Assembly: GCF_003258315.1 (NCBI RefSeq) | Contig: NZ_CP030032.1 | Span: 3,598,501 to 3,662,500 of the forward strand | Reading direction: 5' to 3' | Source: Bradymonas sediminis | Lineage (GTDB): Bacteria; Myxococcota_A; Bradymonadia; Bradymonadales; Bradymonadaceae | DNA length: 64,000 nucleotides | Part shown: piece after piece, positions 1 through 64,000 of the stretch | Layout of the letters: every line of letters begins with the position of its first letter | Numbering within the stretch: the first letter of the stretch is position 1 | The notes under the pieces: generated by a model | What the model was told of the DNA's origin: nothing | The model's database searches: none | The model's input: only the letters and a program-made list of their open reading frames with translations | Made by a program: the position numbers and the translations under genes

Positions 1-782
1 ACGCCGCCGCCGAGCCCCTTGGCCAGGGTCACGATATCGGGGCGCACGTCGGCGGCCTCATGGGCGAAGAATTTGCCGGTACGCCCGACCCCGGTTTGAA
101 TCTCGTCGAAGATCAGCAGCGCGCCGTTATCATCGCAGAGCTTGCGAAGTCCGCGCAGAAACTCGGCATCGGCCGGGTTCACGCCGCCCTCGCCCTGGAT
201 GGGCTCGATCAGCACGGCGGCGGTGTTGGGGCCGACCTTGGAGGCGACGTCCTCGAGGTTATTATATTCGGCGTAGTCGAAGCCTGGGAGCATGGGCTCA
301 AAGCCGGCGTGGTATTTGGGCTGACCGGTCGCCGCCAGCGCGCCCATCGTGCGGCCGTGGAATGATTTGAGCATCGAGACGATGCCATACTTTTCGGGCT
401 TCCCGACGACCACATTCTGATAGCGCCGGGCGAGCTTAATGGCCGACTCGACGGCCTCGGTGCCGGAGTTGCACAGAAAGACCCGGTCGGCAAAAGAGCG
501 CGCGCACAGCGTGTCGACCAGCTCAATTTGCTCGGCGCTATAATAGAGGTTTGACACGTGCATCAGCCGCTCGACCTGGTCGCGCAGCGCGGCGGTGAGT
601 CGTGGATGATTATACCCCAGCGAGGTCACCGCGATGCCGGCGACAAAGTCGAGATATTTATTGCCGTCGCGGTCATATATCCAGACGCCTTCGCCATGAT
701 CGAGGATCATGCGCGCGGGCGAGAAAGTAGAGGATCCATGCCGGTCACCGGCTTCAAGTAACTCTTGGGTCGTACGTGTCAT
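1..782 (-). CDS. argD: Acetylornithine aminotransferase, 3' end cut off by window edge
   Basis: Class III PLP-dependent aminotransferase. ArgD converts N-acetylornithine and 2-oxoglutarate to N-acetylglutamate semialdehyde and glutamate in arginine synthesis, and some homologues also act in lysine synthesis. About 260 N-terminal codons are present. I see the substrate-domain start YLDFVAGIAVTSLGYNHP, the PLP phosphate-binding segment NSGTEAVESAIKLAR, FHGRTMGALAATG, the cofactor aspartate in LLIFDEIQTGVGRTG, and the Schiff-base lysine in LAKGLGGG at about residue 255, right at the window edge. The ATG at 782 is the first in frame before the conserved region. It lies about 90 bp downstream of hslU on the same strand and may be its own unit. 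The call as ArgD rather than a succinylornithine or GABA aminotransferase rests on these motifs alone. Confidence 0.85.
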   Translation of the reverse strand, partial: MTRTTQELLEAGDRHGSSTFSPARMILDHGEGVWIYDRDGNKYLDFVAGIAVTSLGYNHPRLTAALRDQVERLMHVSNLYYSAEQIELVDTLCARSFADRVFLCNSGTEAVESAIKLARRYQNVVVGKPEKYGIVSMLKSFHGRTMGALAATGQPKYHAGFEPMLPGFDYAEYNNLEDVASKVGPNTAAVLIEPIQGEGGVNPADAEFLRGLRKLCDDNGALLIFDEIQTGVGRTGKFFAHEAADVRPDIVTLAKGLGGG

Positions 783-875
783 GAGCGACTTACCTTGAAG
801 AAAATCTGAACGAATACGAGCGCCTCTTCGGGCACTCATCGGGTCGAATTAGAGATAATTTTGAGACGAATCAGC

Positions 876-2273
876 TCAGAGAATATAGCGGCTTAGGTCT
901 TCGTTTTCGAGAATGCCTTCGAGCTTTTCGCGCACATAATCTGCTGTAATTTGCACGTTCATATCCTCCATGTCTGGGGCCTCGAATGCAAGCTCCTCAA
1001 ACACCTGTTCCATGATTGTGTGCAGACGTCGAGCGCCAATATTCTCAAGATTATTATTCACCCGAAACGCCATCTCGGCGATCGTGTCGATCGCCTCATC
1101 GTCGAACCCGATCTCGAGCCCCTCGGGCTTAAGCAGCGCGGTATATTGGCGCGTCAGGCTATTCTGCGGCTCGGTGAGGATGCGGCGGAAGTCCTGCTGG
1201 GTCAGGCTGGTGAGCTCGACGCGGATGGGGAAGCGCCCCTGCAGCTCCGGGATGAGGTCGGAGGGCTTGGAGACGTGGAAGGCGCCGGCGGCGATAAAGA
1301 GGATATGGTCGGTCTTCACGATCCCGTGCTTGGTGCTCACCGAGGAGCCCTCGACGATCGGCAGAAGATCGCGCTGGACCCCCTCGCGCGAGACATCCGG
1401 GCCGCTGGAGGACTCGCGCCCGGCGATCTTATCGAGCTCATCCAGAAAGATGATGCCGCCCTGGGTGGTGCGCTCAAGCGCCTCGGAGATCACGTGGTCC
1501 ATGTCGATCAGGCGCGAGGACTCCTCGTTGATCAACAGGCGCATCGCCTCGCCGACCTTGACGCGTTTTTGCTTGCGCCGCTCGGGGAAGATATTGCCGA
1601 GCACCCCGCCCAGGTTCATCTGCTCCATGCCGGGCTGTTTGGAGAACATATCCGCCATCGGGTTATGGGTCTCGGCGACGTCGACCTCGACATATTCCTG
1701 GTCCAGCTCCCCGTCGCGCAGCCTGCGCCGAAGCAGCTCGCGCTCATCGAGCGGCCCCTCGTCGCTCTGCATCACCCCGTCGACCCCGGCGATAAAGGTC
1801 TTGCGGTCCTCGTCGCGCTCGTCGAGCGGGCGGCGCGGGGCGGCGCGGCCTTTGAGCTGCTCCAGGATGCGGTCCTCGGCGGCCTCGCGCGCCCGCAGTT
1901 CCACCTTCGCCTCGGCCTCGGCCTTGACCAGGTTAATCCCCAGGTCGAGCAGGTCGCGCACCATCGACTCGACGTCGCGCCCGACATAGCCGACCTCGGT
2001 GAATTTGGAGGCCTCCACCTTCAAAAAAGGCGCGCGCGCCAGGCGCGCCAGGCGCCGCGCGATCTCGGTCTTACCGACGCCGGTCGGCCCGATCATGATG
2101 ATATTTTTGGGCATGATCTCGTCGCGCAACTCATCGCCGACCTGCTGGCGGCGCCACCGGTTGCGCAGGGCGACCGCCACCGCGCGTTTGGCGGCGCGTT
2201 GCCCGACGATAAAGCGGTCGAGCTCAGCGACAATTTCTCGAGGGGTAAGGTCTTGCTCTCGGTCAAATTCCAT
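876..2273 (-). CDS. hslU: HslU, ATPase and unfoldase of the HslUV protease
   Basis: AAA+ hexamer that unfolds substrates and feeds them to HslV in the cytoplasm. The 465-residue protein is close to the usual length. Visible motifs are the N-terminal LTPREIVAELDRFIVGQ, Walker A GPTGVGKT at residues 62-69, the pore motif GYVG at 95-98, Walker B GIIFLDELDKI, and the family C-terminus ending LSRYIL, which docks into HslV. The charged I-domain lies between roughly residues 110 and 240. The gene starts 25 bp after the hslV stop on the same strand, so the two are almost certainly co-transcribed. Confidence 0.97.
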   Translation of the reverse strand: MEFDREQDLTPREIVAELDRFIVGQRAAKRAVAVALRNRWRRQQVGDELRDEIMPKNIIMIGPTGVGKTEIARRLARLARAPFLKVEASKFTEVGYVGRDVESMVRDLLDLGINLVKAEAEAKVELRAREAAEDRILEQLKGRAAPRRPLDERDEDRKTFIAGVDGVMQSDEGPLDERELLRRRLRDGELDQEYVEVDVAETHNPMADMFSKQPGMEQMNLGGVLGNIFPERRKQKRVKVGEAMRLLINEESSRLIDMDHVISEALERTTQGGIIFLDELDKIAGRESSSGPDVSREGVQRDLLPIVEGSSVSTKHGIVKTDHILFIAAGAFHVSKPSDLIPELQGRFPIRVELTSLTQQDFRRILTEPQNSLTRQYTALLKPEGLEIGFDDEAIDTIAEMAFRVNNNLENIGARRLHTIMEQVFEELAFEAPDMEDMNVQITADYVREKLEGILENEDLSRYIL

Positions 2274-2298
2274 CGGATTTCTACTCGATCAACGGAAA

Positions 2299-2844
2299 TT
2301 AGGACTTATCAGAATTCAACTCTTCGACGCTCAGGTGCGTATTGGTGAAGACGCAGATCTCGGCGGCCACCTGCATGGCGGCCTCGGCGATCTCGCGGGC
2401 GCTCATCTCGGTGTGGCGCACCAGCGCGCGCGCTGCCGACAGCGCGTAGGTGCCGCCGCTGCCGATGGCGATAACGCCTTCTTCGGGCTCGATCACATCG
2501 CCCGCCCCGCTGATCATCAGCGTGGTCTCACGGTCGGCCGCGATCAACAGGGCCTCCAATTGGCGCAGCATCTTGTCGGTGCGCCAGTCCTTGGCCAGCT
2601 CCACCGCCGCCCGGGTGAGGTTGCCATTATAGCTCTGGAGCTTGGCGTCCAACTTCTCGTAGAGGGTCATCGCGTCGGCGGTCGATCCGGCGAACCCGCA
2701 CAGCACATTGCCACTATGAAGCCGGCGCAGCTTACACGCGCTCCCCTTCATAATGATCTTCTCGCCCATGGTGACCTGCCCGTCCCCGGCGAGCACCACG
2801 CTCGAGCCGCGACGAACACAGATAATTGTGGTGGCATCAAACAT
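2299..2844 (-). CDS. hslV: HslV, threonine peptidase of the HslUV protease
   Basis: Proteasome-like peptidase subunit (family T1) that degrades substrates unfolded by HslU. The mature nucleophile should be the first threonine of TTIICVRRG, followed by [12 protein letters not shown] and the family segment [14 protein letters not shown]. The frame also opens at an ATG at 2859, but I prefer the ATG at 2844 because an AGGAAA ribosome site precedes it at good spacing. This leaves a four-residue leader (Met-Phe-Asp-Ala) to be removed before the catalytic Thr, rather than just Met as in E. coli. About 181 residues, normal for the family. It sits between xerC and hslU. Confidence 0.95.
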
Positions 2845-3044
2845 CGCTTTCCTAAGCATTAGATTTTAGATTCGGCGCGGCGGCCAAAGCCAGGCCGGGC
2901 CGGGCCGATATGCGCCCATGCGACGCAGCATTCTTGCCCGAAGGCACACCGGCGAAAGCTAGACACGACGGGCGAAAAGGCGAGCCATCGGCGGCGGAAA
3001 TTTTCAGGCATCCTCGCGGCCCTCCAACCCGCGAATCCAGCGCC

Positions 3045-3965
3045 TCACTGCTCCTCCGCTCCCGCGCGCTTCGCCAGCGGATGCGCCTGGTCGTAGACCT
3101 CCATCAGGCGGTCAACCGACACATGGGTATAGCGCTGGGTGGTGGCGAGGTTGGCGTGGCCGAGCAACTCCTGGATGGCGCGCAGATCGGCGCCCGAGTC
3201 GAGCAGATGCGTCGCATAGGAATGGCGCAGCCCGTGCGGCGTGATGCTCGTGTCGAGCCCCGCGCGCACCAGATAATCCTTAAAGAGCCGGCGCAGGCTC
3301 CGACTGCTCAGTCGACCGCCCCGATAATTCAAAAACAGCGCCCCCGGCGGCGTCTCACCCGACACCAACTCCATGCGCCGGCTCAGGTAGGTCTTGAGCG
3401 CGCGCGCAGCCTTTCGCCCCAGCGGAATCTCGCGCTCCTTATCGCCCTTACCGATGGTGCGCACCCACTTCTGCTCAAAGTCGATGTCTTTAATATCCAG
3501 CCCGACCAGCTCCGAGGCGCGCAGCCCGCAGCCATACCCGAGCTCCCAGGCGGCCATATCGCGCACCCCGAGCGCGTTATCCGGCGCGTGGCTGTCAAGC
3601 AGATGAAAGATCTCGTCGACGTTTAGATAGTTGCGCAGCGGCGTGGAGACCTTCGGGCCGGTCAGCAGGGAGGCGAGGTTTTCGTGGGTATAATCTTTTT
3701 TGGCCAGAAAGGACCAAAAGGAGCGCAACGCGGAGATCTTGCGCGCGATCGAACTCGCCTCATTCTCCTCGAAGCGCCCGGCGACGAAGCCGCGCAGGTG
3801 GCGCAGCTCCAGCGCCTTGATGTCCGGGTCTTCGGCCCCGTGGGCCTCTTCGAGGTATTGGGCAAATTGGGCCAGATCGCTCGAATACGCCCGCAGCGTC
3901 TCGGGGCTCGCGCCGCGCTCGGCCTGCAGATAACTCAAAAACTCGTCGATTCGCTCAGCCAGCAT
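3045..3965 (-). CDS. xerC: Tyrosine recombinase, XerC type
   Basis: Site-specific recombinase of the Xer family, which resolves chromosome dimers at dif. The N-terminal SAM-like core-binding domain begins IDEFLSYLQAERGASPETLRAYSSDL. The catalytic domain shows the first arginine in GLRASELVGLDI, the HGLRHSYATHLLDSGADL box (His and Arg), the GHANLATTQRYTHV box (second His and nucleophilic Tyr) and the intervening lysine region VRTIGKGDKEREIPLG. The 306-residue length is typical. It lies 48 bp downstream of rel and 200 bp upstream of hslV, matching the xerC-hslV-hslU order known in other phyla. XerC versus XerD cannot be settled by eye, but the hslVU neighbourhood favours XerC. Confidence 0.93.
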   Translation of the reverse strand: MLAERIDEFLSYLQAERGASPETLRAYSSDLAQFAQYLEEAHGAEDPDIKALELRHLRGFVAGRFEENEASSIARKISALRSFWSFLAKKDYTHENLASLLTGPKVSTPLRNYLNVDEIFHLLDSHAPDNALGVRDMAAWELGYGCGLRASELVGLDIKDIDFEQKWVRTIGKGDKEREIPLGRKAARALKTYLSRRMELVSGETPPGALFLNYRGGRLSSRSLRRLFKDYLVRAGLDTSITPHGLRHSYATHLLDSGADLRAIQELLGHANLATTQRYTHVSVDRLMEVYDQAHPLAKRAGAEEQ

Positions 3966-4013
3966 AAGTGGTGTCTCGGCGGAATGAACTGATTTCAGCG
4001 CGGGGCGGCGAAA

Positions 4014-6212
4014 CTACGCGCGCTCGACCCGATAGACACCCTTGAGCTTCTCGATATTTCGCATCGCCCGCCTAAGCTGCTCGGCGTTGCTGACCATGAC
4101 CTCGAAGGTGTTGACCGCGCGCTTCTCGTCGGTGGTGACGCAGTGGGCCTGCTTGATATTGACGCCGGCGGCCTGGAAGGACTGCCCCATATTCGCCAGA
4201 AGCCCGGGCTTGTCGGTGCAATAGACCCGGATTTTGACCGGACGACGCGCCTTGGAGTGCTCGCTGGCGGCCTGAGAATCCCAGCTCACGTCGATAAGAC
4301 GCTCGGGCTCCAGGTGGGCCATCCTCGGGCAGCTTCGCTGGTGCACCGACAGGCCGCGCCCGCGGGTGACAAAGCCGACGATATCGTCGCCGGGCACCGG
4401 GGAGCAGCATTTGGCGTAATTGACCAGAATATCGTCGATCCCATTGAGCGTGACCCCGGGGCTCTGCGGGGTCGCGCGGGTGGTGATCTTCTCCCAGATC
4501 TGGCCGATCTTGGAGTCCTTCTTCTTGGGCGTCTCCTCCTCGACCTCTTCGGTGGGGAACAGCTTCTCGACCACATGCTCGGGCTGGGCTTTGCCGTAGC
4601 CGATGTCGGCGAGCATCTCGTCGATGGAGGCAAATTTGCTCTTCTCGGCGACCTCTTCCAGGGTGCCATTTCGCTCGACGGCGGCGAAGTTCGTGCCGAA
4701 TTTTTTGAGCTGCCGGTTGAGCAACTCACGGCCCAACTCGCGGCTGCGCTCGCGCTGCTCTTCGCGCACCGATTTGCGGATCTTGGTCTGCGCGCGCCCC
4801 GTCTTGACGAACTCGAGCCAATCCTTGTTGGGCTTCTGATTTTTGTTGGTGATGACCTCGACGATGTCGCCGTTTTTAAGCTCGTGGCGCAGCGGCACCA
4901 TCTGCCCGTTGACCTTGGCCCCGGCGCAGTGATGGCCGACCTCGGAGTGAATCGCGTAGGCGAAGTCCACGCAGGTCGCGCCGCTGGGGAATTCCATGAC
5001 GTCGCCGCCCGGGGTGAACACGAATACCTCGTCGTGGAACAGGTCGATCTTGACCTGCTCCAAAAACTCGCGCGGGTCCTCCAGGTCCTGGTGCTCCTCC
5101 ATCAGACGATGGAGCCAGGCAAATTTCTGGTCGTCCTTATCCGGGACCGCCTTCCCCTCTTTATAGAGCCAATGCGCCGCGATACCTTCCTCGGCGATTT
5201 TATGCATATGCTCGGTGCGGATCTGCACCTCAATGCGCTCCTGATACGGGCCGATGACCGAGGTATGCAGCGACTGGTACCCGTTGGGTTTGGGGATGGC
5301 GATATAGTCTTTGAAGCGCCCGGGAATCGGCTTCCAGAGGTTATGCACCAGGCCGAGCGCCTCGTAGCATTTTGCCTTATCCTGGATGATCGTGCGGAAC
5401 CCCAGCACATCAAAAACCTGCTCAAATTCAATCTGTTGCTGGCGCATCTTCAAAAAGATACTCCAGAAGTTCTTCGGGCGGCCGTCGATCTTTGCGACGA
5501 TGCCATTCTCGCGGAACAGCTCGTCGAGGATATGAATAACCTCACGAATGAAGTTCTCGCGCTCGCGTTTTTTCGACGCCACCTTCTCGGCGATCTCATA
5601 ATAAGATTCGGGGTAAAGATAGCGAAAAGACAGGTCCTGCAGCTCGGTCTTGAGCCAATGGATGCCGAGGCGATGGGCCAGCGGCGCGTAGATATCCATC
5701 GTCTCCTGGGCGATGCGCTCCTGCTTCTCGGCCGGCATATATTTGAGGGTGCGCATATTATGCAGGCGGTCGGCCAGCTTCAGCAGGATGACCCGCAAGT
5801 CGCGCGACATCGCGATGATCATCTTGCGGATATTCTCCGCCTGATGCTCCTCACGCGTGTTGAACTCAAATTTCGACAGCTTCGTGACCCCGTCGACCAA
5901 GAAGGCGACGTCGTCGCCGAACATCTCGGTCAACTCTTCGACCGTGGTCTCGCTATCCTCGACCGTGTCGTGCAAAAGCCCGGCGACCAGACTGGAGACG
6001 TCCAGGCGCAGCTCGGCGATGAGGTCCATCACCTCCAGCGGGTGCGACATATAGGGCTCGCCAGATTTGCGCGTCTGCCCCTCGTGCATATCGGAGGCGA
6101 AGCGAAACGCCCGGCGCAACATATCGATATCGGCGTCGGGTAGATAACGCCGAATTTTCTTAATAATGGTATTAAGTCGCGTCTCAAGCTGCATATTGTG
6201 CCCATGCTTCAT
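4014..6212 (-). CDS. rel: Bifunctional (p)ppGpp synthetase/hydrolase (Rel/SpoT family)
   Basis: Makes and degrades the stringent-response alarmone. The HD hydrolase domain shows its metal ligands as MHEGQ (His53), SHPLEV (His67) and LLHDTVED (His91, Asp92), so hydrolysis should be intact. The synthetase domain shows RFKDYIAIPKPNGYQSLHT and EVQIRTEHMHKIAEEG, so synthesis should also be active. A TGS domain follows (VFVFTPGGDVMEFPSG), then a conserved-cysteine/zinc-finger region with CCSPVPGDDI, and a C-terminal ACT domain ending near LKGVYRVERA. The 732-residue length fits long Rel/SpoT proteins. The ATG at 6212 has an AGGG site about seven bases upstream; the second ATG six codons in cannot be excluded. 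Confidence 0.96.
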   Translation of the reverse strand: MKHGHNMQLETRLNTIIKKIRRYLPDADIDMLRRAFRFASDMHEGQTRKSGEPYMSHPLEVMDLIAELRLDVSSLVAGLLHDTVEDSETTVEELTEMFGDDVAFLVDGVTKLSKFEFNTREEHQAENIRKMIIAMSRDLRVILLKLADRLHNMRTLKYMPAEKQERIAQETMDIYAPLAHRLGIHWLKTELQDLSFRYLYPESYYEIAEKVASKKRERENFIREVIHILDELFRENGIVAKIDGRPKNFWSIFLKMRQQQIEFEQVFDVLGFRTIIQDKAKCYEALGLVHNLWKPIPGRFKDYIAIPKPNGYQSLHTSVIGPYQERIEVQIRTEHMHKIAEEGIAAHWLYKEGKAVPDKDDQKFAWLHRLMEEHQDLEDPREFLEQVKIDLFHDEVFVFTPGGDVMEFPSGATCVDFAYAIHSEVGHHCAGAKVNGQMVPLRHELKNGDIVEVITNKNQKPNKDWLEFVKTGRAQTKIRKSVREEQRERSRELGRELLNRQLKKFGTNFAAVERNGTLEEVAEKSKFASIDEMLADIGYGKAQPEHVVEKLFPTEEVEEETPKKKDSKIGQIWEKITTRATPQSPGVTLNGIDDILVNYAKCCSPVPGDDIVGFVTRGRGLSVHQRSCPRMAHLEPERLIDVSWDSQAASEHSKARRPVKIRVYCTDKPGLLANMGQSFQAAGVNIKQAHCVTTDEKRAVNTFEVMVSNAEQLRRAMRNIEKLKGVYRVERA

Positions 6213-6467
6213 ATATCTACCCTAACCGCCCGATGAAAAATCACGCCCGCCACCGCACTACCTACGAATAACAACCCAAGCCCCCCCGATATTCAAACCC
6301 CGCGGTGCGCTTTCAAACACGCAAATTCCGCATGCCCAACGGCATCTCGACGCCGAAACTCAATTTCGTGGAGATTTTGGCCATGAAGAAACCACCGCCT
6401 GTGGAACAATAACGGACAACGATATATCGGGCAACAAAATGATTTTTTTAGCAGAGACGAAAATCGT

Positions 6468-6491
6468 GCGCGCCCGGGGGGGTGGGCGCGC
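6468..6491. repeat. 8-bp inverted repeat with G-rich loop
   Basis: The arms GCGCGCCC (6468-6475) and GGGCGCGC (6484-6491) are perfectly complementary and flank the loop GGGGGGGT. No T-tract follows on either side, so it does not look like an intrinsic terminator. It lies in the divergent rel/usp control region. Confidence 0.55.
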
Positions 6492-6591
6492 GCCGGTGTT
6501 TGCCCCGGCGTCAATGATCTAGCGCATCGCGCCAGCGCGCCAGGATAGCCCCTCACGCGTGCTGCGCAGCGCGGCTAGAGCGCAACTCAAG

Positions 6592-6620
6592 TTGACCTTA
6601 TCCGCCCGCTCACGTACATA
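6592..6620 (+). promoter_or_regulatory. Candidate sigma-70 promoter for usp
   Basis: TTGACC (6592-6597) and TACATA (6615-6620) are separated by 17 bp, and the usp start lies about 55 bp further on. Found by eye only. Confidence 0.45.
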
Positions 6621-6675
6621 TTCGGGGGCGAAGCACGTCAATTTATCGAATCAGCTAATGAGCGAGGTTAAGGCT

Positions 6676-7566
6676 ATGAATGGTACATCAATTGTCCTGG
6701 CAACCGATCTTTCCGACGCAAGTGTTGAGGCTGCGCGCTGGGCGCAAGAGGCCAGCGAGCGCCTTAATCTGCCGGTAACGGTCATTTATGTCGTGTCGAT
6801 CAGCGTGGCGAACTGGGCCACCGGCGCCTACGACGTCCTTGAGACCCCCGCCATTATGGAAGATTCGCGCGCGAAAGTCTCGGATTGGTACGCCGAGGCG
6901 ACGGGCAAAGCGCCGGCAGAGTCGCGCGTCCTGGTCGGCCATATCCCGGTGCAGATTCGCCAGGAGACCGAGAAAATCGACGCCGCGATGCTCGTGCTCG
7001 CGACCTCGGCCAAGACGCGCTGGAAGCAATTCTTCCTCGGCTCGACCGCTCAGTCGCTGGCGCATGTCCCGCCCTGCCCGGTCATCCTGGTGCGCCCCGA
7101 AGAAGAGATGGGCTCGACCACGGTCAAAGAGATCGCGGTCGGCATCGACTTCTCGAGCAACTCGATCGACGCCCTCGCCCACAGCGCCGCCCACGCGCGC
7201 GCCGCCGGCGCCAAGATCCATCTGGTCCACGCCGGCAAATCGCCCAAGTTCATGCTCGGCCTTGAGCACCTGCCCGAAGAGGTGATCCAGACCGACTACC
7301 AAAAGTGGGCCACCGAGCAGATGAATGACTTCATCGGCGCGCACGCAGACAAGCTCGAAGGCATCGAGATCGAGACCCATATCCTGGAGGATTACCCCTC
7401 CCACGGCCTGCTCGAGTTCACCGAGTCCAACGAAGTCGATATGCTCGTGGTCGGGCGCACCGGACACTCCAGCCTGATCAGCGACACCGTCGGTGACGTG
7501 CTCCTTAAAGTGTTGCAGTCGGTCCCGACCACGACCTGCATCGTGCCGGCCGAACCGGCCGAATAG
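6676..7566 (+). CDS. Universal stress protein with two tandem Usp domains
   Basis: Cytoplasmic Usp-family protein, usually an ATP-binding stress protein. The first domain runs from TSIVLATDLSDASVEAARWA to about residue 145, ending SLAHVPPCPVILV. The second starts EIAVGIDFSSNSIDALAHS and ends VPTTTCIVP. The ATP-binding loop is clear in the second domain (VVGRTGHSSLISDTVGDVLL), and a variant loop is seen in the first (LATSAKTRWKQFFLGSTAQ). The frame is open from 6559 and an ATG lies at 6658, but the ATG at 6676 is preceded by GAGG at nine bases and starts just before the first conserved strand. It is divergent from rel, which suits a shared stress response. Confidence 0.88.
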   Translation: MNGTSIVLATDLSDASVEAARWAQEASERLNLPVTVIYVVSISVANWATGAYDVLETPAIMEDSRAKVSDWYAEATGKAPAESRVLVGHIPVQIRQETEKIDAAMLVLATSAKTRWKQFFLGSTAQSLAHVPPCPVILVRPEEEMGSTTVKEIAVGIDFSSNSIDALAHSAAHARAAGAKIHLVHAGKSPKFMLGLEHLPEEVIQTDYQKWATEQMNDFIGAHADKLEGIEIETHILEDYPSHGLLEFTESNEVDMLVVGRTGHSSLISDTVGDVLLKVLQSVPTTTCIVPAEPAE

Positions 7567-7644
7567 CACCGAGTTTCGGCGTCACGGCGGCCTCGCCGTG
7601 ACGCCTGAGCACCCCACATATTTTGCCAGCGAGTTGTACGGAAA

Positions 7645-9035
7645 ATGCAGAACGATATGCCCGACGCGGCCCAAAAGGCCGAGGAGCTTTCTCGGCTCAT
7701 CCATAAGAGCAAATCTGGCAAAAAGTGGCGCTGGATCATCGGCGGCATCGTCCTGGCGGCGATTGCCGCCGCTGTCTTTTTGAAGCTCACCGCCGAACCC
7801 GAGCCGCGCGCCTGGGTCACCGAGCCGATCAAGCGCGGCGACCTGCAGCTCACCGCCACGGCCACCGGCGACCTCAAGCCCAAACGCACCGTGACCATCG
7901 GCGCGGAGACCTCCGGGCAGATCCTATCGGTCGAAGTCAAAGCAAATGACACGGTCAGCAAAGGCCAGGTCCTGCTGCGCTTTGACACCGAGGCCCTCGA
8001 CAATAAATTGCTCCAGGCCAACGCCGCGCTGGCCTCGGCTCGCGCGAACGTGCGCGGCGCCCAGGCGAGTTTGGAGGCCGCGACCCTCGAGCACGAGCGC
8101 ACCGCGACGCTGGCCGAAAAAGACATGGCCTCGCGCAGCGCGCTGGACCAGCGGCGCGCCGAGAAATTGCGCGCCCTGGCCACCCTTGAGGCCAACCGCG
8201 CCAGCGTCGCCCGCGCCCAGGCCGAAGTCGCCGCTGCCAAGACCCAATTGAGCAAGGCCACCATCACCTCGCCCATCGACGGCGTCGTGATGACCCAGAA
8301 CGTCGAGGGCGGAAACACCGTCGCCTCGACCCTGCAAACCCCCGAATTATTTGTGCTGGCCGAAGATCTCAGCCAGATGGAGCTGCATATCGAGGTCGAC
8401 GAGGCCGACATCGGCCTGGTCGAGCCGGGCCAACCCGCCACCTTCAACGTCGACGCCTGGCCGGGGCGCGCGTTCGAGGCCGAGGTGAGCACCGTGTCGC
8501 TGTCGCCGACGGTGGAGCAAAATGTGGTCACCTATACCGTCGAATTGTCGGTCGATAACTCCGAGCGCCTGCTGCGCCCGGGCATGACCGCGACCGCCAC
8601 GATCACCACCGGCACCAACGAAAATGTGCTGCTCGCCCCCAACGCTGCGCTGCGCTTCTCGCCGCCATCCGAAGACGGCGCCGAGAAGTCGGGCGGCTTC
8701 AGCCTGAGCCGGCGCCGTCCGAGCCCGCGCGCGGCCAAGGCCGCCAAATCGCTGTGGGTCCTGCGCGACGGCGAACCCACCGAGGTCCCGGTCAATATCG
8801 GCCCCTCCGACGGACGCTTCACCGAGGTCACGCCCACCGAGGGCGCCCAACTCGAGGATGGCGCCCCCATTATTTTGCGCGAGCAGAAGAATAAAAAAGG
8901 CGCGCCAACGCCGGGCTCAAAAAAGCCGTCGCAAGCCTCTAAAACGAGCGATTCGGAGGATCCAAAGAAACCCACACGCCCCACAAAGAAGACCGCCGAA
9001 GGCGACGAAAATGGCGCGCAGGACCGGGGCCCCAA

Positions 9036-9039
<4 letters not shown>
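7645..9039 (+). CDS. RND-type periplasmic adaptor (HlyD/MacA family membrane fusion protein)
   Basis: Inner-membrane-anchored periplasmic adaptor that links a MacB-type ABC pump to a TolC channel. A short basic N-terminus is followed by one membrane anchor (WRWIIGGIVLAAIAAAVFL, about residues 30-48). Then come the lipoyl half-motif TATGDLKPKRTVTIGAETSG, a long coiled-coil hairpin (about residues 105-200, rich in Ala, Arg and Glu), the second lipoyl half ATITSPIDGVVMTQNVEGG and the beta-barrel domain. The last 55 or so residues form an unusual Lys/Pro/Ser-rich tail. It overlaps the ATPase gene by four bases, so the genes are translationally coupled. Confidence 0.9.
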
Positions 9040-9760
<721 letters not shown>

Positions 9761-9764
<4 letters not shown>

Positions 9765-10957
9765 AATACCGCGACACCATCGGCATGGCCGTCGGCGCGA
9801 TCGCGCGCAATAAGGTGCGCTCCTTTTTGACCGCGCTCGGCATCATTATCGGCGTCGCCAGCATCATCGCCATCGTGCAGATCGGCGAGGCGACCACGCG
9901 CAACGTGACCGACCAGATCTCGTCGATTGGCTCGAACCTCATCATGATCAGCCCGGGGCGCGCGCGCCGCGGCCGCGGCATGGCCCAGCCCTTTGAGGTC
10001 GCAGATTACCAGGCCTTGCAAAACGAAATCCCGGACCTCCACGTCGCCCCGGTCGCCGGGCGCGGGGTCACGATGGTCTACGGCAATCTAAATCACGACG
10101 CCCAGGTCATCGGCACCACCAATGACTACCTGGTCGTGCGAAACCGCGAGATCGTCGCCGGGCGCGGCTTCTCGGCCGAGGAGCTCGACAGCGGCGCCCC
10201 GGTATGCGTGCTCGGCCAGACCATTATCGACACGATCTTCGGGCGAGACGACCCGCTGGGCCAGGTGCTGCGTATCAATAAGATCGCCTGTCAGGTCATC
10301 GGCATCCTCGACCCCAAGGGGAACTCGATGGGCAGCGACGAGGACGACTTCGCCCTGATGCCGCTTAAGGCCGTGCAGCGCCGGCTGCTGGGCAGCCAGG
10401 ATATCACCGGCATCTCGGTGTCGGTCGCCCAGGGAGCCGACACGACCCAGGCCAAGGCCGAGATCGAGGCGCTGCTGCGCCAGCGCCGCCCGCCTGCCCC
10501 CGACGGCACCGATGATTTCCGCGTGCACGATATGCAGGAGATCGTCGAGACCCTGCAGGGCGTCACCCAGGCGCTGACCGCCCTGCTGGGCGTGGTCGCC
10601 GCGGTCAGCCTTTTGGTCGGGGGCATCGGGATCATGAATATCATGCTGGTGTCGGTCACCGAGCGCACCCGCGAGATCGGGCTGCGCCTGGCGATCGGGG
10701 CGCGCGCGCGCGACGTGCTCACCCAATTCCTCATCGAGGCCATCGCGGTCTCGTGTCTCGGCGGCTTCCTGGGCATCGTCCTGGGGCTCGCGGGCAGTTG
10801 GGCGGCGGTCCGGGCGATGGATATGCCCTTTGTTTTTTCGCCCAGCGTGGCGCTCATCGGCTTCTCTTTTTCGGCCGCCATCGGCGTCATCTTTGGTTAT
10901 CTGCCGGCGCGAAAAGCCGCGCATCTCAACCCCATCGAAGCACTTCGTCATGAGTAA
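9761..10957 (+). CDS. MacB-type ABC transporter permease (FtsX/MacB_PCD)
   Basis: Inner-membrane subunit of the exporter. The N-terminal helix (KVRSFLTALGIIIGVASIIAIV) is followed by the periplasmic core domain (about residues 45-265) and three C-terminal helices: ALLGVVAAVSLLVGGIGIMN, AIAVSCLGGFLGIVLGLAG and the last ending in IGVIFGYLPARKAAHLNPIEALRHE, the family signature. TERTREIGLRLAIGA is the conserved cytoplasmic coupling segment. The 398-residue length is normal. The 3' end overlaps the outer-membrane channel gene by eight bases. Confidence 0.93.
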
Positions 10958-12575
10958 GTTTTTGCCTAAATATATGCTCCTTCATCCCAAAAAACCGCAG
11001 CACCTGACCCCCAGACGCCCATGCTTTTGGCCGGGCGCGGCGGTATTTTGCGCAGTGTCATTTACCTCGCTTGCGCTGGCTGCGCCGGCCTTTGCCCAGG
11101 CCGTCGCCCCGAAGGAGACCCCCGAGGGCGCAAACCCCGCCGCCCTGCTCGCCAGCGAGGCCGCCGACCCCTCCGAGGGCTTTGAATCGCAAACCCCAAA
11201 AGAGGTCCTCGAGCGCGCGATGACCCACAACCCGAACCTGCAGGCTGCCGTCCTCGCCTGGCGCCAGGCGAAGCTGCAGGTGGTCAGCCAGGACAATCAA
11301 TTCGTGCCGCTGGCCTTCGCCGAGGTCGGCTATAGCACCGGGCGCCGACCATACCAGGGGCGCGACGGGGTCCAATTATTGTCGAGCGATTCGATTCGCT
11401 TTAGCACCGGCTTAAACCAGACCTTCCGCAGCGCGACGCGCGTGGGGGTCTCGCTCGAGGTTGAGCGCGCGGCCGAGGATTCGATCGTCCTGGGCGACCT
11501 CGACGACACCTTCGGGCTGGGCTTTTTGTTGACCGTCAGCCAGCCCTGGCTGCGCGGTTTTGGCCAGGAGACGATCCTGGCCGAATTGCATATCGCCGAG
11601 GTGCGCCGCGACGCCGCGCTGGCCGAGCAGGAGCGCCAGGCGAACGCCCTGGCCCGCCAGGTGCTCGACGCCTACTGGTCGCTGTGGTTCTCGGAGCAGC
11701 AAATTCGGATCAACCAATCGGCGCTGCAACTTGCGCGCCAGGAGCTAAAGCGCGCCCAGGAGCAGTTCAAGGTCGGCGAAATTTCGGCCTCGCAAATGGT
11801 ATCTCTGGAAACCGAGTTGGCCCGCCTCACCGAGGACCTTGTGCGCAGCCAGGCCACGCGCCAGACCCAGCAATTTCAGCTCGCGGCGCTGCTGGGCGAA
11901 TCCCCCGATAAGGCCACGCTCACCCCTGCCACCGAGCCGCCCGACGTCTACGATAACCTGCGCCGCGCCGACCTCTTCGCCGAGGCTGAGAAGCGCTCCT
12001 ACGAGCTCCAGAGTCTCAAATACACCGCCGAAATCGCCCGCATTCAGGCGGCGCTGGCCAAAAACCGGAGCCTGCCCTCATTGAGCACCGACGCGACCGT
12101 GCGCGTCTCGGGGCTGGGCGACGACGTGCCGGCGGCCTTTGAGCAAATCGGCGGACTCGAGGCCATCAGCGGCAATATCAGCCTTCGCCTGGAGCTGCCG
12201 ATCATCAACCGCGCCGCCCGGGCCGATGCCGAGAGGGCCGCGCTCGAGGTCGAGATCGCCGAGACCAAATACCGCGCCGCGCGCGACCAACTTCAAAGCC
12301 GGGTCGCCAGCACCCTGAGCAACTTCGAGTCCGCCCAGAGCCGCCTGGAGCTCGCCAAAAAGACCGCCACGCTGGCCGAGCGCCAGGTCGAGATTCAGTC
12401 GACCCTCTTCGCCAACGGCAACACCACCATGCTCGACGTCGTCAGCGCCATTCAGCAGCGCAACCAGGCCCAGCTTCGTGTCGCCAGCACCCGCGTCGAA
12501 ATCCTGAAGTTGCGCCTCGAATTAGAGGAAGCCACCGGCACCCTTTTGGAGCGGGTCAGCGCCGCGCTCGAATAA
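10950..12575 (+). CDS. TolC-family outer-membrane efflux protein
   Basis: Outer-membrane channel that completes the tripartite pump. The frame is open further upstream inside the permease gene, but the ATG at 10950 overlaps the permease stop (ATGAGTAA) and gives a plausible signal peptide ending ALAAPAFAQA. The mature protein has two repeated OEP-like halves with long amphipathic helices: VLERAMTHNPNLQAAVLAWRQ and QVLDAYWSLWFSEQQIRINQ in the first, and VEIAETKYRAARDQLQSRVA and ASTRVEILKLRLELEEATG in the second. The 541-residue length suits the family. As the last gene of the adaptor-ATPase-permease operon, it should be a dedicated partner. Confidence 0.9.
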   Translation: MSKFLPKYMLLHPKKPQHLTPRRPCFWPGAAVFCAVSFTSLALAAPAFAQAVAPKETPEGANPAALLASEAADPSEGFESQTPKEVLERAMTHNPNLQAAVLAWRQAKLQVVSQDNQFVPLAFAEVGYSTGRRPYQGRDGVQLLSSDSIRFSTGLNQTFRSATRVGVSLEVERAAEDSIVLGDLDDTFGLGFLLTVSQPWLRGFGQETILAELHIAEVRRDAALAEQERQANALARQVLDAYWSLWFSEQQIRINQSALQLARQELKRAQEQFKVGEISASQMVSLETELARLTEDLVRSQATRQTQQFQLAALLGESPDKATLTPATEPPDVYDNLRRADLFAEAEKRSYELQSLKYTAEIARIQAALAKNRSLPSLSTDATVRVSGLGDDVPAAFEQIGGLEAISGNISLRLELPIINRAARADAERAALEVEIAETKYRAARDQLQSRVASTLSNFESAQSRLELAKKTATLAERQVEIQSTLFANGNTTMLDVVSAIQQRNQAQLRVASTRVEILKLRLELEEATGTLLERVSAALE

Positions 12576-12884
12576 GACCGCGCATTTTTTCTCGGGCCGC
12601 CCCCTCCTCAACGCCATTAAAGGCCGATTTCACACCTTTCTTTGATTTATTTTGCGCCACCAGCTTTCCTCTCGTCGATCCGCCCCTATAGTATCGGGTA
12701 GGCCGAATTCTCCATGGGTGTGTGCGTGACAACGCATATTTTTGGCAGGTCGGCATGTCCCGGTTGACCCGAGACTAGAGGGGCGGCGTCTCAGCCCGAA
12801 ACGGTCGGCGCGTCGCGAACAAATATGGTCCAACGAATCCCGGCCGGGATTTTGGGCCTCACAATTGAGCATGAGAGTACGATT
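12576..12884 (+). promoter_or_regulatory. Leader and promoter region of the cold-shock gene
   Basis: No gene is visible in these 309 bp. TATAGT at 12687-12692 makes a fair -10 element with a weak TTTCCT upstream, which would give a leader of about 190 bases before the cold-shock ATG. Long structured leaders that control translation are known for cspA-type genes; this one is inferred from its position, and I did not fold it. Confidence 0.4.
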
Positions 12885-13100
12885 ATGGCAGACAGAATCC
12901 TCGGAAAAGTGAAGTGGTTTAACGAAGACAAAGGCTACGGCTTCATCGAGCGTGAAGACGGCGGCGAAGATGTCTTTTTGCACCACAGCGCTCTGGACAG
13001 CTCAGGTGGTTTCGCGACCATCGCCGAAGACACCCCGGTTGAATTTGAGGTGGAGCAGGGCCCGAAAGGTCCCAAGGCCGCCCACGTACAAAAACGCTAA
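12885..13100 (+). CDS. Cold-shock protein, CspA family
   Basis: A 71-residue single cold-shock domain that binds single-stranded nucleic acid and acts as an RNA chaperone. GKVKWFNEDKGYGFIE carries RNP1 (KGYGFIE), and DVFLHHSAL carries RNP2. The open frame extends upstream to 12825, but the ATG at 12885 gives the canonical N-terminus. A strong intrinsic terminator follows 30 bp downstream, so this is a single-gene transcript. The family includes both cold-induced and constitutive members, and the sequence does not say which this is. Confidence 0.95.
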   Translation: MADRILGKVKWFNEDKGYGFIEREDGGEDVFLHHSALDSSGGFATIAEDTPVEFEVEQGPKGPKAAHVQKR

Positions 13101-13129
13101 TTCTCGCGTTTTCGTATGAAAATATGAGG

Positions 13130-13163
13130 AAAAAGCCGACCATTTTAATGTTCGGCTTTTTTC
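13130..13163 (+). terminator. Intrinsic terminator of the cold-shock gene
   Basis: AAAAGCCGA (13131-13139) pairs with TCGGCTTTT (13152-13160) around a 12-base AT-rich loop, and the second arm runs into a T-tract. Confidence 0.85.
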
Positions 13164-13261
13164 ATGCCTACATTTTCACGTGATCCCACCAACGATTTAC
13201 TCCATGCTCGCCGCGCCGGCTTCGCCATGAACTCAGAACCCAATTTGTATGTGATGTCATT

Positions 13262-14128
13262 ATGAATACCGCCTTGCCGAACTCTTCGGGCGCCGCGAGT
13301 CGACTCGCGCGATTTGCCCGCCTCACCCTGGTGAGCCTCGTCATCCTGGGCGGGTGCGAGCGCCCCCAGCCCGGAGAGGAAGCCGAGCTCGCCGCGCAAT
13401 CGAGCAATGAGGAGTTGATGATCTTTGCGGCATCTTCGCTCACCGAGGCGTTTCACGAGATCGCCGACGCCTTCGAAAAAGAGCAGTCCGGCGTGGACGT
13501 CACCCTTCATTTCGCCGGCAGCCAGGCCCTGCGCACGCAGATCGAAAACGGCGCCCCCGCCGACGTCTTCGCCTCGGCGAACTCAAAGCATATGAGCGCC
13601 TTGCTCGCAAAAGACCTCGTCGGCGCGCCCGCCCTTTTTGCCCATAATCGCCTCGTGATCGTGACCCCGCCGGACAACCCCGCGGGCATCGCCTCCGCCG
13701 AAGACCTGCCCAAGGCCGAGCGCCTGGTCGTGGGCGCAGACGAGGTGCCCGTCGGCATGTATACCCAGGCGTTTTTGACCCGCGCCGCGAAATCCTTTGG
13801 CGGCGACTATCGCGAAAAAGTCGAACGCGATATTGTCTCGCGCGAGGCCAACGTCCGCCTGGTCCTCACCAAGGTGTCGATGGGCGAGGCCGACGCCGGC
13901 GTGGTCTATCGCACCGACGCTTTGCAGCGCGGCGAACAGGTGCATACGGTCGAAATCCCCGACGCGCTCAACATTCGCGCCGACTACCCCGTCGCGGTGC
14001 CTACGCAGAGCCCGCGCCCCGCGCTCGCTCAGCGGTGGATCGACTTCGTGCTCTCCGAACAAGGCCAAACGATATTGGCCAAACAAGGCTTCGGCGGCGC
14101 GACACAGGCTCCCGACAAGGCCCCCTGA
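13262..14128 (+). CDS. modA: Molybdate ABC transporter, substrate-binding lipoprotein
   Basis: Periplasmic receptor that captures molybdate or tungstate for the ModBC importer. The N-terminus has a basic stretch, a hydrophobic core and the lipobox LVILGGC, so it should be a membrane-anchored lipoprotein. The mature region opens LMIFAASSLTEAFHEIADAF, the ModA signature, and continues FAGSQALRTQIENGAPADVFASAN (oxyanion loop), LTKVSMGEADAGVVYRTDAL and a C-terminal SEQGQTILAKQGF. The 288-residue length is normal. It is followed after 56 bp by modB. Confidence 0.93.
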   Translation: MNTALPNSSGAASRLARFARLTLVSLVILGGCERPQPGEEAELAAQSSNEELMIFAASSLTEAFHEIADAFEKEQSGVDVTLHFAGSQALRTQIENGAPADVFASANSKHMSALLAKDLVGAPALFAHNRLVIVTPPDNPAGIASAEDLPKAERLVVGADEVPVGMYTQAFLTRAAKSFGGDYREKVERDIVSREANVRLVLTKVSMGEADAGVVYRTDALQRGEQVHTVEIPDALNIRADYPVAVPTQSPRPALAQRWIDFVLSEQGQTILAKQGFGGATQAPDKAP

Positions 14129-14184
14129 GCAGCGTATCGCGCACAGATTTGTCGCGCGAAGAATTAAGAAGCCCCCGAGATTTG

Positions 14185-15021
14185 ATGTCCAGCCACACCC
14201 CCAAAAACTCAGCGACCAAGCCCGCGAGCCTGCTGGTGCGCGCGATGGCCGGCATCTTCCTGGTGTTTTTACTGCTCCCGTTGATCGCCATCGGCACCAC
14301 GACCACGCCCGCCGAAATACTCACCGCCCTCAAGGACCCGCTGGTCTGGCCGGCGGTGCGCATCAGCATCGTCACGACCGCCATCAGCTTCGGCATCACG
14401 CTGGCCTTCGGGACGCCGCTGAGCTGGCTGCTGGCGCGCAGCCGCTCGCGCTGGGCGCGCGCCTGCGAATCCCTGCTCGAATTACCCATCGTGCTGCCAC
14501 CGGCGGTCATCGGCGTAGCACTCCTGCTGGCCTACGGCCGCCGCGGTTGGCTGGGCGGTGTATTTGAGTCGCTGGGGTGGAGCCCCGGGTTTAGCCTCAG
14601 CGCGGTCATCTTCGCCCAATTGGTGGTCGCGGCGCCCTTTTTTATCCAATCGGCGACCGCGGCTTTTCGCCAGGTCGACGACGAATTACTCATCGTCGCG
14701 CGCACCCTGGGCGCCTCGCCGATGCGCACTTTCTTGCGCGTCGCGGTGCCGCTGGCGCTCCCCGGCCTGCTCAACGGCGCCGCGCTGATGTGGGCGCGGG
14801 CGCTGGGCGAATTTGGGGCGACGCTCTTCTTTGCCGGCAACTTGAGCGGGCGCACCCAGACGATGCCGCTGGCGATCTACGCCGCCCTGGAATCCGACCT
14901 GCGCGTCGCCCAGGCGATGTCCGTGCTGCTGGTCGCCGTGGCCATTCTGCTATTGAGCGCGTTGCGCGGCCCCATCGCCGCGAAATTCGGGCCGTATCGC
15001 CACAACGGAGAACTCCAATAG
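14185..15021 (+). CDS. modB: Molybdate ABC transporter permease
   Basis: Inner-membrane channel of the molybdate importer. It has about five or six hydrophobic helices, starting MAGIFLVFLLLPLIAIG. The family segments are IRISIVTTAISFGITLAFGTPLSWLLARS in two pieces, LPIVLPPAVIGVALLLAYG, and the EAA-type cytoplasmic loop around VARTLGASPMRTFLRVAVPLALPGLLNG in two pieces, followed by RALGEFGATLFFAGN. The start at 14185 is the ATG nearest to the conserved N-terminus; the frame itself opens earlier at 14035 inside modA. Its TAG stop (15019-15021) overlaps the presumed start of modC. Confidence 0.93.
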   Translation: MSSHTPKNSATKPASLLVRAMAGIFLVFLLLPLIAIGTTTTPAEILTALKDPLVWPAVRISIVTTAISFGITLAFGTPLSWLLARSRSRWARACESLLELPIVLPPAVIGVALLLAYGRRGWLGGVFESLGWSPGFSLSAVIFAQLVVAAPFFIQSATAAFRQVDDELLIVARTLGASPMRTFLRVAVPLALPGLLNGAALMWARALGEFGATLFFAGNLSGRTQTMPLAIYAALESDLRVAQAMSVLLVAVAILLLSALRGPIAAKFGPYRHNGELQ

Positions 15022-15740
15022 ACACCCTAAACGCAGATATCAGCGGTCGCGTCGGCCCCTTCGAGCTCAACCTCTCCCTGCATCTTCAGGGCCGCCCGCT
15101 CGCGCTCATCGGCCCCAACGGCGCGGGTAAAACGACCTGCCTGAAGATGCTGCTCGGGATCTATCGCCCGAGCGCCGGGCGCATCGAGGTCGGGCGGCGC
15201 GTGCTCTTCGACGCGCAGCAAAGTGTCGACCTCGCCCCCGAGGACCGCCGCCTCGGCTATATGCCCCAAAATTACGGCCTCTTTGACCATATGAGCGTCA
15301 CCGGCAATATCGCCTTCGGCATGAACTCCCTGGGAAAATCGAAGGTAGAAATCGCCCACCGCGTCCAGCAATTGCTCGCCGAACTCGACATCTCACACCT
15401 GGCCGAGCGCGCGCCCGCCTCGCTGTCCGGCGGCGAAAAACAACGCGTCGCCCTGGCCCGCGCGCTGGCGATTGACCCCTGCGCGCTGCTGCTGGACGAA
15501 CCCCTGGCCGCCCTCGACCGCGGCGCAAGGCGGCGCACCCGCGACTATTTGCGCGAGTACCTGGGGCAGCTGAATCTGCCCACCCTCATCGTCACCCACG
15601 ACCCCGCCGACGTGCACGCATTATGCGATCGCGTCGTCGCCATCGAGCGCGGCGCGCAGGTGCAGTGCGGCAGCGTCGAGCAATTTCGCAGGGCTCCTAA
15701 GACCCCCTTTTTACAGGACTTCTTTTGCCCCGACCTCTGA
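15018..15740 (+). CDS. modC: Molybdate ABC transporter ATPase with a non-standard start codon
   Basis: Energises the ModAB importer. It shows Walker A GPNGAGKTT, Q-loop YMPQNYGLFDHM, signature LSGGEKQRVALARAL, Walker B LLLDEPLAALD and switch histidine IVTHDP. No ATG, GTG or TTG lies in frame between the Walker A region and the preceding 76 codons, where the frame runs antiparallel in sense to nothing recognisable within modB. The best start is ATA at 15018, seven bases after GGAG and overlapping the modB stop as ATAG. The product would be about 240 residues and lacks the C-terminal MOP/TOBE domain of E. coli ModC. A sequencing error (ATG read as ATA) or a frameshift fusion with ModB are alternatives. 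Confidence 0.85.
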   Translation: MDTLNADISGRVGPFELNLSLHLQGRPLALIGPNGAGKTTCLKMLLGIYRPSAGRIEVGRRVLFDAQQSVDLAPEDRRLGYMPQNYGLFDHMSVTGNIAFGMNSLGKSKVEIAHRVQQLLAELDISHLAERAPASLSGGEKQRVALARALAIDPCALLLDEPLAALDRGARRRTRDYLREYLGQLNLPTLIVTHDPADVHALCDRVVAIERGAQVQCGSVEQFRRAPKTPFLQDFFCPDL

Positions 15741-15921
15741 GCCGCCCACCGGTTTGCCCCTCAGATTGCCCAACCTTGCGCGGAATAGGCTCACTCTTTA
15801 GTCTGCTATTATGAGCCGCGGACGCTGAATAGTTCTTCTTTCGACGCGTCTTTATACGTGAAACGCACCGGCTTCTGGCCGGATTTCCAATGACGAAAAC
15901 CGACTCCTAAGGTTAAATATT

Positions 15922-16980
15922 TTGAAAAACCAACCCCACGCCCGCCGCCACCTCAAACGATTCGCTGCTGTGCTGGGCGTCATCTTTCTCACCATCGCGC
16001 TGTCGCCGAGCTTCGCGTTCGCGCAGTCCTCCAAGCAGCTCAGCGAGTATATCTCGTATCAGGAGCAGATCGTGCTGGGGGTTAACTTCGACGAATTGCG
16101 CAAATCGAAATATTATTCGATGGCCGAGGAGATGGCCAAAAGCAGCGCGGCGATCAACGATATGCTCACGCTCCTCGACGAAGCCGGCGTTGACTTCAGC
16201 ACCGATATCACCGCGCTCACCATGGGCGTGCCGCTGCTGGACGTCGAGAAGAGCCTGGCCGAGCGCACCTATAGCGTGGCGATCTCGGGCAAATTCGACA
16301 GCAAAAAGTTGCTGGAGACGCTGCAGGCGAAGAAGGTGGCGTTTAAGACCTCGGAGCTGGGCAAAAAGAAGCTCTATACCGCCGATAATATCGCCTTTAC
16401 CTTCCCCAAAGACGGCGTTCTGCTGGTGACCTCCGGGCCCGATGCCTATCGCACCCGCGCCCTTAGCCCCCTGAAAGGGGCCGACAAGTCGGTCACTAAG
16501 GCCGGCTATTTCCAGCGCATCTTCAAAGATGTGAAGTCTGCAAGCGGCGTGTGGGTGGTCGCGAACGCGGCCAGCGGCCCCAACCCTAAATCCAAAGAGC
16601 TCGCCGTGAGCCTGGATATATCCTCGGGGCTCGCCGCTGAGATCCTGATGGAGATGGTCGATGAGACCTCCGCGGCCGCGGCCCTGGAGCATGCCCAGGC
16701 CCAGATTCAGGCCTCCGCCTCGAACCCCATGCTCGCCATGGTCGGCGCCAAACCCCTGCTCACAAATATCAAGTCGACGCACAAGGGCACCCGCGTCACC
16801 CACACCACCAAGATGAGCCCCCAGGAGCTTGACGTCTTGGTGCGCAACGCCCGTGGTTTCGTGGAGGGACAAATGAAGAAACAAATGGGCGCAAAATCCG
16901 GCTCAGCGAAGCCTGCGGCTGACGGCAAAGCCCCCGCGCCGGCCGGCCCGGTCAAGACCATCAAAGCCGACTTCGATTGA
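15922..16980 (+). CDS. Exported protein of unknown function
   Basis: I do not recognise the family. The TTG start at 15922 is preceded by TAAGG at about nine bases, and no better start is present. A signal peptide is clear: a basic N-terminus, then FAAVLGVIFLTIALSPSFAFAQS with probable cleavage after AFA. The 352-residue protein is soluble-looking and mixed alpha/beta, with repeated patterns such as VLGVNFDELRKSKYYSMAEEM and YFQRIFKDVKSASGVWVVAN that resemble proteins measuring or binding something in the periplasm. The C-terminal 50 or so residues are Lys/Ala/Pro-rich and probably unstructured. A perfect terminator follows at 17031. It stands alone between modC and the sppA-like gene. Confidence 0.8.
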   Translation: MKNQPHARRHLKRFAAVLGVIFLTIALSPSFAFAQSSKQLSEYISYQEQIVLGVNFDELRKSKYYSMAEEMAKSSAAINDMLTLLDEAGVDFSTDITALTMGVPLLDVEKSLAERTYSVAISGKFDSKKLLETLQAKKVAFKTSELGKKKLYTADNIAFTFPKDGVLLVTSGPDAYRTRALSPLKGADKSVTKAGYFQRIFKDVKSASGVWVVANAASGPNPKSKELAVSLDISSGLAAEILMEMVDETSAAAALEHAQAQIQASASNPMLAMVGAKPLLTNIKSTHKGTRVTHTTKMSPQELDVLVRNARGFVEGQMKKQMGAKSGSAKPAADGKAPAPAGPVKTIKADFD

Positions 16981-17030
16981 TCTTGGCGCTCCCCTCGATT
17001 CGCCATCGCGAGGAGCCTGATGTATATCTA

Positions 17031-17060
17031 AGCCCGCCGACACAAATCGGCGGGCTTTTT
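17031..17060 (+). terminator. Intrinsic terminator after the exported protein gene
   Basis: AGCCCGCCGA (17031-17040) and TCGGCGGGCT (17047-17056) form a perfect 10-bp stem with a six-base loop, followed by a T-tract. Confidence 0.93.
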
Positions 17061-17159
17061 GCGTGCCCGCCCCAATTATTAGAAGCAAATTTATCGCGCT
17101 TTGTTCGATCCAAGTCGCGCGTGTTTATATCTTTTATTTCTGTTTTGCTGAGATATCTT

Positions 17160-19796
17160 ATGAGGAATATTCTGGAGATGCGAACCCGCCTAGTTAAACC
17201 GGCCGCCCGCCGCGCCGCGCCCCTGTGGGTCGCGCTGGCCGCGCTGCTCGCATTTCCGACCTCGGCCCTCGCCCAAGAAGAGCCGACCCCGAGCGACGGG
17301 ATCATCTTCCCCGACCAATCCATCACGACCCGCGCTGACGCGACCAGCCTGGAGGTCAACCCGGCCGGCCTCGGGTTCATGCGCGGGATGCAATTCGCCC
17401 TCGGCCTCCAAGAGCCCAGCGAAGACTTTAAGGGCGTGAGCAATGAGGGCGTCGGCGCATTCTTAGCCGGCGGCACCGGCGCGTTCGCGGCCGGGTTCTC
17501 GACCCAGTGGATGAGCCGAAGTGACCTCGGCTACCGGGCCCGTGACTTCCGAAAATACACCTTCGGCGCCGGCGTGAGCACCGGGTCAAACCTGAGCCTG
17601 GGGGCGGCGCTTAACTTCTTCGGCAGCAGCGATGACGCGGCGCTCGACGAGTTGATGAGCTGGGACCTCGGCCTGATGTGGCGCCCCTCGGCGAACCTCG
17701 GCTTCGGGGTGCGGGTGCGCGACCTCAACCAACCGTATTTTTACACCCCCGACCCCAGCGTGCGCCAACCCGGCAGCGCCCTGCCGATTCGGGCCGATCT
17801 CGGCGTGGCGCTTCGCTTCTGGGACGGCCGCGCGCTCCTGGACCCGGCGGTTGGCTTTAGCTCCACGGGCACCTCGCTCTTCTTTCGCCCGCGGGTCGCG
17901 CTCGAGCCCTTCCCGGGCGTGCGCATCTTCGCGCGCACCGAATTCGACTTCGACCTCGAGCCCGACAATACCTCTACGACCTGGAACCAGACCGTGGCCG
18001 GCCTGTCCCTGCACACCTACGGCGTGGGCGCCGAGACCGCGGCTATCGCGGATTTCAGCGGCGAGAGTAAATTCCTCGGCTCCACCCACCTGATCAGCGT
18101 CGGCTCTCAACGCGCGCGCGAGCTCGCCCCGCCCGAGCGCCGCTGGCAATTGGTCAACCTCAACGGCGGCATCGCCGAGCAGCCATCCTCGGGGTTCTTG
18201 CGCCCGACCATCGACAGCTTCTTGTCATTGCTCCTCAAAATCGAGCAGCTCACCAACGACCCGAGCATCGAGGGCGTCGTCTTTAACGTCGGCGAAAGCG
18301 GCCTCGGCTATGCCCAGATCTGGGAGCTTCGCCAGGCGATCGCCCGGCTTCGCGCCGCCGGCAAGTCCACGGTCAGCGTCCTGACCAACCCGACCTTCCG
18401 CGAGACCTATCTCGCCAGCGCCGCCGAGAATCTGTGGCTGCTGCCGCCCGCGCCCTACGGCGCCGACGGCGTGAGCATGTCGATGACCTCCTACGCCGCG
18501 CTGCTGGCCAAAGCCGGCATCGAGGCGGAGTTTTTGCGCATCGGGCGCTATAAATCGGCCCCCGAGTCCTACACCTTCCGCACCCCGTCGCCCGAAGCCA
18601 CCGAGCAGATCACCGATTATCTCGACGGCCTCTACGCCCAGGCGACCGACGCCATGGCCGGGGACCGAAGCATGAGCGCGCAGGCGTATCGCGAAGCCGT
18701 CGACGCGGTACCTCATCTGCCCAGCGACGCGGTCGAGATGGGGCTGGCCGACAATGTCATCTACCTGGACTCCATCCAGGAGCGGCTGCGCGAGGAGTTC
18801 GGCGGCCACCTGCGCCTCGAAGATCGCTACCCGACCCACCCGGCCGCCGATATGCGCTGGGGCTCGCGCCCCGAGGTCGCCGTCGTGGTCATCTCGGGGA
18901 TGATCGTGCGCGGCCAATCCGGCGGCACGCCCTTTCTCAACGAGACCGTCAGCGGCAGCGACACGCTCACCAAGGTCTTCGGCAAGCTGCGACGCGACCC
19001 GAATATCCGCGCGGTCGTGCTGCGCATCGACAGCCCCGGCGGCAGCGCCGTGGCCAGCGACCTGATCTTTCGCGAGATCCGCCAGCTCGCCAAGGACAAA
19101 CCCGTCATCGCCTCGATGGGCAATGTCGCGGCCAGCGGCGGCTATTATGCAGCGGCCGGCGGCGACGAGATCTTCGCCACGCCCCACACCCTGACCGGGT
19201 CCATCGGCATCTTCGCGGGTAAATTCAGCATCTCCAAACTCGCGGGTATGTTGGGCGTCAGCTCCACCCGACTCCAGCGCGGCGCGCGCAGCGATTCCTT
19301 CAGCCTCTTTCACCCCTGGGACGCCGCCCAGCGCGAGGGCGTATCCAAGTCGATCACCTATCTCTACCGGCTCTTTATCGAGCAGGTCGCCAGCACCCGC
19401 CCGCTGAGCGTCGACGAAGTCGACGCGGTCGGGCGCGGGCATATCTGGGACGGCGAGCGCGCCAAGCAGCATAAGTTGGTCGACCGGATCGGCGGGCTCA
19501 CCGACGCCATGCACCGCGCCGCCGAGCTCGCCGGCCTGCCGGCCGACGCGGTCGACTATCGCCTCTACCCCGATGATGTAGGTATCTTTGACCCCGGCGC
19601 CACGGCGGTGCACGCGGCCATGCTCGAAAAACTCGGCGCCGACGTCCTCGGCATGGATAGCTCGGCCGACCAGCTCAGCCTGGACTCCGCGGTGGGCGGG
19701 CTGATCCAACACCTCGGCCGGGGCATCCTGATGCCGCTGCTCTATCACGACCAGGAGGCATTAACCCTGCTGCCGGTGGTCGTCGAGGTGGACTAA
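17160..19796 (+). CDS. sppA: SppA-type signal peptide peptidase with N-terminal barrel-like domain
   Basis: S49-family serine peptidase, normally a membrane-bound enzyme that degrades cleaved signal peptides. The N-terminus carries a signal peptide ending FPTSALAQEE. Residues about 55-320 look like an outer-membrane beta-barrel: alternating aromatic and polar strands and the FadL/PorV-like phrase ATSLEVNPAGLGF. Two S49 domains follow. The catalytic Lys is in RIGRYKSAPES (Lys465) and the Ser in VAASGGYYAAAGG (Ser659), 194 residues apart, close to the 200 in E. coli SppA (Lys209, Ser409). RIDSPGGSAVASDLI is also conserved. The ATG at 17178 is an alternative start. The barrel fusion is the odd feature; location (outer versus inner membrane) is inference. 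Confidence 0.85.
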   Translation: MRNILEMRTRLVKPAARRAAPLWVALAALLAFPTSALAQEEPTPSDGIIFPDQSITTRADATSLEVNPAGLGFMRGMQFALGLQEPSEDFKGVSNEGVGAFLAGGTGAFAAGFSTQWMSRSDLGYRARDFRKYTFGAGVSTGSNLSLGAALNFFGSSDDAALDELMSWDLGLMWRPSANLGFGVRVRDLNQPYFYTPDPSVRQPGSALPIRADLGVALRFWDGRALLDPAVGFSSTGTSLFFRPRVALEPFPGVRIFARTEFDFDLEPDNTSTTWNQTVAGLSLHTYGVGAETAAIADFSGESKFLGSTHLISVGSQRARELAPPERRWQLVNLNGGIAEQPSSGFLRPTIDSFLSLLLKIEQLTNDPSIEGVVFNVGESGLGYAQIWELRQAIARLRAAGKSTVSVLTNPTFRETYLASAAENLWLLPPAPYGADGVSMSMTSYAALLAKAGIEAEFLRIGRYKSAPESYTFRTPSPEATEQITDYLDGLYAQATDAMAGDRSMSAQAYREAVDAVPHLPSDAVEMGLADNVIYLDSIQERLREEFGGHLRLEDRYPTHPAADMRWGSRPEVAVVVISGMIVRGQSGGTPFLNETVSGSDTLTKVFGKLRRDPNIRAVVLRIDSPGGSAVASDLIFREIRQLAKDKPVIASMGNVAASGGYYAAAGGDEIFATPHTLTGSIGIFAGKFSISKLAGMLGVSSTRLQRGARSDSFSLFHPWDAAQREGVSKSITYLYRLFIEQVASTRPLSVDEVDAVGRGHIWDGERAKQHKLVDRIGGLTDAMHRAAELAGLPADAVDYRLYPDDVGIFDPGATAVHAAMLEKLGADVLGMDSSADQLSLDSAVGGLIQHLGRGILMPLLYHDQEALTLLPVVVEVD

Positions 19797-19801
19797 AACC
19801 C

Positions 19802-21919
19802 TCAGTCACCCCAGATGTCGAGGACCTTGGTCTTCGGCGCCTTCTTGGGCTTGGGCTTCGACTTTTTCTGGTCGTCAAAAAGCCTGATGGGCTGATTCTT
19901 CGACGATTTGCTGCGCCGGGAGCTCGCCCGGCGCGCCGGCTTGGGCGCGGGCTTGGGCTCCTTGGGCTCGAAGGTCAACGAGACCTGCGTGACCCGCGCC
20001 GACAGGTCCGTCCAGCGCACTTCCTCGCGCACCTCTCGGCCGTCCTCAAGGGTGGCGACGACCTCGTGCACATCCTCACGAACAAGCCCCGAGACGTCGA
20101 CCGGCGAGTGCCCGCGCACTCTGCCGTTGACCTTGATCTCGGCGTTGGTCGGGTAGGTCGTGACCTTGAGCACCCCGCCCACGGGCTGCAATTTAAACTC
20201 TATAATTTCGGTGTCTTCTTTGACCTGGACCGTGCGCTCTTCGCTGTCATAGCCCTGCGCGACCACCTGGACTTCGAGCAAACTCTCAAGCGCGGCGCCG
20301 CTGAGCGTGAACGGCGTCAGCCCGACCGCTTCGCCGTTGATGCTCACCCGCGCGCCCGCCGGCTCCGAGATGATGCGGATGTCCCGGGCGTCGAGCGCTT
20401 GCGCGGCCGCCGGCGCCTGGGGCTGGGCCTGGAGCGCAAACGCCGCAGGCTCGGTCGCCACCGCCTCGGGGCCTGAGCCCATACTCCCCACAAAGATCAT
20501 CGCGCCTACCAGCAGCAGCACCGCGACGCTGAGCACCCCGATGAGCACCGGCGGCCGGCGCAACGCCGGCGGCACAAACCGCTCCATCAGCGGAAGCTCG
20601 CTCTCCGAGGTGATCTGATGGGACTCGGTGTCCAGGCTCGCGCCGAACCCGCCCGCCGCCGCCGGACTCGCCGACGCATTGGCCTGGGGCTTCGGAATCG
20701 CGCCGGGTGGCGGCGCGAATCCGGCCGGCGGGGCAAACCCCGCCGGGGGCGCGAACCCGGCGGGTGGCAACTCATTTCGTCCAATCTGGTCGCGGATATG
20801 ATTCGGCGGCTTCTCGCCCTCGGCCCCCCAGATGCGCGTGGGCTCCTCTTCGCGAAACGGGTTGTCGGCATCCTCACGCTCAAGCTCAGCCACCTCTTCT
20901 AAGAGCGAGGCGCCCGGCGCAAAGATCATGCTCGCCTCGTCGGCCTGGTAGTCGACCCGCGACATCGTCGAGCTGGTGTCCTCGGGGTGGCGCCCCCCGA
21001 GCAGGTCGCCCACAAACTGAGCCAACTCGGTGCGCCGGTACGGCTCCCCCTGGCGGTCCAGATACGCCACCAAGTCTGTCTGCATATCCAGCGCCGACGC
21101 GTAGCGCTTCTGGGCGTCGCGCCGCGTCGCCCGCGTGATGATCTCGGCGAGCTGCGGGTCGAGGTCCGGGCGGATCGCAAAGATCGGCGCGAAGTCGGCC
21201 TGGCGCACCGACTTCAGCAGCCGCGCCTCGTCGATGCCCTGATAGGGGTGCTTGCCCGCCAACAGCTCATAGAGAACCATCCCCGCGGCGAATACGTCGG
21301 TGCGATGGTCGATATGGTGCCCGTAAGCCTGCTCGGGCGACATATAGTAGAATTTGCCCTTAATGATGCCGTGCTGGGTATTATTCTCGTCGTTGAGCTG
21401 GGCCTTGGCGATGCCAAAATCGACCAGCTTCACCTCCCCCTCGTGGCTGATCATGATATTCTGGGGAGACACGTCGCGGTGCACGATCTCGAGCGGGCGC
21501 CCGTCCGCATCCGAGCGCGAGTGGGCATAGTGCAGCCCCCCGAGCGCCTCGGCCATGATAAAGACCAGCGCCGCCACCGGGATGGCCCGGCCCCCCTGGC
21601 GCAGCGCCTTGCGGATCTGAAAGAGGTCGACCCCGTCGATAAACTCCATCGCGATAAAATACTGCCCGTCGATACACCCCAGGTCGAATATCTGGGCGAT
21701 ATTGGGGTGAGTCAGGTGCACCGCGATGCGCGCCTCATCCACGAGCATCTGGGCGATATCTTCTTCTTGACCGAAATGAGGGTGCAGCCGCTTGATCGCC
21801 AGCAACTTCTCGAAGCCGCCCAGGCCAACCGTCTTGGCGCGATAAATCTCGGCCATTCCCCCAACCGCAACGCGCTCCAATAGCGTATACTTGCCAAAAT
21901 TTTCGATGCTTTCTACCAT
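19802..21919 (-). CDS. Ser/Thr protein kinase with C-terminal PEGA domains
   Basis: Hanks-type kinase. The kinase domain starts at residue 8 (YTLLERVAVGGMAEIYRAK) and is complete: ATP-binding lysine in LLAIKRLHPHF, catalytic loop VHRDVSPQNIM, metal motif LVDFGIAKA, activation-segment end YYMSPEQAYG. A linker of about 170 residues is acidic and then Pro-rich, with a run of PPAGFA repeats. One membrane helix (IGVLSVAVLLLVGAMIFVG) leads to two PEGA repeats (RIISEPAGARVSINGEAVG and LKVTTYPTNAEIKVNGRVRG), probably facing the periplasm. The tail is Lys-rich. It is divergent from an FHA/sigma-54 activator, suggesting a signalling pair. It converges on sppA with only 5 bp between the stops. Confidence 0.93.
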   Translation of the reverse strand: MVESIENFGKYTLLERVAVGGMAEIYRAKTVGLGGFEKLLAIKRLHPHFGQEEDIAQMLVDEARIAVHLTHPNIAQIFDLGCIDGQYFIAMEFIDGVDLFQIRKALRQGGRAIPVAALVFIMAEALGGLHYAHSRSDADGRPLEIVHRDVSPQNIMISHEGEVKLVDFGIAKAQLNDENNTQHGIIKGKFYYMSPEQAYGHHIDHRTDVFAAGMVLYELLAGKHPYQGIDEARLLKSVRQADFAPIFAIRPDLDPQLAEIITRATRRDAQKRYASALDMQTDLVAYLDRQGEPYRRTELAQFVGDLLGGRHPEDTSSTMSRVDYQADEASMIFAPGASLLEEVAELEREDADNPFREEEPTRIWGAEGEKPPNHIRDQIGRNELPPAGFAPPAGFAPPAGFAPPPGAIPKPQANASASPAAAGGFGASLDTESHQITSESELPLMERFVPPALRRPPVLIGVLSVAVLLLVGAMIFVGSMGSGPEAVATEPAAFALQAQPQAPAAAQALDARDIRIISEPAGARVSINGEAVGLTPFTLSGAALESLLEVQVVAQGYDSEERTVQVKEDTEIIEFKLQPVGGVLKVTTYPTNAEIKVNGRVRGHSPVDVSGLVREDVHEVVATLEDGREVREEVRWTDLSARVTQVSLTFEPKEPKPAPKPARRASSRRSKSSKNQPIRLFDDQKKSKPKPKKAPKTKVLDIWGD

Positions 21920-22173
21920 GTCGAGGCTGTCATTTGATCGGACTCAGCTACTTTTAAATGCCTCGCGTTCCCAAGCTCCGCGGGGCTGCGCTCTTAATAT
22001 ACGACGGACGATGCGCTTTCGTCCATCAGTGCCTTTATCTTATTTTCGCCCAATGAATTAAGGTGATAGGATTCGCCGTGAAGTGATACATGACGCCGCT
22101 TTAGCGGGCGAAGCCGAGCGGATGGCGCGCCGATTTCTCGCCCACCTTCGTGCCCTAGACGATACGAGCAGAT
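21920..22173. promoter_or_regulatory. Divergent control region of the kinase and FHA activator genes
   Basis: 254 bp between two divergent starts, so it must hold promoters for both. I saw no clear sigma-70 or sigma-54 consensus and no gene. Confidence 0.4.
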
Positions 22174-23622
<1,449 letters not shown>

Positions 23623-23691
23623 GCGGTCGGCGCCGGCGGGCGCGGGGGTGCTGCGCACCAGGTAGGGGGGCGCACGCCGGCAGGAGCACAC

Positions 23692-24495
23692 TCAGTGAAT
23701 GTCGACGTCCACCTGGCGCAGCGTGGTGAACACGATGCTCGACTGCCCCACAGAGCCCAGAGTGAGGTCAAAATTCATCCGCTTCAGCCCGACCGTCTGG
23801 CCAGCCCCGGCGTTTAGCCAGGCCGCCGAGATGGCGAGCTCCTCTTGCTCGGCCGGCTGACTCGCCCGCTTGAGAAAGCGCCCATCGAGCAGCGCCTCCA
23901 CCATGGTATTGGACTCAATCGGCTCAAAAGAAATCCCAAGCGCTTCTCGACGTGAGTAGGACTCGCCCTGCACGGGGCTCAGAATGTGCGGGATCGCAGC
24001 AGGCTCGAGAGTATTGGTGCTCTTCTTTATGCCGGGCGCCTCCATCTGCGAGCGGTAGACCGCGGCGAGCCCACGGCGTGACGGCGCCGAATACACCCCG
24101 TCGCCCTGATGGGTCAGCTCAATCCACTCAAAATCCGCGTCATCGCTCGCGCCTTCGTCCCCAAGCCCGATGCGCACCGTCCCATCGGTCACCGCGACCT
24201 CTTCCTCCTCGGTGGAGTTATTATCGGGTCGAATCATAAACGTCGCGCGGAACTGCACATCGACCTGGGCCGGGTCGACCTCCATATTGCCATTGACCGA
24301 CGGGTCGAGATCCGGGCTGACCTCGACGTCCATCATTCTTATCGGCCACTCATAGCCTTCCCGATTGCTCTGTGCATCGGTGACGCTTTCTTCGCCCGGA
24401 GTGCTGTCATCTGAATCACCACAGGCCGACAGACCCACGCCAAGGATAAGTAGAAGAACGCCATGGCACATGATCAACGCGTATTTTTTCTGCAT
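23692..24495 (-). CDS. Putative lipoprotein of unknown function
   Basis: I do not recognise the family. The frame opens at 24546, but the ATG at 24495 has a GGGGAG site just upstream and directly precedes the signal peptide VLLLILGVGLSACGDSDD, with a lipobox LSAC. The mature protein of about 240 residues is acidic and contains QVDVQFRATFMIRPDNNSTE and a HILSPVQGESYSRREALG phrase typical of extracytoplasmic beta-sandwich proteins. Aspartates at +2 to +4 after the Cys may influence sorting. It stands alone, tail to tail with the FHA activator, and 165 bp of non-coding sequence precedes the repeat array upstream. Confidence 0.75.
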   Translation of the reverse strand: MQKKYALIMCHGVLLLILGVGLSACGDSDDSTPGEESVTDAQSNREGYEWPIRMMDVEVSPDLDPSVNGNMEVDPAQVDVQFRATFMIRPDNNSTEEEEVAVTDGTVRIGLGDEGASDDADFEWIELTHQGDGVYSAPSRRGLAAVYRSQMEAPGIKKSTNTLEPAAIPHILSPVQGESYSRREALGISFEPIESNTMVEALLDGRFLKRASQPAEQEELAISAAWLNAGAGQTVGLKRMNFDLTLGSVGQSSIVFTTLRQVDVDIH

Positions 24496-25050
24496 TTTCT
24501 CCCCAAATAATCGGCCCGGACGCGATGAAGCTATCCTATACACCAAGACGTCATCGTTGCGCTTGGCGCGACTGCCGCGCCCTCTTGCGCGATCCGGGCA
24601 TTAAAGATCAAAGTCGATTTATAGCAGGAGCGCCAACAGAATCAAGCCGTCGGCGCGCGCAGCCTGCGCAAACGGTCGGCGCCCCGGGCTGGGGGGCTCG
24701 ACGAGCCTGCGCAAACGGTCGGCGACCCCCGGCTGGGGCTCGACGAGCCTACGTAAACGGTCGGCGACCGCCCGGTTGGGGCTCGGCGAGCCTGCGCAAA
24801 CGGTCGGCGACCGCCCGGTTGGGGCTCGGCGAGCCTGCGCAAACGGTCGAGGCGCGTTTGGGGGAGCTCCGAAGCCCGGCGCGGCCTCAATCCGCGGCTT
24901 CATCTGCTGGTGGAATGCAGATTGTGCCCCAAAAAAAAAACTACTCTGCCTGGTAAAAACGCTCGAAAGCTCTTGTACGGGTGCTTTTAGACCCGAAAAG
25001 ATCAGGTTCAATATTACCACTCATCCACTCAACGACGACAACTTTCAGAA
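24496..25050. other. Intergenic region with 43-bp tandem repeats
   Basis: The 555 bp between the lipoprotein gene and the HEAT-repeat gene contain five copies of a GC-rich 43-bp unit (24661-24850), a run of ten A residues near 24931 and otherwise nothing I can support. Open frames of 60 to 140 codons cross the repeats on both strands, but they are products of the repeat composition. Confidence 0.6.
24661..24850. repeat. Five tandem copies of a 43-bp unit
   Basis: AGCCTGCGCAAACGGTCGG-type units begin at 24661, 24704, 24746, 24789 and 24832, so the period is 42-43 bp. The copies at 24746 and 24789 (after a few changes) and at 24832 are the most alike. Each inner unit holds the palindrome CGGTCGGCGACCG. 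There are no unique spacers, so it is not a CRISPR array. It could be a protein-binding array, a slipped-strand minisatellite or a transcript hairpin cluster. Confidence 0.85.
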
Positions 25051-26188
25051 TTACCCTTTTCGCTCAAGAATCTCGCGAATCACTCCCACGAGCCCACTGG
25101 GAAAATCCGCACTCACCGCACCCAAACTGGCCTCAACACTTTCTCGCTGCGAAGCCGACGGCGTCGTATAAACATAGTTTACCCGACTCGCCCAATGGGT
25201 GAGATAGCCCGCGATTCGCTCATTGAGCTCAGGGTGGGGGTGGTGGTCGTGGCTGGCGGTGGCGGCGCGCAGCAAGTACTCAAGCCGAGACCAGAACTCT
25301 AAATTATCGAAAATTTGCAAGACAACCGCGCGCGTATGATGGTGGCGTGTGTGGATATAGACATTCAGGAGCCGCCCAAGCGAGCTGTCATCGAGATCCT
25401 CGGACACGATATCTGCGGCCATTCGGCTATTGCTAGGGATTTCGTCCTCGAGCGCGGCCAGAAAATGCTCGCGATGCACGGCAGGGGCGACGTGACCAAG
25501 CGCGCGCAGCGCGAGGCGCCGGGTCTTAGACGAGGGGCTGGCGAGGTGAGGCAAAATAAGTTGAGCATCTCGGGGCTCTCCGATGTCGCCGAGGCCGCGC
25601 AGCCCCGCCTGCAAAATGCGCGTCTCCCCACCTTCGGCCAGCTCGCGATAGCGCTTGAGGAAGCCGCCCTCGCCCATCTGCTCAAGATAGTATCGGGCGT
25701 ATTGTCGAATCGACGCGCTGGCGTCCAGCAGCGCATCGGACAGCGGCGTCAAGGCCTGGTGGGGGAACCTTTGAACGTAGATCTCGAGGACTCGCTGGCG
25801 CACCATACGGTGCGGGTCAGCGCGGTGACTGGCGGCCAAATCCGCGAGTGCGTTGCCGCTGAGATGACGCCCCGCCGCCTCAATCGCGCCGGTTCTGAGG
25901 TTGATTGGCCGGAACCCCGCCAACCAGCTCATTGACCGCCTGGATGGCAGCCCGGACCACCGCCGGGCGCTCAAAGAGCGTGCCTACGAGCTGCGGCAAG
26001 ATCAACGCCTCATCGCAGGCGGCGATCTGCTCGATCAGCTCAACGCGTCGCCTAACCCGCCAACGACTCTTGCTCGTTTTTTCTAGCTTATGGACAAGCT
26101 CATAGGTCGTGAGCGCGGGGTTTCGCAATTTAGCCAACGGGTTCTCTCGACCTGAGAGGGGAGAATAGGCAATCGAGGCCGGCTGCAT
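25051..26188 (-). pseudogene. HEAT-repeat protein gene with a frameshift
   Basis: Two overlapping frames together encode one HEAT-repeat protein of about 380 residues. The upstream part (ATG at 26188, or TTG at 26197) ends LILPQLVGTLFERPAVVRAAIQ, then loses frame. The downstream part resumes with FRPINLRTGAIEAAGRHLSG and continues with clear HEAT-like repeats (YELAEGG to LRGLGDIGEPRDAQLILPHLASP, TRRLALRALGHVAPAVHREHF). The switch point is a run of four C residues (G on the coding strand) at 25915-25918; one base fewer restores a single frame. It begins 8-17 bp after a PEGA kinase gene, so they form an operon. A real mutation, a sequencing error or a programmed shift are all possible. Confidence 0.7.
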
Positions 26189-26204
26189 GCGGCGCAAACC
26201 ACCG

Positions 26205-27968
26205 CTAAATCCGCGGCTTCATCTCAACATAAAGGCTTTTGAACGCCCCGCTGCCCAGCTCAAGGGTCTGGGTATAGGGCAGATAGGAGGGGTGTGAGAC
26301 CTCGACGGTATGCTCGCCGGGGGCCAGGTCGAGCAGGGTGATCGGGGCGGCGCTGCCCTGGTCGACGCCGTCGACCTTGATCTGCAGCCCGGTCGGCGGC
26401 GACACGCTGAGCACCAGCGTCGCGGCCAGCGGCGCGTTCGAGGCGGCGGCGGCGGCGGCGGCGTCGACCACCGGCGCCTCGGCGTCTTGGGCGTCGCGCC
26501 CCTGCCAGACAATGACCGTGACCACCGCCAACACGCAGGCGACCGCCAGCGTCGCGCCGGCGATGAGTTTAAGCCGGCCGCTGCTGGGCGCGGGCGCCTG
26601 GGATGGATTCGGGATCTCGCGCGGCGTGTCATTGACGCCAAAGTCCTGGCCGTCCAGGGGGTGCGCCGGCGAGAGCGCGCGGGCGCCGCGGTTGGCCAGC
26701 GGTGACTGCATATCCTCGACGGTATCGGAGCCAAAGCCGCCGCCGTCATATGGGGCCGCTTCGGCCACGTCGACGACCTCGATGATGTCGTCCATGCCGA
26801 TGAGCAGCACGTCCTCTTCGGTCTCGGCCGCGAATTGATAGCTATCAAATCCGCCCGCCGCGACGATGGTATGCTCGGTGGCAAATTGCGCCGCGTCCTC
26901 GTTTGCCTGCGGGGCGATCTCGGAGTCCCAGAGCGTGTCACCCGAAGCCTCCGGATCCGCATCGGCCTCGGCCTGCTGCAGGCGACGCACATCGTCGGGG
27001 GTGTTAATATGCTGGAATTGCTGGCGTTTCTCGCGCTCCTTTGCGACGTCTTCGGCGAAGACATGCGCCATCCAGGCCGACATATCGGCGGCGCGAAAGC
27101 CGCCCTGGCCTTCCAAAAACTCGCCGATCGCCGCCGCGACCTCGCCGCCGGTCTGGTAGCGCTGCTCGCGGTCAGGGGCCAAAATCTTGGCCACAATCTG
27201 GTCGACCTGCGGCGGAATCGCGTCGTTATATTCGCTGGGCGCGGGCACATCGGGGTCGCGCAGCATCTGCAGCGTCTCGAAGTCATTCTCGCCGCGAAAC
27301 AGCCGCCGATTGGTCAGCAACTCCCACAAGAGCGTGCCGATCGAGAAGATATCGCTGCGGTGGTCGAGGTCCTGGCCGCGCACCTGGTCCGGGCTCATAT
27401 ACCCGAATTTCCCCTTGAGCACGCCGACCTGGGTGCGGGTCTCCTGGAAGGTGCCCTTGGCGATGCCGAAGTCGATGATCTTGACGTTGCCGCCGTAGGT
27501 CACCAGCACGTTTTGCGGGGAGATATCGCGGTGGATGATATTGAGCGGGTCCCCGTTCTCGTCGGTCATCGCGTGCACGTAGTCCATGCCCAGGGCGATC
27601 TCGCGCGCGATATAGCAGGCCATCGCCACGCCCATGATGTCTTTTTGGCGGCGCAAGACCCGCTGCAGCTCCAGCAGCTCCTTGCCGCTGATAAACTCCA
27701 TCAGGATATAAGGCGCGTTGTGGAAGCGCCCCAGCTCGTAGGTGCGCACGATATTGGGGTGCACCAACTGGACGGTGAGCGTCGCCTCGTCGATGAACAT
27801 CTGGACGAACTCGTCGTCCTCGGCCAGATGCGGCAGGATCCGCTTCAGCGCCAGATGCTTTTGCGATTCCGGGGCATTAAAGGGTTTTGCCCGAAAAATC
27901 TCGGCCATTCCCCCAACGCTGACTCGCTCTAATAGGCAATATTTGCCAAATAGCATCGGTCGATTCAC
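26205..27968 (-). CDS. Ser/Thr protein kinase with C-terminal PEGA-like domain
   Basis: Hanks-type kinase, 587 residues. The kinase domain starts at residue 8 (YCLLERVSVGGMAEIFRAK) with lysine in HLALKRILPHL, catalytic loop IIHRDISPQNVLV, metal motif IIDFGIAKG and GYMSPDQVRGQDLDHRSD. An acidic linker of about 150 residues leads to a single membrane helix (LIAGATLAVACVLAVVTVIVW), an Ala-rich stretch, then a PEGA-like domain (LSVSPPTGLQIKVDGVDQG, LAPGEHTVEVSHPSYLPYTQ). Architecture and linker are close to the kinase at 19.8-21.9 kb, so the two look like paralogues. The HEAT-repeat gene follows within 20 bp and is a candidate substrate or scaffold (inference). Confidence 0.93.
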   Translation of the reverse strand: MNRPMLFGKYCLLERVSVGGMAEIFRAKPFNAPESQKHLALKRILPHLAEDDEFVQMFIDEATLTVQLVHPNIVRTYELGRFHNAPYILMEFISGKELLELQRVLRRQKDIMGVAMACYIAREIALGMDYVHAMTDENGDPLNIIHRDISPQNVLVTYGGNVKIIDFGIAKGTFQETRTQVGVLKGKFGYMSPDQVRGQDLDHRSDIFSIGTLLWELLTNRRLFRGENDFETLQMLRDPDVPAPSEYNDAIPPQVDQIVAKILAPDREQRYQTGGEVAAAIGEFLEGQGGFRAADMSAWMAHVFAEDVAKEREKRQQFQHINTPDDVRRLQQAEADADPEASGDTLWDSEIAPQANEDAAQFATEHTIVAAGGFDSYQFAAETEEDVLLIGMDDIIEVVDVAEAAPYDGGGFGSDTVEDMQSPLANRGARALSPAHPLDGQDFGVNDTPREIPNPSQAPAPSSGRLKLIAGATLAVACVLAVVTVIVWQGRDAQDAEAPVVDAAAAAAASNAPLAATLVLSVSPPTGLQIKVDGVDQGSAAPITLLDLAPGEHTVEVSHPSYLPYTQTLELGSGAFKSLYVEMKPRI

Positions 27969-28492
27969 GACGCTCGCTCTCTTTAGTATCGGGTCCTGCC
28001 ATCCCTAATTGAATGACATTTCAACCCGAGTATAGGTTTGCCGGTTTAAAGGCGTCAATGCGTCCCGCAGCCCGGGGGTCCTCGCCGCTCCGTGTGCCCG
28101 CCGTCAGACAGGCGCGGCTCCCGAAGACCAATCAGGGTCAATAATTGCGCATAACCGGGCTAGCACCGTCGTCGCGAAAAGCAAAGAAATAATCATCCTC
28201 ACGATTTATGCGACCGCCGGGGTCGGGTGGACCCGGCGCGGCCAAGCGCCGCGCTGCCCCGGACTATAACCCACCCGGCCACCGGTGGATATTGCCGCGG
28301 CGGCGAAAGCGCGCCCGGGGCAATCCCTTGAAGATGCGCCCGGCGAGCTTAGACTGATGGGCGTTTATCTCATCGCATTTCCGCTCGGGTTTGTGTTATG
28401 AGCCACGGCAGCTAACCGCAGGCGCCGATCGCTTTGAGTAGGGCCGAGGGCGCCGCATTGTTCAACATTTATCGTTATTATCTGGGAATCCA
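27969..28492. other. Divergent intergenic region between a PEGA kinase and idi2
   Basis: 524 bp with no gene I can support. It contains a GC-rich imperfect hairpin near 28237-28256 (GCGCGGC against GCCGCGC) and must contain promoters for both flanking genes. An AT-rich stretch sits just before the idi2 start (28460-28485). Confidence 0.5.
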
Positions 28493-29551
28493 ATGAGCGA
28501 CGCTCCGACCGGCCATATCTCGCAACGAAAACTCGACCATATCGACCTATGCGCCCAGCAGCAGGTGGAATATCGGGGCAAATCGACCTTGCTCGAGGAA
28601 GTTGAATTCCTGCACGATTCCCTGCCGGAGTTATCGCTCGACGCGATCGACCTGAGCAGCGAGGTCATGGGCAAGCGCCTGGCCGCGCCGCTGCTGATCA
28701 CCGGGATGACCGGGGGGGCGGAGCGGGCCCAGGAGATCAACCTGACCCTGGCGCGGGTCGCCCAGGAATTGGGCATCGCGTTCGGCGTGGGCAGCCAGCG
28801 CGCCATGATGCGCCACCCCGACCTGGCCCAGACCTACCGGGTGCGCGAGGTCGCCCCGGACGTGCTGCTCTTCGGCAATATCGGCGCGGTGCAGGTGGCC
28901 GAGTCCTCCACCGCCGAGCTCGAAGACCTGGTGGGCGCCATCGACGCCGACGCGCTTTGCGTGCATTTGAACCCCGGCCAGGAGATGATCCAACCCGAGG
29001 GGGACCGCGACTTTCGCGGCTGCATCGACGGCATCGCGCGCCTGGTCGACGCGCTGTCGGTCCCGGTGATCGCCAAAGAAACCGGCTGCGGCATCGGCCC
29101 GCGCGCGCTCGACAAATTAAAGCAGACCGGCGTCCAATGGGTCGACACCTCGGGGGCGGGCGGGACCACCTGGGTGGGGGTCGAGACGCTTCGCACCACG
29201 CCTGAGAAGGCCGAAATCGGCGATATGTTCTGGGATTGGGGCGTGCCGACGGGCGCCGCGATCGGCTACGCGGCCGAGCGCGGGTTTCAGGTGATTGGCT
29301 CCGGCGGGCTGCGCACCGGGCTGGACGCCGCGCGCGCCATCGCCCTGGGCGCAAACCTTGCGGGCATGGCGCTGCCCTGGCTCAAAGCAGCCTATAACGA
29401 GGGCCCGGAAGCCGCGCTTAAATACGGGCACACGACCCTCCATGCGCTGCGGGTCGCCTGCCTGCTGACCGGCTCCCACAACCTGGCCGAGCTGCGCCAG
29501 GCCCCGCGCATCCTGGGGCCCAATTTGCAGCGCTGGTTGGCGCATCAATAA
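28493..29551 (+). CDS. fni: Type 2 isopentenyl-diphosphate delta-isomerase
   Basis: FMN-dependent enzyme that interconverts IPP and DMAPP for isoprenoid synthesis. Motifs are the N-terminal QRKLDHIDLCAQQQV, LLITGMTGGAERAQEIN, GVGSQRAMM, DVLLFGNIGAVQ, CVHLNPGQEMIQPEGDRDF, VIAKETGCGIGPRAL and the FMN phosphate-binding segment IGSGGLRTGLDAARAIALGA. The 352-residue length is normal. Type 2 isomerase genes are common where the mevalonate pathway is used, as in many myxobacteria, but no other mevalonate gene is present here. The divergent kinase gene suggests no operon. Confidence 0.95.
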   Translation: MSDAPTGHISQRKLDHIDLCAQQQVEYRGKSTLLEEVEFLHDSLPELSLDAIDLSSEVMGKRLAAPLLITGMTGGAERAQEINLTLARVAQELGIAFGVGSQRAMMRHPDLAQTYRVREVAPDVLLFGNIGAVQVAESSTAELEDLVGAIDADALCVHLNPGQEMIQPEGDRDFRGCIDGIARLVDALSVPVIAKETGCGIGPRALDKLKQTGVQWVDTSGAGGTTWVGVETLRTTPEKAEIGDMFWDWGVPTGAAIGYAAERGFQVIGSGGLRTGLDAARAIALGANLAGMALPWLKAAYNEGPEAALKYGHTTLHALRVACLLTGSHNLAELRQAPRILGPNLQRWLAHQ

Positions 29552-29684
29552 TTGGATTACCCGCGCGCTTCGCGCCCAGTTATCCGCCCAGTTATCCGCC
29601 CGGACAACCGCCTTCACCGACGGCTCGCCGGGCGATAGCGGGGCCCAGAACACGCCCCGGCCGGCCTGCGCAACACCCGCCGGC

Positions 29685-29714
29685 TTGACACTCAAAAAAT
29701 TTGCGTGCTACTTC
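29685..29714 (+). promoter_or_regulatory. Candidate promoter for the outer-membrane protein gene
   Basis: A perfect TTGACA (29685-29690) is followed after 18 bp by TACTTC preceded by TG one base away (extended -10 form). The hexamer itself is a poor match. The ORF starts about 90 bp downstream. Confidence 0.4.
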
Positions 29715-29803
29715 ACGCCCACCAGCTTGGTTATACGGCTAAAGATGTGTTTAATTGCCGCTGGTCTGGCGCACCATTTCGACGCCTTTCGAACGGATAC
29801 TAA

Positions 29804-31921
29804 ATGAATAACTCGCTATTATTTCGCTGTTTGGTCACCGCCCTGCTCGTCTGCGCCACCAGCTCGGCTTACGCCCAGGATACGCCGGCCACGCAGGATA
29901 GCGCCGAGCCCGCAGCCGCGGCGGACACACCGAGCGCGGACGTCCCGGCCCCGTCGGACGAGGCTGAGGACGCGGACGCCGAAGAAGGCGACGCGGATGA
30001 GGACGGTGCCGGCGAAGACGGTGTCGCGGATGAGGACCGCGCCGGCGAAGACGGCGTCGAGGAAGAGGCCGTCGCGCCTGCGCTCGTCGACGAGGACGCC
30101 GAGCCGACGCCCGAGAACACCGGAAAAGCGATCATCGCGCCCCCGCCCAAGACCAGCCCCATCGCGGACCTGGCAAAGGCATCGAGCAACGACGAGTTCG
30201 TGCCGCTCGAAGACCTTGACGAGGCGGTGCTCCAGAGCATCACGCCGGCCAAAGTCTACCCCTTCGTGGATTGGAGCGGGTCCTTCCGGCTGCGAAACGC
30301 CTATAAAAAGAATTTCGACTTAGACACCTTCGGGACCTCGGCGGTGCCGCCGCCCGTGGAGCAATACACCCCGCCCAACGACCAGACGACGACCCCGGTC
30401 GACGCCGAGGCGGACACGCTCTGGTCGACCGATATGCGGCTGCGCCTGGAGCCCGAGATCAACATCACCGAGTCGCTTCGCCTGCATGTTGAGGCGGACC
30501 TGCTCGACAATATCGTGCTGGGCACCCAGCAGGGAAATATCGAGCGTTTCGGGGTCGCCGGCGTCGACAAATCCCAGCCCATCATCAAGGTTAACGAGGC
30601 ATGGGCCGAGATCGACGTACTCTCGGCGACCTTCCGCGCCGGTCGCATGGACGACCAGTGGGGCCTGGGCATCTTCGCCAACGACGGCGACTGCTTTAGT
30701 TGCCGGGTCGAGAACCCGATCGACCGCCTCTCGCTGACCATCCCTGTGTGGGAATTCTACGCCCGCCTGACCGCCGACTTCCCGGCCGACGGATTGGCCA
30801 CCGCCCCGCTGACCTTCGCGGGCCAGGCCTATGACGCCGGCCAGATCGACGACGTCGACCAATATACCCTGGCCATCTTCCACCAGGCGCGCACCCGCCA
30901 GGACCGCGAGCTTCGCGCGCACCGTCTTCAGGTCGAGAAGAAGCCTGTCTTCGACGGCGGCCTCTACTTCACCTACCGCACCCAGCGCGGGTTCTTCCAG
31001 CCGAACTCCGGCGCGGACGCCGGCGAGTTGGACCGCCTCGACCAGGGCACCCTGACCTACCGCGGCATGCAGATGTATATCCCGGACCTGTGGTTCGAGA
31101 TGATGTATAACCCCGAGCCCGACATGCTGCTCCGGGTCTCGCTTGAGGCGATCGGCGTGTTCGGAAATATCGACAACGCCGGCACCGACCCGGTGGGCGT
31201 GAGCGACGATAACGACGCGGTCAATTGCTTCGACGCGGACACCTTCGCGGCCAACGAGGCCATCTGCACCAGCACCGGCACCGGCTCCGACCGCAAGGAC
31301 GCCTCCACCACGCTTAGCCAATTCGGCGTGGCCCTCGAGAGTGAGCTCTATATGGGCGGACCGGTTCGCTTCGGCCTCAACGGTGGCTTTGCCTCCGGCG
31401 GCGCCGAGCGCAACTGGGGATTCCAGAGCGACGCCAGCGGACATATCAATTCGCGCGGGCGCGCGGCGATGCAATTCTATCGCTTCAGCCCGAATTATCA
31501 GGTCGATATGATCTTGTTCCGCGAAGTCATCGGCACGGTGACCAACGCGTATTACGCCAAGCCATGGGCGCAGGTTCGTTTCTTCGAGTCGCCCGCAAGC
31601 CGCATGGAAATCCAACTTGACGCGATCTTCTCGGCGGCAGCCGACCCGGCGGGCACCCCCTCGGCGGTGGTGGTCGACGAGATCTCCAGCGGCGGCAATA
31701 GCCTGCTCGGCCTGGAGTTCGACGCCGCCGCTCGCTATATCGAGTCCGACCAATTCCAGGCCGAACTCGCCGGCGGCATTCTCTTCCCCTTCGCGGGACT
31801 TGAGCCGCAGATCAACAGCCAACGCCTGGTCCCCTACGGCGACCAGCCGCTGCAATACGGCCAGACCTTCGCGCCGAGCTTCGCCTGGACCATTCAGGCC
31901 AATTTGAACTGGCACTTCTAA
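29804..31921 (+). CDS. Outer-membrane protein with acidic N-terminal linker
   Basis: A 705-residue exported protein. The signal peptide ends TSSAYAQD. Residues about 25-115 are a low-complexity Glu/Asp/Ala linker. From about 150 on, the sequence alternates in beta-strand fashion (FVDWSGSFRLRNAYKKNF, DMRLRLEPEINITESLRLHV, FRAGRMDDQWGLGIFAN) and ends in an aromatic-terminated strand (FAWTIQANLNWHF), the usual signature of a BamA-inserted barrel. A small CFSC pair lies in the DGDCFSCRVENP loop. It resembles the TIGR04551 group of delta-proteobacterial outer-membrane proteins as I remember it; this is not checked. Function unknown, and it stands alone with its own strong terminator. Confidence 0.8.
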   Translation: MNNSLLFRCLVTALLVCATSSAYAQDTPATQDSAEPAAAADTPSADVPAPSDEAEDADAEEGDADEDGAGEDGVADEDRAGEDGVEEEAVAPALVDEDAEPTPENTGKAIIAPPPKTSPIADLAKASSNDEFVPLEDLDEAVLQSITPAKVYPFVDWSGSFRLRNAYKKNFDLDTFGTSAVPPPVEQYTPPNDQTTTPVDAEADTLWSTDMRLRLEPEINITESLRLHVEADLLDNIVLGTQQGNIERFGVAGVDKSQPIIKVNEAWAEIDVLSATFRAGRMDDQWGLGIFANDGDCFSCRVENPIDRLSLTIPVWEFYARLTADFPADGLATAPLTFAGQAYDAGQIDDVDQYTLAIFHQARTRQDRELRAHRLQVEKKPVFDGGLYFTYRTQRGFFQPNSGADAGELDRLDQGTLTYRGMQMYIPDLWFEMMYNPEPDMLLRVSLEAIGVFGNIDNAGTDPVGVSDDNDAVNCFDADTFAANEAICTSTGTGSDRKDASTTLSQFGVALESELYMGGPVRFGLNGGFASGGAERNWGFQSDASGHINSRGRAAMQFYRFSPNYQVDMILFREVIGTVTNAYYAKPWAQVRFFESPASRMEIQLDAIFSAAADPAGTPSAVVVDEISSGGNSLLGLEFDAAARYIESDQFQAELAGGILFPFAGLEPQINSQRLVPYGDQPLQYGQTFAPSFAWTIQANLNWHF

Positions 31922-31958
31922 TTGAAGGGTTAGACCTCAAAAGCTGTTTATCTTTATA

Positions 31959-31992
31959 AAAGCCAGCGCGACTCGGTCGCGCTGGCTTTTGT
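31959..31992 (+). terminator. Intrinsic terminator after the outer-membrane protein gene
   Basis: AGCCAGCGCGAC (31961-31972) and GTCGCGCTGGCT (31976-31987) form a perfect 12-bp stem with loop TCG, followed by TTTTGTTTT. Confidence 0.95.
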
Positions 31993-32104
31993 TTTGGTCT
32001 AGGATAAACGCTCCAAAAAGTGGCGGTTTCAGTCGTAATTCGCCGGCATATTGGCTATGCTCGCGCCCTATCGCCAGCAAGAGTCCCCATCAAGGGTGAT
32101 GCCC

Positions 32105-33073
32105 ATGAGTCGATCGTCAAAGCTTCGAAAATATTACGAACAGGCCTATCGCGACCTGAGTCGAGTTGAGTTGCAGCGCGGCTTGCGCCCCCTCGACGAC
32201 CTCGGGCTGATGGATCTCTTCGACTACGACCCCGAGCTCTGGCTGGGCTTCTATACCAAAGAGGGACTCTCGCTCGCCCTTGAGCGCTACGGCATGAACA
32301 AAGACCTGCGCAAACGCGGCTTTAAGGAGATTCGGCTCGAGCTGAACCTCGAGGATAGCGAGGAGCAGATGCTGCGCATCTGGAGCGAGCGCCCCAAGAT
32401 CGAGGAGCCGCTGCTGGAGTTGGTGGCATCACGCACGGTCCTGCATTTCCGCGACGACTTCCTGGATGCGACCACGCCAGCGTTCGCGCCCATGCTCAAT
32501 ATCCACTGGCTCCTGATGCAGAACCCACGCTCGAGCTTTGGCCCCGACCGACTGCCCCTGCCGGGTCAGGTCCACCCGGGCAGCGGCCTGGGCGAGCAGG
32601 TGATGGGGCTGCTGACCAACACGTGCCGCCGCCTCAAGCTCGGCGGCCTGGTGACCGTGCCCGCGCATTTCCACAACGCGATTATGTACGCCGGCACCTA
32701 CCACTATATCGACCCTCAGGCCGAAGGAGCACTGCAGGCGCTTCAGCGCGACCTCTTCAACGGCAAGTCCCCCCTCGACGACCCGACGCACCTGGTGGCC
32801 GCGAGCTGGGCTTTTCAGTGGAAGATGATCGTCGACAAAAAGAACGACCCCGAGGAACCCTACGAATGGTTCCACGAGGCAATGGTGCACCCCTGCAACT
32901 CCGAGATGCGCGCCTATTTCGAGTCCCCCAAATACCTCGACGAGGTCGCGGCTGCGCGGGACACCCACGACTTTAAGATCTTCGACAAAGCGCTCAGCCG
33001 CCAGATGGCGCGCTGCGGGTTGGCCCCATGGGACAGCGCGCGCGTGAACGAGTGGCTCGCCAAGCAAGCCTAG
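32105..33073 (+). CDS. Conserved-looking cytoplasmic protein of unknown function
   Basis: I do not recognise the family. The frame opens at 32051, with ATGs at 32099 and 32105; AAGGG at 32092-32096 is best placed for 32105. The 322-residue product has no signal peptide or membrane helix. It has an N-terminal charged region (KLRKYYEQAYRDLSRVELQ), a middle with FRDDFLDATTPAFAPMLNIH and PLPGQVHPGSGLGEQVMGLL, and a striking segment GGLVTVPAHFHNAIMYAG followed by YHYIDPQAEGALQALQRD. The ordered His and Asp residues there could bind metal, but that is speculation. No operon partner is obvious; the DUF285 lipoprotein follows 73 bp later. Confidence 0.78.
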   Translation: MSRSSKLRKYYEQAYRDLSRVELQRGLRPLDDLGLMDLFDYDPELWLGFYTKEGLSLALERYGMNKDLRKRGFKEIRLELNLEDSEEQMLRIWSERPKIEEPLLELVASRTVLHFRDDFLDATTPAFAPMLNIHWLLMQNPRSSFGPDRLPLPGQVHPGSGLGEQVMGLLTNTCRRLKLGGLVTVPAHFHNAIMYAGTYHYIDPQAEGALQALQRDLFNGKSPLDDPTHLVAASWAFQWKMIVDKKNDPEEPYEWFHEAMVHPCNSEMRAYFESPKYLDEVAAARDTHDFKIFDKALSRQMARCGLAPWDSARVNEWLAKQA

Positions 33074-33146
33074 CTGATTTAACCCATGACCTGACAAAGT
33101 TATGTGATGGGAAGCTAACTCCCCACCACCGAATACCCGGAACTCG

Positions 33147-34112
33147 ATGAGATTATCGCTGTCACGCCTCACGCCGCTTCTCACGCTCATTATATTTAGC
33201 ATCTCGGGCTGCGCGCTGCTCGACGCAGCCGGAGATGCGTCCGGCAACGACGCCCAAACCGGGATGCTCGATGCGGGCGCCGACGGCGCAACCTCGACCG
33301 ACGCCGTTCCCTCGACCGACGCCGAAGTTACGCCGGATGCCAGCGGCAACGGCCCAGCCTTTGTGACAAGGTGGAAAAACGCAGATGACACACCGGCTTC
33401 ACGCTTCACTGTCGCGCTGCCACTCGTAGAGAATGGGATATACGACTTTAGCGTCGATTGGGGAGACGGAAACACCGCGCAAATCACGCAATGGGATTCC
33501 GAAGATACCAAGCATACCTACGTAGCGGAGATATCAGAGGCCACGATAACCATTCGTGAGACGATCCACGGATGGGCGTTTAAGGAGGGTGGAATCAGCG
33601 TCAAGAACCTGCGCGAAATCAAAGCCTGGGGGCCACTCCAACTCGGGGAAACCACACACCAATTTGAGAACGCGGCCAATTTAAGAATCACAGCCACGGA
33701 TACCCCCGACCTATCGGCTACGACGTCATTAGTCGGGATGTTTATGAACGCCGAAAGCCTCGATCGAAATGCAGCAATGCAGGCCTGGGACGTCAGCCAT
33801 ATCACCTCCATGCGAGGTATGTTCGACGGGGCGATATCCTTCAATCAGCCGCTCGGCGAGTGGGATATTCGTCGGGTGAAGTCCATGGAAGATATGTTTA
33901 AGGGGGTCACCCTATCGGAGGATGTTTATGATCAGATACTGACCGGCTGGGCTGAGTTCGCAGAGCCTCGTGAATCGGGTGTGATCTTTTCGGGTGGGAA
34001 CTCCACCGTTGGTTCGCAGGAAGCAACCACAGCCCGCGCAAAGTTATTGACGGACTATTGCTGGACGATTAGCGACGCGACTAGTTACCCTTCACGTGTC
34101 TGCTTGAATTAA
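33147..34112 (+). CDS. DUF285 (BspA-like) lipoprotein
   Basis: Surface lipoprotein. The signal peptide ends in the lipobox FSISGC. A Ser/Thr/Asp/Ala linker follows, and then the core FVTRWKNADDTPASRFTVAL and DFSVDWGDGNTAQITQWD, which resembles the PKD-like start of BspA-type proteins. The 26-residue-type DUF285 repeat is visible once complete and once partial: WDVSHITSMRGMFDGAISF, then NQPLGEWDIRRVKSMEDMF. The family is common on bacterial surfaces and often mobile. Codon choice looks more AT-rich (ATA, TTA, AGA) than in neighbours, which hints at acquisition. A bidirectional terminator follows. Confidence 0.82.
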   Translation: MRLSLSRLTPLLTLIIFSISGCALLDAAGDASGNDAQTGMLDAGADGATSTDAVPSTDAEVTPDASGNGPAFVTRWKNADDTPASRFTVALPLVENGIYDFSVDWGDGNTAQITQWDSEDTKHTYVAEISEATITIRETIHGWAFKEGGISVKNLREIKAWGPLQLGETTHQFENAANLRITATDTPDLSATTSLVGMFMNAESLDRNAAMQAWDVSHITSMRGMFDGAISFNQPLGEWDIRRVKSMEDMFKGVTLSEDVYDQILTGWAEFAEPRESGVIFSGGNSTVGSQEATTARAKLLTDYCWTISDATSYPSRVCLN

Positions 34113-34139
34113 GCCGCATCCTCATCGCCGTCCCCATAG

Positions 34140-34178
34140 AAAAGCCGCCGGCCCCCAATGGGTGCCGACGGCTTTTTA
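34140..34178. terminator. Bidirectional terminator between the DUF285 gene and lon
   Basis: AAAAGCCG-c-CGGC pairs with GCCG-a-CGGCTTTTT around a loop of about ten bases. It has T-tracts in both orientations and lies between two convergent genes. Confidence 0.8.
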
Positions 34179-34218
34179 GGATCCGCATTTAAGCGCGGAA
34201 CCTTCGTACATTCAGGCC

Positions 34219-36630
34219 TTATTCAGCGACACCCTTTTTGGGCTTATCATCGGCCTTAATATCGTCCTCAAAGACGTATTGGGCCAACTCGCTGACGTGG
34301 TCGACGAAGAAGATCTCGAGGTCCGCCTTGATCTCGGGCGACACGTCGATGAGGTCCTTCTCGTTACGCTTGGGCATGACGATGCGTTTGATCTCGGAGC
34401 GATGGGCCGCGAGGACCTTCTCCTTGATACCGCCGACGGCCAGGACATTACCGCGCAGGGTAATCTCGCCGGTCATCGCGACGTCGCTGCGAATGCGCAC
34501 GCCGGTCAGCAGGCTCATAATCGAGCTATACATCGTGATACCGGCCGAGGGACCATCTTTGGGGATGGCGCCTGCGGGCACATGGATATGGATATCGTGG
34601 CCCTTGATGAAGTCGGGGTCGAGGCCAAACTCCTCGGCGTTGGCGCGAATATAACTAAGCGCGGCGCGCACCGACTCCTTCATCACGTCGCCAAGCTGGC
34701 CGGTCAGCACCAACTCGCCTTTTCCGAGCATACGGGTGGACTCGATAAAGAGGATATCGCCGCCCGACGGGGTCCATGCAAGACCGGTCGCGACACCGGG
34801 CTGAGAGGTGCGCTGTGCGACCTCGTGCTGGAATTTCTCCGGCCCGAGATAGTCGATCAGCATATCCTTGACGACGTTGACCTTGATCTCGTCGCGCTTG
34901 GACTCTTCGGTCTCAGCGACCTTCACCGCGACGCCGCGGCAGACGTCGGCGATGCGCCGGTCAAGGCTTCGCACGCCGGCTTCGCGGGTGTAATTGCGAA
35001 TAATCGACTCAAGCGAGGCGTCGTCAAAGACGAGGTTCTTGTCGCTCAGACCGTGTTGCTCCAGCTGACGCGGGATCAGGTATTCGCGCGCGATATGCTG
35101 TTTATCGTAGGCGGTATAACCCGGAATCTCGATGACATCCATACGGTCGCGAAGCGGCGGCGAGACCGAGTCGAGCATATTCGCGGTGGCCACGAATAGG
35201 ACGTTGGAGAGGTCGACCGGCAGCTCAACATAGTGGTCACTGAAGGTGTCGTTCTGCTCGGGGTCCAGGACCTCCAGCAGCGCCGCGGAGGGGTCGCCGC
35301 GGAAGTCACGACCGACCTTGTCGATCTCGTCGAGCATAAAGACCGGGTTACTCGTGCCGGCCTTTCGCAGGGCCTGCACGATACGGCCGGGGAGCGCGCC
35401 GACGTAGGTACGACGGTGACCGCGAATCTCGGACTCGTCGTGCACGCCGCCCAGGGAGATGCGCACGAATTTGCGTCCCAACGCGCGCGCCACCGAGCGA
35501 CCCAGGCTGGTTTTACCCACGCCAGGCGGGCCAACGAGGCAGAGAATCGGCCCCTTCATATCTTTTTTGAGCTGGCGCACTGCCAGGTATTCGATGATGC
35601 GTTTTTTGACCTTATCCAGGTCGTAGTGATCCTCGTCGAGAATCTCGCGCGCGTTCTTCACGTCGAGCTTGTCGGTGGTCTGCTCGCTCCACGGGATGTC
35701 CATGAGCGTTTCGACATAGGTGCGCGTGACCCCGTACTCGCTCGAGGCGGGCTGCATCATGCGCAGGCGCGACAGCTGCTTGCGCGCCTTCTTCTCGACC
35801 TCTTCGGGGAGGTCCTTCTCGTCGATGAGGCGAGCCAACTCCTCGAGATCTCCGCCCTCGCCGTCGAGCTCGCCGAGCTGTTCTTTGATGGCCTTGAGCT
35901 GCTGGCGCAGATAATATTCGCGCTGATTTTTGTCGATCTCTTCTTTGATCTGGCTCTGAATCTTGTCGCTAACGCGCAGGACTTCGAGCTGTCGGGCGAG
36001 CAGCGTCACCACCGTTTCGAGTCGCTCTTTGAGCGGAACGGTCTGCAGGATCTGCTGCTTTTCTTCGACCGGAATGTCCATATTCGCGGCGACGAAATCA
36101 CAGAGCTGACCCGGGTCGTCGACCCCGTCGACCATCTGCGCGGCCTCGCGCGGCATCTCCGGGATGAACTTCACGACCTGCTTTGCGGTCTTCTTCAGGT
36201 TGCGAAAGAGCGCCGAAATCTCGACCTTATCGGCCTCCAGCGGCGTCTCCGGCGGAAAGACCTTGAAGCGACCGCGGAAATACGGCTCCTCCTGGAGCAT
36301 CTCCTGCAGCTCGATGCGCTGCTGGCCCTGGATGACAACGCTATAATTGTCCTCGGCCAGCTTCACGCTCTTGATCACGCGCGCGACCGTACCGATGGTG
36401 TAGAGGTCACCGGTGGTCGGGTCATCAATCTCGGCGTCTTTTTGGGTTAAAATCGCGATCGGTGTTTCATTCTCGGCGGCTTCGACGATCAGACGCAGGC
36501 TCTTGGGTCGGCCCACTGCCAAGGGCACGACCACCTGGGGAAATAGAACGGTATTGCGTAGCAACAGAACCGGCAGGTCCTGGACGCCTTCTAATAGTTG
36601 ATCCTGTGAAATCCCTTGCATTTCCGACAT
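34219..36630 (-). CDS. lon: Lon, ATP-dependent serine protease
   Basis: Cytoplasmic homohexameric AAA+ protease that removes misfolded and regulatory proteins. The N-terminal substrate domain opens LPVLLLRNTVLFPQVVVPLA. The AAA+ domain has Walker A GPPGVGKTSLGRSVARALG, FVRISLGGVHDESEIRGHRRT (sensor region) and Walker B PVFMLDEIDKVG. The protease domain has the catalytic Ser in PKDGPSAGITMYSS, with the Lys in LRGNVLAVGGIKEKVLAAHRS. The 803-residue length is typical. The ATG at 36630 has an AGGG site about nine bases upstream. It ends opposite the bidirectional terminator. Confidence 0.98.
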   Translation of the reverse strand: MSEMQGISQDQLLEGVQDLPVLLLRNTVLFPQVVVPLAVGRPKSLRLIVEAAENETPIAILTQKDAEIDDPTTGDLYTIGTVARVIKSVKLAEDNYSVVIQGQQRIELQEMLQEEPYFRGRFKVFPPETPLEADKVEISALFRNLKKTAKQVVKFIPEMPREAAQMVDGVDDPGQLCDFVAANMDIPVEEKQQILQTVPLKERLETVVTLLARQLEVLRVSDKIQSQIKEEIDKNQREYYLRQQLKAIKEQLGELDGEGGDLEELARLIDEKDLPEEVEKKARKQLSRLRMMQPASSEYGVTRTYVETLMDIPWSEQTTDKLDVKNAREILDEDHYDLDKVKKRIIEYLAVRQLKKDMKGPILCLVGPPGVGKTSLGRSVARALGRKFVRISLGGVHDESEIRGHRRTYVGALPGRIVQALRKAGTSNPVFMLDEIDKVGRDFRGDPSAALLEVLDPEQNDTFSDHYVELPVDLSNVLFVATANMLDSVSPPLRDRMDVIEIPGYTAYDKQHIAREYLIPRQLEQHGLSDKNLVFDDASLESIIRNYTREAGVRSLDRRIADVCRGVAVKVAETEESKRDEIKVNVVKDMLIDYLGPEKFQHEVAQRTSQPGVATGLAWTPSGGDILFIESTRMLGKGELVLTGQLGDVMKESVRAALSYIRANAEEFGLDPDFIKGHDIHIHVPAGAIPKDGPSAGITMYSSIMSLLTGVRIRSDVAMTGEITLRGNVLAVGGIKEKVLAAHRSEIKRIVMPKRNEKDLIDVSPEIKADLEIFFVDHVSELAQYVFEDDIKADDKPKKGVAE

Positions 36631-37001
36631 ATAAATTTCCCTTTGATCTTATGCGTTAACTTGAAATCCGTATCGCCGGCGAGCGCTCGTCGGTGGCCGC
36701 CAATCGGGTCGCGACCGGGGCCTGCGCGGCGAGCGTATTTGTAGATAATTCTACAAAGCCATATGATTTGATTCGATTGCAACGCATGCAAATGATATTA
36801 AGATTCGAGTCCGAGAGCCGGGGCATAAAACCCACGCTCAATCTGCTTGGCCGTTGGTCAAAAGACCGCTGAAGCTGCTTGTTCCATTCAGTGAACCTCA
36901 AAGAACTAGAGTGGTAGCCCAAGAGAACCAATCAGCGCAAACATGGTAACGACTGGCCCACAGGCAACCCCATTTTTCAAATTAACTCAAAATAATTTCG
37001 A
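36631..37001. other. Lon upstream region, divergent from an unknown gene
   Basis: 371 bp of lower GC than its surroundings, with no gene I can support. A 91-codon minus-strand frame (36656-36931) lacks a ribosome site and domain similarity. It must carry the lon promoter and that of the plus-strand gene starting at 37002. TAAGAT on the minus strand near 36653 could be a -10 element, but I found no -35. Confidence 0.45.
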
Positions 37002-38150
37002 ATGTCCCCTTCAAAGCCCTCAAAACCCAGCCACCAGCCGCTGATCGACGGCGACGCCGAGAAGCCAGCGGCTCTGCGGCGCGCCCAAAATAGCGCCGCG
37101 AACCTCATCTCTCGCCACCTAAAACCACGGGTCGAAGAGGCGATGACGGCGGTCGCGCCACTGGTCGAAAAAGGCGCGCATGCCGCCATCCTCAAGCTGG
37201 CCGAGCCGGGGCGCGCGCGCCTGCTCCAAAAGTCGATGGCCGGCCTGGCCCAGTGGACCATGGCCACCGGATTTGAGCTCGACCCGCACGCCGGCCTGCT
37301 CTTCGAATTTGTGGATACCCTGGAGCAATACCACTCCCGCGAGGTCGTGCTCAAAATCATCGCTCGCCATGCGAGCAGCTATGAGCGTGATATGCTCCAG
37401 CTAATGATGAAAGCGACTCAGAACGCGGGTCATTCCGGGCTGGCAAGCTTTGCAGGTGGCGACATGCCCGATTTCCTCAAGGAATTCATGGGCTTGAACA
37501 CCGCCCAAGAGACCCCAAATCCTGATAGTGGCAGCGGTGAAGATGCGTCCAAATTCGCCGCGGAGTTCGAGCGCCAACGCGCACGACTCGGCGATTCGAT
37601 GCTCGACCTGCTCTGCGAATTGGCGGCCCTGGAGTCCGACGAATTGCCGCCGCACACCCCCGACGCCCAGCGGGCGTATTTCGAGGACGCCCCCATCGAG
37701 CCGCGCTTTAAATTGTTGGCGAAGTTAGCCGCCGGTGACCCCGAGGCGTTCGCCGCCGTCGCACAACAAAGCGCTGAGCAAAGCGCCGAGAAAAGCGCCC
37801 GCGCCGAGGGCGGCCTGCGGGCAAAGTTCGGTGGCTCGCGGCTGGGGCGCATCTTGCGCCGTGATTCCGCTCGCTCCGCCGAAGCCGAGGCAAAGGCGGA
37901 CGACACCCCGCCAGAGACACCCGCCACCCCGCCGTCGGGCATGCTCGCGCGATTTGTCCCCTCGCTCAACGACCCGGCGACCCGCTTTTTAACCACCAGC
38001 CACCTCTTTTTTCTGCAGAGCTACCTGATGCGCACCACGATTGAGGGGCTGCCGCAGATGCTGGCGACCGTGGCCGAGCTCGAGCGCGAGGTCGAGCGGA
38101 ACCAGGAGGATGTCATGGTCATCGACCCGCCCGAGCCTCCCTCAAAATAA
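37002..38150 (+). CDS. Protein of unknown function
   Basis: I do not recognise the family. The 382-residue protein has no signal peptide and no obvious membrane helix. The first 150 residues look helical (MTAVAPLVEKGAHAAILKLA, LLFEFVDTLEQYHSREVVLK). The middle is Ala/Ser/Glu-rich and probably disordered (AEQSAEKSARAEGGLRAKF), and the C-terminal 70 residues are helical again (RFLTTSHLFFLQSYLMRTTI). Arg and Lys cluster in GGSRLGRILRRDSARS. No convincing ribosome site precedes the ATG at 37002, and the leader is AT-rich, so the true start may differ. The next gene is the deoxynucleoside kinase, 186 bp on, past a weak terminator. Confidence 0.6.
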   Translation: MSPSKPSKPSHQPLIDGDAEKPAALRRAQNSAANLISRHLKPRVEEAMTAVAPLVEKGAHAAILKLAEPGRARLLQKSMAGLAQWTMATGFELDPHAGLLFEFVDTLEQYHSREVVLKIIARHASSYERDMLQLMMKATQNAGHSGLASFAGGDMPDFLKEFMGLNTAQETPNPDSGSGEDASKFAAEFERQRARLGDSMLDLLCELAALESDELPPHTPDAQRAYFEDAPIEPRFKLLAKLAAGDPEAFAAVAQQSAEQSAEKSARAEGGLRAKFGGSRLGRILRRDSARSAEAEAKADDTPPETPATPPSGMLARFVPSLNDPATRFLTTSHLFFLQSYLMRTTIEGLPQMLATVAELEREVERNQEDVMVIDPPEPPSK

Positions 38151-38178
38151 AACCGAGTCCGGCCCATCGTTTGGGCTC

Positions 38179-38203
38179 GAGCGGGCAATTCGCCCGGTTT
38201 TCT
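38179..38203 (+). terminator. Weak intrinsic terminator
   Basis: GCGGGCAATTCGCCCG-type hairpin (about 38181-38195) followed by GTTTTCTTG. The stem is short. Confidence 0.45.
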
Positions 38204-38336
38204 TGTGCCCACGCCAATGCTCCGTTATGCAAGGGGGCGCGGTCGGCCCGAAGATGGCCATTGATCGCCCCAAAATAGTTATTAAATGGACCGATGGCTC
38301 CCCTGGAGTCCCCCAAATACACACTGAGATTTTGCA

Positions 38337-39017
38337 ATGGCTCCCAAAGTATTTGTTGCCCTCGCCGGCAATATCGGCACCGGGAAAAGCACGGCTGCGC
38401 GACTTCTATCGCGGCATTTCGGCTTCGAGATCTTCCACGAGCCTGTCCTCGATAACCGCTTTTTGAAGGCCTATTATCAGGATATGACGCGCTGGAGCTT
38501 CACGCTCCAGATGGAGTTTTTGCTCAAGCGCATCGAGCACCATATGATGATCGAGCGCCACACCGGCTCCTGCGTGCAGGACCGCACGCTGATCGAAGAC
38601 CCCGAGATTTTCGCCAAATACCTGCACGGACTGGGCCATCTAAGCGACAACGAACTGGACCTGTATTTCGACTATTTCCAGCGCTTTAGCACCCAGGTTT
38701 CCCAGCCCAATAAAGTGATCTTGCTGCACACCCCGGACGTCAACGTGCTGCTTAAACGCATCGCGCTGCGCGGGCGAGAAGAAGAGCGCGGCATCACCGC
38801 CGCGTTCCTCAATGGCCTCAATGGGTATTATAATTCGTTCGCGAGCGTGGCGCAGAGCAAATACAACACGCAGGTGCTCAGCGTCGACATCACGAATTTA
38901 GATATCCGCGAGGGCGCGGGGAAATGCCAATTCTTGGAGGAGGTCCAGGTCTTCCTGACCGCCGATCTGCCGCCCGACAATCAACTGCCCTTCGCGATTG
39001 CGCCGACGCAGAGCTGA
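38337..39017 (+). CDS. Deoxynucleoside kinase (dNK/dCK-dGK family)
   Basis: Phosphorylates deoxynucleosides in the salvage pathway. Visible features are the P-loop ALAGNIGTGKSTAARLL, the substrate glutamate region FEIFHEPVLDNRFLKAYY, the RWSFTLQMEFLLKRIEHH helix, the DRT catalytic motif in SCVQDRTLIEDPEIFAK, and the lid region LRGREEERGITAAFLNGLN. The 226-residue length is normal for bacterial dAK/dGK enzymes. Which nucleoside it prefers cannot be read off the sequence. It ends 20 bp from the stop of a convergent small membrane-protein gene. Confidence 0.88.
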   Translation: MAPKVFVALAGNIGTGKSTAARLLSRHFGFEIFHEPVLDNRFLKAYYQDMTRWSFTLQMEFLLKRIEHHMMIERHTGSCVQDRTLIEDPEIFAKYLHGLGHLSDNELDLYFDYFQRFSTQVSQPNKVILLHTPDVNVLLKRIALRGREEERGITAAFLNGLNGYYNSFASVAQSKYNTQVLSVDITNLDIREGAGKCQFLEEVQVFLTADLPPDNQLPFAIAPTQS

Positions 39018-39036
39018 GCGCGGGCGGCCGCGGCGC

Positions 39037-39180
39037 TCAAGCCGTCAAGCGCAGCGCGATAAAGCCCAGGATAAACAGCGCGGTCACCGCGATCAGGGTG
39101 ATGATAAAGCGTCGCCCCCGCGCGTCCTGGTTTTTCTGCTTGGTGGTTCTGGGCTTCTTACGTCGTTTTGATTTTGCCAT
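39037..39180 (-). CDS. Small single-helix membrane protein
   Basis: A 47-residue frame (ATG at 39180 to TGA at 39037) encoding a very basic N-terminus of about 25 residues (MAKSKRRKKPRTTKQKNQ and following), then one hydrophobic helix FIITLIAVTALFILGFIAL. The net positive N-terminus with a single helix predicts N-in topology. The ribosome site is weak (GAAATGAAATATT before the ATG). Composition and topology are unlike a random shadow frame, and it fits the gap between the kinase and the DHH-CBS gene. Function unknown. Confidence 0.6.
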   Translation of the reverse strand: MAKSKRRKKPRTTKQKNQDARGRRFIITLIAVTALFILGFIALRLTA

Positions 39181-39285
39181 AATATTTCATTTCGGTATGA
39201 GTGCTCGGAAATAGGCGCAAACCGCCGCAATTTTCCGTTCATTATTTATGACGGATATTCGCGTCCTTCAACGCGACGATCATAG

Positions 39286-40656
39286 TCATTTTTGCTCAGA
39301 AAGGCCAAGTGATTCCTGGTTATACATGCGGCGCAAGATATCGCTGCGGGTGATAATACCGACCAGGCGCCCGCCGTCGCGCACCGGCAGCCGGCCAATA
39401 TCGCGCTGGGTCATCAGCTCGAAGGCGTCCAGAATCGGCTCATCCTGGGGGATGGCGACCACCTCGTGGCTCATATGGCTGGCGACCGGCAGATGCAGAT
39501 TCCCACCCGCCTCGGCGCGCGCGATGTCGCGCCGCGAGATGATGCCGTCGATGATGGTGCAATTGACGTCGCTGGAGTCGCCAACCTCGGCGTCGCATAC
39601 CTCCTCGGACTCCGCCGAGCGCACCGGCGCGCCGCTGAAATTCCAGCGCTCCAGCAACGCCTTGGCCTCACCCAACGACACATCTCGCCCGATGGTTTGC
39701 ACCGGCGAACTCATCAGGTCCGAGACGCGGGTCGGCGATAGATCCGAAGCGTTCAGCGCCTCCTTTATCTCGGCGATCACCGACGCTTCGTCTCGCCCCT
39801 TAAAGGACGCAGCCCCCGCCCCGGCGTGGCCGCCGCCGCCCATCCCGGCCAGGATCTTACCGACGTTGATATAGGGCACGCGGCTGCGCCCGACGACCTG
39901 CACGCGCTTGCCCTGGTCGAAGCCTATGACGCCAAAGATCGCGTCGTGGCCGCCCAGGCGCATCACGTCTTCGACCACGCCGGCGGCCGACTGGACGAAT
40001 TTGGCCGCGTGCCCGGTGCTGATCGCGATCTCAACGGCGTCGACGCTGACCTCTTCGAGCTGCCCCATCATCTGCGTCAATAATTGGAATTGCTCGGGCG
40101 TAAAGCGCTGGCGCATATAGCGGTTGACCACCGCCAGGCGCGCGCCCATGCGCAGGAGGTAGGCCGCGGCGTCGATATCGCGCGGGGTGGTCCCGTCAAA
40201 GGACAGGCTGCCGGTGTCGGAGTAAATCCCCAACAGCGCCAGGGTCGCCTCCCACTCATTGAGCTCGATGCCGGCCTCTTGCAGGCGCTCGCACAGTAAG
40301 GTCGCACACGAGCCCACGGGCTCGACGTTGACCTCGTCGGCCTCAATATCGTCGGCGCTTGCGGGGTGATGGTCGTAGACGATGACGCGTTTGGCGGTCT
40401 TAAAGAACTCGGTGTATTCGCGAAGTCGGCGCCCATTTCGCACGTCGACCACCACGATCTCGTCGACCGAAGCCGCGTCGACCTCGGGCACGCGCAGCAA
40501 GCCCGCGCGGTCTTTGTGCAGGGCGAGGTAGCGCTGCGTCGACAGGCTCACCGCGCGCGGGCGCACGCAGACCGCGTCGCCGTAGAGCTTTCGCGCGCAC
40601 ACCAGACTCGCCACCGCATCTAAATCAGCATTCGCGTGGGTGATAATGACGCGCAT
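39286..40656 (-). CDS. DHH-family phosphoesterase with two CBS domains
   Basis: Two-part protein of 456 residues. The N-terminal DHH/DHHA1 phosphoesterase module has metal motifs ITHANADLDAVASL, VVDVRNG, IVYDHHPAS (Asp95-His97) and, in DHHA1, GGGGHAGAGAASF. It is followed by a CBS pair (about residues 315-450): VSDLMSSPVQTIGRDVSL to the second CBS ending RRMYNQESLG. This is the same order as the N-terminal half of A-adding (CCA-adding) tRNA nucleotidyltransferases of Aquifex and delta-proteobacterial type, but the polymerase half is missing, as the stop lies at the end of the CBS region. It may degrade short nucleotides or cyclic dinucleotides under CBS-ligand control. That is inference. Confidence 0.85.
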   Translation of the reverse strand: MRVIITHANADLDAVASLVCARKLYGDAVCVRPRAVSLSTQRYLALHKDRAGLLRVPEVDAASVDEIVVVDVRNGRRLREYTEFFKTAKRVIVYDHHPASADDIEADEVNVEPVGSCATLLCERLQEAGIELNEWEATLALLGIYSDTGSLSFDGTTPRDIDAAAYLLRMGARLAVVNRYMRQRFTPEQFQLLTQMMGQLEEVSVDAVEIAISTGHAAKFVQSAAGVVEDVMRLGGHDAIFGVIGFDQGKRVQVVGRSRVPYINVGKILAGMGGGGHAGAGAASFKGRDEASVIAEIKEALNASDLSPTRVSDLMSSPVQTIGRDVSLGEAKALLERWNFSGAPVRSAESEEVCDAEVGDSSDVNCTIIDGIISRRDIARAEAGGNLHLPVASHMSHEVVAIPQDEPILDAFELMTQRDIGRLPVRDGGRLVGIITRSDILRRMYNQESLGLSEQK

Positions 40657-40870
40657 AATTCAGTCTCCGACACAATAATTGGGTGGCCCTCAAGGGCGAT
40701 TCTTAAAATTTATAGCCGTTTCTTCCTAGCTCAGGATGCCGCCCAAGGTCTACCCCAGATTGCGCCAAAGGCCCACGCCTGCCCGCGTCGCTCGCTATAA
40801 AAGGCGCCCGACCTTTGCTAGAAAGTTATACTCGCAATCACCGCCCTCCTTCGAACGCAGCGAGCCTTTT

Positions 40871-41842
40871 ATGAAAGCCATCCAGATTAAAGAAAACGCC
40901 GAGCGAAACATGGTCCTTGCCGAGGTCCCGCGCCCCTCACCGGGTCCCGGCGAGGTGCTGATCAAAGCGGTCGCGACCGCGGTGAACCGCGCGGATCTAT
41001 TGCAACGCACGGGTCGCTATCCGGTGCCCGAAGGGGCCAGTGAGATCCTGGGGCTCGAGGTCTCCGGCACCATCGCCGAGGTCGGCGAGGGTGTGCAGGG
41101 TTGGCAGCGCGGCGACCGCGTGTGCTGCCTGCTGTCGGGCGGCGGCTACGCCGAATATGTGGTGGCCCCGGCGCCCCTTCTCCTCGCGGTCCCCGACGAG
41201 ATGGACCTGGTCGAGGCGGCCGGCATTCCGGAGGTCTTTTTCACCGCCTACCTCAATGTCTTCTTGGAGGCGAACCTCGCCGAGGGCGAGCGCGTGCTGG
41301 TCCACGCCGGGGCCTCCGGGGTTGGCAGCGCGGCGATTCAACTCTGCAATCTCTTCGACTCCCCGGTGTACGCGACCGCGAGCGCGGCCAAGCTCGGCTT
41401 CTTGCGCGAGTTGGGCGTCGAGGCGGCCATCGACCGCCATCGCGAAGACTTCGCCGAGCAGATCAAGGAGCTCACCGACGGCGAGGGCGTCGACATCATC
41501 CTCGACCCGGTGGGCGCGGATTACCTGCAGAAGAATATCAGCGTGCTGAAGTTGCGCGGGCGGCTGGTGCTCATCGGGCTGCTGTCGGGTGCTAACACCG
41601 AGCTGTCGCTCACCCCGATCTTGATGCGCCGATTACGGGTCATCGGCTCGGTCTTGCGAAGCCGCACGCTGGCCGAGAAGACCGAGATCGCCGAGCGCTT
41701 CCGCCAGGAGATCTGGCCCTGGTTCCAGCGCGGCGAGCTTCGCCCCATCATCGACCGGACATTGCCCATCGCCCAGGCCGAACAGGCTCACGCCGTGCTT
41801 CGAAATAACGAGAATATCGGCAAAGTGCTGCTGACATTCTGA
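40871..41842 (+). CDS. NAD(P)H:quinone oxidoreductase, PIG3/MDR family
   Basis: Medium-chain dehydrogenase/reductase without zinc-binding cysteines. It starts MKAIQIKENAERNMVLAEVP; GHE-type zinc motifs of alcohol dehydrogenases are absent. The family segments are ADLLQRTGRYPVPEGASEIL, GLEVSGTIAEVGEGV, the Rossmann motif LVHAGASGVGSAAIQLC and the DIILDPVGADYLQKNISVLK segment. The frame opens at 40736, but the ATG at 40871 starts just before the first conserved strand. The 323-residue product fits the family. Activity towards quinones or other enones is known for the family, but the substrate here is not known. Confidence 0.88.
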   Translation: MKAIQIKENAERNMVLAEVPRPSPGPGEVLIKAVATAVNRADLLQRTGRYPVPEGASEILGLEVSGTIAEVGEGVQGWQRGDRVCCLLSGGGYAEYVVAPAPLLLAVPDEMDLVEAAGIPEVFFTAYLNVFLEANLAEGERVLVHAGASGVGSAAIQLCNLFDSPVYATASAAKLGFLRELGVEAAIDRHREDFAEQIKELTDGEGVDIILDPVGADYLQKNISVLKLRGRLVLIGLLSGANTELSLTPILMRRLRVIGSVLRSRTLAEKTEIAERFRQEIWPWFQRGELRPIIDRTLPIAQAEQAHAVLRNNENIGKVLLTF

Positions 41843-41959
41843 GCGCGCTAAACGGGCCTTGGGAGCGCAGAAAAAGATATATTTCGACTCCCCCGGTGGC
41901 ATTTCGAAGGGGTTTTGTATATAGACGTGTGGAAACCCAAGACCTAAGGATTTTGACGT

Positions 41960-42721
41960 ATGGGAACTTCGAATATTTCGGACACTTCAGTCCATTCAAA
42001 TACAGGCAGACATTACGATTATTCCCCCGGACACCGCGCGCTCGAGATCGTGGCGATCGCGCTCTGCCTGGCCATGCTTGGAGAGCTGAGCTGGCGGTTG
42101 ATTATGGCCATCGTGGCGGCGCCGGGGCTCGCGTCGATGGGCTGGTTGGTGGGCGCTGCGCTGGTGGGCTACCTCTGCGCAGACCTCGCCTCGGGCATCG
42201 TGCATTGGCTGGCCGACCGCTTCGGCTCGCCCGAGACGCCCATTTTGGGCCAGGCATTTGTGCATCCGTTTCGCGAGCACCATACCTTCCCCAAGAAGAT
42301 CTTGGAGCACGATTTTGTCGAGGTAAACGGCAATAACTGCGTGGCGATGCTGCTGTTTTTGGTGCCGATGCAATTCGTATTGCCCGCGGCGCTCAGCGGC
42401 GCGTACGTCGGCCTGGCAAGCTTCACGGTGACCTTCTCGCTGGGCATCTTTTTGACCAACCAATTCCACCAATGGGCCCACGCGAGCGAAGTCGGCCCGG
42501 TGGTCAAGGTGCTCCAACGCTCGCGTCTGGTCCTGTCGCCGGAGGCCCACGACCGCCATCACACGCTTCCCTATGAGAGTGATTATTGCATCACCTCGGG
42601 CTGGATGAACCCGCTCTTGGAGCGCATCAACCTCTTTGGAAATATCGAGAAATTGCTCAACCATAAGGGACCCGAGCCGTATGTCCCGCCGACGGCCGAG
42701 GAGCAGCCCAGCGCTGAATAA
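41960..42721 (+). CDS. carF: CarF/TMEM189-family desaturase (plasmanylethanolamine desaturase-like)
   Basis: Membrane-bound di-iron desaturase of the Kua/TMEM189 family. In Myxococcus xanthus CarF and in human TMEM189, it introduces the vinyl-ether double bond of plasmalogens, and CarF is needed for the light response of carotenoid genes. The family His motifs are present: GIVHWLADRFG, HPFREHHTFPKKI, NQFHQWAH and SPEAHDRHHTLPYESDYCITS. Two to four helices are seen near residues 25-75 and 120-155. The ribosome site TAAGGA precedes the ATG. The 253-residue length is close to the known homologues. Whether this organism makes plasmalogens is not shown here. Confidence 0.88.
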   Translation: MGTSNISDTSVHSNTGRHYDYSPGHRALEIVAIALCLAMLGELSWRLIMAIVAAPGLASMGWLVGAALVGYLCADLASGIVHWLADRFGSPETPILGQAFVHPFREHHTFPKKILEHDFVEVNGNNCVAMLLFLVPMQFVLPAALSGAYVGLASFTVTFSLGIFLTNQFHQWAHASEVGPVVKVLQRSRLVLSPEAHDRHHTLPYESDYCITSGWMNPLLERINLFGNIEKLLNHKGPEPYVPPTAEEQPSAE

Positions 42722-42748
42722 CCTCGCCGAAGTCATCGACTAAATAGA

Positions 42749-42786
42749 AAACCCGGGCTGGCCTAAATGGCCGCCCGGGCTTTATT
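42749..42786 (+). terminator. Intrinsic terminator after carF
   Basis: CCCGGGC (42752-42758) pairs with GCCCGGG (42773-42779), with inner GGCC/GGCC pairs and loop TAAAT, followed by CTTTATTAT. It also lies at the end of the convergent kinase gene. Confidence 0.85.
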
Positions 42787-42803
42787 ATGCGCGCGCCCGC
42801 TCG

Positions 42804-44720
42804 TTAAACCCCGCGGGGCGCCGCGTCGGGCTCCGCGCCGAGCAGGTGATAGATTCCGACCGCGGTCAGGCTTATCAGATGGGTGAGCGGAAAGATCCAC
42901 GGGGCATACGCCGGCCAGACCATCGCAGCGACCGCCCCCAACACATAGCCGGGCACCCCGAAGAGCAGGCGAGAGTCGATATTGATGACGATGTAGATGC
43001 CGAGCAACGCCACCATCGTCAGGTCGGCGGCCAGGGCGAAGGCGATGGTGCCGGCGCCGAAATACACCCCGACGCGCATCATCAAGGCGAGTAAAATCGG
43101 CATCCAGACCGAGGTGACGAGCAGTCGATTGAGGCGGGTGGTGAAGAGGCGTTTTCGAAACACAAAGCAGATGGCGGCCAGCAGAACGACCAACGCGACC
43201 TGCCCGCCCACAAGACTCAGCGCGGTCACCTGAACCCCGAGCAGTTGCGGCAAAAGTTGCGGCACGGCGACCGCCAGGGCGATGCCGAACCAGAACTTTG
43301 CCTTCGCGCGCCCGGCGACCTTCGGGTCCATCTCGCGGCGCAGCTCCTCAACCTCTTGTTGGCCGCGCTGAAAGCTCTCAAAAGCCGGCTCGACGCGGGC
43401 GGCCAGGGCCGGGTTTGGGCGGGGAAGGTCTTCGAGCAAGCGCATCGCGGCGCCGGGGTTGTCGCGCTCGAGCTCGAACTCGATCAACAACTCAAGCGCC
43501 TCCTGCAGGGTATTTCGGGCGGTGGGGCCGTCGGGCCACTGGCGAATCGACTCCTCAAGGGCCTGGCGCGCGGCGCCAAAGACCGAATAGACCTGGGCGT
43601 TGTCGAGGATGCCGGCGGCGAGCAGGCGGCGAAGCTCGGCGGTTCGCTCCCAGCCGCGCTCGGCCAGGTCCTGGGCGGCCTCGCGCTCGCGAAACGAAAT
43701 AATCGCCTGGCGAAACGCCTCGATGGACGCATATCGGTCCGCCGGATAGCGGGCCATCGCGCGATTACAAATCTCACCCAATTCGGCCGGCACCGAGGAA
43801 TCGAAGATCTTCGGCTCGGACTGACTCGCCAAAAAGAACGCCGCCATCGGCGAGTCCTTGCCGTCGTGGGGGACTTCGCCGGTGAGCATAAAATAGAGCA
43901 GCCCGCCCATCAAATAGATGTCCGTTTTGGGGCCCGGCGGGTGCGAGAGATTGACCATCTCAGGCGCCATAAACGCCGGCGTGCCCACGACCTCTTCGGC
44001 GTTGGCGCGCGGGATGCTCCGGGGGACGCCGTCCTTAAAGGCCACCGCGATGCCCCAGTCGAGCAAATAGACCTCGCCGAAGGCCCCGGTCATGACATTG
44101 GCGGGCTTGATATCGCGGTGCACGATGCCCCGGCTGTGGGCGTAGGCGAGGGCCTGGCAGACGTCGATGATGACCTCGAGGTTCGCGTTGCGCTGGGCGG
44201 CCCGGGCCTGGCGGTCCAGCCCGTTGAGGCGCTCCTCCAGGGTCTCGCCCTCGATGCGCTTCATCACGACGAAGGGGTTGCCATTGCCGTCGCGCCCGAC
44301 CAGGTGGATGGGAACGATACCCGGATGCTCCAGGTACCCCATGATGCGCGCCTCGCGCAGCAGCAGGTTGAGCTCGGCCTCGCCGCGCTCCACACTCGTC
44401 GGGGTCGCGGCCTGCCCTGCCACGCTCAGCGGCGATTTAAGGGCGACGTCGCGGTGCAGGGTGGTCTGCTCGGCCAGATACACCGCCCCGGCGCCGCCCT
44501 CCCCGAGCTGGCGACTCACCCGAAAGAGCGCGCGCGTATCGCCGGGGTCTTTGGTGACGGTGATCAGCGGAAACGGCGTCTCCTTAAGCCAATCGGTGGC
44601 GCCAGCGTCCGGGACCTCTCCGCGGATCGTGGACTGAATCGTCGGCGCCTTAGCCACCGCGCGTTTTGAGAGCGCCTCCCGAAAGGCGAGGATTTCAGCA
44701 GATGGTGCGTCTTGTGTCAT
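42804..44720 (-). CDS. Ser/Thr protein kinase with TPR-like linker and C-terminal membrane region
   Basis: Hanks-type kinase. The frame opens at 44747, but the ATG at 44720 has a GGAG site at good spacing. The kinase domain begins FRVSRQLGEGGAGAVYLAEQ, with lysine in DVALKSPLS and catalytic loop IVHRDIKPANVM. The metal motif reads LLDWGIAVAF (DWG, not DFG), a variant that is common in some bacterial kinases and likely active. The insert in GNPFVVMKRIEGETLEERLN is unremarkable. Helical TPR-like repeats follow (GWERTAELRRLLAAGIL), then about six hydrophobic helices, from FGIALAVAVPQLLPQLLGV to LISLTAVGIYHLLGA. The signal sensed through the membrane region is unknown. Confidence 0.92.
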   Translation of the reverse strand: MTQDAPSAEILAFREALSKRAVAKAPTIQSTIRGEVPDAGATDWLKETPFPLITVTKDPGDTRALFRVSRQLGEGGAGAVYLAEQTTLHRDVALKSPLSVAGQAATPTSVERGEAELNLLLREARIMGYLEHPGIVPIHLVGRDGNGNPFVVMKRIEGETLEERLNGLDRQARAAQRNANLEVIIDVCQALAYAHSRGIVHRDIKPANVMTGAFGEVYLLDWGIAVAFKDGVPRSIPRANAEEVVGTPAFMAPEMVNLSHPPGPKTDIYLMGGLLYFMLTGEVPHDGKDSPMAAFFLASQSEPKIFDSSVPAELGEICNRAMARYPADRYASIEAFRQAIISFREREAAQDLAERGWERTAELRRLLAAGILDNAQVYSVFGAARQALEESIRQWPDGPTARNTLQEALELLIEFELERDNPGAAMRLLEDLPRPNPALAARVEPAFESFQRGQQEVEELRREMDPKVAGRAKAKFWFGIALAVAVPQLLPQLLGVQVTALSLVGGQVALVVLLAAICFVFRKRLFTTRLNRLLVTSVWMPILLALMMRVGVYFGAGTIAFALAADLTMVALLGIYIVINIDSRLLFGVPGYVLGAVAAMVWPAYAPWIFPLTHLISLTAVGIYHLLGAEPDAAPRGV

Positions 44721-44804
44721 AGCGCTTCTCCGTCGGTCATTGCGCAAGCCCCAGGAGTTGCGGCGACCTATCGACGCCCACCCTTCGCACAGGAGCCGGG
44801 GAGG

Positions 44805-46253
<1,449 letters not shown>

Positions 46254-46365
46254 GGGACGAGGACCCGCGCTAAAAGAGACTCAAACGACGTCACTTAGTG
46301 TCGCATATCCTCGCCCAATAAAACAATACAATCCGCATCGCGAAATATATTTTGCGCCGCCAACT

Positions 46366-47331
46366 TTAGGCGTTCGGGCCGAACCCGAGCACGATATAGC
46401 CGCCGGACTTCTCGTCTTTCTCCAGCTCAAGCAGGTCCTGCTCCTTGGCCTCCTCGAGCAGGTGGCTGAAGTTGCGGAAGCCGTAGAAGGTCTCGGAGAA
46501 GTGGGGGCGCTTGCGCTTGAGGGTTTGCTTGACCAGCGAAGCCCAGACGTTGGAGTCGCGCTCGCGAAACAGCGCTTCGACCTGCGCCAACACGATCTCG
46601 ATGGCCTCCTCTTTGGAGCCACCTTTGGAGGCCGCCGACTTCTTGGAGTCGTCCTCATTGGCGCCGGTATTGGCGGCGTTGGCCGGCGCGCTGGTGGAGC
46701 TTGCGCTGGCCTGGCTTGCTTTGCTGCTCTTGCTGGCGCGCCGGCTGCTGCCGGATTCGCTGCGCCCCGAGGACTTCGGCGAGCTGGACTTATCGCTGGA
46801 CTTCGAGCGGTTCGAGGACTTCGAGCGGTGCGACGTCGAGCTCTTCTTTTTCTCGCGGACCAGGTCGTCGTAATAGATATATTCGTCGCAGTTCTCCACC
46901 AGCAGGTTGCTGGAGGTATGCTTCACGCCGATGCCGATGACGCGCTTGTTATTCTCGCGCAATTTACTGACCAGCGGCGAGAAGTCGCTGTCGCCGGTGA
47001 GGATGGCGAAGAGGTCGACGTGCTCGTTGCTATAGCAGAGGTCCAGGGCGTCGACGACCATGCGGATGTCGGCGGAGTTTTTGCCCGAATAGGACACGTG
47101 GGGCACCTCGATCAACTCGAAAGAGGCTTCGTGCAACGGCTTCTTAAGCGAGGCGTAATTGGACCACTCGCAATACGCCTTTTTGACGATGACGTTGCCC
47201 TTGTCGAGCAAGCGCTCCAGGACGAGCCCGATGTCGAGTTCGCCGTATTTTGCTTCGCGGACCCCGATGGCCACGTTTTCCAGGTCAGCAAAAATAGCGA
47301 TATTGGGCGTGCGTTCATAAGGTTGGTTCAT
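46366..47331 (-). CDS. NYN-domain (LabA/DUF88-type) protein with C-terminal OST-HTH domain
   Basis: Putative RNase/RNA-binding protein. The N-terminal NYN/PIN-like domain (residues about 8-150) carries the acidic residues expected for metal-dependent nuclease activity: NIAIFADLENVAIG, NSADIRMVVDAL and FAILTGDSDFSPLVSKLREN. A basic Ser/Lys-rich linker of about 80 residues (KSSNRSKSSDKSSSPKSS) follows, and the C-terminal segment (EEAIEIVLAQVEALFRERDSN, then WASLVKQTLKRKRPHFSETFYG) matches an OST-HTH/LOTUS domain. The same combination occurs in eukaryotic MARF1-type RNA regulators and in some bacterial proteins. The target RNA is unknown. It is 112 bp upstream of a kinase gene on the same strand. 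Confidence 0.87.
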   Translation of the reverse strand: MNQPYERTPNIAIFADLENVAIGVREAKYGELDIGLVLERLLDKGNVIVKKAYCEWSNYASLKKPLHEASFELIEVPHVSYSGKNSADIRMVVDALDLCYSNEHVDLFAILTGDSDFSPLVSKLRENNKRVIGIGVKHTSSNLLVENCDEYIYYDDLVREKKKSSTSHRSKSSNRSKSSDKSSSPKSSGRSESGSSRRASKSSKASQASASSTSAPANAANTGANEDDSKKSAASKGGSKEEAIEIVLAQVEALFRERDSNVWASLVKQTLKRKRPHFSETFYGFRNFSHLLEEAKEQDLLELEKDEKSGGYIVLGFGPNA

Positions 47332-47721
47332 ACTAATTTTCCTCGATTAATTGGGCGCCCGCTGAATTTATAAAGTGTTGGGGCGGACGCAGGGGCCGAG
47401 TCGAGCGCGAGTTCAACGGGATTGTCGAGCATTCTCGATCTAAATATTCCCTTGTATTGTCTGCGAGTTCATGCTGAAAACACGCGATTCTCATCCCAGC
47501 AGACCATCCTCCAGCATGAGGCTGAGGGGCTGCTGAGTGGGAAACGTCGTAGACAGCACATCGTTTCGGCCTCTGTGTCTCGCCTGTGCTGGGTGGAATG
47601 TCAACTATAGCCGGAAATAAACCCTCCTGCTGGCACGTTGGCAGCGCAAGCTCGGACCCACATTGGGCGTCCGAGAGTTTTAGGCAGTGTTATTTTATTA
47701 CTTTTGTAGGAGTTTTGAGTA
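47332..47721. other. Upstream region of the outer-membrane protein gene
   Basis: 390 bp without a supported gene; two frames of 62 codons cross it but have no domain. TGGCACGTTGGCAGC (47631-47645) has GG and GC ten bases apart, as in sigma-54 promoters, although the -12 half is imperfect. A good TAGGAG ribosome site stands just before the ATG at 47722. Confidence 0.45.
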
Positions 47722-49017
47722 ATGTTGAACAAACGGAATATTGCGTATTTTTGTGCCGCGACCCTCGCCCTTAGCCTCGTGGGCGTTGCAGACGCGGACG
47801 CATCGACCGCTCGGCGCAACTCGCTTCAGAACAACCGCCTGATGCTCGACCGCGAAGACGTCTTCGCCTTCCCGCAGTTGGCCACCCAATACGCAAATAT
47901 GGTTGGCTTTGACTACGCAGCCGGCGCAGAGCAAGGAAACGCGCTGTTGATCATGGGCGACGAGCGCCTCGCCTATGGTGTGTCGATGCATCGCGGCAAC
48001 CTCTTCGCCTCAGAGATGTACCCCAGCGGCCCGGGCAACGTCCTGGGCGGCCCGAACTCCCCCTTCGGCGGCGCGCTTGCCACATTTGACGCCCGCTCCG
48101 GCAATATCGTCGACGTCTTCGCCGGCTTCGATATGGGCGGCGGTCTGCTGGGCGGACGCCTGGTCCTGGGCAACGGTGGCGCCTCCATCAACCCGGCCAA
48201 CGAAGCCGTGGACGACCAGTCCGCCGGCGAGTTCTACACGGTGCTGCAGGTCGGCTATTCGACCACCGGCCACCTGGCGATTGACACCGCGCTAAACCTG
48301 AACTTCTCGACGATGAGCGTCGATGTTGGCGACGAGACGCCCCTGTCGGGCACCCATATCGGCGTCGGCCTGGACACCCGCGGTATCTATGAGATGCGCG
48401 GACAGATGGACTTCGGCTTCGTCGGTGGCCTGGCATTCCAGAACACCGGCGTTGACCGTGACGTCGCGGGAACGACGACCTCCTCCGGCGAGATGGCCTT
48501 CGCCATCCAGGCAGGCGCAGGCCCCGTCTGGCAAATCGACTCCAAGCGCGCTGCGCCCGTCGAGGGCGAGACGACCGCCGCGGTGAGCGAAGGTCTTGGA
48601 ACGACCATCGCAGCCTACGGTATCCTCGGCTATGAGATGACCAGCACCGACCCGGACGACAGCCAGGACAACGACGGAAGCGGCACCTATGGCGTCCTGC
48701 TGCCGGGCGTCCAGCTCGCCGCCGACATCGAACTCTTCGATTGGCTCTACTTCCGCAGTGGCGCTCAGTATCGCTGGGCCATCGCCGGAAATAGCAGCGA
48801 GACCACCGACGGCGACGACACCAGCTCGCTGCGTGGCCCGGGCGCAACCCCGGCAGGCTATGGCGACGGCTTCGGCTGGAGCACCGGTCTGGGCGTGAAA
48901 GTCGGCGACTTCACCTTCGACGGAACGCTGGCCAATAGCTTCGTGCTCAACGGCCCGAACTTCATCGGCGGCGGAAGCGGATTCCTGACCACCGCGTCGG
49001 CTGAGTATACCTGGTAA
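47722..49017 (+). CDS. Probable outer-membrane protein of unknown function
   Basis: Exported protein of 431 residues. The signal peptide is ATLALSLVGVADADAS or close to it, with cleavage uncertain. The mature sequence is Gly-rich with short alternating strands and ends in AEYTW, an aromatic C-terminal residue as in outer-membrane barrels. Examples of strand pairs are GVGLDTRGIYEMRGQMDFG and GFVGGLAFQNTGVDRDV. Asp-rich loops (TDPDDSQDNDGSGTYG, TTDGDDTSSLRG) could bind calcium. The family is not recognised. A ribosome site AGGAG precedes the ATG, and a strong terminator follows. Confidence 0.75.
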   Translation: MLNKRNIAYFCAATLALSLVGVADADASTARRNSLQNNRLMLDREDVFAFPQLATQYANMVGFDYAAGAEQGNALLIMGDERLAYGVSMHRGNLFASEMYPSGPGNVLGGPNSPFGGALATFDARSGNIVDVFAGFDMGGGLLGGRLVLGNGGASINPANEAVDDQSAGEFYTVLQVGYSTTGHLAIDTALNLNFSTMSVDVGDETPLSGTHIGVGLDTRGIYEMRGQMDFGFVGGLAFQNTGVDRDVAGTTTSSGEMAFAIQAGAGPVWQIDSKRAAPVEGETTAAVSEGLGTTIAAYGILGYEMTSTDPDDSQDNDGSGTYGVLLPGVQLAADIELFDWLYFRSGAQYRWAIAGNSSETTDGDDTSSLRGPGATPAGYGDGFGWSTGLGVKVGDFTFDGTLANSFVLNGPNFIGGGSGFLTTASAEYTW

Positions 49018-49051
49018 TCGCCTGGCGATGACCGACGTATAAGATGAACAA

Positions 49052-49090
49052 AAGAAGCGCCGCTCGACATCGAGCGGCGCTTCTTTTTTT
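49052..49090 (+). terminator. Intrinsic terminator after the outer-membrane protein gene
   Basis: GAAGCGCCGCTCGA (49054-49067) pairs with TCGAGCGGCGCTTC (49070-49083), followed by a seven-T run. It lies between convergent genes. Confidence 0.94.
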
Positions 49091-49122
49091 ACCTCAAACC
49101 TACGCCCATTTGGGCCAGGCGC

Positions 49123-49983
49123 TCAGTCGGGCGACCCGTCGTTTTTGACGGCCTCGATGCGCGCGTAGATCTCGGATTTACGCACCTCGAAGAGCTCAGC
49201 CAGCACGGCCTTGATGCCGCGCGGGCGCATGCCCTCGGCGAGCAACTCGCGGATCTTTGCGTCGATCTGCGCCTCGATATCGGCGTCCTCATCGGCCGGC
49301 ACGAAGGGGGCGAGGATGACGACGAATTCGCCGTAGATCTCGGGGCGATCGGCCAGGTCGGCGCGCACCTCGGCGCAGCTTCCGCGCAGGTACTCCTCGT
49401 GCATCTTCGTCAACTCGCGCGCCGCGCAGACCTCGTGCGCGGGGCCGTAGACCGCCTCGACATCGGCCAGCAAGCCGAGGACGCGCCGCGGTGATTCATA
49501 GAGGATGACGGTGACGCCGAGGGCGCGCAGCGCGCCGAGGCGCTCGGTGCGCGCGCGCGTTTTGCTGGGCAAAAAGCCCTCGAAAAAGAAGCGGTTGGTC
49601 GGCAGGCCCGCCGCGCTCAGCGCCACCATCGCCGCCACCGGTCCGGGGAGCGCGCTGACCGGGTGTCCCGCCTGCGCGGCGGCGCGCACGAGGCGGTAGC
49701 CCGGGTCCGAGATGGTCGGCGTCCCGGCGTCCGACACGAGCACCACGGTGTCACCGGCGGCCAAATTCCCGAGCAATTCGGGGATGCGCTCGGCGGCGTT
49801 ATGCTCGTGATAGCTCACGAGCCGGGGCACCCCATCGACGCGCGCGATGCCGAGTAATCCCAGCAACTTCCCGCTATGGCGGGTGTCCTCACAGGCGATG
49901 ATATCGGCGCCGGCCAGCGCCTGGCGCTGGCGCGCGGTGGCGTCTTCAAGGTTTCCGATCGGCGTCGGGCATACGATGAGCAT
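49123..49983 (-). CDS. rsmI: RsmI, 16S rRNA (cytidine-1402 2'-O)-methyltransferase
   Basis: Methylates the ribose of C1402 in 16S rRNA using S-adenosylmethionine. Tetrapyrrole methylase fold with the family segments MLIVCPTPIGNLEDATARQR, IIACEDTRHSGKLL, LVSDAGTPTISDPGYRLVRA, FFFEGFLPSKTRARTERL and VILYESPRRVLGLLADV. The 286-residue length is normal. An AGGAAGAG site precedes the ATG at 49983. It lies between the giant TPR gene and a convergent outer-membrane gene and seems to be its own unit, because a terminator separates it from the TPR gene. Confidence 0.95.
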   Translation of the reverse strand: MLIVCPTPIGNLEDATARQRQALAGADIIACEDTRHSGKLLGLLGIARVDGVPRLVSYHEHNAAERIPELLGNLAAGDTVVLVSDAGTPTISDPGYRLVRAAAQAGHPVSALPGPVAAMVALSAAGLPTNRFFFEGFLPSKTRARTERLGALRALGVTVILYESPRRVLGLLADVEAVYGPAHEVCAARELTKMHEEYLRGSCAEVRADLADRPEIYGEFVVILAPFVPADEDADIEAQIDAKIRELLAEGMRPRGIKAVLAELFEVRKSEIYARIEAVKNDGSPD

Positions 49984-50064
49984 AACGGTCTCTTCCTACA
50001 AATCGGTGTTCATTCAGGTTTCGGCGCCGGCGGCGGCGCTCCGGGCTGCGGTCAGCGCCGCAAC

Positions 50065-50104
50065 AAAAAAGGACGTCCCCGATACAGGCGGGACGTCCTT
50101 TTTT
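50065..50104 (-). terminator. Intrinsic terminator of the giant TPR gene
   Basis: GGACGTCCC (50071-50079) pairs with GGGACGTCC (50090-50098), flanked by A and T runs on both sides, so it can work in either direction. It stands 20 bp after the stop of the minus-strand giant gene. Confidence 0.9.
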
Positions 50105-50123
50105 CAAACTCAGCGCGACTCGA

Positions 50124-53100
50124 TTAGCCGATGGTCAGGCCAAGGGACTCACGAATCTGGAAGTACTCATCGCTGATGGCGAAGAGGACCAGCTCCTGGA
50201 CGCGCTCTTTGACCGTGGCCTTGCCGATCGGGTTGATGTCGTTGCTGATGCAGCTGACGGCCTCGTGCAAATCGCCGCACATCACCAGACCCATGCGGAT
50301 CGAGGTATGCTCGACCTGGGTGAGCCAATCGGACAGGTCCGGGTTCACCTTCAGCGCGAGGAATTGCTTCATATTCTTCTGCATCATCGAAATCATCTGC
50401 GGCGGCATGGCCTGCAGCTCACGGATGATCTCGGCGCCGGGCTGGCCGATCTGGGCGCCCAAGCCCAGGCTCGGGTCGGTCATATGCATCGCGGCCATGA
50501 ACATCAGCTTGAGGTTCTCGGTCGGGTAGCCGACCGACCCCAGATAATGCTCCGGGCGCATCCAGCACAGGCGCTTGGCGATCATGAATGCCAACTCACG
50601 GTCGCCCTTACCCTGGGTCATATCGGCGCCGATGATGACCGTCGGCACCTCTGCGTTCGCGTTACGAATACCCAGGGCGGCGTCACGCTTGAGGTAGACC
50701 TCGGGAGCGGGGACGAGCGCCTGGGTGCGCGCGGCGTATTTGTAGATCTTGCAGAACGGCATCTGCTGGTCCAGGTCGAGCTTATCCTTGCGCGGATGCA
50801 CGCCCCAGGTGGCCTTGAGTTTGCGCGAATAATAGCCGCGCAAGCCCTGCCCGATGATGCTCATGATATAGGTGATCAGGATATTCTGCTCGTTGCGATA
50901 CAGCAGACGATAGGTCTCCTGCTTGAATTGCCCACGCGCGGCGGGCAGATTCTGGCCGAGGTATTGGCGGTAGAATTTCTCCTCCTGCTCGTTGGCGCGC
51001 TTCAGGTAGCTCAACGCCGCCGACATGCACCAGGCCTTGTCGTATTCCTTGCCCTGGATATAGGCGCGGAACAGGGCACGGTAGCTCTCGGTGCGGAAGG
51101 GGTCGTGCTTGATGAGCTCTTTGTGCTGCTCGGCCGCCCCCTGCGGGTCGTCGGCCTTCTTCTCGTAGAGCTCCGCCAAGATCAGGCGCATCTTGGTGTC
51201 GGCCGGGTTGATCTTCAGGGCGGCGTCGTACGCGCCGATGGCGCTCTGAACGTGCCCCAGTCGGCTTCGGTAGATCTCGCCAAGACCGCTCCACAGCAGC
51301 ACCTTAACGTTCTCCATGGTGCCGTCGTCGTTGTCCCGGATACGGGCCAACATGCGGCGATAGGCGCGCTCGAGCTCTTTCCACTCGCGCGCGGCGGTCA
51401 GAAGTCGGTCGATGCCCTCGAAGGCCTTGAAGAGCTTGACGTTGCTGTTGAGCGCCTCGTCGAAATACTTCACTGCCTCCATTGGGTCGCCAATCTGGTC
51501 GCGGAAGAGCACGCCGACGGCGTAATTCATCTGCGCAACCTTGGCCGGCTGGGTCTGCAGCTCGATGAGTCGGTTGAGAATATCGACCGCCTCGATCCAC
51601 TGCTGCGACTGGGTATACAGCTTGAGCAGCTTGTCCAGGACGAGCATGCTCTTCTCGTCGATGGCCAGCGCCTCGTTATAGACGCCCACGGCGCGGTTGA
51701 AGTCGCTGAGCTGCTGGGTCAGCAAGTCGCCCATACGCGTCAGCATCGCGAAGCGCAGCGACGGGTCGGTCTCGGTCGCCAGCAGGCGACGCGAATACTC
51801 GACGACCTGCTCCCAATTTTGCTGCTCGTCGTACAATTCCACCAGCGCGGTGAGCACCGAGCGGTCCTGGCCGTCGATATCGAGCGCCTTGATATAATAC
51901 TCGATGGCGCGACGGTTCTCGCCGAAGCTGCGGCGGATGTCACCGCAGCGACGGTAGAGCTCGACCTGAGCGTCGTCGTCGAGCTTGTCGAGGTGGTGGA
52001 ACTCGAGGTTATCAAAGACCGCAGCGGCCTTCTGGTAATCCTCGCGCATAAACAGCAGGTGCCCGAGGCCCTTGAGGGTCTCGAAGTCAGCGGAGTCAAT
52101 CTCGTAGGCTTCACGATAATTGAACAGCGCCTTCTCCTGCATCTCCAGGCGCATGAAGGTCTGCCCGGCGCTCAGATACAGCGCGTGCAACTTCTCGGGG
52201 TCTGCGTCGGCGCGATTCGCCTCCTCGATGACGATCTCGAGCAGCGGCACCGCGCGCTCCCATTTTTGCTCACGGATATACATCTCAATGAGCGGCTCGG
52301 CGGCGGCGACGGTGCGCGAGTTATTCTCCAGCGCTGCCTCATAATAGTTGAGGGCGCTGACCTGGTCGTCGAGTTCGCGGTCATATAGCGTACCGATCTC
52401 GGCCAGGTAATCGGCCTTCTCGTCGAGGTCGCGCGAGGCATCTTCGGCCAGCTTAAGCACCCGAATAAAGGGCTGCCACTCGTGCTTGCGCCCCGAGATG
52501 CGACGCATCGCGCCAATGGACTCGGCGTGGCCGGGGACCAACTCAAGCGCCGACAGATACCCGTCTTCGGCGCGGGCGTCGTCCATGAGTTGGTGCTCGA
52601 GGATCTCGCCGATACGCGCGTAGATCTCGGCGCGCTCGGCGTTGTCGCCGACCAGATTCACCAGGCGACCGTAGGAGTCAACCGCGGCCTCATAGGCTTC
52701 GGTCTGCTCCTGGAGCGTGGCCAATTCCATATAGGCGTTGGCCTGGCGCGGGTCGAGCTGGACCGACTGGTCGAAGGCTTCGATGGCGCCGTGCGGGTCG
52801 TCGAGGTTATCGCGGCGCACGCGCGCCAACTCATTGAGCAGTTCGACCCGCTCGGCGTCGACGCGCTCGAACTCGGCGTGACGCGCCAGCACCTCGGCCA
52901 GGTCGAACCAACGCGCCTCGTTGCGATACAGGCGTTGCAGGTTCGACACGGCGCCGACGTTCTCCGGCTGGACCACCAGGATATTGTGGTAGGCCTCGAC
53001 CGCGGCGTCGACGTTCTCGAATTGCTCCTCGTTAATGGCGGCCAATTTGCCGTAGATCGCGACCTGTTCTTCCGGGTCGTGCGACAGGCCGAGCGACTGC

Positions 53101-56100
53101 TCATTGATGTCGAGCAATTCGTTCCACTGCTCGGTCTGCAGGTACAGGCGCTCAAGGGCCTTGAGCGACGGCGCGTGCGCCTGGTCGACGGTGAGCACCT
53201 CGCGGTACGCGTCGATGGCCGAGTAGGGATCCTGCAAGGACTGCTCGTAGATCTCGGCGATGCGCACCCGGATCTCGACGATGGCGTCGGGGTCATAGGT
53301 CGACTCGCATTTCTGCGCGAGGATATCGATGAGCTCTTGCGAGCGATCGTAGGCCTCGAAGAGTCGCTCAAGACTCTCCATGGCGAGGATGTCGGTGTCG
53401 TCGATCATGAGGATCTGACGGTAGGCATCGACCGCCTGGTCGATGTCGCCCATCTGCATCTCGCACAGCTCACCGAGGCGGCGCCACAGGTCGATCTGCT
53501 CGTCGGCCATGCCGGTGAGCTCGATGCGCTTGCGGATGATGTCGGCCATCTCGGGCCACGCCGCGAGTTGCTGGTACAGCGCCTCGAGCTTCTCAAGAAT
53601 CTGGACGTTATCCGGCGTGATGCCCATCGCGCGACGCAGGTGATAGACGGCGTCGTCGGGCTGGTTGAGCTTGTCGGCGTACCAATAACCCACCTTGCGG
53701 CGAAGGTCGGCGGCGTCGAGCCCCTCGTCCATCTCACCCAGGATGCCATTGGCGCGCTCGACCAACTCGCCCCACTGGTTGGTCTCTTCGGCGAGGCGCT
53801 CAAGGTCGGCCCCAAGCTGCTCGTCGTCGAGCGTGGCCGGACCGTATGCGGACAGAAGCACCAGCAGTGCGTTGTCGGGCTGACCGAGGTGCTGCTCGAA
53901 GACGCGCGCGGCGTTTCGCAGCGTTTCAGTACGCTCGAAGGGGTCGCTGTCGACCATCTCGGCGCGCGTCAGATACAGCTCGACCAGACCCTGGAACGCG
54001 GCCGGATCGCCCTGGCTGGTGTAGATGCTCTCCAGCGCGCGACCCGCGTGCATATGAGTCGGGTCGATGTCGAGGATCTGCTGATAGAACGTGATCGCGC
54101 GGGTCGGCTCCACCAATTTGTGTTCCCAGATATCGGCAATCTGGGTCAAAATATCAATGCGCTCGTCCTCGTCTTCGACGCGGTCGACCTTGATCTCAAG
54201 GACCTGCGCGGCTTCAAGCCACATGCCCTCTTGCAGGTACAGGCGCTCGAGGTTCTCCAGCGCGAGCTCGTTGCCCGGCTCGATCGCCATGACGTTCTTC
54301 CACGCGTTAATCGCATCTTGCGAGTCCATGAGCATGTCGCCCTGGACCTCGGCCAGCTCGATCCACAGCGACAGCTTGCGCTCGCCGGGGACGTCTTCGT
54401 GCTCGATGAGCCGGCCGAGCATCTCGGCCAACTCGGGGTAGTCGGCCTGGCGGGTATAAATTCCGCGCAGCGACTCCAGCGCCGGCAGGTGCATCGGGTC
54501 GATGGCCAGCGTATTTCGCCACGCGTCCTGCGCCTGCACTTCGTTGTCGAGCTTGTCCTGCCAGATGACGCCGAGGGACTCGTGCAACACGAGCTTCTCG
54601 CGCGGATTCTCGGTAAGATCAACCTGCTGCTCGAGCACGCGCACCAGGTCATCGAAGCGCTCTTCGTTGAGGTAGAGGCGCTGCAACTCGCTCAGGGCGT
54701 CGAGGTCGGTCGGGTCGATCTTGAGGATCTCATTCCACAGGTCGATGGCGTCGTTGGGGCGCCCGAGCATCTCTTCGGCGAGGTTCGCCATGCGCGAGAA
54801 GAGCTCGATTTTAATCTCCGGCTCGTTCGTGTTCTCAACGCGACGCTGCAGAATATCAAAGAGCTCCTGCCATTGCTGGTGCTCCAGGTGGATCCGCTCA
54901 AGGCGCAGCAGCGACTCTTCGTGCGTCGGACGCACGTCGAGCACCTTGCGGTAGGTGTCGACCGCGTTGCGCGGGTCATCGAGATTATTCTGATAAATCG
55001 TGGCCAGACGGAAGCTCAGCTCGACGATCGCCTCTTCATCGTAGACGCCGTCGATGCGGCGCTGGAGGATGACCGCCAGGTCGGCGTAACGACGGTTATC
55101 TTCATAGATGCGGTCGAGCGCTTCGAGCGCCTGCGGCTCGCTGGGGTCGGTCTCAAGCGCCTGCAAATAGGCGTTCTCGGCTTCCTGCGAGTTATGCAAC
55201 TTCTCGTCGAGCACCCGGGCAAGATTGAGCCACAGCGCCAGGGCGTCCTCGGGGTCGAGGTCCTCTCGGCCAAGCGCGTCCACGTAAAACCCGGCGGCTT
55301 CGGGCCAGGCATTGGTCGTCACGGCGAGCTCGTCGATCAGCGCCAGCACCTCGGGGTCGTCGGGCTTCTCAAAGAGCGCGGCGCCGTAGGCGCTGAGCGC
55401 GCGCGGCTTATCCTCAAGCTCGTGCAAGAGAATGCGCCCCACGTGCATCAACATCTCGTGGCGCTGCAGGTGGTCGCTGACCATCTCCAGGCGCTGCAGG
55501 TAGATCTCGACCAGCTTCTCGTGCTGGCCCTTCTCCAGATAATGCGGCTCAAGGATATCCGAGATGCGCTGAACGGCCTGGCCGGACATAAACATCTGCT
55601 CAAGCGACTGAATCGCCTGCGGATTATCGGGGTCCTCCATCAACACGGTCTGATAGACGTCGATGGCGTCATCGGGCTGGTCCAACGCTTCCTGGTGCAA
55701 CATACCCAGGCGCAGGCGCAGCTCGAGGGCGTCCTGCGGCTCCTTGCTGGCGTAGATGCGCGTGCTCAGGATGCCGGCGAGGTTCTCCCACTGGCCTTCG
55801 CGCTGATAGAGGCGGTCAAGGGCCAGCACCGCGGTCTCGTTATCGGGCTCAGCGTCGACGACCGCGAGGAAGCGCTCAATCGCCATCTCGCTATCATTGA
55901 GTTCTTCCTCATAGATGCGCGCGATTCTGAGCTGAAGCTCGGTGATGGCGTCCGGAGACGTGGTCTCATAGAGCGCGTCATCCAGGCGAACAATCAAGAC
56001 TTCCCAGGCGTGCATCTCGCGCGCCAGGCGCTCGAGATTCTCAAGCACATCGCGGCGTCCCGAGTCCACGCTCAACGCGCTGACGTGAGTGCCGAAGGCG

Positions 56101-59100
56101 TTCTGCGGGTCTTGCAATTCCTGCTCGTAGATACGCGCGACTTCGGCGTAAAGCGCGAGTTTGCGCTCCGGCTCAAGGCTCGCGTCGATGAGCAATTTAT
56201 ACACATGGACGAGCTTCTCCCACTCACCGGCGGCCTCGTAAATCGGCTGCAGAACCTCACCGGCTTCGACCTCCTGCTCACCACGGGTGATCAGGCCTTC
56301 GAGGGCCTCGGTGGACTCCTGGTGGGTCGGGTCGTCGGCCAGAATATCGCGGTAGACTTCGATGGCGCGAATGGTGTCGCCCAGCTCAAGCTCCCACAGT
56401 CGACCGACGCGGAAGCGCAGGTCGAGCTTGTCGGCGTCGAGCGCGACCAGTCCAATCTCGCTCTCGAGGGTCTCGAGGAGCTCGGTCCACTGCTCGGTCT
56501 CAGCGTATAGCTCGTCGAGTTTCTCCCAGGCGGCGAGTTCACTCGAGTCGATCTCGAGGATCCCGCGGTAGGTCTCGATGGCCTCAAACGGCGCGTCCAG
56601 GTGCTCGCGATAGATCGGGCCCATCGCGTAGAGCAGGTCTTTTTTGGACTCATCATTCTCGGCGAGGTCGAGCTTGATGCGGTAGATTTCAAGCAGATCG
56701 TTCCAGCGCTCAAGGTCGGTGAAGATCACCTCAAGGCGGTCGATCGCGTGGGCGTCGGCGGCGTCCACCTCGAGCACGGCGCGGTAGACATCCACCGCGT
56801 CGGCGGGACGGTCGAGGACGTCCTCAAAGATCGTCGCGGCCTGGTAGAGCAGGTTCTTCTTATCTTGCTCTGCTTCGACAAGTTCGGCCTTCGCCACCAG
56901 AATATCGACGAGCTCTTCGTAGTCGCCGAGCTCCCGGTATTGAGCCTCGAGCGCTTCAACCGCCTCAAGGTCATCGGGGAAGAGTTGCTGAACCTGGCGC
57001 AACAAAAGGCTCGCCTCGGCCGGCTGCTTAAGCGGGTCGATCGAGATGCGCGCGGCGCGCCACAGAAGGTCGCTCTTGGTCCTGGGGTCGGGCTGAGCGT
57101 CGGCCTCGCGCTCGAATTGAGTCGCCAGCGGCTGCCAGAAATCCTCGGCTTCGGCGAGGCGGTAAAGATTCTCAAGCGTGCTCTCGTTCTCGACGTCGTC
57201 GCTCAGCGCCTTGGTATAGGTGGCGAAAGCGTCGTCGGCGCGACCGGCCTGAACCTCGTGAAGCTCAGCGACGCGATGGCGAAGCGCCACACGCTGCGCA
57301 GGGTCGTCGCTATCGGCGACCTGCACGTCGAGCGCGCGGATGAGTTTCTCGTGGTTACCCTGCTCGATATGCAGCGGCTCAAGGATGCGGCTGGCGCGCC
57401 CGGCGGGGGCGTCGTCAAGCTCCAACATCTGCTCAAGCGCGTCGAGGGCGTCGGCGTTGGTCGGCTCGTTTTGCAAGACCTCTTCGTAGAGATCGACGGC
57501 CTGGTCGACCTCTCCAAGGTGGTCGTAGCTAAGCGCGGCGAGGCGATTCTTGACGCCGTTTTTGGCGTCTTCGTCGACCAACTCAAGCTCCGCGCGCAGG
57601 TTATCTGCGAGCGCGTCCCACTCTTCTTGCCCGCGGTACAGATCACCAAGGATCTCAAGGGCGCGAAGGTTGTGAGGGCGCTGCTCGACCATGGCCTGAA
57701 GCACCGAAATCGCCTGCTGCGGGTCGTCGAGCAGACGCTCCCAAACCAGGGCAATCTTGAACTGCAGGGCTTCGGATTCATCTTGACCGTCGGCGAGTTT
57801 TAGCTCCATCTCGTAGACGTCAAGCAAGGCACGCCATTGCTCGGTGTCGGCGTAGAGGCCCTCCAACTCGCTCAGCGCGCGGGTCGAATCGGCGCGAATC
57901 TCGAGCACTTCGTGATAATATTTCTGCGCGGTGTCGCTGTCTTCGAGGCGCTCGTAATAGGTCTCGCCAAGGTCGAAGAGATACGCGATACGAAGCTCAT
58001 CGGATTCGATCTTCGGCAGTTGAGCCTCGAGCAATTCGATCAGCTCTTCCCAACGGTCGACCGGACCAGCGATGCGACGCAATTGGGTGCGCGCAAGTTC
58101 GTTCTCGGGCTGCAAACTCAGCAGTCGCGCGTAGGTATTGAAGGCGTCGTCGTGGGCCGCGAGCTCCTCCACCTGAATGGTCGCGATGCGCTCATAGAGC
58201 ACCACGCGCTGGGCATCGTCGGCTTCCTCGACCTGGATCTCGAGCACGTCAATGAGGTGATTCCACTGTCCCTGGACCTCATAGACCGGGGCGAGGGACT
58301 GAGCGGCCTGATTGCGATAGGCGTCAGCGCTCAGATACTCCTCGATCGCGCGCGCAGCGCCTGAATGCAGGGGACGCCACGAGAGCGCCAAGCCGAGCAC
58401 TTCGAGCGCCTCGGCGTCCTCGCCGAGGTGATTCTGGCAAACCTCGCCAAGCTCGAAGCGAAGCGCCACGAGCTGCTCGATTTCGGATTCAAGGTAGACC
58501 TTTCCGTCGCGCACGACTTCGTCCGCGGCGAACTCTCCCTCGGTATCTTCGACCGTCGAAATCGCGTCGAGCGCGACTTCGCTGGCCTCATTCAGAAGTC
58601 CGGATTCGCTGAGGTCACCGTTGGGCGCGTCGAAGTCCGAACCGTCGATGTCAGCGGCCTCGAGTTCGCCCGAGAGCACCTCGGCCTCGACCTCGACCTC
58701 TTCGGCCTTCGAGCCGCCGTCGGCGAGCGCCGTCGGTCCAGCCAGGAAGGTGCGGGTGTCGAGCAACGCCGGGCGCGAGGCCTGACGGGCTTCGGCGCGC
58801 GCTTCGATAAGCTCAATCTCACGACGGATAATGCCGGCGAGGTCATCAAAAGACTCCTCGGCCGCATAAAGTCGGTGCAATTCAGCGAGCGTATTCTCGT
58901 TCTCCCCGTCGAGCTCAAGCGCTTCGCAGAGCCGCTCGATCGCGGTGTCGGTATCACCTGCCTGGACTTCGGCGATATTCGCCATCCCCTGCAAAATGCC
59001 CACCTTATCGCTGACCGAATCGGTGAGTCCGAGGCGACGGCGATACACGCTCATCAACTCGTCCCAACGCTCGGCGCGTCGGTAGATCGACTCCACAGCC

Positions 59101-62100
59101 GCCAGGGCCTCGAGGCTATCCTCTTCTTCGTCGAGCACCGCGTTGAATTGCACCAACGCAGCGTCCAGGTCGTTAAGTTGCTCCGAGAGCACGGTGCCCA
59201 GGCGCATCCGAAGGTGCAGACGCGCCTCGTCGGACAGCTCGGTCTCGAGCGCGCGCGAGTAGGTATCGCTAAGCGCCTCATAGACGTCGGCCTTGGCAGC
59301 GGCGCCCTCCAACGAAACGATCACATCCTGGGCCGAAGGGTCATCTTTGAAGGCCTCGGCGTACCAGCGGAATGCGCCGGGCGCGTCGTCAAGATTCTCG
59401 CCGTGCAGCGCGGCCAGCTTAAGCTGATACTCGCGGCGCTCTTCGGCGGTCTCGCGGTTCTCGAGGATGATCTCGTAGCAATCTTTGAGGCGGGCGAAGT
59501 CTTCTTTTTCGCGCGCGATCGGCTCCAATTGCAGGGCCGCGTTCTCGTTGCGCGGGTCCGCTTCAAGCACGCGCTCCAGGTCGCGCTCCGCGCGGCCGGT
59601 ATCCTCGAGCACATCGCGCCAGATACGCGCAGCGCGCAGCAGCAACTCGATCTTGGTCTCGTCTTCTTTCGACGTGCCGGCCAGCGTTTCGAGCACGCGG
59701 ACCAGGTCCTGATGGGCGTCGTAGTCGGCGTAGAATGCCTCGAGCGCATCCCAATCCTGATTCTCGATATACAGACGCTCAAGCGCCTTGCGGGCCTTGA
59801 GGTCATCGCGGTCAATCTCCAGGGAGTTCTTCCATGCGGAGATCGCGCGCTCCGGGTCCTCGAGGCGGTCCGAGCAGAGCATCCCAAGCTTCTGGAATAG
59901 CTTCATTTTCTCGTCATCGCTGTCGAGGTACTCGACCTTTTTCTCGAGCACTTCGGCGAGTTTCTCGTAGTCGCGGCTCTTCTCGTAGAGCGTCTCAAGC
60001 GCGTCGAGCGCGCCCGGGTCGTTGGGAGCAAAGCTGCGAACCTCGAGCCACAGTTCGGTCGCGACCTCGGGGTTGCGCAATTTATCCGCGGCCAACTCGG
60101 CCACTTCGCGGAAGCCTTCGGCCTTCTGAGCGTCGGTCTCGAAGGTCTCGATCTCTTGCTTGTGCACCTCGATCAGCTTCTCCCAATCGCGACGCTTCTC
60201 ATACATCTCCTTGAGGAACGCGATGGCGCCAGGGTGGTGCGGGCGAAGCTCAAGGATCGCCTCGTAGGCGTTAATCGCCTCAGCCTGGTTCTTGAACTCC
60301 TCCAAGAAGAGCGCGGCGACCTTCTCGTGGATCGCGACGCGCTTGTCATCGGACTTCACCAGAAGCGCCTTGTCCTGCAGCATATTAATCAGCTTGGACC
60401 AGCGCTTCTTCTCCTCGTAGATTTCGATCAACGCATCGATCGCCTCGAAATTCTCGGGCTCAATGTCGAGGATTTGGCGATAGGCATTCTCAACCATGGT
60501 GTCGCGCTGCATCTTGTCGCGATAAACCATGATCGACTCATAGATGAGATCGAGCTTGTCGGCCTTGCGGTCGTCGCCGAGCTCATCGATCTCTTTCTTG
60601 AGCATATCCGCGTACTTGGGCCATTTCTCGTCACGCTTGTAGAGCAACTTGAGACGGTCGCTCACCAGCGGATTCTCGACCTGGCGCTCAAGGCGACGAA
60701 GCGCGTCGACCTCTTTGTCGAGGTCATCGAATTTGGCGGCCATATCGGCCATATACCAATAGCTCTCGAAGGCTTTCTCGGCATCACCGAGGCCGTCAAA
60801 GTGGTCTTCGGCGGCGCGCTGAAATTTACGCCAGTTCTCACCGGCGATCTCGAGGTCTTCGAGGCCGGCGACCGTGTTGGCGTCGCCGCTTGCCTCGGCG
60901 AGCGCGGCAGCCTCGTCATTCTTGTCGAGCTTAAAGAAGGCGATGCGCGCCTGGAGACCCTCGTCGTCGACGACCTCAAAGACGGGCTGCCAGAAGTCGG
61001 CGCCCTTCCAGGTATAGCTGGTGTGACGATAGAACTCGGTCGCGATGCCGAGCATGACGGCCGTTTCGAAGAGGTGAAGACCGTCTGCGTTGCCTTCGCG
61101 GTGGCGCTCTTCGATACGCGCGGCGCCGACGAGGTCGCAAAGCGCGACGCTGGAGTCGCCGGCCTCGCTGGCCGACGCGACCAGCTCGTCAAAGCGGTCC
61201 CGCCAATTGGTTCCGGTTGATTCGGAGAGCTCTTCGAGCTCCACGACCTCTTCGAGTTCAGCGATCTCCTCGACTTCCGCGTCTTCTTCGACCTCGGAAA
61301 CTTCCGAAACTTCGGAATCTTCAGACACCTCCGAATCCTCTTCGACGTCGGACACCTCAGAAATCTCAGAGACTTCCGAATCCTCTTCGACGTCGGACAC
61401 CTCAGAAATCTCAGAGACTTCCGAATCCTCTTCGACGTCGGACACCTCCGAGATCTCAGAGACCTCGGACACCTCCGAAGATTCCGCGAGCACATACTCT
61501 TCGGGCTCATCTAATTCATCGTCTTCCATCTCGACCGGCACCGCGGGCGGCCCCGCTGCGGGTGCATCTTCGACGAGTTCGTCGTCCAGCACGAGCATAT
61601 CGTCCAGCTCGAGGGTACCCGGATCATGGCTCGACTCGGCCGCGACGGCAGCGATATCCTCTGCGGCCGATGACTCGTCGGCGTCGAACTCGAACTCTTC
61701 TTCGAGCGAGGGCGGCTCGTTGGTGGTCGGAATCTCCTCCAGGAGCATCGCCTCATCCAACTCCATCGTCCCCGGGTTGTCGACGACCGGCCGCGCGTCT
61801 TGGGCCGCTTCCTCGACGAATAATTCCTCTTCGACGACCTCGCCGCCCAGCTCGGCGCGCGCGTCCGCATTCTCAGGGTCCAGCGCAATCGCCATCTCAA
61901 AGCACTGGGCTGCGCCATCGGCGTCGCCAAGCTGATCGCGATATATTCGCCCAAGCGCCACGGATGCCACCGCCTGGTCGGCAGGGTTATCCGAGGTCTC
62001 GACTTCGACATAGAGAAGGCCGGCCAGGGTGGTCCAGTCCTCCTGAGCGCGCGCCATATCCTGGTGCGCCCAGCGCGCCGCGACGTTGGCCGGGTCGAGC

Positions 62101-62570
62101 TCGAGCGCGTAGCCATATGCATCGCTCGCCTGGTCGGTATCACTGAGGATCCACCCAAGAATGGTGCCCATGCGCAGATACAGTCGGCTCTGATGGCTGG
62201 CGTCAGCCGCGTGCTCGAGCGCCTCCGTGAAGAACTCGACCAGCGCCGCATCCTCGCCGCGAAGCGCGAGGTTGAAAAGATGCGCCTCCACCGACACCAG
62301 GGTATTCTCGCCGACGTCCAACGCCGCGGCGATATACTCCAAGCTCGCGTCCAGCTCGCCCAGATGTATCGCCGTCAAGCGACCCGCCTCCAGGAGCAGT
62401 CGCGCCATCGAGTCAGCATCTTGGCTGCTCTGCGCTTGCTCGTGGAAAACAGAAATCAGGGCCCCCATCTGGTCTGCATACAGCCGTTCAAGTCGTTTGA
62501 GCGGCCCCAGATTATAAGGGTTGGCTAGAAGTCGCGAAAGAAGTTCCTGCATCTGTGTCTCACGATTCAT
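50124..62570 (-). CDS. Giant TPR-repeat protein, 4148 residues
   Basis: A very long, acidic, helical protein without signal peptide or membrane helix. From about residue 450 to 3850 it is made of TPR-like helix pairs with a period near 73 residues (typical phrases: AINAYEAILELRPHHPGAIA, LERLYIENQDWDALEAFYAD). About residues 250-430 are a low-complexity Glu/Asp/Ser/Val insert, part of which is coded by a 45-bp DNA repeat (61333-61467). A second acidic insert with few repeats lies near 1260-1340. The last 200 residues are non-TPR and read PTVIIGADMTQG, then RELAFMIAKRLCWMRPEHYL (residue 3991 on), in the layout of the M48 peptidase helix but without HExxH. Function is unknown; a scaffold role is inferred from the repeats. 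Start at the second ATG (62552) is possible. Confidence 0.9.
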   Translation of the reverse strand: MNRETQMQELLSRLLANPYNLGPLKRLERLYADQMGALISVFHEQAQSSQDADSMARLLLEAGRLTAIHLGELDASLEYIAAALDVGENTLVSVEAHLFNLALRGEDAALVEFFTEALEHAADASHQSRLYLRMGTILGWILSDTDQASDAYGYALELDPANVAARWAHQDMARAQEDWTTLAGLLYVEVETSDNPADQAVASVALGRIYRDQLGDADGAAQCFEMAIALDPENADARAELGGEVVEEELFVEEAAQDARPVVDNPGTMELDEAMLLEEIPTTNEPPSLEEEFEFDADESSAAEDIAAVAAESSHDPGTLELDDMLVLDDELVEDAPAAGPPAVPVEMEDDELDEPEEYVLAESSEVSEVSEISEVSDVEEDSEVSEISEVSDVEEDSEVSEISEVSDVEEDSEVSEDSEVSEVSEVEEDAEVEEIAELEEVVELEELSESTGTNWRDRFDELVASASEAGDSSVALCDLVGAARIEERHREGNADGLHLFETAVMLGIATEFYRHTSYTWKGADFWQPVFEVVDDEGLQARIAFFKLDKNDEAAALAEASGDANTVAGLEDLEIAGENWRKFQRAAEDHFDGLGDAEKAFESYWYMADMAAKFDDLDKEVDALRRLERQVENPLVSDRLKLLYKRDEKWPKYADMLKKEIDELGDDRKADKLDLIYESIMVYRDKMQRDTMVENAYRQILDIEPENFEAIDALIEIYEEKKRWSKLINMLQDKALLVKSDDKRVAIHEKVAALFLEEFKNQAEAINAYEAILELRPHHPGAIAFLKEMYEKRRDWEKLIEVHKQEIETFETDAQKAEGFREVAELAADKLRNPEVATELWLEVRSFAPNDPGALDALETLYEKSRDYEKLAEVLEKKVEYLDSDDEKMKLFQKLGMLCSDRLEDPERAISAWKNSLEIDRDDLKARKALERLYIENQDWDALEAFYADYDAHQDLVRVLETLAGTSKEDETKIELLLRAARIWRDVLEDTGRAERDLERVLEADPRNENAALQLEPIAREKEDFARLKDCYEIILENRETAEERREYQLKLAALHGENLDDAPGAFRWYAEAFKDDPSAQDVIVSLEGAAAKADVYEALSDTYSRALETELSDEARLHLRMRLGTVLSEQLNDLDAALVQFNAVLDEEEDSLEALAAVESIYRRAERWDELMSVYRRRLGLTDSVSDKVGILQGMANIAEVQAGDTDTAIERLCEALELDGENENTLAELHRLYAAEESFDDLAGIIRREIELIEARAEARQASRPALLDTRTFLAGPTALADGGSKAEEVEVEAEVLSGELEAADIDGSDFDAPNGDLSESGLLNEASEVALDAISTVEDTEGEFAADEVVRDGKVYLESEIEQLVALRFELGEVCQNHLGEDAEALEVLGLALSWRPLHSGAARAIEEYLSADAYRNQAAQSLAPVYEVQGQWNHLIDVLEIQVEEADDAQRVVLYERIATIQVEELAAHDDAFNTYARLLSLQPENELARTQLRRIAGPVDRWEELIELLEAQLPKIESDELRIAYLFDLGETYYERLEDSDTAQKYYHEVLEIRADSTRALSELEGLYADTEQWRALLDVYEMELKLADGQDESEALQFKIALVWERLLDDPQQAISVLQAMVEQRPHNLRALEILGDLYRGQEEWDALADNLRAELELVDEDAKNGVKNRLAALSYDHLGEVDQAVDLYEEVLQNEPTNADALDALEQMLELDDAPAGRASRILEPLHIEQGNHEKLIRALDVQVADSDDPAQRVALRHRVAELHEVQAGRADDAFATYTKALSDDVENESTLENLYRLAEAEDFWQPLATQFEREADAQPDPRTKSDLLWRAARISIDPLKQPAEASLLLRQVQQLFPDDLEAVEALEAQYRELGDYEELVDILVAKAELVEAEQDKKNLLYQAATIFEDVLDRPADAVDVYRAVLEVDAADAHAIDRLEVIFTDLERWNDLLEIYRIKLDLAENDESKKDLLYAMGPIYREHLDAPFEAIETYRGILEIDSSELAAWEKLDELYAETEQWTELLETLESEIGLVALDADKLDLRFRVGRLWELELGDTIRAIEVYRDILADDPTHQESTEALEGLITRGEQEVEAGEVLQPIYEAAGEWEKLVHVYKLLIDASLEPERKLALYAEVARIYEQELQDPQNAFGTHVSALSVDSGRRDVLENLERLAREMHAWEVLIVRLDDALYETTSPDAITELQLRIARIYEEELNDSEMAIERFLAVVDAEPDNETAVLALDRLYQREGQWENLAGILSTRIYASKEPQDALELRLRLGMLHQEALDQPDDAIDVYQTVLMEDPDNPQAIQSLEQMFMSGQAVQRISDILEPHYLEKGQHEKLVEIYLQRLEMVSDHLQRHEMLMHVGRILLHELEDKPRALSAYGAALFEKPDDPEVLALIDELAVTTNAWPEAAGFYVDALGREDLDPEDALALWLNLARVLDEKLHNSQEAENAYLQALETDPSEPQALEALDRIYEDNRRYADLAVILQRRIDGVYDEEAIVELSFRLATIYQNNLDDPRNAVDTYRKVLDVRPTHEESLLRLERIHLEHQQWQELFDILQRRVENTNEPEIKIELFSRMANLAEEMLGRPNDAIDLWNEILKIDPTDLDALSELQRLYLNEERFDDLVRVLEQQVDLTENPREKLVLHESLGVIWQDKLDNEVQAQDAWRNTLAIDPMHLPALESLRGIYTRQADYPELAEMLGRLIEHEDVPGERKLSLWIELAEVQGDMLMDSQDAINAWKNVMAIEPGNELALENLERLYLQEGMWLEAAQVLEIKVDRVEDEDERIDILTQIADIWEHKLVEPTRAITFYQQILDIDPTHMHAGRALESIYTSQGDPAAFQGLVELYLTRAEMVDSDPFERTETLRNAARVFEQHLGQPDNALLVLLSAYGPATLDDEQLGADLERLAEETNQWGELVERANGILGEMDEGLDAADLRRKVGYWYADKLNQPDDAVYHLRRAMGITPDNVQILEKLEALYQQLAAWPEMADIIRKRIELTGMADEQIDLWRRLGELCEMQMGDIDQAVDAYRQILMIDDTDILAMESLERLFEAYDRSQELIDILAQKCESTYDPDAIVEIRVRIAEIYEQSLQDPYSAIDAYREVLTVDQAHAPSLKALERLYLQTEQWNELLDINEQSLGLSHDPEEQVAIYGKLAAINEEQFENVDAAVEAYHNILVVQPENVGAVSNLQRLYRNEARWFDLAEVLARHAEFERVDAERVELLNELARVRRDNLDDPHGAIEAFDQSVQLDPRQANAYMELATLQEQTEAYEAAVDSYGRLVNLVGDNAERAEIYARIGEILEHQLMDDARAEDGYLSALELVPGHAESIGAMRRISGRKHEWQPFIRVLKLAEDASRDLDEKADYLAEIGTLYDRELDDQVSALNYYEAALENNSRTVAAAEPLIEMYIREQKWERAVPLLEIVIEEANRADADPEKLHALYLSAGQTFMRLEMQEKALFNYREAYEIDSADFETLKGLGHLLFMREDYQKAAAVFDNLEFHHLDKLDDDAQVELYRRCGDIRRSFGENRRAIEYYIKALDIDGQDRSVLTALVELYDEQQNWEQVVEYSRRLLATETDPSLRFAMLTRMGDLLTQQLSDFNRAVGVYNEALAIDEKSMLVLDKLLKLYTQSQQWIEAVDILNRLIELQTQPAKVAQMNYAVGVLFRDQIGDPMEAVKYFDEALNSNVKLFKAFEGIDRLLTAAREWKELERAYRRMLARIRDNDDGTMENVKVLLWSGLGEIYRSRLGHVQSAIGAYDAALKINPADTKMRLILAELYEKKADDPQGAAEQHKELIKHDPFRTESYRALFRAYIQGKEYDKAWCMSAALSYLKRANEQEEKFYRQYLGQNLPAARGQFKQETYRLLYRNEQNILITYIMSIIGQGLRGYYSRKLKATWGVHPRKDKLDLDQQMPFCKIYKYAARTQALVPAPEVYLKRDAALGIRNANAEVPTVIIGADMTQGKGDRELAFMIAKRLCWMRPEHYLGSVGYPTENLKLMFMAAMHMTDPSLGLGAQIGQPGAEIIRELQAMPPQMISMMQKNMKQFLALKVNPDLSDWLTQVEHTSIRMGLVMCGDLHEAVSCISNDINPIGKATVKERVQELVLFAISDEYFQIRESLGLTIG
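61333..61467. repeat. Three tandem copies of a 45-bp unit inside the giant gene
   Basis: GAATCCTCTTCGACGTCG recurs at 61333, 61378 and 61423, a period of exactly 45 bp. It encodes the acidic 15-residue unit VSEISEVSDVEEDSE on the minus strand. The near-identity of the copies shows recent duplication in a coding region. Confidence 0.9.
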
Positions 62571-62665
62571 GAGCTGTCGTCTTACCTTAGCAAGTCAGTT
62601 AAAAGCCCGGTTGGCATTTGGTGCCTCAAAGGGCCTATGCGGCTGGCGCGGATTGCGTTGGAGGA

Positions 62666-62695
62666 TGTATAGCACAGCCCCACCAATACGGGCAA
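62666..62695 (-). promoter_or_regulatory. Candidate promoter for the giant TPR gene
   Basis: On the minus strand, TTGCCC (62690-62695) and TATACA (62666-62671) stand 18 bp apart, and TG one base before the latter gives an extended -10. The start codon is about 95 bp downstream. Confidence 0.45.
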
Positions 62696-62770
62696 TCAAT
62701 GCCAGGTGGAATAATAGGCGAATATTTTATTTCATGCTTGAATCTACGGGGCAAACGCGAAGCCCGAGAT

Positions 62771-62816
62771 TCAAAAAAAGACGCGTCGCCCGAAATGAAT
62801 TTCGGGCGACGCGTCT
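62771..62816 (-). terminator. Intrinsic terminator of the TPR lipoprotein gene
   Basis: AGACGCGTCGCCCGAAAT (62779-62796) and its complement (62799-62816) form an 18-bp stem, followed on the minus strand by CTTTTTTTGAA. It closes the minus-strand operon before the giant gene. Confidence 0.93.
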
Positions 62817-62848
62817 CTAATTTTGCGTGCGAGTCGAAGACGCTTTGA

Positions 62849-63772
62849 TCACTGCTGAGCGACCTCGCTATCGGTGGTTCGAAGGCTTTGAAGCAACCCC
62901 TGCGCCGCCTGCCGGCGCGCCGGGTCACTGGCGCGGTTCAGGAAATTCTCCAGCACCTTTATCGCGCCGTCCTTCTGCCCCAGCGAATGCTTGGCGACGG
63001 CCAGGTTGAAGGTCGCCGCGACATTCTGCGGGTCCATCTCCAATGCCTTCTCCAGGCTCTTCTCGGCGTCGGCCGGCCGCTTAAGGCTCTGCTCGGCCAT
63101 GCCGCGGCCCGCGTACAGCTGCGAGGACTCCTGATTATTCAGGATGCCATTCTCATACACGGCCAATGACTTATCGTAGAAGCTAAAGCGCGCGTAGAGG
63201 TCGCCGAGCGCGTGATACGCGGCCCCGCCCGGGTCGTCCTTGTCAATCTTCATGCGCGGGTTGGCGCGAATCGACTTCATATAGCTCTCGACCGCTTCGG
63301 GATAAGAGCCAATCGCCGCCTGACTCAGGCCCATGCGAAACCAGGCCTTCGCGTGGGTCTCGTCCTTCTGGACGACCTGCTGAAAAGCAGCGACCGCCTG
63401 CGAAGCGTCCCCCTTATCAAAGAGCACCGCGCCGAGCTTATAATAGGCGTCGATATTCTCCGGGTCTCGCTTAATCGCCTCGCGATACGAGGCCTCGGCC
63501 TCCACCAGGTTATTCACCCGCTGGTAGTATATATCGCCGAGGAATAGCGCCGGTTCGGCATAGGTCGGGTCCTGGTCGCGCGCCAGCTTAAGCTCCTTAA
63601 TCGCCGTCATCGACTCGCCGGCCTGATAACTCTGCACGCCCTTATTCAGGTGGTCGACCGCGATGGCCCGGTCCTGGTTGCACCCCACCGACACCATCGC
63701 AAGGGCAAGCAAGCCCGGGAGGACGAATTTGATCGGAAGACTCATCAGATTTGCGCCAATTACTTTTCTCAT
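62849..63772 (-). CDS. TPR-repeat lipoprotein
   Basis: Envelope protein with a signal peptide ending in the lipobox MVSVGC (Cys31 from the first ATG) and about five TPR units: HLNKGVQSYQAGESMTAIKE, AEPALFLGDIYYQRVNNLV, IDAYYKLGAVLFDKGDASQ, AWFRMGLSQAAIGSYPEAVE, and SLEKALEMDPQNVAATFNLA near the end. The 307-residue length suits a PilF/NlpI-like assembly lipoprotein; a specific role is not clear. An AGGG ribosome site favours the ATG at 63772, with a second ATG at 63745. It follows the AgmX/PglI-domain gene by 17 bp, so they share an operon, and a terminator ends it. Confidence 0.87.
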   Translation of the reverse strand: MRKVIGANLMSLPIKFVLPGLLALAMVSVGCNQDRAIAVDHLNKGVQSYQAGESMTAIKELKLARDQDPTYAEPALFLGDIYYQRVNNLVEAEASYREAIKRDPENIDAYYKLGAVLFDKGDASQAVAAFQQVVQKDETHAKAWFRMGLSQAAIGSYPEAVESYMKSIRANPRMKIDKDDPGGAAYHALGDLYARFSFYDKSLAVYENGILNNQESSQLYAGRGMAEQSLKRPADAEKSLEKALEMDPQNVAATFNLAVAKHSLGQKDGAIKVLENFLNRASDPARRQAAQGLLQSLRTTDSEVAQQ

Positions 63773-63789
63773 ATCGCCCTATGCTCGCT

Positions 63790-64000
63790 TCAATGGTTCG
63801 AGAAATCAAACGGGTACTCAACCTCGACGCCGTCACCATCCTCAGTGGTCGGGAAGACCCAAAGTTGAACTTCCTTGAGGATACACGTCTCGACGTCGTC
63901 ATTCTTGAGCGTCGAATTCGTGAGCAATGCAGCCTGCACACCCCCGGTCGGCGCGATGGACAAGCGAATATTCACCTGCCCGCTGAGCGCGCGATCGTCG
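63790..64000 (-). CDS. AgmX/PglI C-terminal domain protein, 5' end outside window
   Basis: Only the last 70 codons lie in the window. They carry the C-terminal domain of the AgmX/PglI type known from myxobacterial gliding-motility proteins: VNIRLSIAPTGGVQAALLTN and VETCILKEVQLWVFPTT, ending EVEYPFDFSNH. The conserved Cys-Ile and Trp-x-Phe-Pro positions are present. The fold resembles TonB-like C-terminal domains, and known members act at the envelope. The N-terminal part (often a phosphopeptide-binding or GYF-like domain) is not visible, so the protein's full role is not clear. Confidence 0.8.
   Translation of the reverse strand, partial: DDRALSGQVNIRLSIAPTGGVQAALLTNSTLKNDDVETCILKEVQLWVFPTTEDGDGVEVEYPFDFSNH

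Follow-up and report, generated by a model that had tools for sequence, protein, structure and literature searches.

In Bradymonas sediminis the gene for the ATPase of a molybdate transporter, modC, appears to begin with AUA, and the position of this start is well supported by the sequence. The codon ATA at 15018-15020 overlaps the stop codon of modB, TAG at 15019-15021, in the tetranucleotide ATAG (15018..15021, forward strand), and occupies the place at which relatives carry an ordinary start. All positions are those of the window, the whole stretch of 64,000 nucleotides that was analysed. The site is real and unusual and the claim made for it is modest: initiation at AUA is already documented in Staphylococcus aureus, and the unusual element is a -4 overlap that uses UAG. 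The reading that we consider probable is that an ancestral NTGA overlap became ATAG and that ribosomes terminating on modB reinitiate at AUA to produce ModC, probably at a low level.

The genome is a complete chromosome in a single contig (5.05 Mb, 61% GC, 99.81% complete). On the forward strand of the window, modA (13262..14128), which encodes the molybdate-binding protein (TIGR01256, E 6e-45, above cut-off), is followed by the permease gene modB (about 14185..15021; TIGR02141, 207.9 bits, above cut-off) and by modC (15018..15740), which encodes an ABC ATPase in 240 codons plus a stop (PF00005, E 1.4e-30). The assignment as ModC follows from the ABC ATPase motifs and from the location of the gene directly after modA and modB. 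Walker A, Q-loop, LSGGE signature, Walker B and H-loop are all kept and the coding signal is normal, in line with the original prediction that the gene is intact. TIGR02142 is still the best family match, at 197.5 bits vs a curated cut-off of 285 that it misses; the match stops at position 226 of 353, so that ModC lacks what the model has at its C-terminal end, as do the similarly short homologues in the alignment. ModB shares 50-58% identity with family relatives (nearest match in a wider contig scan, ~57%) and is unique in the genome, where the second-best match reaches merely 28%. Since there is no second close ModB, and since moaA and at least two molybdopterin oxidoreductases are also encoded, ModC should be useful or needed.

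At its 3' end modB reads ...GGA GAA CTC CAA TAG, and across this stop the modC frame reads ATA GAC ACC CTA AAC GCA GAT ATC. In the modC frame no stop codon intervenes between a TAG at 14592 and the end of the gene at 15738-15740, and the nearest ordinary in-frame starts are GTG 14790, inside modB, and ATG 15147, 43 codons downstream of the ATA. A protein begun at ATG 15147 would lack Walker A, whose first codon is number 32. The sharing of two bases between ATA and the modB stop is as first described from the sequence, and so is the Shine-Dalgarno (SD) sequence, a typical GGAG at 15007..15010 with a spacer of 7 nt to the ATA. Ordinary starts had been said to be missing between the ATA and Walker A and from the 76 codons upstream; the first part stands, whereas upstream 75 codons are free and GTG 14790 lies exactly at the 76th. 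Start and stop codons thus have the spacing of a -4 overlap, with ATAG here in place of the NTGA, with its canonical start, of the relatives. Judged from sequence, modC is a candidate AUA-initiated gene: it is without a usable ATG, GTG or TTG and has AUA at the homologous start. No Rfam match to an RNA element and no tandem repeat were found at the junction.

A 3-periodic coding model was trained on 2.8 Mb of the genome plus the window (2.86 Mb, 57% of the genome), and for each open frame the shortfall between the best start allowed anywhere and the best ordinary start was calculated. modC ranked first among 2,038 model genes, with a shortfall of 12.0 nats, and its unconstrained start was placed at 15021, the codon right after the ATA. 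One infC gene, also without an ordinary start, served as a positive control and ranked 9th; the method is not exhaustive, because a second infC gene, with a shortfall of only 3.9, would be missed. Most of the other shortfalls above 5 resemble a weak coding signal at the N-terminus. Together, the homologous start position and the strongest coding-shortfall outlier confirm that the ATAG site is not due to chance. The same 57% of the genome contains 105 gene pairs with NTGA -4 junctions, 66 of which have an SD match of at least 4 nt, as at modC. It also contains seven other ATAA or ATAG junctions; all seven have an ordinary start within 4 codons, and a widespread use of AUA starts at the overlaps of this genome was rejected on that ground.

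ABC ATPase matches to ModC were present in 39 of 39 genomes searched. The class-level comparison rests on 12 same-class relatives with a clear modB-modC pair (L008-L017, L020 and L021), whose ModC proteins are 43-51% identical to this one. Comparison of the junction in relatives had been put forward with the original prediction, and it returned ordinary starts at the same position, an outcome named beforehand as one that would speak for a sequencing error or a strain mutation: in 12 of 12, modC can start at a 4-nt NTGA overlap (ATG in seven, GTG in four, TTG in one). A wider set of 80 loci was found with ModB, in records titled Polyangiaceae, Planctomycetota, Chloroflexi, Streptomyces and others. 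An ABC ATPase motif lies close downstream of modB in 61 of them, and for 42 of these 61 a -4 overlap with ATG or GTG is possible; none has an ATA start. The two sets overlap to some degree, since one wider locus (L052) is apparently on the same contig as a class-level one (L011). When ModC is aligned with its relatives, the ATA-encoded residue is level with their N-termini or no more than a few residues away, and the N-termini can be aligned throughout the segment between the ATA and Walker A. With ordinary starts at this position in the relatives, the ATA represents a change in a single lineage; a conserved AUA start was rejected, as both class-level and wider relatives use ordinary starts. 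What survives of the predicted AUA start is therefore its position, marked by the homologous start, the 4-nt overlap, the SD and the coding change point at 15021, and not its conservation. Most of L008-L021 have 100-400 codons without a stop in the modC frame ahead of modC, within modB; this results from off-frame reading of GC-rich sequence and gives the false impression of a fusion. Candidate ModB-ModC fusions in relatives (open frames of 475-639 aa) were rejected as off-frame readings of GC-rich modB.

From these comparisons we infer a mutational path. The modB-modC junction would ancestrally have been a termination-reinitiation overlap of the NTGA type at -4 nt, and in this lineage the shared bases would have become ATAG with the modB stop kept in place, UGA giving way to UAG, perhaps via UAA. 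A change from UGA to UAA would retain the modB stop and at the same time convert AUG to AUA, because one base serves both as the third of the overlapping start and as the second of the stop codon; a later change from UAA to UAG would be silent for modB. The GGAG would keep ribosomes that have completed modB at the junction, where they would reinitiate with fMet-tRNA on AUA, yielding a ModC that begins MDTLNADISG..., at reduced yield. It is a counter-point to such reinitiation that the modC SD is just 4 nt. A further proposal goes beyond this and is tentative, even rather doubtful: that reinitiating ribosomes, being already placed, start efficiently on AUA at a UAG-type -4 overlap, that reinitiation relaxes the choice of start, and that drift of the stop can carry the start outside NUG.

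Termination-reinitiation at -4 overlaps is well documented, and gene pairs for the subunits of complexes are enriched at such overlaps (Huber 2019, PMC6728339; Huber 2023, PMC10666635). The modB-modC pair resembles these NTGA pairs in its geometry and frame relation, in an SD inside the upstream gene and in encoding subunits of one complex; unlike the published class, which is ATGA or GTGA, it has UAG as stop and AUA as start. AUA starts of infC, ccpN and citZ in S. aureus are demonstrated by ribosome profiling and reporters, with an activity of roughly 10% that of AUG, rising to 30% for ccpN, and with extended SDs at three non-canonical sites (PMC13009471). As there, an SD precedes the AUA of modC; in contrast, it has 4 nt where those of infC and ccpN are extended, and the AUA that it precedes overlaps a stop codon, a feature that the S. 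aureus starts are not known to share.

Like infC, with its AUU or AUC starts and autoregulation by IF3, modC has an AUH start codon; unlike infC it is a transporter gene, and the ordinary starts of its relatives give no hint of a conserved regulatory role for the AUA. Hecht and co-workers, in 2017, reportedly observed initiation from all 64 codons. The modC start would be expected to be sensitive to IF3, which in vitro disfavours weak third-position pairs (PMC10158994), a point against initiation at AUA. By analogy, the SD retained at the modC junction may matter, because reinitiation without an SD was inhibited by excess IF3 in E. coli (PMC2268962).

It is unlikely that the ATA is a sequencing or assembly error, with G as the true base at 15020, which would give ATGG, an ordinary ATG for modC and a modB that ends three codons later at TAA 15028-15030. 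A single base would suffice, relatives have ordinary starts, and a DUF6176 gene of this genome is likewise anomalous at a single codon, having an in-frame TAG, which also counts against reinitiation at AUA in that errors or decaying genes exist here. However, a true ATG would break the -4 geometry of all 12 relatives and shift the modB stop off its conserved position, where ATAG leaves it, and this makes a single error less likely; moreover, the genome is one contig at 99.81% completeness and, if the strain is B. sediminis FA350, was produced from Illumina plus PacBio data (PMC7460792), among which lone substitutions are uncommon. Quite unlikely, too, is a recent start-loss, in which the substitution is real, ModC is hardly made and the gene is either on its way to becoming a pseudogene or lost in this strain only. 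In the comparisons made, no other lineage shows the change, and a comparable lineage-specific AUA start exists, that of citZ in the S. aureus NCTC 8325 lineage, although it still gives some product (PMC13009471). Against a loss, the remainder of modC is intact in motifs and coding signal, two substitutions from NTGA are required, neither modA nor modB is damaged, and the genome encodes molybdenum enzymes. A ModB-ModC fusion would result from a -1 shift out of modB, which had been raised with the original prediction, or from slippage at the modB stop; the modC frame does lie at -1 to that of modB and continues open upstream, but this route is very improbable, for no phased X_XXY_YYZ slippery heptamer occurs from 14500 to 15021 (a classical site had already been noted as missing), the fold around the junction is unremarkable and no more stable than shuffles (z 0.23), and all relatives have their frames so related and yet give modC an ordinary start of its own. 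Other near-cognate codons in the modC frame, ATT 14985, ATC 15039 and CTG 15078, are scarcely credible as starts, since none is at the homologous position, no GGAG-like SD was seen at a proper distance upstream of them, and a start at CTG 15078 would remove conserved N-terminal sequence.

If the base is real and modC is expressed, reinitiation at AUA would make this junction one of the rare natural instances in which AUA initiation and termination are coupled. It would also provide a simple test, in a natural setting, of whether ribosomes are less strict about start codons just after terminating than when they start afresh. A gene such as modC can be missed or truncated by gene finders that insist on NTG, and surveys that assume NTG starts could overlook -4 overlaps in which the stop is UAA or UAG.

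Elsewhere in the chromosome there are two infC (IF3) genes, at G000:C1:2675685-2676185 (L125) and G000:C1:1016478-1016972 (L126), neither of which has an in-frame ATG, GTG or TTG at its beginning. One opens at ATT/ATC and the other at ATC, the apparent start codons, so that AUH initiation is plausibly available in this genome. Two full infC matches were also found in four other genomes of the family. The DUF6176 gene (G000:C1, about 2041843-2042116, minus strand), interrupted by its in-frame TAG and listed among the coding-model cases with a shortfall above 5, is either a decaying gene or a sequence error; its two halves jointly match PF19673 (E 1.6e-17).
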